25,506 nt of DNA from a virus, in IMG/VR virus record IMGVR_UViG_3300030060_002775, positions 1 to 25,506 of that record; one strand, written 5' to 3'. The notes under the pieces were generated by a model, which was not told the DNA's origin, searched no databases, and saw nothing but the letters and a program-made list of their open reading frames with translations. Positions 1-25,506 of the stretch are shown here, in pieces; positions within the stretch are counted from its first letter, which is position 1, and every line of letters begins with the position of its first letter. The translations under genes were made by a program, and so were the position numbers.

Positions 1-8
1 CCAGTTAA

Positions 9-20
9 AAACTATAGGTT
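9..20 (+). promoter_or_regulatory. Putative phage RNA polymerase promoter core upstream of terS
   Basis: The sequence AAACTATAGGTT lies 14 bases before the terS start. It contains ACTATAGG, the same as positions -6 to +2 of the classical T7 promoter (CACTATAGGG). It also matches AAACCATAGGTT at 6156-6167, in the capsid gene leader, at 11 of 12 bases. These two leaders are the only sizeable untranslated leaders I see. A single-subunit phage RNA polymerase is not encoded in this window, so its existence is inferred. If the analogy holds, transcription would begin at G17. A chance match in AT-rich DNA is possible. Confidence 0.35.
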
Positions 21-34
21 AGACTACTTGTAAT

Positions 35-439
35 ATGAGTAGAAGCCTTACAGAGCAACAAAAAGCGTTTATTCAGCACTTTAGTAGAACAGGTAATGCT
101 ACACAGTCCGCAATCAAGAGCGGATATAGCCCAAAAACTGCAGAACAACAAGGATATGAGTTAAAAAACAAGTTGTCTGTGGAGATAGAAGCAGAAACTA
201 GAAGGCTGTTGAGCAGTGCAGTGCCAATGGCAGTTGATAAATTAACTAAATTAGCAGAGGATGACAGAGTAGCGGCTAATGTTAGGTTAGGAGCTATCAA
301 AGATATTTTAGATAGGGCAGGTTATCAGGCAGTTCACAAAGTAGAAGATGTAACTGGCAAAAAATCAGACCAAGAATTAGAGGCAGAACTAAAACACCTT
401 TTATCTGGACTGATGGTAGGTACTGGTAATATTAACTAA
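35..439 (+). CDS. terS: Terminase small subunit (TerS)
   Basis: This 134-residue protein is the probable DNA-recognition subunit of the packaging motor, which binds the phage genome and hands it to the large subunit. The N-terminal part, about residues 5-60, reads LTEQQKAFIQHF, then GNATQSAIKSGYS and a TAEQQGYELK helix. This is the helix-turn-helix pattern of the Terminase_2 family of small terminases. The C-terminal half is charged and helical, as expected for oligomerisation and TerL contact. It lies five bases before the large-subunit gene. The ATG at 35 has no clear Shine-Dalgarno sequence; no better start is available. The assignment rests on the motif pattern and the adjacent large terminase. 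Confidence 0.88.
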   Translation: MSRSLTEQQKAFIQHFSRTGNATQSAIKSGYSPKTAEQQGYELKNKLSVEIEAETRRLLSSAVPMAVDKLTKLAEDDRVAANVRLGAIKDILDRAGYQAVHKVEDVTGKKSDQELEAELKHLLSGLMVGTGNIN

Positions 440-444
440 AGTTA

Positions 445-1863
445 ATGAATGATAATTTAGAAAGAGCGTTAGAAATAGCTAAAGAATTAGAGCGTAGAAA
501 AACTGTAAACAGATTAAAACACTACGAACCGTATAAGTATCAAACTAAATTTCATAACACCATAGCATCACAGCGATTATTAATGGCGGGAAATAGGATA
601 GGAAAATCGTTTTGTGGTGCTATGGAGATGGCATATCATTTAACTGGCAAGTACCCAGAATGGTGGCAAGGTCGCAAATTTGACAAGCCTATTAGGGCGT
701 GGGCAGGTGGGTCATCTAATGAAACAACTAGAGATATATGTCAAAAAGAGCTAGTAGGACAACCTGATGACCCCTCAGCAAAAGGCACAGGTAGCATACC
801 ACTAGACGACATAGGAGAAACTACTAGAAAACCAGGTGTGCCTAATGCAATGAATAGCTTGGTTATCAAACATGTTAGTGGAGGTTGGTCTCGTCTTGCG
901 TTCAAAGCCTACGAAATGGGTAAAGAAAAGTGGATGGGAGAAGCTGTAGATGTAGTATGGTTAGACGAAGAACCACCAGGACCTATATATAGCCAGGCAC
1001 TAACTAGAACTGCGGACAGAGGTGGCATGGTATTTATGACATTTACACCAGAGAATGGTATGACAGAAACAGTTGCGCAGTTCGTAAACAATCTAAAACC
1101 TGGTCAAGCACTACAACAAGCAGGATGGGATGATGCACCACACATGACAAAAGAAGTAAGAGAACAAATACTATCTGCATTACCACCGCATGAAAGAAAA
1201 ATGAGAGAGCAAGGCATACCACAATTAGGTTCTGGTCTTGTATTTCCTGTAGCAGAAGAAGAAGTTGTTATAGACCCTATAGATATGCCACAACACTGGC
1301 CAAGAATATGCGGGTTAGATTTTGGTTGGAATCACCCAACAGCTGCAGTATGGATAGCATGGGATAGAGATAGCGATATAGTGTACGTGTATGATACATA
1401 TGCTATGCGACAAGAAGCTGTGCCTATGCATGCAAGTGCATTGAAAGCTAGAGGCAACTGGATTCCTGTAATCTGGCCTATGGACGGCAGACAAGCTGAC
1501 AAAGGTTCTGGTAAATCACTTACAGAACAATATAGAGCAGAAGGTGCAAACATGACGCGTGACCATTTTACAAATCCACCACCTGCAGGACAAAAAGATG
1601 GCACAGGTGGTATTTCTGTTGAAGCAGGAATTATGGAAATGTATACTCGTATGCAAACAAAACGATTGAAAATATTTAAAAATCAAGATAAACTTTTACA
1701 AGAATTGCGAATGTACCATAGAAAGGATGGTAAGATTGTTGCAATCAACGATGACGTAATTTCTGCTATGCGTTATGCAGTTATGTCATTAAGAAAAGCA
1801 AGAGTCAAAGATTATCAACCAGCGTACATTCAGGCAGACACGGAGTTTAATGTTTTCGCGTGA
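445..1863 (+). CDS. terL: Terminase large subunit (TerL), packaging ATPase and nuclease
   Basis: This 472-residue protein is the motor that pumps DNA through the portal and cuts concatemers. Residues 48-55 (AGNRIGKS) form the Walker A ATP-binding loop. Residues 168-176 (VDVVWLDEE) form Walker B with the catalytic Glu. The C-terminal RNase H-like nuclease shows the expected acidic residues: Asp292 in GLDFGWNHPTAA, Asp347 in WPMDG, and Asp436/Asp437 in NDDVISAMRYA. The length is normal for the family. No clear ribosome binding site precedes the ATG, so translation may be coupled to terS, which ends five bases upstream. The stop codon overlaps the GTG start of the next gene. Confidence 0.95.
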   Translation: MNDNLERALEIAKELERRKTVNRLKHYEPYKYQTKFHNTIASQRLLMAGNRIGKSFCGAMEMAYHLTGKYPEWWQGRKFDKPIRAWAGGSSNETTRDICQKELVGQPDDPSAKGTGSIPLDDIGETTRKPGVPNAMNSLVIKHVSGGWSRLAFKAYEMGKEKWMGEAVDVVWLDEEPPGPIYSQALTRTADRGGMVFMTFTPENGMTETVAQFVNNLKPGQALQQAGWDDAPHMTKEVREQILSALPPHERKMREQGIPQLGSGLVFPVAEEEVVIDPIDMPQHWPRICGLDFGWNHPTAAVWIAWDRDSDIVYVYDTYAMRQEAVPMHASALKARGNWIPVIWPMDGRQADKGSGKSLTEQYRAEGANMTRDHFTNPPPAGQKDGTGGISVEAGIMEMYTRMQTKRLKIFKNQDKLLQELRMYHRKDGKIVAINDDVISAMRYAVMSLRKARVKDYQPAYIQADTEFNVFA

Positions 1864-2129
1864 GAAAAGAACACAAAAGCAAAAAGGGAGGACTTACTGC
1901 TAAAGGTAGAAAATACTTTAAGCGTAAAGAAGGTGCTAATTTAAAACCACCAGTTAGCAAAGGTAAGAATCCTAGACGTGTTAGTTTCGCAGCGAGGTTT
2001 GCTGGTATGAAAGGACCTATGAAAGATAAAAAAGGTCGCCCTACTAGAAAAGCTATGGCATTAAAAAGATGGGGATTTGGAAGTGTAGCGGCAGCACGTA
2101 AATTTGCAAGCAAAAATAAAAAGTCTTAG
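1860..2129 (+). CDS. Small basic phage protein (DUF6321-like)
   Basis: This 89-residue protein is strongly basic, with 21 Lys and 10 Arg against three acidic residues. It contains GGLTAKGRKYFKR, ANLKPPV, GPMKDKKGRPTRKAMALKRWG and a final Ala/Lys helix. From memory this matches the recurring GGLxAKGR...LKPPV...PTRxALALxxW pattern of small phage proteins catalogued as DUF6321. I could not check that name. The start is GTG at 1860, overlapping the terL stop as GTGA. A GGAG at 1842-1845 is rather far upstream. The function is unknown. Its charge suggests binding DNA or another acidic surface, perhaps inside the capsid, but that is inference. Confidence 0.8.
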   Translation: MRKEHKSKKGGLTAKGRKYFKRKEGANLKPPVSKGKNPRRVSFAARFAGMKGPMKDKKGRPTRKAMALKRWGFGSVAAARKFASKNKKS

Positions 2130-2141
2130 GAGGACAAAACT

Positions 2142-2315
2142 ATGCCAATGGGTAAAGGAACATACGGAAGTAAAAAAGGTAGGCCACCAAAAAAAGCTAA
2201 GGGTAAAATGACTGGTAGTAAAAAAAAACTAGCAGGAATGTACGGAAACAAAAATAAAATAACTCGTGGCGATATTATTGCAGCTGCTAAAAAAAATAAA
2301 AAGAGGAAAGCATAA
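2142..2315 (+). CDS. Very small Lys-rich protein
   Basis: This is an open frame of 57 residues starting MPMGKGTYGSKKGRPPKK and ending AAAKKNKKRKA, with 17 Lys, 3 Arg and a single acidic residue. A strong AGGAGG lies at 2129-2134, seven bases before the ATG at 2142. The stop overlaps the next ATG as TAATG, so it sits in a coupled series of small genes. Gly and Lys dominate and no fold is recognised. A GDIIAAA segment near the C-terminus could form a short helix. A nucleic-acid-binding or virion-internal role is only a guess from charge. The good ribosome binding site and overlap with the following gene make it a real gene. Confidence 0.75.
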   Translation: MPMGKGTYGSKKGRPPKKAKGKMTGSKKKLAGMYGNKNKITRGDIIAAAKKNKKRKA

Positions 2316-2470
2316 TGGCAAAACCAGGATTATACGCAAACATACATAAAAAACGTAAAAGAATAAAAGCAGGTAGCGGTGAAAAAATGAGAAAGCCTGG
2401 CACGAAAGGCGCACCAACTGCAGCTAATTTTAGAAGAGCTGCTAAAACTGCAAAAAAGAGAAAAAAATAA
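2315..2470 (+). CDS. Very small basic protein with RIKAGSGEKMRKPG motif
   Basis: This 51-residue protein has 13 Lys, 6 Arg and one acidic residue. It begins MAKPGLYANIHKKRKR and then shows IKAGSGEKMRKPGTKGAPT and a basic helical tail. I recall near-identical short proteins in many marine phages, also near terminase or portal genes, without a known function. The start ATG at 2315 overlaps the previous stop, and its own stop overlaps the next start (TAATG) at 2470. The AAGAGGAAAG purine stretch just upstream can serve as ribosome binding site. With its two basic neighbours it forms a cluster of cationic peptides beside the packaging genes. Confidence 0.77.
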   Translation: MAKPGLYANIHKKRKRIKAGSGEKMRKPGTKGAPTAANFRRAAKTAKKRKK

Positions 2471-2748
2471 TGGGTAAAAGAAGTAGAAAGTTTGTTATTA
2501 ACGCAGCACCTAGTTTATTTAAAAAAGCAACTCGTGGTGTAGTAGATACAGCCATGGGTGTTATTGGTAAAAAAAGAACACCACAGTCACAATCTATGCA
2601 ATCAGCTATGGCATCAGTACAAGCAGCTTCACCTATAATGCAAACTCGAGCGCCAGCACAAACTTTAGCTGGTTCATCAACAATTATGACATCTGCATTA
2701 GGAGTCGTAGAAGAAGCTAGAACAAGAAGGGCAACATTAGGAGCATGA
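2470..2748 (+). CDS. Small structural-module protein with conserved C-terminal motif
   Basis: The protein has 92 residues. The N-terminus is basic (MGKRSRKFVINAAPSLFKKATR). The middle is Gln/Ser/Ala-rich and probably disordered. The end is SSTIMTSALGVVEEARTRRATLGA in pattern. That ending matches the last residues of the protein at 3149-3373 (SSLIMTGGQGVEEEA followed by KRTLGGY). I recall similar endings (TLLT..G.....A...KTLLG) in short podophage proteins near the portal. The function is unknown; the tail could be a docking signal for a shared partner such as the portal or internal core. The gene overlaps its neighbours on both sides (TAATG and ATGA). Confidence 0.72.
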   Translation: MGKRSRKFVINAAPSLFKKATRGVVDTAMGVIGKKRTPQSQSMQSAMASVQAASPIMQTRAPAQTLAGSSTIMTSALGVVEEARTRRATLGA

Positions 2749-3158
2749 ATATTACAAGTGATAGAAGTAGGCTACAAGAGTTTGTTGATTGGATAAAACC
2801 CAAAGCAGATGTACATATAGAAGATATAGGAAATTGTTCTTATATAGGTTATGAAGAAAACAATAAAATAGTAGGATGTATTTTGTTTTCAGATTATGAT
2901 GCAAACAATATATATATCCACATAGCATTTGATACACCACGTTGCGTATCTAGAAAATATATTAAATTTATGTTTGATTATATATTTAATCAAATAAAAT
3001 GCAACAGAGCTACTGCACAATGTGATGATACAAACGTTCGTATAAAAAAATTAGTTGAAGGTGTAGGTTTTGTAAGAGAAGGCACTATGCGTCACATGGC
3101 AGGTGACAATGACTTAGCAGTATATGGTATGTTGAAGGAGGAATGTAAATGGGTGTAA
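2745..3158 (+). CDS. GNAT-like acetyltransferase-fold protein
   Basis: This 137-residue protein has the layout of a short GNAT (Gcn5-related N-acetyltransferase) domain. A beta strand segment IVGCILFSDYDANNIYIHIAF is followed by a helix with KYIKFMFDYIFNQI. Next come a strand ATAQCDD and a helix NVRIKKLVEGVGFVREGTMRHM, the typical 'N..a.+l.+..GF..eG..R' ending of the family. The acetyl-CoA loop (Q/RxxGxG/A) is not clear, so activity is doubtful. Such genes recur next to portal genes in podophages, where they may modify a virion or host protein or act as a structural part. It starts by ATGA overlap and ends in overlap with the next gene. Confidence 0.75.
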   Translation: MNITSDRSRLQEFVDWIKPKADVHIEDIGNCSYIGYEENNKIVGCILFSDYDANNIYIHIAFDTPRCVSRKYIKFMFDYIFNQIKCNRATAQCDDTNVRIKKLVEGVGFVREGTMRHMAGDNDLAVYGMLKEECKWV

Positions 3159-3373
3159 TAAAAAATATGTTGTTTCCTAAAACTCCAAAACCTGATAACT
3201 CTATAATGAGAGAGCAGCAAGAAAGAACAAAAGAAGCAGAAAAAAAATTAGAAGACGAAAGAAAAAAATTTCTTAAATTAGGCAAAGAAGGACGTAGTTC
3301 ATTAATAATGACTGGTGGGCAAGGCGTAGAAGAGGAAGCTACAATAATGAAAAGAACATTGGGTGGATATTAA
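3149..3373 (+). CDS. Small coiled-coil protein with the shared C-terminal motif
   Basis: The protein has 74 residues. After MGVIKNMLFPKTPKPDNS a long charged helix follows (residues about 22-46, REQQERTKEAEKKLEDERKK), likely a coiled coil. The end is SSLIMTGGQGVEEEATIMKRTLGGY in pattern, closely like the end of the protein at 2470-2748. A strong AAGGAGG at 3135-3141 precedes the ATG by seven bases. The stop overlaps the portal start (TAATG). The function is unknown. Its place directly before the portal and the motif shared with another small protein suggest a small virion or assembly factor. Confidence 0.75.
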   Translation: MGVIKNMLFPKTPKPDNSIMREQQERTKEAEKKLEDERKKFLKLGKEGRSSLIMTGGQGVEEEATIMKRTLGGY

Positions 3374-5025
3374 TGGCAGCATATGAATATATAAAAAAAC
3401 GTCTCAACACTATGCATGGAGAGCGACAAACATGGGAAGACCATTGGCAAGAAATACTTGACTATGTTATGCCTCGTAAAGCAGAAATAACATTACATCG
3501 TGCTAGAGGTGAAAAAAGAACTGACGTATTATTTGACTCAACAGCTATAACTGCTGCACATTTATTAGCAGCAAGTCTGCAAGGTACTTTAACATCGCCA
3601 TCACTTAGATGGTTTTCAATAAAATTAAGAGACGAAGAGTTAAACCAAGATAGAGACGTGCAGTTATGGATGGAAGATGCATCACAAAGAATGTATAACG
3701 TCTTTAATGGTACAAACTTTAATAGCGAAGTACACGAATTGTATTTAGATTTAGTTAGCATTGGCACTGGATGTCTGTTTGTAGAAGAGGGTAAGAAAGG
3801 ATTTGATGTAGATTTAATTAATTTTAGATGTATGCACATAGCAGAATATTACATACAAGAAAACGTTATGGGTGTAGTAGATACATTATATAGAAAATAT
3901 AAATTATCAGCTAGGCAAGCAATACAAGAATTTGGCGAAGACATGGTAGGTGAAAAAGTTATAGAAGCTGGTAAAAACAAGCCAGACAAAATGTTTACAT
4001 TTATACATGCAGTAGAACCTACAGAAGATTATGAAAGAAGTATGGGCAAGTCAAAAACAAAATTACCGTTTCATTCTTGTCATGTATGCGAAGAAGATAA
4101 AATGGTTGTTAGAGAAAGCGGGTACATAGAGTTTCCTTATCTTGTACCACGTTGGTCTAAAGCAACAGGAGAAATTTTTGGACGTTCACCATCTTACAAT
4201 GCATTACCAGATATTAAAACATTAAATAAAGCTGTAGAGCTTGGACTTAAAGCATGGTCAAAAGCAATAGACCCTCCACTGTTAGTGCAAGATGATGGTG
4301 TAATAGGTAAGGTAAGAATGACACCTGGTGGCATAACTGTTATAAGAAACGATGGTTCAGTGCAACCATTTCAAACTGGAGCAAACTTGCAACTTACAGA
4401 CATGAAAGAAAACTATTTGCGTACAGCAATAAGACAAGCATATTATTCAGACCAGTTGCAGTTACAAGAAGGACCACAAATGACAGCTACAGAAGTGCAA
4501 GTAAGATATGAACTTATGCAGAGACTGTTAGGCCCTACACTTGGTAGGTTTCAGTCAGAATTTTTACAACCATTAATAGAAAGAGTGTTTGGAATTATGT
4601 TACGAAACAGAGCTTTTGTTCCTGCACCAGAAATAATGACAGAAGAACCTATAGATGTTGAATTTGTAGGACCATTAGCAAGGTCACAACGTATGGAAGA
4701 AGCAGTCGCAGTAGAAAGATTGTATCAACTTGCTATGAATGTGTCACAAATTAATCCAGATATCTTAGATATTATTAATCACGATGAGGCTATAAGGCAA
4801 AGAGCAAAATTATTAGGAGTGCCAGACAGTATTTTACGTGGCAGAGCAGAAGTAATGCAAGGTAGAATGATGAGACAACAGCAACAAATGCAACAACAAC
4901 AAATGATGGCTGACCAAATGCAAGCTGAAACTGTGCAAAAACAAGCTCAGGCAGCACAAACAGCAGCAGACCCTAGAGTAGATGCACAAATACAAGCAGT
5001 AGTAGACGAGGCGGAACAATCATGA
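3373..5025 (+). CDS. Portal / head-to-tail connector protein
   Basis: The 550-residue protein fits the Bacteriophage head-to-tail connecting protein family (T7 gp8-like). It would form the dodecameric ring at one capsid vertex through which DNA enters and leaves and to which the tail attaches. Family-like segments include the N-terminal ERQTWEDHWQEILDYVMPR, then VLFDSTAITAAHLLAASLQGTLTSP with WFSI, and later GEIFGRSPSYNALPDIKTLNK. The usual length is 500-560 residues. The C-terminus from about residue 495 is a Gln/Met-rich helix (RMMRQQQQMQQQQMMADQMQ), typical for podophage portals. It begins by TAATG overlap and ends by ATGA overlap with the next gene. Confidence 0.93.
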   Translation: MAAYEYIKKRLNTMHGERQTWEDHWQEILDYVMPRKAEITLHRARGEKRTDVLFDSTAITAAHLLAASLQGTLTSPSLRWFSIKLRDEELNQDRDVQLWMEDASQRMYNVFNGTNFNSEVHELYLDLVSIGTGCLFVEEGKKGFDVDLINFRCMHIAEYYIQENVMGVVDTLYRKYKLSARQAIQEFGEDMVGEKVIEAGKNKPDKMFTFIHAVEPTEDYERSMGKSKTKLPFHSCHVCEEDKMVVRESGYIEFPYLVPRWSKATGEIFGRSPSYNALPDIKTLNKAVELGLKAWSKAIDPPLLVQDDGVIGKVRMTPGGITVIRNDGSVQPFQTGANLQLTDMKENYLRTAIRQAYYSDQLQLQEGPQMTATEVQVRYELMQRLLGPTLGRFQSEFLQPLIERVFGIMLRNRAFVPAPEIMTEEPIDVEFVGPLARSQRMEEAVAVERLYQLAMNVSQINPDILDIINHDEAIRQRAKLLGVPDSILRGRAEVMQGRMMRQQQQMQQQQMMADQMQAETVQKQAQAAQTAADPRVDAQIQAVVDEAEQS

Positions 5026-5258
5026 TAGACAACGAAGACGCAAATCATTTTGGTAAAGAACACAAAATGTTAAAAGGCGATTATGCCACAACATTTAGCA
5101 CAAAAGAAGGTATGCGAGTGTTAGATGACCTTAAACAAGCATACTACCACAGAATATCTTTTAGTAGAGACCCTTACGCAACCGCTTACAACGAAGGTAT
5201 GAGAGCAGTTGTTATAAGAATAATCAACCTAATTTCTAAGGAGGAAAACAATGGCTGA
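5022..5258 (+). CDS. Bbp19-like small structural protein
   Basis: The 78-residue protein carries FSTKEGMRVLDDLKQAYYH and, after a gap, DPYATAYNEGMRAVVIRIINLI. This is the 'F.t..G..VL.DL....DPyata.nEG+R.v...I' pattern of Bbp19-like proteins, named after Bordetella phage BPP-1 and found between portal and capsid genes. Its precise role is not known to me. The position between portal and scaffold genes agrees with the BPP-1 type of gene order. The ATG overlaps the portal stop (ATGA). The end of the gene overlaps the scaffold start, and the scaffold ribosome binding site lies inside this gene. Confidence 0.78.
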   Translation: MIDNEDANHFGKEHKMLKGDYATTFSTKEGMRVLDDLKQAYYHRISFSRDPYATAYNEGMRAVVIRIINLISKEENNG

Positions 5259-6087
5259 AGAAACAATGACCACCGAGTCAACAGATAGCCCAGAAACAGA
5301 ACAAAACTCAGGTTCAGTTTTAGGGTCTGAAAGTGTAGGTGACAATCAGGATTGGAGGAATAATTTACCAGACGATTTAAGGAACGACCCTACTCTTCAG
5401 AATTACAAAGATGTTGAATCACTTGCAAAAACTGTAGTGCATCAACAAAAAATGATAGGCAACAGAATACCTTTGCCAAAAACAGATGAGGAGAAAGCAG
5501 AACTGTATGGTAAGCTAGGACGTCCAGATACGCCAGACAAATATCAAGTAAATCTTGGACAAGATTATGAACCATATTTTGGTGAAGCAGCATTAAATGA
5601 ATTTAAAAATGTTGCACACACAATAGGTTTAAATAATGACCAAGTAAATGCGTTGATAGAGTTTCAAAAAGCGCAAGTTGACTATGAATTACAAAATCAA
5701 CCTGCACAATTAGAAACACAAAGAAAAGATACAGAACAGTCTCTAAAACAAGAATGGGGTTTTGACTACGACAAAAATGTCAGAGCAGCACAAAGAGCGC
5801 TAGATGTATATGGCGATGAAGAACTAAAACAGCTTATGAACACAGAAGTTGGCAACAATCCTGCAATGATAAAACTATTTCATAGATTAGGACAAGAAGT
5901 TACAGAAGATATGGCACAAAACACACAAAACAATAAATTAAGTATATCTCCTGTAGATGCTAGACAAGAAATAGATGCTATTATGCAGAATCCAAAACAT
6001 CCTTATTTTGACTCTAGGCATAGAGAACATAGAGATGCTGTTGAAAAAGTGCGTCAATTGCATGAAAAAGCATTTGGCACAGAATAA
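5251..6087 (+). CDS. Capsid scaffolding / assembly protein
   Basis: This 278-residue acidic protein is likely the internal scaffold on which the capsid shell forms. The first 30 residues are Glu/Ser/Thr-rich and low in complexity. A segment follows (WRNNLPDDLRNDPTLQNYKDVESLAKTVVHQQKMIG, then PLPKTDEE) that is typical of podophage scaffold proteins: 'lPe.lk.dpsL..fkdve.lAK.yv....++G'. The rest is predicted helical with many Gln and Glu, and it ends in a basic-acidic helix (HREHRDAVEKVRQLHEKAF). It starts at ATG 5251, six bases after a perfect AAGGAGG (5238-5244), and overlaps the previous gene by eight bases. It lies directly before the capsid gene, as expected. Confidence 0.87.
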   Translation: MAEETMTTESTDSPETEQNSGSVLGSESVGDNQDWRNNLPDDLRNDPTLQNYKDVESLAKTVVHQQKMIGNRIPLPKTDEEKAELYGKLGRPDTPDKYQVNLGQDYEPYFGEAALNEFKNVAHTIGLNNDQVNALIEFQKAQVDYELQNQPAQLETQRKDTEQSLKQEWGFDYDKNVRAAQRALDVYGDEELKQLMNTEVGNNPAMIKLFHRLGQEVTEDMAQNTQNNKLSISPVDARQEIDAIMQNPKHPYFDSRHREHRDAVEKVRQLHEKAFGTE

Positions 6088-6220
6088 GTTTTAGTTTATA
6101 ATTTTTGTACCAGTTCGCCCATCAGGATAACGAAGAGGTAGCCGTATGTGGCTCTAAACCATAGGTTTCCCTTTTTGGATAAAAACCGAAAAACAAATAT
6201 ATTTTATGGAGGACTGAAAT
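6088..6220 (+). promoter_or_regulatory. Capsid gene leader with probable structured RNA
   Basis: This is the longest stretch without a gene (133 bases). Bases 6110-6154 hold 25 G/C of 45, well above the surrounding AT-rich DNA. Visible hairpins are AGCC(6140-6143)/GGCT(6150-6153) with a six-base loop, and AAACC(6156-6160)/GGTTT(6164-6168) with loop ATA. GGTTT can instead pair with a second AAACC at 6183-6187, helped by CC(6170-6171)/GG(6177-6178), so two exclusive folds are possible. TTCG(6114-6117) can pair with CGAA(6131-6134). It ends with the capsid ribosome binding site GGAGG at 6208-6212. It could be an RNA leader that controls or stabilises capsid mRNA. I cannot match it to a known RNA family. 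Confidence 0.45.
6156..6167 (+). promoter_or_regulatory. Second copy of the putative phage promoter core
   Basis: AAACCATAGGTT here differs from the terS leader copy (9-20) at one of 12 bases. In T7-like phages a strong phage promoter precedes the capsid gene, so the position fits. Transcription would begin near G6164, giving a leader of about 57 bases. The same bases can form the AAACC/GGTTT hairpin, so the match may instead reflect RNA structure. The two readings are not exclusive, but sequence alone does not decide between them. Confidence 0.33.
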
Positions 6221-7084
6221 ATGTCAGTACAAATAACTACAGCTTTTGTTGAACAATACAAAAGTAACGTATTTCATTTGGCACAACAAAAAGGTTCTAG
6301 ACTTAGAGATGCTGTTAGAACTGAAACAGTTACTGGTAAAGCTCATTTCTTTGAAAGAATTGGCTCTACAGCAGCATTAAAAAGAACATCTAGACATTCT
6401 GATACTCCAAGAGTTGACACTCCTCATTCAAGAAGGAAAGTCACTATGGATGACTATGATTGGGCAGACTTAATTGACAACGAAGACAAAGTAAGAATGC
6501 TTATTTCACCATCGTCTGAATATGCACAAGCAGGTGCATGGGCTATGGGTAGAGCAATGGATGATGCAATTATTGATGCAGCTTCTGGTAACGCCTTTGG
6601 TGGCGTAGCTGGTGGTTCAACAGTAGCATTACCATCTGGACAAAAAATTGTTCACGGCTCTGCAGGTTTATCAGTAACAAAACTTATTGAAGCCAAAGAA
6701 ATTTTAGACGCAAACAGCGTAGACCCAGAAGAACCTAGGTATTGCGTTGTAACATCAAAACAACTATCAGATTTGTTAGCAATAACACAAATTACATCTG
6801 CAGACTTTAACTCAGTTAAAGCACTTGTTCAGGGTGAAATTGATACTTTTATGGGATTCAAATTTATCAGAACAGAAAGACTAGATACAAACTCATCTAG
6901 CAACAGATTAGTTTTAGCATTTGCACAATCTGGTATTGGCCTTGCTGTTGGCCAGGATATCAACACTAGAATATCCGAAAGAGCAGACAAAAATTACGCA
7001 ACCCAGGTATTCTTATCAATGACTATCGGTGCAACACGTATCGAAGACGAAAAAGTCGTTGAAATAGAATGTACTGAGAGTTAA
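6221..7084 (+). CDS. Major capsid protein
   Basis: This 287-residue protein follows the scaffold gene and has its own strong ribosome binding site (GGAGG, 6208-6212) and a long leader, as expected for the most abundant virion protein. It resembles a family of podophage capsid proteins presumed to have the HK97 fold, with AFVEQYKSNVFHLAQQKGSRLRDAV at the start. The middle reads RRKVTMDDYDWADLIDNEDKVRM, then YAQAGAWAMGRAMDDAIIDA. YCVVTSKQLSDLL and FMGFKFIRTERL come further on, the pattern of the BPP-1 type capsid protein. No pro-peptide cleavage is evident. The start ATG at 6221 is well supported. Bbp19-like, scaffold and decoration genes around it support the assignment. Confidence 0.9.
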   Translation: MSVQITTAFVEQYKSNVFHLAQQKGSRLRDAVRTETVTGKAHFFERIGSTAALKRTSRHSDTPRVDTPHSRRKVTMDDYDWADLIDNEDKVRMLISPSSEYAQAGAWAMGRAMDDAIIDAASGNAFGGVAGGSTVALPSGQKIVHGSAGLSVTKLIEAKEILDANSVDPEEPRYCVVTSKQLSDLLAITQITSADFNSVKALVQGEIDTFMGFKFIRTERLDTNSSSNRLVLAFAQSGIGLAVGQDINTRISERADKNYATQVFLSMTIGATRIEDEKVVEIECTES

Positions 7085-7099
7085 TAGGAGGAATCAATT

Positions 7100-7609
7100 A
7101 TGGCAACAGCTAAATCAGTAGAGATTACAGCATTAGACGCATCGCCTAGAGAAGTCCTAGAGACTGGAAGTTTAGAGGGTAGAATGCGTGTAGCAAGTGG
7201 TACAATTGCAGCTGGAACAGGCGACATTGATAATGATGATGTATTAATGATGGTACAAATCCCATCTAATGCAAAAGTATTATCAATTAAACTATTCAAT
7301 GATGATTTAGATTCTAATGGCTCACCAACTTTGGCAGCTAATGTAGGTCTATATTATGAGAATGGTACTGTTCTTGATGAAGATTGTTATGCAACAGCTA
7401 TAACAACTTTACAAGCTGCAGAAACTAGCGGAGCTGAAGTTGCTTTCGAGGCAAGAAATGTTAATGCAGTTTCTAACTTTGCTTGGGAAGATGGTGGTTT
7501 ATCATCAGACCCAGGTGGAGCTTTAAGAATCGCTTTAACTATGTCTAATGTAGCAGCAACAGCAGCAGCTGGCGATGTAACATTAATAGTTACATATGTT
7601 GTAGACTAA
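7100..7609 (+). CDS. Probable capsid decoration (cement) protein
   Basis: The protein has 169 residues, is rich in Ala, Val and Asp, and lacks Cys apart from one residue. It alternates short beta-type segments: RVASGTIAAGTGDIDNDDVLMMVQIPSNAKVLSIKLFND, then ANVGLYYENGTVL, and finally ALRIALTMSNVAATAAAGDVTLIVTYVVD. This fits a small beta-sandwich. It lies 15 bases after the capsid gene with its own AGGAGG (7086-7091), so it is probably made in large amounts. In BPP-1 a cement protein (Bbp16) is encoded next to the capsid gene. I infer the same role from position and size; I do not see a decisive motif. Confidence 0.6.
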   Translation: MATAKSVEITALDASPREVLETGSLEGRMRVASGTIAAGTGDIDNDDVLMMVQIPSNAKVLSIKLFNDDLDSNGSPTLAANVGLYYENGTVLDEDCYATAITTLQAAETSGAEVAFEARNVNAVSNFAWEDGGLSSDPGGALRIALTMSNVAATAAAGDVTLIVTYVVD

Positions 7610-7613
7610 CAAC

Positions 7614-7640
7614 AAAAAAAGGGGGTAGTTTCGGCTACCC
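7614..7640 (-). terminator. Hairpin between capsid module and tail module; reads as a terminator on the minus strand
   Basis: GGGTAG (7623-7628) pairs with CTACCC (7635-7640) around TTTCGG, which can close as a TTCG tetraloop on a T-G pair. On the + strand a run of seven A lies before the stem and no T run follows (TCTGAGG instead). On the - strand the same stem is followed by CC and seven T, the layout of an intrinsic terminator. For + transcripts it may act as a weak terminator, a processing site or an mRNA stabiliser. It lies where the capsid module ends and the tail module begins, as terminators downstream of T7-type capsid genes do. Confidence 0.55.
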
Positions 7641-7652
7641 TCTGAGGATATT

Positions 7653-8228
7653 ATGGCAACAGAAGTTTCAATATGTGCTAATGCACTTAGAAAATTAGGG
7701 GATGACCCTATTACATCACTTACAGACGATACAGAAAGAGCAAGAATATGCAATGCTTTGTATGAACCAGCCAGAGATGCATGTCTTAGGTCGCATCCTT
7801 GGAATTTTGCAATTACAAGAGCAACGCTTGCTCAGTTATCGACAACACCAACATATGAATATGCATATCAGTATGCTTTACCAACAGACCCATATTGTTT
7901 GAGAGTCTTGTCTATGGAATACGAAGATTATATATTTACAGTAGAAAATTCTACAGACGGAAGAGTTTTACTTACAGACGAGTCTACAGCTAAAATAAAA
8001 TACATTGCAAGAATAACAGATACTGCGTTATTTGACACTTTGTTTGTCGATACATTAACAGCAAAATTATCAGCAGAATTAGCCTATCCTATAACAGGTA
8101 GCGCAAGTTTACAAGCACAAATGGAGAAGATATATCAGCAAAAATTATCTGAAGCAAGAAGCATAGATGGGCAAGAAGGATTTCCTACAGACCTTGTATC
8201 AGAAACATTTACTGATTTTAGGAAATAA
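7653..8228 (+). CDS. Tail tubular protein A / head-tail adaptor (T7 gp11-like)
   Basis: The 191-residue protein is likely the adaptor ring that joins the portal to the tail nozzle. It opens MATEVSICANALRKLGDDPITSLTDDTERARICNALYEPARDACLRSHPWNFA. This is the hallmark of T7 gp11-like proteins ('N.AL..LG...I.sl.d.s..A......y...r...L..hpWnFA'). YQYALPTDPYCLRVLSM follows, also typical. The length matches T7 gp11 (about 196). A GAGG at 7644-7647, right after the hairpin at 7623-7640, serves as ribosome binding site for ATG 7653. The stop overlaps the next start (TAATG). Confidence 0.9.
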   Translation: MATEVSICANALRKLGDDPITSLTDDTERARICNALYEPARDACLRSHPWNFAITRATLAQLSTTPTYEYAYQYALPTDPYCLRVLSMEYEDYIFTVENSTDGRVLLTDESTAKIKYIARITDTALFDTLFVDTLTAKLSAELAYPITGSASLQAQMEKIYQQKLSEARSIDGQEGFPTDLVSETFTDFRK

Positions 8229-10705
8229 TGGCAAGAGTACATCCATTTCAATCTAATTTTACAGCAGGAGAAATTTCACCTAAATTAAAAGGGCAAGTAA
8301 ATTTTAAAAAATATCCTAACGCATGTGATACGTTAGAAAACATGACTGTCTTTCCACAAGGTGGCGCAAGCCGTAGATATGGCACAACACATGTGTGTAA
8401 AGTCAAAGATTCATCAGCAACTACTAGATTAATACCGTTTGAGTTCAATGTTACACAAGCATATATATTAGAATTTGGAAATAATTATATTAGATTTTAT
8501 AAAGATGATGGTCAAATAACAGAAGCCACAAAAACCATAACAGGAATTACACAAGCAAATCCTGCAGTTGTAACAGCAAGTTCACATGGTTACAGCGATG
8601 GAGATGAAGTATGGATAAATGATGTTGTAGGCATGACAGAATTAAATGGTAGAAGATTTACTGTAGCAAATAAAACAACACATACTTTTGAATTGTCTGG
8701 AATAAATAGTACATCATTGACAGCATATAGTTCTGGTGGAACAGCTGCAAAAGTTTTTGAAGTAACTACTACATATACAGCAGCACAAGTTAATGATATA
8801 AAATTTACACAATCAGCAGATGTAATGTACTTGGTGCATCCTGACCATGAACCAGCAAAATTAACAAGAACAGGACATACATCTTGGACGTTGTCAGATG
8901 TAGTGTTTACTAGAGGACCTTATCTGCCTACAAATACAACAACAACTACATTAAATCCAGGGTCTTCAGGCGCAGGTACTGGTGTAGCTTTAGTTGCATC
9001 TGCAGATTTATTTGCATCTACAGACGTAGGTAGGCTGGTAAAATTACATAGTGGACACGCAAAAATTACAGGATTTACAGATGCACAAAATGTAACAATA
9101 GAAATACTAGAAGCATTATCAGCTTCCACAGCAACAGCAGATTGGCAACTAGGATATTTTTCAGCTACAGATGGTTTTCCTGAAACAGTATCTTTTTTTG
9201 AACAAAGACTTATATATGGTGGCACAACTAATTACCCACAAACAATATTTGCATCTGAATCTGGTGATTACGACAGTATGGACGAAGCTTCTGCAGGCGC
9301 ATCTAATGCATTTATATATACAATAGCAGCAAACAGAGTAAATAAAATTAGATTTTTAACACCTGCTAGAGATTTAATTGTAGGCACAGCAGGTGGCGAA
9401 TTTAAAGTAGGTAGGCCTACAGGTGAGCCACTTAAACCAGACAATGTACAAATAACACAGCAAACAACATTTGGAGTTGCAACTACGCAACCAGTGCAAA
9501 TAGGAAACGCCATATTATTTGTGCAAAGACAAAAAAGAAAAGTTAGAGAGTTTGGTTACAATTTCCAAGACGATGCATATGTTGCACCAGATATGACTTT
9601 GCTTTCAGAACATATAACAGAAGGTGGTATAGAAGAAGTAGCATATGCACAAGAACCAGATTCTATATATTGGGCAGTGCGAAACGATGGCGTACTATTA
9701 GGTCTTACTTATCAAAGAGAAGAAGACATAGTAGCATGGCATAGGCATATTATGGGTGGCAAAGCACAAGAGTGTAAAATTACTGTAACAGATTATGACA
9801 ACACAGTAGCAGGGTCAACTTTAGTATTCACAAAATCAGATGGCACTACTGTTACATTTACATCTACAACAAGCACTCCTGGAACAAACGAATTTAGAAC
9901 ACAAACAAATAACAATACAACAGCAAGTAATTTACAGACAACTATAAATGGTCATGCAGATTTTACAGCGACAGTATCTAGTGCAGTAGTAACAATAAAA
10001 GAAACAACGCCAGAAAGCACAGGTTTGCTTACAGTCGTTAGTAGCGACAATGTGCGTTTGTTAGGACAAAATGAAACGCATGCTAAAGTTAAATCAGTTG
10101 CTACAATTACAGAGGCAACAGAAAATCAAACATGGGTAATAGTAGAGAGAATTATTAATGGTACTACAGTGCAACATGTCGAATTTTTAAATGAAGATGT
10201 AAACATGGACAGTTCTCTTACAGGTAGCGTTACAGGTGCAAGCACAACAGTTACAAGCCTTGACCACCTAGAAGGTGAGACCGTGCAAATACTTATAGAT
10301 GATGCAGTGTACCCCAAACAAAAAGTAAGTAATGGTGCAGTAAGTGTTAGTTTGCCTAGCACATTTGCTACAAAAAGTATACAAGTTGGTAAAGGTTTTG
10401 TATCAACATTAAAAACATTAAATATTGAGGCTGGTGCGCAAGCAGGTACTGCACAAGGCAGAGAAAAAAGGTATAATGAAATTATTGTAAGATTACATGA
10501 AAGTGTAGGCGTGACTATTAATAATGACCAACTTCCATTTAGAAGTTCGGCAGATGAGATGGGTCAGCCAATACCACAATTTACAGGAGACAAACGAGTG
10601 TCTAATCTTGGATGGGATAAAGAAGGTCAAATAACAATACAACAAACTCAGCCTTTGCCCTTGACAGTGTTAGCAATTACAGGAACGCTCGTTAATAGTG
10701 ATTAA
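8228..10705 (+). CDS. Tail tubular protein B / tail nozzle (T7 gp12-like)
   Basis: This 825-residue protein would form the tail nozzle below the gp11-like ring. The start (HPFQSNFTAGEISPKLKGQVNFKKYPNACDTLENMTVFPQGGASRRYGT) is the classic N-terminus of podophage tail nozzle proteins. Later family-like parts are FTQSADVMYLVHPDHEPAKL, then GFPETVSFFEQRLIYGGT and FVQRQKRKVREFGYNFQDDAYVAPDMTLLSEHI. Residues about 100-175 (ITGITQANPAVVTASSHGYSDGDEVWI) look like the small beta-barrel often listed as an E1 FCCH-like domain in phage tail proteins. Around residues 525-620 a Thr-rich beta region appears inserted. The length is close to T7 gp12 (794). Confidence 0.9.
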   Translation: MARVHPFQSNFTAGEISPKLKGQVNFKKYPNACDTLENMTVFPQGGASRRYGTTHVCKVKDSSATTRLIPFEFNVTQAYILEFGNNYIRFYKDDGQITEATKTITGITQANPAVVTASSHGYSDGDEVWINDVVGMTELNGRRFTVANKTTHTFELSGINSTSLTAYSSGGTAAKVFEVTTTYTAAQVNDIKFTQSADVMYLVHPDHEPAKLTRTGHTSWTLSDVVFTRGPYLPTNTTTTTLNPGSSGAGTGVALVASADLFASTDVGRLVKLHSGHAKITGFTDAQNVTIEILEALSASTATADWQLGYFSATDGFPETVSFFEQRLIYGGTTNYPQTIFASESGDYDSMDEASAGASNAFIYTIAANRVNKIRFLTPARDLIVGTAGGEFKVGRPTGEPLKPDNVQITQQTTFGVATTQPVQIGNAILFVQRQKRKVREFGYNFQDDAYVAPDMTLLSEHITEGGIEEVAYAQEPDSIYWAVRNDGVLLGLTYQREEDIVAWHRHIMGGKAQECKITVTDYDNTVAGSTLVFTKSDGTTVTFTSTTSTPGTNEFRTQTNNNTTASNLQTTINGHADFTATVSSAVVTIKETTPESTGLLTVVSSDNVRLLGQNETHAKVKSVATITEATENQTWVIVERIINGTTVQHVEFLNEDVNMDSSLTGSVTGASTTVTSLDHLEGETVQILIDDAVYPKQKVSNGAVSVSLPSTFATKSIQVGKGFVSTLKTLNIEAGAQAGTAQGREKRYNEIIVRLHESVGVTINNDQLPFRSSADEMGQPIPQFTGDKRVSNLGWDKEGQITIQQTQPLPLTVLAITGTLVNSD

Positions 10706-10706
10706 T

Positions 10707-11267
10707 ATGGGATTTCCAATAATAGCATTAGCAATAGCAGGAGCTGCAACAGTATTAGGAACAGTAAATCAAGTTCGTGCTATAAAAAGTCAAGCAGCAC
10801 AAGCTAAATTTAATGAAAAGTATAATTACAATTTAGGTTTAGAAAAAAGATATAATGAACGTAGAAAAGCTTTTCAAAACTGGCGTGCAAACACAGGAAG
10901 ACGTGGTGTAGCTTTTAACAGTGCTTCTAATTTTACAATGGTTAATGAAGCAGCTGAACAAGCAGAAAGAGAAAATAATAGAATGTATAATCGTTATATC
11001 TTAAATAGAAATAATATAAGCGCATCAGCATCAGCACGTATTAGTGGCACAATATTAAAAGGTATAGCACAATTAGGTGCTATAACATATACTGGATATC
11101 GTTACTCAGCAGACGCTGCATTAGCAGAACAAGCTGCATTGACTACTGGCACAGGATATACTGGTGTAACATTTGAATCATTAGGTGGCGTTACACCATA
11201 TAGTGGCCGTTCAGTTTTTGGCACTTCTACTACAGCATTTACACCTTTAACAGGAGGTGGTTCATGA
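10707..11267 (+). CDS. Probable internal virion (ejection) protein, small
   Basis: The 186-residue protein starts with a hydrophobic helix, MGFPIIALAIAGAATVLGTVNQ (about residues 1-22), followed by a long Ala/Gln/Arg/Asn-rich helical body (KSQAAQAKFNEKYNYNLGLEKRYNERRKAFQNWRANTGRRG). It ends in a Gly/Thr/Ser-rich segment. Size, helix pattern and place right after the gp12-like gene match T7 gp14, which is ejected into the outer membrane and helps form the DNA channel. That role is inferred from position and character. I chose ATG 10707, one base after the previous stop. GTG 10698, which would add three residues, is an alternative since AGGA at 10681-10684 is nearer to it. Confidence 0.68.
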   Translation: MGFPIIALAIAGAATVLGTVNQVRAIKSQAAQAKFNEKYNYNLGLEKRYNERRKAFQNWRANTGRRGVAFNSASNFTMVNEAAEQAERENNRMYNRYILNRNNISASASARISGTILKGIAQLGAITYTGYRYSADAALAEQAALTTGTGYTGVTFESLGGVTPYSGRSVFGTSTTAFTPLTGGGS

Positions 11268-13126
11268 AACTAGATGAACAATATACTACTCTCAGTAGTA
11301 CTGCAAACTTAACTGGACAAGGCGATACAACAGCAATTGGAAATACATTACGACAAATAGGTGAAAAAGAAGGTCGTATTAAAAATTTACAAGTAAATGC
11401 AGCTGCAAGACTACAAATAGCAACTGAAGTAAAAAATTCAGATACGCAATTTCAAGTAGCGTCAGATACATGGCTAAGAGATAACACTCTGGAAAATGCA
11501 CAAAACCCAGATATATGGAGAACACAATATAATCAATGGGCAAATTTATGGAGAGAAGAAAATAAAAAGAATTTATCTTCGATATCTTTACAACAAGCAG
11601 AAACACAATGGAATGTAACGCAGGGTAATTACAATCTACAATTAAATGAAAAAATAAGTGGACAAAGAAATAAAAATTTTAAAATTACTTTAGACAATGG
11701 TTTAATAGCTTTTAACAACAATTTAGACCGAGCAGATGACGCAAATAGCGTACAACAAATTTTCGAAGAATTTACGTTAAAAGATGATGAAAGTTTGCTG
11801 AGAGCGCATTTGACCACAGAACAATACACTGCATATAAATCATCTGTGTTCAATCCTGCAAACGAAAAATACATGTTTCATCAAGTAGCTGTGTACAACA
11901 ATGGCGAAGTAGATTTTACAAAAACTCTAGAAAATATAAAAAATGAAAAAGTTCCAGTCAAAACTATTGATGGTAAAACTGTAGATAATAATGATGAAAC
12001 ACGTTTAGCGTTGTTAGACAAAGTAGAAACTTTAGCTGAAAGTCAAACAAGCGCTAACGCAGCAGCAGTAGAAGCTAATAATTTAGCAGGAGTAAAAGAA
12101 TACTATGATGCACTTTTTGCTTATGGCAACGCAACAACAATAGAAGAATCGACCGCTGCTGATAACAGAATGAAAGCTGCATTAGATAATGTATCACCCG
12201 AAGAAAAAATTAAATTAGATGCAGCAAGAGTAAAGTACTTACAGGGAAACAAAAAAATAAGTGGTAATTTACAAACTAATTTTGCACTTTTAGCTAACAT
12301 AGGACAGTTGGATAGAGCTGTGCTAATGGACGCTGTAGACCAAGGAAAATTAGACCCTTCAGCTGTGCCAACATTGTTGTCAACAAATGAAACATCAGAA
12401 AAAAGAATTAATAGCTATAGCAACAAGCATTACAACACAGCTCTTGTAATTTTAGCTAATGAACTTGACATGGGTTTAGATACATCAAAAATAACTGATG
12501 ACGCTAATGCAAATGTTTTATTAATAATGGCAGGTGCTGATTCTAAAAAAGGTGCAGAATTTGTAAGAGCTTTGGACCTTTTAGACGACACTATAAAAGA
12601 AGGAGGCCAAAGATATGGTCTTAGTGCTGATGAAATACTAAGAAATGCCGATGCTTTACTTACTATTAAAAATATGGTAAAAAACAATAATTTTGAATTA
12701 GACACAGATGAAGAACTACAAAAAATTATTACAGATAATACTTTTGCTAAAAAAAATAGAGGTATAGGACCACTTACAACAAGAGGTAAGTTAATAGAAA
12801 TAGAAAAATTTTTACAAGAAGACGGTTTTTACAAAGGTGTGTTACCAACGCCTGTAGGAACACCTGTAAGAACAGAAAACGAAACTGTTGCAGATTATGA
12901 AGCAAGATTAGACAATATACAAAAACTTAGAGACTTACTAAGAATATCGCAAACCGAAAATTTTAGTGCTGCTGAAATGAAAAGATATGCGCAAATAATG
13001 AAAATAGATATTAATTTTGCATTGCCAAATAAAACAATAGAAGAGTCTGTCGATGAGTTATATGAGTTTTTAGAAGCCGCTGTTAAAAAACAAAAACAAG
13101 CTGAAAAACAGGAGTCTGAAGATTAG
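11264..13126 (+). CDS. Probable internal virion (ejection) protein, middle
   Basis: This 620-residue protein is almost wholly helical and charged, with no membrane segment and no known catalytic motif. Recognisable stretches are TLRQIGEKEGRIKNLQVNAAARLQIATEVKNSDTQFQVASDTWL near the start and VADYEARLDNIQKLRDLLRI near the end. It lies between a gp14-like gene and a giant gene, the place of T7 gp15, an internal core protein ejected to line the DNA channel. I infer that role. A perfect AGGAGG (11252-11257) lies six bases before the ATG, which overlaps the previous stop (ATGA). Its last codons contain the AGGAG that probably serves the next gene. Confidence 0.68.
   Translation: MKLDEQYTTLSSTANLTGQGDTTAIGNTLRQIGEKEGRIKNLQVNAAARLQIATEVKNSDTQFQVASDTWLRDNTLENAQNPDIWRTQYNQWANLWREENKKNLSSISLQQAETQWNVTQGNYNLQLNEKISGQRNKNFKITLDNGLIAFNNNLDRADDANSVQQIFEEFTLKDDESLLRAHLTTEQYTAYKSSVFNPANEKYMFHQVAVYNNGEVDFTKTLENIKNEKVPVKTIDGKTVDNNDETRLALLDKVETLAESQTSANAAAVEANNLAGVKEYYDALFAYGNATTIEESTAADNRMKAALDNVSPEEKIKLDAARVKYLQGNKKISGNLQTNFALLANIGQLDRAVLMDAVDQGKLDPSAVPTLLSTNETSEKRINSYSNKHYNTALVILANELDMGLDTSKITDDANANVLLIMAGADSKKGAEFVRALDLLDDTIKEGGQRYGLSADEILRNADALLTIKNMVKNNNFELDTDEELQKIITDNTFAKKNRGIGPLTTRGKLIEIEKFLQEDGFYKGVLPTPVGTPVRTENETVADYEARLDNIQKLRDLLRISQTENFSAAEMKRYAQIMKIDINFALPNKTIEESVDELYEFLEAAVKKQKQAEKQESED
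13110..13114 (+). promoter_or_regulatory. Ribosome binding site supporting an ATT start at 13122
   Basis: AGGAG ends seven bases before ATT 13122. It is in the coding end of the previous gene, as are many ribosome binding sites in this operon. No ATG, GTG or TTG lies in the giant gene's frame between the point where the frame opens (13074) and TTG 13410. The spacing therefore favours initiation at ATT 13122, which overlaps the previous stop as ATTAG. Confidence 0.6.
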
Positions 13127-16100
13127 TATTAATATAAAAAAAATAGAAGATGCTACAGGTCTAAGTGTAGACGATGAAGTAGAAAGAAAGCGACAACAAT
13201 ATTTAGACGCTGGGTTTTCTAACCGTGAAATAAATGAGCATTTTAATAGACTAGATGCAACAGAAAGAGTTGTTGATAGTGATGACAAAGTATTAGATTT
13301 AGACCTTATACCTACTGAATCTAGCGATGCTATATATACTGATTCAAATACCAAAAAGAAAGACAAAATAAAAGAAAAAGAAATATTCCAAGAAAAAGAA
13401 AATCTAAGATTGTCAAAAATAGCAGACCTTACAGATATAAATGCAAGAATACAATTTGCAGCTACATTACAAAACCAAGACACATCTGGCGGAGACAATC
13501 CAGCTTTGTCAACAATTACAGGAGATGTTGATGGAAAATTTAATCCTTTTAAAATAATAGAAAAAGACGCTAATTTAGCACAAGAATTTTATAAAAATGC
13601 ACAACGAGTAGAAGCTAGAGAAAAAACTGCAAAAATAGAAACTAACTATTTAGACTATGGTGGTCTTAGCAATTTTTTTGAATCAGAAGCAAAAAAAAGA
13701 ATATTTTTAGATTCAATTAGTAATATTATTTCTATGTCATCAGGGTCAGTAAACAAATACACTGAAGATGGCACTAGAAGCGGGTTTTTAAGTTTAACAC
13801 CTAAACAATGGAAAGAATGGGTAGAAAATCATGTTAATGTAGAACGTGATTTATATGGTGAAATAATACCAGAAACATGGACATTAGAAGATGACCCTAC
13901 AAATATTTTAGGACAAAGACATCATTCAGCAGTATTAGGTAATTATATTTTATTTTCTCCAAATGTAGACCCAGATTTAAAAGCTAGATTAATAAATGGT
14001 GATATAAATGCTGCAGAAGAATTTGTCAATAAACACATTTACAATGGTGAAGAAAACAATGCAACAGATGTAAAACAAGCAATTTTAAAAAATGAATACG
14101 TTGGCACGTCAGGTGATTTAGCATTTATAAACCCAAAAAGCATAGTAGGAAAAACTACAAAAGTTGTGCCTGGCGGAGAACAACTCGTTAATTTTTTTGG
14201 CGGTTATGGTCAAGAAAATTTAATAAGCAACGGGTTTGATAATGCAACTAATGGAATAGTAGCATTGTTTAATTCATATAAATTAAGAAATGAAATACCT
14301 GATATGGAAGATATTATGAAAGCCGTTAAAGAAAATGCAGGAGAGCCAAACGGTTTTAAAATGATAGGTCGTATTTTAAAAGATTTAATGTTTGAAAAAG
14401 GTTTTACAACTGATACAGCAAAACAAGAACGTATTTTAGATATTATGAATTATAACAACATGCGTGGTGGAAAACAATTTTTTAGGGATATGGTTACTTT
14501 TATGAACGAATTACCATATTATGCTGCAGGCGAAGCTACTAAAAGTATAAACTACGGAAGTAAAATATTAAGAAGTGCCATAGGGTCTGGTACAGCTTTT
14601 TATATTCCTGCAGTTATGAAATCATCTTTAATAGCTGCTATACAAGATAATAAAGTAAATGATTTTAAAAATTTTACAGAACACCTTTTTTCTAGCGAAG
14701 TACAAATAGAAGGTGGAAAAGCTTTTGCAACAGGATTTTTATTACGTGGCATAGGCGAAAAATATATTATGAAACCTATGAGAATAGATTTTGCAAATCC
14801 ATTTACTAAACGTACGCAATCTCTATCTACAACATTTGCAAGAAATAACTCGTTAAGGCCAAACTTTGACCCTCTTCATAATCCAGTACAAAATACTATA
14901 GCTAATATAGCATGGGACACTGTAGGATTAGGAACATTATCGCCAGTAATACAAGAAGCTCGTTTGCCAGAAGCTTCCGATTATTTACATAGCGGAGCGT
15001 TTGCAGCAGCTCTTAGAATTAATGCTTTAGCTTTACGTACATTAAAAGAAGCTAAAATTATCAGAAAAAAAATGCGTGATAATTCTAGCACTATAGACCC
15101 TAAAAAAGTAATTATAGATGTAGAGGGTGTAGAAGTTCATACAAAACAATCTAAAAATATTAAGTTAGGTATTATGCCAGAAGTTTACGACAGATATGAT
15201 ATAGCTGTACGTAAAGCGTTTGAAAAAAATAATGCAATAGTAACCAATCCACCAAAATTTAGACAAAATGAAATAGTCCAACAAAAAATAGGAAAAGAAG
15301 ATTTACAAGTAAAAGAAGTAATAAATCAAAATGGTGTTGATGTAGCTATTGTTAAAAACAAAGATAATGTTCTAGAACCTGTTTTACAAAAAGATTTAGG
15401 TAAACATACACCAAGTATAAAAGGGTTGCATGTTGATAAAACAGAAGAAATAATGCCTATATTCTCAAGTCGTGATATGACTAATTTGCATTTAGAATCA
15501 GCAAAAAGATACAAAGAAATTATAGATGACATGCAAATAAATGATTTTGAACTAAGCACAGATGGTATTTCAGAAGTACAAAAAAAGATAAATGGTATGT
15601 ATTACGGCAAACCTAGAGAACCTTCTATGACAACAAAAAGTGCTAAGGCTCGCAGAAACAATATATCAAATGAAGCTAGTTTTAACAGAATATTTTTAAA
15701 TGATGTTAGTGAAATGAGTGTGTTAGCTGAGATGCTGCCACGTACAAAAACTAGAGTATATAATAAAGAATTTTTAGACGATTACATAAACCCAAAAGAC
15801 AGAAATTATGAGGCACTTAACAAAAAAGATTTTTATAAATCTGTAGAAGGTAGAAATTTTGGAATCAAACCATTGCTTAAATTTAACCCTCTAGGCGATA
15901 AACGTAATCCATTTATTGTTGTCGAAGTAGAATCTAATTTAAATTCAGAAAATCCAGACCTTTATGTATTTAACAAATCTGCGTTTGACATGTTAAATTT
16001 GCAAAAAGGTATTGAACTTACACGACCTGATATATCATTTGTATACGAAAGAGGTTTTAAGCCAACAGAAGGAGAAGGCTCTGCAAACCCACAATATGCA

Positions 16101-19100
16101 AAAAAACCAAAAGAAGAACACGGAGCGTTGTTTTTTACTAAACCATATTTTGGTGATGCTGTACAAGATGTTTTTTTTAATGGTGGCGCTCTTATTGGTG
16201 CTTTAAAACCTTTAAAATTACCTGCACATGTTTATCGCGGGTTGCAAAAAATGGCACAAGTAGAATCTAAAAAAGAAGAAATACCTGTTATAAAAAGCAC
16301 AGAAGATTTTACAGTTACAAATGATTTTTTAAATCCTATTAATTTTGCACCAAAAACTGGAACAGAATTAAGAGACAGGTTGTTCTATGGAACAGGTATG
16401 ACTATGGCAGACATGCTTATAATTTTAAAAAGAATAGGTGTAGAAATAGAATTTATAAGCACAGCGCAAATGAGAACTAAATACGGTGTTACAGGTGCTA
16501 TAGCTTTTACAGGTCCACCAGAACTCTTTAACAAAAAAGCACAACCTGGAACGTTAAAACAATCTCAAATGAAGTTAGTAATTAATGAGCAATTAAAAAG
16601 TAATCCATCTTTGCGAATACAATTAGAACAAACTTTTGCACACGAATTTATGCACATTATTGATTATTATGATAAAAATTTTGATAAATATACACCGTAT
16701 AAAGAACGTGATACTACCGAAGAATACACAAAACTTTTTAATGATTTAGGTTTTGAAAAAGGTTATTTAGCAAGTTTTGGAACAGATGATAAAACAGGTA
16801 AACCAACAGGTAGAGTGCCAGGTAATTTTAATTTTGAAGAACTCAATAAATTTCTTGTAAAACAAGGCAAAAAAACAAAAACAAAAGATTTTATAAAACT
16901 AGGTAGAGGTAATGTATTAGGCGCTTTAGGCACGTTTAAAAATTTTGGTGAAGAATTTTTTGATATGAATAACAATGCACCTATGTCACGTATAGCTTTT
17001 ATTACTAGAAAACAAGAATTAGAGCGTGCTGCTGGTAAAAAAGAAGAAGTTGCTAAAGAACAAGAAAGATACAAAGCATTGTTTGAAACTGATGTTGTAC
17101 CAAAAGATATCTTAAAAGAAGAAAACATTAGCAATGTATTAGAACAATTTACTGCTATTAGTTTGTATGACGATTTTCTTAATTTTAAAAAACCTTTACA
17201 ATTACAATTTATACGAAGGGCAATTGAAATAATGCCAAAAGATGCTCGAGAAATATTCTTTAATCCACAAACATTTAGTCCTGCAGATTATAAAGAATAC
17301 GGACGTGCATTTGCAAGAGCTTTTGAAAAAGTTTTCCTTAATGAAGGTATGTTAAGCATGCATGTTGTACACAGAGAAATGTCAGAAATAAGTCAAAGGT
17401 TTAGACCTATGGACGACACGTATCTTGACCCGCGTCATCCTTTTTATTCTGATTTTATGACAAAAACTGGTCGTAGTTTTTTTGATACTTTTAAAATTGA
17501 AAGTGATGTAGGCACTTTTATACCAGCAATAACATCTTTAAAAGAACAATTAGCAGAAAAAGGTTATGTTTTGCCTAATTCAAAAAGAATTTTAGAAATG
17601 ACACCAGGTGAATATACTGAAATGTTAGAAACTGTAAGAAGGTTTTTAAGTGGTAAAAATACTAGGCAAATTAATAAATTAATGAAGCCTCTGATATCTA
17701 TGCATCGTCAAATGTTTAATTATTTTAACAACACAAAAGAGTTATTTGCAGATTGGGGTATGGCATTTGTTTTATATCCTGAATATGTAAAAGTTCATGC
17801 GCCTACTACAACATCATTTTTCTTACAACATTTAGAAAAAAAACCTGAATTTGCAAAAGTTTATTTAGATATACAAGCTGCTTTAGCTAAAACACCAGGT
17901 AGTGGTGAAGGTAGAGAAGAACAACTATTTGATTCTATAGTAAAAGAAATTTCTGATGCACAAACTAAAGTACGTGACAAACAAACAGAAATGGATAATA
18001 TAGCTAACCCTTTTAGAATTAAAGGTGCTGTATATGAACAACATGCTTTCCTTACATCGTTTTTAGATATAGGTGGTGGTAAACCAACAGAGCTAGCAAC
18101 AGCTATTTTAGAAGAAAGAAAAATGCCTAATTTAAAATCTAAAGATGAATTAGATGTTACTAATGACCCAGATTTAACTATGGCAAAAGATGTAAAATGG
18201 CATCTTCTGCAAAACCAACTTAAAGCTACTGATTTTGAAATGATAGGTAATAAACTAGAACCTTACATAAATCAGATGTTTGAGCTTAAACTTAAATATG
18301 GAATAGAAGATATGGAATCTTTTTTTACTACAGTTGCGTTACTAAACACCATGGTAAAAGGTGGTTCTAGAGAAGACATTGTAGAAAATCCATTTTTCCT
18401 TGCTAGTAAAGAACATTTTAAAGACCAAAAAATACAACCACGTGATGCAACAGGACAAAAAGTAGGTGAGCCAGTTGATGTAACAGATTTATTAAGCAAA
18501 AAACCTATGGCAGAAGACATGCTTAAATTTATTGATAAAAAATATCCAGAAATGAATCAGTTGTTTGATGACATTGCAGAAACAGGTAAAGAAATTTTAT
18601 TAGGAGCATTAAATACATCAGGCCTGGTAGATTTAAATACTCTTAAAAAAATAAAAAACAAAAAATATTTTGCATTTGCATATGCAGATAGAGAAATTGA
18701 AAGAATAGAAAAAACTGGTATGCCAGGTTTTAAAGGCAGTGGTTTTGAAAAAATGTCTGGTTCTTATAAAACACCAATGGCATCTGTTGAAGTTTATTTT
18801 GCAAAACTTTTTTACATAGCCAATGCTGCTGGTAGAAATAAATTACTTAATGTTTTGTTTAGAACTGAACCTTACGATGCTGCAGGTATAAATAAAATGT
18901 TAAGAGATAATGGTTTAATGGTAGAAAAAAACCAATTATACCCGATAGCAACAGAACTGTGGCAAGGACAACGTGGTTATGTGTGGGAACATAAAGAACT
19001 TATGGAACAATTTTTTCCTGGAATATTTGGTAGCACTATAGGTGCTAAAGGTTTTAAGCTTGAAACCTTACCTGACGGTTCAAAAACTTTAGCTTTTAAC

Positions 19101-21395
19101 AACGATTTGAAAGACAGAGTTATTAGAGAAGTTACAAAAGAAGACATGTCTGTGCCTACTAAAATACGTAATCAAGCACTAGAATTAAGAAAAAAAGCAA
19201 GAAGGTTATCTAATGTTTTTAGTGCAGAATATAATCCAGATTTGGCTGACAGTTTAAGAGAACAAGCATTTTATCTCGAATTAGAAAATACGTTTGTAAA
19301 TCCAGCACGAATACCAAAATTCATGAAACTGTTAGAATTTAATATGATGACTAATGAACGTTTAACAGATGTTGTTTCTTTAATGACTGGAGAAAAAATA
19401 GAAGGCATGGATTTAGAAATTGTATCTGGCAAAACAAGTATAGTAAGAGTTTTTGTACATGAAAGTCTTGCAGATGCTTTTCTTAATGACGATGCACCTA
19501 TTACAAACTCTAATTTCTTAAAATGGTGGTTAGGTTGGCAACAATTATTTAAAGAAATATATGTCGGGTACAACCCTATATATGCAATGCGTAATCCTGC
19601 TAGAGACATCTTTGATATAGCTGTAGAATCTGGTGCAAATTTAACAAACTTGTTAGATAAAAATGCATACAATAATGTTAAAAATATTTTAGCAAGATTT
19701 ACAGATAAAGACATAGAAAAAGTTGACAAACAAACACAAGCTTTAGCATATGCAAAATATGTAATAGAAGCCTTGCCTGATACTTATCGTGCTATAAGAG
19801 GCAAAAAAATAATAGACGCAGAAAACGAAGAATTTTTTAAAAGAATAAACATGCTTCCATTAAGAGGTGAAGTAGGTGCATCTTATAATGTATTTCGTAA
19901 CGAAACCGCACGTAATGATATGGACTCTTTGTTAGATAGATTGTCTATCCAAAATAAAGTTAATTACCACCGCAATCCAGAAAGAGCTTTTGCAAATCAT
20001 GTGTTACCTCATGCACAAAAATTGTTGTATGAAATCTATAGTCTTACAAAAGCAGGTGAAGTAGCACCGCGTGCTGCATTTTGGAGATATTATAGAGACG
20101 GACAAAAAGCTGGTCGTTATCCAGATGTAGACCCAAAACTATTAGATTTAGAAATAGGTACAATATTGACACCTAATTATGCAGCAAGAGGTGGTAGCAC
20201 GGCTAAATATTTAGAAGCTTTTAGCCCTTTCTTTAACGCAACAGTGCAATCATACAGAAAATCTACAAGAGCTTTTCAAAGAAATCCTAAAGGTTATGTA
20301 GCTAGAACACTTTCTTATCACAAGTGGGATATCATAGTTGCTATGGCATTAGCAGGTATGTTTGGTTCAGCTATTAGAACATTATTTATGGGTATTAGTC
20401 CAGAAGATTCTGTTTTATATCACCCATTACCAATGTTCTTACAAACAGGTAATGCAAAAGATGGGTCAGAAAATAGTTTATGGTATTTAACTGTACCAAG
20501 AAGCGCAAATTCAATTGCTGTAAATTATTTTATTAGAAGCACCGTGAATAAATTAGGTCATACTGCTGGGTTTGATGGTATGGGGTCAGCATATACAGAC
20601 CGTCAAGACCGTGCTGCTATTAATTATTTAACATTTAATGAATCTGTTTTGTATCATTCTATTATTGATATAGCAAGTTTTCTTGTACATGGACAAATGC
20701 CTAAAAGTAATCTTACAGGCCAGTATCTAGTAGATGATGCAACAGCAACTTTATCAGAAGCGTCAGAATACAATTTAAATTTCTTTGGACCAATGGGTGA
20801 TAACATGTCTAGATTTAGATTTTTTGATGATTTTGCAAAAAGTTTTTCAAACAAATATGGTTTACTATCTCCTTTTGGTTTTGAATTTGATATGAATAGA
20901 GATAAAAGATACGAAACATTTAACGACAGACTTAAAAGCACACCTGGTGGAGCATTGCTAGCACCATTTATAAAACAAGGTCCACAGTTAGGTGAACTAG
21001 CTATAAACGAATATAAGCATGATAAAAAAATTGTACAGGCTACAGAAGAAGAAAAAATTACTGGTTATTTTAAATCTGTTAATAACGGAAAAACACCAAC
21101 ACAAGACCAGGTAGAAGCTTTATATGCTAAAATTAAAAGAAATGGCATAGATGGGTTTGCAGAATTTTGCAGACAAAAAGGCATGAATTGTTCTAGAAAA
21201 GGATTGCAGTATTTAAGTCTTAGTAAAAAAGAAAGAGATTATATGGAAAAATATTATTATAACAGATTTATAAATGGTCAAACAGGCACTATGGTTGATG
21301 AAGATAAAGATGCATACGATGATGTGCGCAAAAAACTATATGAACAACAACTCAAAGAATTAAAAGGTGAAAACGTTGAAGAACAACAAGAATAA
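13122..21395 (+). CDS. Giant ejection/polyvalent protein with metallopeptidase motif; probable ATT start
   Basis: From ATT 13122 the protein has about 2757 residues; starting at the first ordinary codon (TTG 13410) gives 2661. The extra 96 codons look coding, for example VERKRQQYLDAGFSNREI, and otherwise leave 280 unexplained bases. Residues 1174-1178 are HEFMH, an HExxH zinc-peptidase motif, in QTFAHEFMHIIDYYDK. Near 1540, KELFADWGMAFVLYPEY resembles a second conserved motif of phage-borne metallopeptidases. About residues 2130-2440 (VGYNPIYAMRNPARD, then PNYAARGG and SPFFNATVQSYRKS) resemble large polyvalent protein domain LPD38. A hydrophobic segment lies near 2402-2424 (IIVAMALAGMFGSAI). 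Position after gp14/gp15-like genes suggests the T7 gp16 role: a large core protein ejected into the host. No lysozyme or transglycosylase motif was found. Confidence 0.8.
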   Translation: MSINIKKIEDATGLSVDDEVERKRQQYLDAGFSNREINEHFNRLDATERVVDSDDKVLDLDLIPTESSDAIYTDSNTKKKDKIKEKEIFQEKENLRLSKIADLTDINARIQFAATLQNQDTSGGDNPALSTITGDVDGKFNPFKIIEKDANLAQEFYKNAQRVEAREKTAKIETNYLDYGGLSNFFESEAKKRIFLDSISNIISMSSGSVNKYTEDGTRSGFLSLTPKQWKEWVENHVNVERDLYGEIIPETWTLEDDPTNILGQRHHSAVLGNYILFSPNVDPDLKARLINGDINAAEEFVNKHIYNGEENNATDVKQAILKNEYVGTSGDLAFINPKSIVGKTTKVVPGGEQLVNFFGGYGQENLISNGFDNATNGIVALFNSYKLRNEIPDMEDIMKAVKENAGEPNGFKMIGRILKDLMFEKGFTTDTAKQERILDIMNYNNMRGGKQFFRDMVTFMNELPYYAAGEATKSINYGSKILRSAIGSGTAFYIPAVMKSSLIAAIQDNKVNDFKNFTEHLFSSEVQIEGGKAFATGFLLRGIGEKYIMKPMRIDFANPFTKRTQSLSTTFARNNSLRPNFDPLHNPVQNTIANIAWDTVGLGTLSPVIQEARLPEASDYLHSGAFAAALRINALALRTLKEAKIIRKKMRDNSSTIDPKKVIIDVEGVEVHTKQSKNIKLGIMPEVYDRYDIAVRKAFEKNNAIVTNPPKFRQNEIVQQKIGKEDLQVKEVINQNGVDVAIVKNKDNVLEPVLQKDLGKHTPSIKGLHVDKTEEIMPIFSSRDMTNLHLESAKRYKEIIDDMQINDFELSTDGISEVQKKINGMYYGKPREPSMTTKSAKARRNNISNEASFNRIFLNDVSEMSVLAEMLPRTKTRVYNKEFLDDYINPKDRNYEALNKKDFYKSVEGRNFGIKPLLKFNPLGDKRNPFIVVEVESNLNSENPDLYVFNKSAFDMLNLQKGIELTRPDISFVYERGFKPTEGEGSANPQYAKKPKEEHGALFFTKPYFGDAVQDVFFNGGALIGALKPLKLPAHVYRGLQKMAQVESKKEEIPVIKSTEDFTVTNDFLNPINFAPKTGTELRDRLFYGTGMTMADMLIILKRIGVEIEFISTAQMRTKYGVTGAIAFTGPPELFNKKAQPGTLKQSQMKLVINEQLKSNPSLRIQLEQTFAHEFMHIIDYYDKNFDKYTPYKERDTTEEYTKLFNDLGFEKGYLASFGTDDKTGKPTGRVPGNFNFEELNKFLVKQGKKTKTKDFIKLGRGNVLGALGTFKNFGEEFFDMNNNAPMSRIAFITRKQELERAAGKKEEVAKEQERYKALFETDVVPKDILKEENISNVLEQFTAISLYDDFLNFKKPLQLQFIRRAIEIMPKDAREIFFNPQTFSPADYKEYGRAFARAFEKVFLNEGMLSMHVVHREMSEISQRFRPMDDTYLDPRHPFYSDFMTKTGRSFFDTFKIESDVGTFIPAITSLKEQLAEKGYVLPNSKRILEMTPGEYTEMLETVRRFLSGKNTRQINKLMKPLISMHRQMFNYFNNTKELFADWGMAFVLYPEYVKVHAPTTTSFFLQHLEKKPEFAKVYLDIQAALAKTPGSGEGREEQLFDSIVKEISDAQTKVRDKQTEMDNIANPFRIKGAVYEQHAFLTSFLDIGGGKPTELATAILEERKMPNLKSKDELDVTNDPDLTMAKDVKWHLLQNQLKATDFEMIGNKLEPYINQMFELKLKYGIEDMESFFTTVALLNTMVKGGSREDIVENPFFLASKEHFKDQKIQPRDATGQKVGEPVDVTDLLSKKPMAEDMLKFIDKKYPEMNQLFDDIAETGKEILLGALNTSGLVDLNTLKKIKNKKYFAFAYADREIERIEKTGMPGFKGSGFEKMSGSYKTPMASVEVYFAKLFYIANAAGRNKLLNVLFRTEPYDAAGINKMLRDNGLMVEKNQLYPIATELWQGQRGYVWEHKELMEQFFPGIFGSTIGAKGFKLETLPDGSKTLAFNNDLKDRVIREVTKEDMSVPTKIRNQALELRKKARRLSNVFSAEYNPDLADSLREQAFYLELENTFVNPARIPKFMKLLEFNMMTNERLTDVVSLMTGEKIEGMDLEIVSGKTSIVRVFVHESLADAFLNDDAPITNSNFLKWWLGWQQLFKEIYVGYNPIYAMRNPARDIFDIAVESGANLTNLLDKNAYNNVKNILARFTDKDIEKVDKQTQALAYAKYVIEALPDTYRAIRGKKIIDAENEEFFKRINMLPLRGEVGASYNVFRNETARNDMDSLLDRLSIQNKVNYHRNPERAFANHVLPHAQKLLYEIYSLTKAGEVAPRAAFWRYYRDGQKAGRYPDVDPKLLDLEIGTILTPNYAARGGSTAKYLEAFSPFFNATVQSYRKSTRAFQRNPKGYVARTLSYHKWDIIVAMALAGMFGSAIRTLFMGISPEDSVLYHPLPMFLQTGNAKDGSENSLWYLTVPRSANSIAVNYFIRSTVNKLGHTAGFDGMGSAYTDRQDRAAINYLTFNESVLYHSIIDIASFLVHGQMPKSNLTGQYLVDDATATLSEASEYNLNFFGPMGDNMSRFRFFDDFAKSFSNKYGLLSPFGFEFDMNRDKRYETFNDRLKSTPGGALLAPFIKQGPQLGELAINEYKHDKKIVQATEEEKITGYFKSVNNGKTPTQDQVEALYAKIKRNGIDGFAEFCRQKGMNCSRKGLQYLSLSKKERDYMEKYYYNRFINGQTGTMVDEDKDAYDDVRKKLYEQQLKELKGENVEEQQE

Positions 21396-21418
21396 TGATA
21401 GAATTATGAGGATAGAAA

Positions 21419-24220
21419 ATGGCAATATCAACAACAATAATTAAGAATAGTTACAGTGGAGACGGGTCTAACGATACCTTTGCATACCAGTTTAAGATAG
21501 CTGCAGATGCAGATATACAGGTTATTATTAGGTCATCTGCGGGTGGAGAGACTGTAAAAACCCTTACTACACATTATACAGTAACTGGTGCAGGAAATGC
21601 AACAGGTGGTAATGTTGTTTTTGAATCTGGGCATATACCTACATCAACAGAAACAGTGGTTATAAGAAGGTCTACAACACAGACACAAACACTCGACTTA
21701 GTAGAGAACGACCCATTCACAGCAGATTCTGTAGAGGGTGCATTTGACAAAAACCTTGCAGCTATACAAGAACTGCAAGAACAAGTAGACAGGTCATTTA
21801 AAGTATCAAGAACTAATACAATATCATCATCAGAGTTTACAGACAATGCTGCTACAAGAGCTAGTAAGACATTAGGATTTGATTCATCAGGTGATTTAAC
21901 TACAGTTGCAGACTTCCTACCAGCAGGTGGAGATTCAGCTTTATTTACATATAGCACAACTACTTCAGATGCAGACCCAGGAGCTGGTGGATTTAGAATG
22001 AACAACACTACATACTCTAGTGTTACTGAATTATATATAGATGATGCAGATGCAAACGGAACAGATGTTGCTACATGGGTACAAACATTTGACGACAACC
22101 AAACTAACTACAGCAAACGAGGTAGAGTAAGAATACAAAATGCAGGAACACTTACTAAGTACATAGTGTTTGATGTTACAGGTGCAGTTACAGATGCTAC
22201 AGGATATACTAAAGTAACAGTAGCTCATGTAGCTTCTTCAGGCACATTGTCTGATGGCGACAAAGTATTTATTTCATTTGTAGCTAATGGTATAGACGGA
22301 GCTAACCCTGGTTATTTTTACAAGTTTGATTCAGGTACAAGTGATACTGACCCTGGAGCTGGTGAGGTAGCTTTTAATAATGGTACATATGCAAGTGTTA
22401 CAGAGATTTACATAGATGATGTTGACCAACACGGAGCTACTACACAAACAGAAACTATTACATGGGATGATTCTACAGCAGGACACAAAGGAGTTCTGCA
22501 ATTTACAGATATAAACGATAGAAGTACATATGCTAGATTTAAAATATCTGGCACAGCTACAGATGCTTCTGGCTATAATAAACTTGCAGTTACACATCTT
22601 GTATCTAATAACACATTTAGTGCAGGTGATAGCCTAGCAGTTACCTTTGCACAGTCTGGACATGACGGAGCAATACCAGGATATCAATACACATTTGATA
22701 GTGGTACATCAGACACAGACCCTGGTGCAGGAGAAATAGCATTTAACAACGGAACATACTCATCAGTCAACACTATTTTTATAGATGATGATGATGCAAA
22801 TGGTGCTACAGTATCTACAGATGTTTTAACATGGGATGATAGCACATCTACTATCAAAGGTTATCTACACATTGTAGACACAGATGACCCATCAACATAT
22901 GCAAGATTCTCTATTACAGGTACTACTACAGATGCTAGTGGTTACAACAAGCTATCTGTTACACATTTAATATCTAACAATACATTCTCAGCTGGTGATT
23001 CCTTATCAGTACACTTCAGCAGAAATGGTGATAAGGGTGATACTGGCTCTACTGGTAGCACAGGGTCTACTGGTTCTACTGGTAGTACAGGAGCAACTGG
23101 TGCAGCTGGTACAAACTCACAACTATCTATGACATTTGAAAGCACAACCTCTGATGCTGACCCAGGTGCAGGTAAGATTGCATTTAACAATGGCACAGTA
23201 TCTAGTGTAAATGTACTCTTTATAGATGATGCAGATGATGCAGGTGCAGACATATCTGGTTATGTGCAGAGCTTCGATGATGTGTCTAATACAGTAGCAA
23301 GAGGGATTATAACAGTAACAAAAGAAGGAACAGCATCTACCTTTGCTACATTTAAAGTTAGTGGAGCTGTTACAGATGCAAGTGGCTACACTAAAGTGCC
23401 TGTTACTCATATAGTAAGCAACGGAACTTTTTCTGACAATGATGGAGTAGGAGTACACTTTAGTTATAGTGGTGCAGATGGTGCAGATGGCTCAGATGGT
23501 GCAGATGGCTCTGGTTCTATGTCAAGTTTTACTCTTGCAGGTGATAGTGGTTCTAATCAAACTATTGCAGATGGCAACACCCTAACTGTTACAGGTGGAG
23601 AGGGTATAGATACTGCTGCTAGTGCAACAGATACGATTACAATATCAGGTGAAGATGCAAGTACATCTAACAAAGGTGTAGCTCAATTTAGTTCAGATAA
23701 CTTTGCAGCATCATCTGGAACTATAACAATTAAAGATGGTGGTGTAAACAATGATGAACTAGCAGGTAGTATTGCTAGTGCGAAGTTAGTAGCTACACTA
23801 TCTGAAAAAACATTAGATTCTTGTACCCTTACAAAACACACACAAGAAACTGCAACCATATCAGCGACTGCAGCAACTGGCACTATTAACTATGATTTAA
23901 AAACACAATCAATATTGTACTACACTAGCGATGCAACTGGTAACTTTACAGTTAATTTTAGAGGCGATGGTAGTACAACATTAAATAGTATTATGGACAC
24001 AGGTGATGTTGTTACTGCAGTATTCTTAGTTACAAATGGTAGTTCAGCTAAATACAACAATGCTTTTCAAGTAGATGGTAGTAGTGTTACTCCAAAGAAT
24101 CAGGGAGGCTCATCTTATTCAGCTGGTAACGCTAACAGCATAGATGTATATACATATACTATAATTAAGACAGGAGATGCAGCTTTCACAATGTTGACAA
24201 GCCAGACACAGTTCGCATAA
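21419..24220 (+). CDS. Tail fibre with T7 gp17-like N-terminus, fourfold repeat and collagen-like linkers
   Basis: The 933-residue fibre is anchored by residues 1 to about 135, which fit the T7 tail fibre N-terminal domain (YSGDGSNDTFAYQFKIAADADIQVII, then VVIRRSTTQTQTLD and DSVEGAFDKNLAAIQELQEQVDRSF). From about residue 180 come four repeats of about 120 residues, each with tSDxDPGAGxxxFNNgT, an Asp-rich IDDxDxxG loop and VTHxxSNxTFSxxD. A Gly-x-y run of nine triplets lies between copies 3 and 4, and a shorter GADGADGSDGAD run follows copy 4. The C-terminus (VYTYTIIKTGDAAFTMLTSQTQF) is of a type I recall from marine phage fibres. A GAGG at 21408-21411 supports ATG 21419. It likely forms trimers for host recognition. 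Confidence 0.9.
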   Translation: MAISTTIIKNSYSGDGSNDTFAYQFKIAADADIQVIIRSSAGGETVKTLTTHYTVTGAGNATGGNVVFESGHIPTSTETVVIRRSTTQTQTLDLVENDPFTADSVEGAFDKNLAAIQELQEQVDRSFKVSRTNTISSSEFTDNAATRASKTLGFDSSGDLTTVADFLPAGGDSALFTYSTTTSDADPGAGGFRMNNTTYSSVTELYIDDADANGTDVATWVQTFDDNQTNYSKRGRVRIQNAGTLTKYIVFDVTGAVTDATGYTKVTVAHVASSGTLSDGDKVFISFVANGIDGANPGYFYKFDSGTSDTDPGAGEVAFNNGTYASVTEIYIDDVDQHGATTQTETITWDDSTAGHKGVLQFTDINDRSTYARFKISGTATDASGYNKLAVTHLVSNNTFSAGDSLAVTFAQSGHDGAIPGYQYTFDSGTSDTDPGAGEIAFNNGTYSSVNTIFIDDDDANGATVSTDVLTWDDSTSTIKGYLHIVDTDDPSTYARFSITGTTTDASGYNKLSVTHLISNNTFSAGDSLSVHFSRNGDKGDTGSTGSTGSTGSTGSTGATGAAGTNSQLSMTFESTTSDADPGAGKIAFNNGTVSSVNVLFIDDADDAGADISGYVQSFDDVSNTVARGIITVTKEGTASTFATFKVSGAVTDASGYTKVPVTHIVSNGTFSDNDGVGVHFSYSGADGADGSDGADGSGSMSSFTLAGDSGSNQTIADGNTLTVTGGEGIDTAASATDTITISGEDASTSNKGVAQFSSDNFAASSGTITIKDGGVNNDELAGSIASAKLVATLSEKTLDSCTLTKHTQETATISATAATGTINYDLKTQSILYYTSDATGNFTVNFRGDGSTTLNSIMDTGDVVTAVFLVTNGSSAKYNNAFQVDGSSVTPKNQGGSSYSAGNANSIDVYTYTIIKTGDAAFTMLTSQTQFA
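21965..23515 (+). repeat. Fourfold in-frame repeat of the tail fibre with collagen-like segments
   Basis: The recurring anchor (DxDPGAG codons) starts at 21965, 22340, 22709 and 23150, giving spacings of 375, 369 and 441 bases. The third spacing is longer because it contains the Gly-x-y run at 23027-23110. A second short Gly-x-y run follows the fourth copy at 23471-23515. The copies differ at many codons, so this is an older duplication, with copies 2 and 3 most alike. The collagen-like DNA itself repeats every nine bases and could vary in length by slippage or recombination. Confidence 0.88.
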
Positions 24221-24924
24221 TGGCACCAATAATTACAACAATAGGACAAGCAAGTGCTAATGCTTTTGGACAAAGAGCAGCAGCAGGTGGTTTAGCAGAT
24301 GTAACAGCTGGTAATCAATCTTTTACATCTAGTGGTACATTTACATTACAGTCAGATGTTCACTACAACAACCTTATCTTCCGTGTATACGGAGCAGGTG
24401 GTGGTGGAGGTTCTGGTGCAAATTCAGATTTAAAAAGTCCATCTGTTGGTGCTGATGGTTCTGCAGGTGGATTATCTAAAGTAGCAAAATCAGGAATAAC
24501 TGACATCATTGGAAATGGTGGTGGTGGTGGTGTCGGAGGAGAAAGAACTAATCCAGCAGCAGGAGGCTCTGGTGGTACTGCAAGTGGTGGAGATACTAAT
24601 ACTACTGGTAGTGCAGGAACATCTAAAGCAACTGGTTCTGGTGCAGCTGGTGGAGCAGGTGGCGACCCAGGTGGTACAGGTGAAACTGGTTACAACTCAT
24701 CACGAGGTGGTGGTGGAACAGGTGGTACTGACCCACAAGGCAATGGACCAACAGGTGGTGCTGGTGGTGGAGGTGGTGGCTTCGCTAAAAAAACTTTTTC
24801 TGACTTTGATGGAGATGGAGGCAGTTACACTATAACCATAGGCAATGGAGGTAATGGTGGTTCTGGTGGTGGTAACAATGGTAATGCTGGTGAAGGTGGA
24901 TTTGTTTATGTGGAGTTTAATTAA
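24220..24924 (+). CDS. Glycine-rich tail protein, probable receptor-binding adhesin
   Basis: The protein has 234 residues. Residues 1 to about 55 are ordinary (MAPIITTIGQASANAFGQRAAAGG, then FTSSGTFTLQSDVHYNNLIFRVYGAGGGGG). From there to about 225 many Gly runs alternate with short variable loops (NGGGGGVGGERT, AGGAGGDPGG, TIGNGGNGGSGGG), ending FVYVEFN. This is the layout of glycine-rich phage tail domains. In phage S16 gp38-type adhesins such Gly-rich strands form a sandwich whose loops contact the receptor; I infer a similar role. It starts by TAATG overlap with the fibre gene, so the two products are probably coupled and may form one complex. Confidence 0.8.
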   Translation: MAPIITTIGQASANAFGQRAAAGGLADVTAGNQSFTSSGTFTLQSDVHYNNLIFRVYGAGGGGGSGANSDLKSPSVGADGSAGGLSKVAKSGITDIIGNGGGGGVGGERTNPAAGGSGGTASGGDTNTTGSAGTSKATGSGAAGGAGGDPGGTGETGYNSSRGGGGTGGTDPQGNGPTGGAGGGGGGFAKKTFSDFDGDGGSYTITIGNGGNGGSGGGNNGNAGEGGFVYVEFN

Positions 24925-25463
24925 TGAAAAAATATGCAGTAACTGAAAACGGAGTAATAACAAAAGTAATTAATAGTGATGCTAATCCTGTGCCTAATAA
25001 CTATACAGACATGACAACAGCAGACCCACATCATATTACAACAGAAGAAGCACAAACAGCTTACGATTTGTTTAAAACATCTAGTTACTTTCCTGGACTT
25101 ACAGACAAAGACCAATGTAATGAACTTACCATTGTATATGATTCATCTATACCTATGGTGTGGCATTACAGTACACACAAAGCAGGTGAAAATTTTAAAA
25201 ACACAGGATATACATTAGATGTAGATGCAGTATCTATTGGTTGTGTATGTGGAGATAATTCTAGCACAGCACATACAGTAGCTACAATTAACCTTATGAA
25301 CTGGTTTAGAGATAGCTGGAATATACCTATAACCCTGTGTGAACCTCCTAAATCCAATGTTTTAGTACAAGCATGGTGTAAAAACTCGCTTGGTTTTACA
25401 GACACAGGTACACTATATACACGTGGAGAACATGAATTTTATATATATAGGAGAACAAACTAA
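24924..25463 (+). CDS. Unassigned tail-region protein
   Basis: I do not recognise a family for this 179-residue protein. It begins KYAVTENGVITKVINSDANPVPNNYTDMT, a short beta-type start often seen in tail fibre accessory proteins. It has five Cys, including CVC and a later CEPP and WCKNSLGF. The end, NSLGFTDTGTLYTRGEHEFYIYRR, resembles the closing strands of GNAT proteins, but no acetyl-CoA loop is visible, so this may be chance. It follows the Gly-rich gene by a one-base overlap and is probably co-translated with it. A fibre-associated or assembly role is inferred from position only. Confidence 0.65.
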   Translation: MKKYAVTENGVITKVINSDANPVPNNYTDMTTADPHHITTEEAQTAYDLFKTSSYFPGLTDKDQCNELTIVYDSSIPMVWHYSTHKAGENFKNTGYTLDVDAVSIGCVCGDNSSTAHTVATINLMNWFRDSWNIPITLCEPPKSNVLVQAWCKNSLGFTDTGTLYTRGEHEFYIYRRTN

Positions 25464-25506
25464 TGTCAATAATAGATAATTTGTTAAAAAGAATACAAAA
25501 ACTTGA
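25463..25506 (+). CDS. Start of a further gene, cut by the window end
   Basis: ATG 25463 overlaps the previous stop (TAATG) and has AGGAG at 25449-25453 upstream. Fourteen codons are visible (MSIIDNLLKRIQKL), forming the start of a charged helix. The frame is open to the end of the window. The product cannot be named. Confidence 0.6.
   Translation, partial: MSIIDNLLKRIQKL

Follow-up and report, generated by a model that had tools for sequence, protein, structure and literature searches.

The window analysed here is a 25,506-base stretch of a marine phage genome, bases 1–25506 of a 37,475-base virus record. Its gene order is podovirus-like, with terminase, portal, capsid, tail tubular A/B, internal-protein-like genes including one giant gene, and tail genes, and agrees with that of pelagiphage Baldr. 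The giant gene is placed after tail tubular A/B and the internal protein genes, as in pelagiphages. One relative used for sequence comparisons was G001 (IMGVR_UViG_3300030207_000942), an IMG/VR contig reached through a terminase search. The features at the junction between the giant gene and the gene upstream of it are as follows:

11264–13126, + strand: upstream gene, 620 aa, probable internal virion/ejection protein (role by position only)
13110–13114, + strand: Shine-Dalgarno sequence AGGAG, 7 nt ahead of ATT 13122
13122–13124, + strand: proposed start codon ATT (ATG junction position in relatives; N-terminal motif register)
13122–13126, + strand: ATTAG, five-base start/stop overlap (from the sequence; overlap class in PMC10666635)
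13122–13409, + strand: N-terminal part of the giant gene, 96 codons without ATG, GTG or TTG (alignment to G001)
13122–21395, + strand: giant gene, 2757 codons, probable ejection protein (role by position; 42% identical to the 2798-aa protein of G001)
13200–13244, + strand: N-terminal motif YLDAGFSNREINEHF, common to pelagiphage giant proteins
13410–13412, + strand: TTG, first start acceptable to standard gene callers, without a Shine-Dalgarno sequence

The giant frame is open from 13074 to 21395, and reading of this frame confirmed the statement of the first-pass annotation that it contains no ATG, GTG or TTG ahead of TTG 13410. The upstream gene ends with the TAG at 13124–13126, the first base of which is the last base of ATT 13122, and AGGAG is located seven bases 5' of this ATT, as had been described. 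The ATTAG overlap had also been likened to the other gene junctions here. This likeness did not stand, because the other junctions in the window show overlaps of -1, -4, -8 or -10, all with canonical starts, from which the -5 overlap differs. Of the two other frames within 13122–13409, one contains 12 stops and the other 15, and the G+C content at the three codon positions is 0.48/0.26/0.14, similar to the 0.45/0.34/0.16 of the rest of the giant gene. Since the apparent 340-nt gap at 2130–2469 contains two small ATG-started frames, the largest true gap 5' of the giant gene is the 133 nt before the capsid gene. RNA folding near the ATTAG junction showed a stability not above that of shuffles (z -0.25), an Rfam search found nothing, and we make no claim for a regulatory hairpin at this position.

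The major head and tail-tube proteins of the window and G001 are 86–99% identical, and the 42% identity between the two giant proteins extends over their full length. The G001 giant gene starts with an ATG that overlaps the upstream stop (TAATG, -1 type), and its N-terminus aligned with the protein read from the ATT beginning at the first residue (MK-DLKQIQADVDFDVDEYELKLRKKYKNAGFTDAEINKHLNTLD versus ISINIKKIEDATGLSVDDEVERKRQQYLDAGFSNREINEHFNRLD). Within the first 96 residues 90 positions align, of which 29 are identical, and the score is 116, whereas shuffled controls (n=500) gave a mean of -7, a standard deviation of 10.9 and a maximum of 40. The next three 96-residue blocks are 39–55% identical between the two proteins; the extension is thus somewhat more diverged than the neighbouring blocks, yet clearly related to G001. 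A relative with a protein beginning at the position of TTG 13410 would have spoken against the first-pass annotation, and the outcome favours it, as G001 starts at the junction and aligns with the extension. In the comparison with G001, each of the 14 upstream gene pairs is intact, as is the giant gene.

The 620-aa upstream protein is 35% identical to the product of a 606-aa gene at the corresponding place in G001, and both proteins end in Glu-Asp-stop. The three ejection-type genes at 10698–21395 are merely 53%, 35% and 42% identical to their G001 counterparts; set against 86–99% in the head and tail-tube proteins, these values suggest a fast-changing or exchanged cassette. The GTG starts at 1860 and 10698 are retained in G001.

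The set of relatives examined comprised 14 phages, namely Baldr, HTVC010P, HTVC034P, HTVC204P and ten IMG/VR contigs (G001 among them). Whether relatives have ATG at this point had been raised in the first-pass annotation, and in all 14 the giant gene has an ATG at the junction or within about 8 nt of it. Because of this uniformity, the ATT would be either peculiar to the window genome or its lineage, or an error.

A tandem AGFS-type motif, with copies 21 residues apart, was found in the giant N-termini of eight relatives (L088, L092, L093 (HTVC010P), L099, L106, L111, L117 and L118), the second copy lying 31–35 residues after the ATG. In the window giant protein the second copy alone is clear and the first is degenerate. 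Counted from ATT 13122 the motif falls at residue 30, compared with residue 29 in G001 and residues 29–35 in the relatives overall. The pelagiphage giants (EXVC032P Baldr, HTVC010P gp17, HTVC034P gp44 and HTVC204P gp40) occupy the same place as the window giant and carry the same type of N-terminal motif, but differ from it in their ATG start and two clear motif copies.

We built an N-terminal profile from seven other giant proteins, with the window and G001 excluded; the giant proteins of these relatives are not found by BLAST with the window giant. When 901 frames of the window and G001 genomes were searched, the window giant frame ranked first (E 0.001) and G001 second, and the match falls before TTG 13410. 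Conservation against G001 and this profile match both uphold the earlier view of the 96 codons as real protein. The location of the profile match ahead of the TTG, together with the motif register, indicates that the giant gene begins at the junction and not at TTG 13410. As had been anticipated, gene callers limited to ATG, GTG and TTG would leave out the 96 N-terminal residues, the first start acceptable to them being this TTG.

Searches of Pfam and PHROGs gave no significant match for the giant protein of the window, nor for those of G001 and Baldr, and no family in these collections covered the AGFS-type motif in the giants scanned. The N-terminal 800 aa and the whole giant protein found no match by tblastn in 50,697 phage records. 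Scans of viral contigs with the window protein, two-sequence alignments and the G001 protein returned G001 as the only match, and a genome-contig search for the giant family returned none. Searched exactly, but with any base allowed at the third position of the start codon, the junction sequence matched no other contig. Further into the giant protein, the sequence HEFMH (HExxH) at 16641–16655 is followed by IDYYD and later by FGEEFFD, and these are kept in G001; this region is likely a zinc metallopeptidase domain. AlphaFold models of residues 1–260 and of the metallopeptidase-like part (mean pLDDT 41 and 43, respectively) were too poor for use.

Among 485 neighbouring gene pairs surveyed in related phages, the window giant alone combines a long conserved coding stretch with the lack of a usual start. 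A start-less, unannotated frame of 228 codons in HTVC010P (L093, NC_020481; 12335–13027, flagged as 12341–13024) was rejected because it proved to be the C-terminal half of gp16, the internal-protein gene. A frame change at seven consecutive A interrupts this gene in HTVC010P, and its HTVC034P counterpart is whole (580 aa); the break may be a sequencing error or a real split. The missing-start case in L105 was also set aside, as its first ATG sits where the homologues begin aligning. Two further small cases were flagged, with gaps of 28 and 41 nt.

Three in-frame candidates for the start are found at the junction, ATT 13122, ATT 13128 and ATA 13134, with AGGAG 7, 13 and 19 nt away, respectively. 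The first of these fits best, because window genes with five- or six-base Shine-Dalgarno sequences show spacings of 6–8 nt. The AGGAG spacing, the junction position and the motif register agree on ATT 13122 as the best-placed start, in line with the original proposal. The related ATG giant genes have Shine-Dalgarno matches of at most four bases (AGGA in L113; AGGA 11 nt away in L109), and in this single case AGGAG looks like compensation for a weak codon, which the good ribosome-binding site may offset. In the first-pass annotation the ATT was suggested as a possible means of holding down the copy number of the giant protein; since the relatives combine a better codon with a poorer site, however, the net initiation rates of the two arrangements could be similar. 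Against the ATT stand the very weak activity of AUU in reporters and the fact that the codon is not conserved, all relatives having ATG. The codon is read from one assembled sequence. As a matter of judgement and not of computation, we consider ATT 13122 the best reading and probably the true start.

With a consensus or assembly error, one wrong base in the contig would conceal a canonical start of the phage at the junction. A single wrong base would suffice to give exactly the observed picture, and the ATG carried by all relatives at or beside the junction agrees with this explanation. Prior odds would be indecisive, as single-base metagenome consensus errors are presumably about as rare as true ATT starts. 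However, the final T of the ATT doubles as the beginning of the upstream stop codon, and the G001 counterpart of the upstream protein has the same Glu-Asp-stop. Nor is the sequence error-ridden, given the intact state of the 14 upstream gene pairs and of the giant gene against G001, and a Shine-Dalgarno sequence at 7 nt that is stronger than in the related giants is what a weak codon needs. A wrong length of the A run at 13136–13143 would yield no canonical start, as the two remaining frames each meet a stop no later than this run. We judge a one-base error, the main rival to a genuine ATT, to be unlikely.

Initiation at ATT 13128 or ATA 13134 would also retain an in-frame start near the junction, but with AGGAG at 13 and 19 nt these codons are poorly served, and they would place the motif at residues 28 and 26, a poorer fit than 30; we regard this as improbable. 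A start at TTG 13410, the first that standard callers accept, would leave the 96 codons untranslated and is strongly disfavoured, as these residues show conservation at the protein level and include the N-terminal motif, whereas the TTG has no Shine-Dalgarno sequence and a relative starts at the junction. The two frames overlap (13074–13126) in a +1 relation, as would be expected for a +1 ribosomal frameshift near the stop that fuses the upstream protein to the giant, but this is scarcely credible because the relatives have separate ATG genes in other phase relations (G001 TAATG, -1 type) and GAT TAG is no recognised +1 slip site.

Initiation at ATT 13122 can be compared with known systems. 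AUU is a working weak start, and in E. coli the AUU-initiated genes are infC and pcnB, two in all (PMC9410913). Like these, the window giant would have an AUU start on a long conserved protein, as there is no usual start where the conserved protein begins and a Shine-Dalgarno sequence is present at usable spacing. It differs from them in that infC and pcnB belong to the host, with infC linked to autoregulation by IF3, whereas the window giant would be a virion gene of a phage, with one base common to its start codon and the stop of the gene before it. Because its product is not IF3, autoregulation of the infC type is not implied. A literature search of partial coverage found no AUU start in a phage virion gene.

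The overlap has its own precedents. Among the 2.66 million gene pairs of a published survey, overlaps of -5 were rarer than those of -4 by a factor of more than 1,000 (PMC10666635). They are impossible with ATG, GTG and TTG, because the usual starts end in G and stops begin with T; ATT is named as a possible exception, with ATTAG among the forms (PMC10666635). A 64-codon test, as cited in PMC10666635, put an ATT start at about 0.3% of the ATG rate. Termination-reinitiation pairs (ATGA, TAATG; PMC10666635) resemble the window junction in their tight stop/start overlap, which is consistent with coupling, but differ from it in that the -5 overlap is barred to ATG, GTG and TTG. A Shine-Dalgarno sequence raises reinitiation after a nearby stop, and IF3 counters non-canonical starts as well as reinitiation in the absence of a Shine-Dalgarno sequence (PMC2268962).

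The coding extension, its position at the junction, the Shine-Dalgarno site and the -5 overlap are plain from the sequence, and the stop/start overlap (ATTAG, -5) is consistent with a translationally coupled gene pair. The junction fits coupled initiation at AUU aided by AGGAG. A ribosome translating the upstream gene would stop at TAG 13124–13126 with AGGAG 13110–13114 and the ATT close by. The same ribosome, or a new 30S subunit directed there by AGGAG, would then put the initiator tRNA on AUU, with standard pairing at two positions and weak pairing at the third. The product would be a protein of 2757 residues with an N-terminal fMet. Termination-reinitiation may in this way contribute to translation of the giant gene, and the Shine-Dalgarno sequence would offset the weak codon. 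With the genes in this phase no canonical start could have a base in common with the stop, and ATT is therefore the codon that permits the shortest overlap. We infer that the ATT base is correct and that initiation occurs there. Taken as a whole, the account in which a phage structural gene is initiated by AUU at a stop-sharing ATTAG, with a real -5 overlap, a Shine-Dalgarno sequence that offsets the codon and output of the giant coupled to that of its partner, is one we favour with some reserve.

Very few bacterial genes are known to be initiated at AUU. If true, the present case would provide a natural -5 overlap and an example of a weak codon paired with a good binding site at a coupled junction. 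It would also show that phage structural proteins are truncated by gene callers that accept ATG, GTG and TTG alone.
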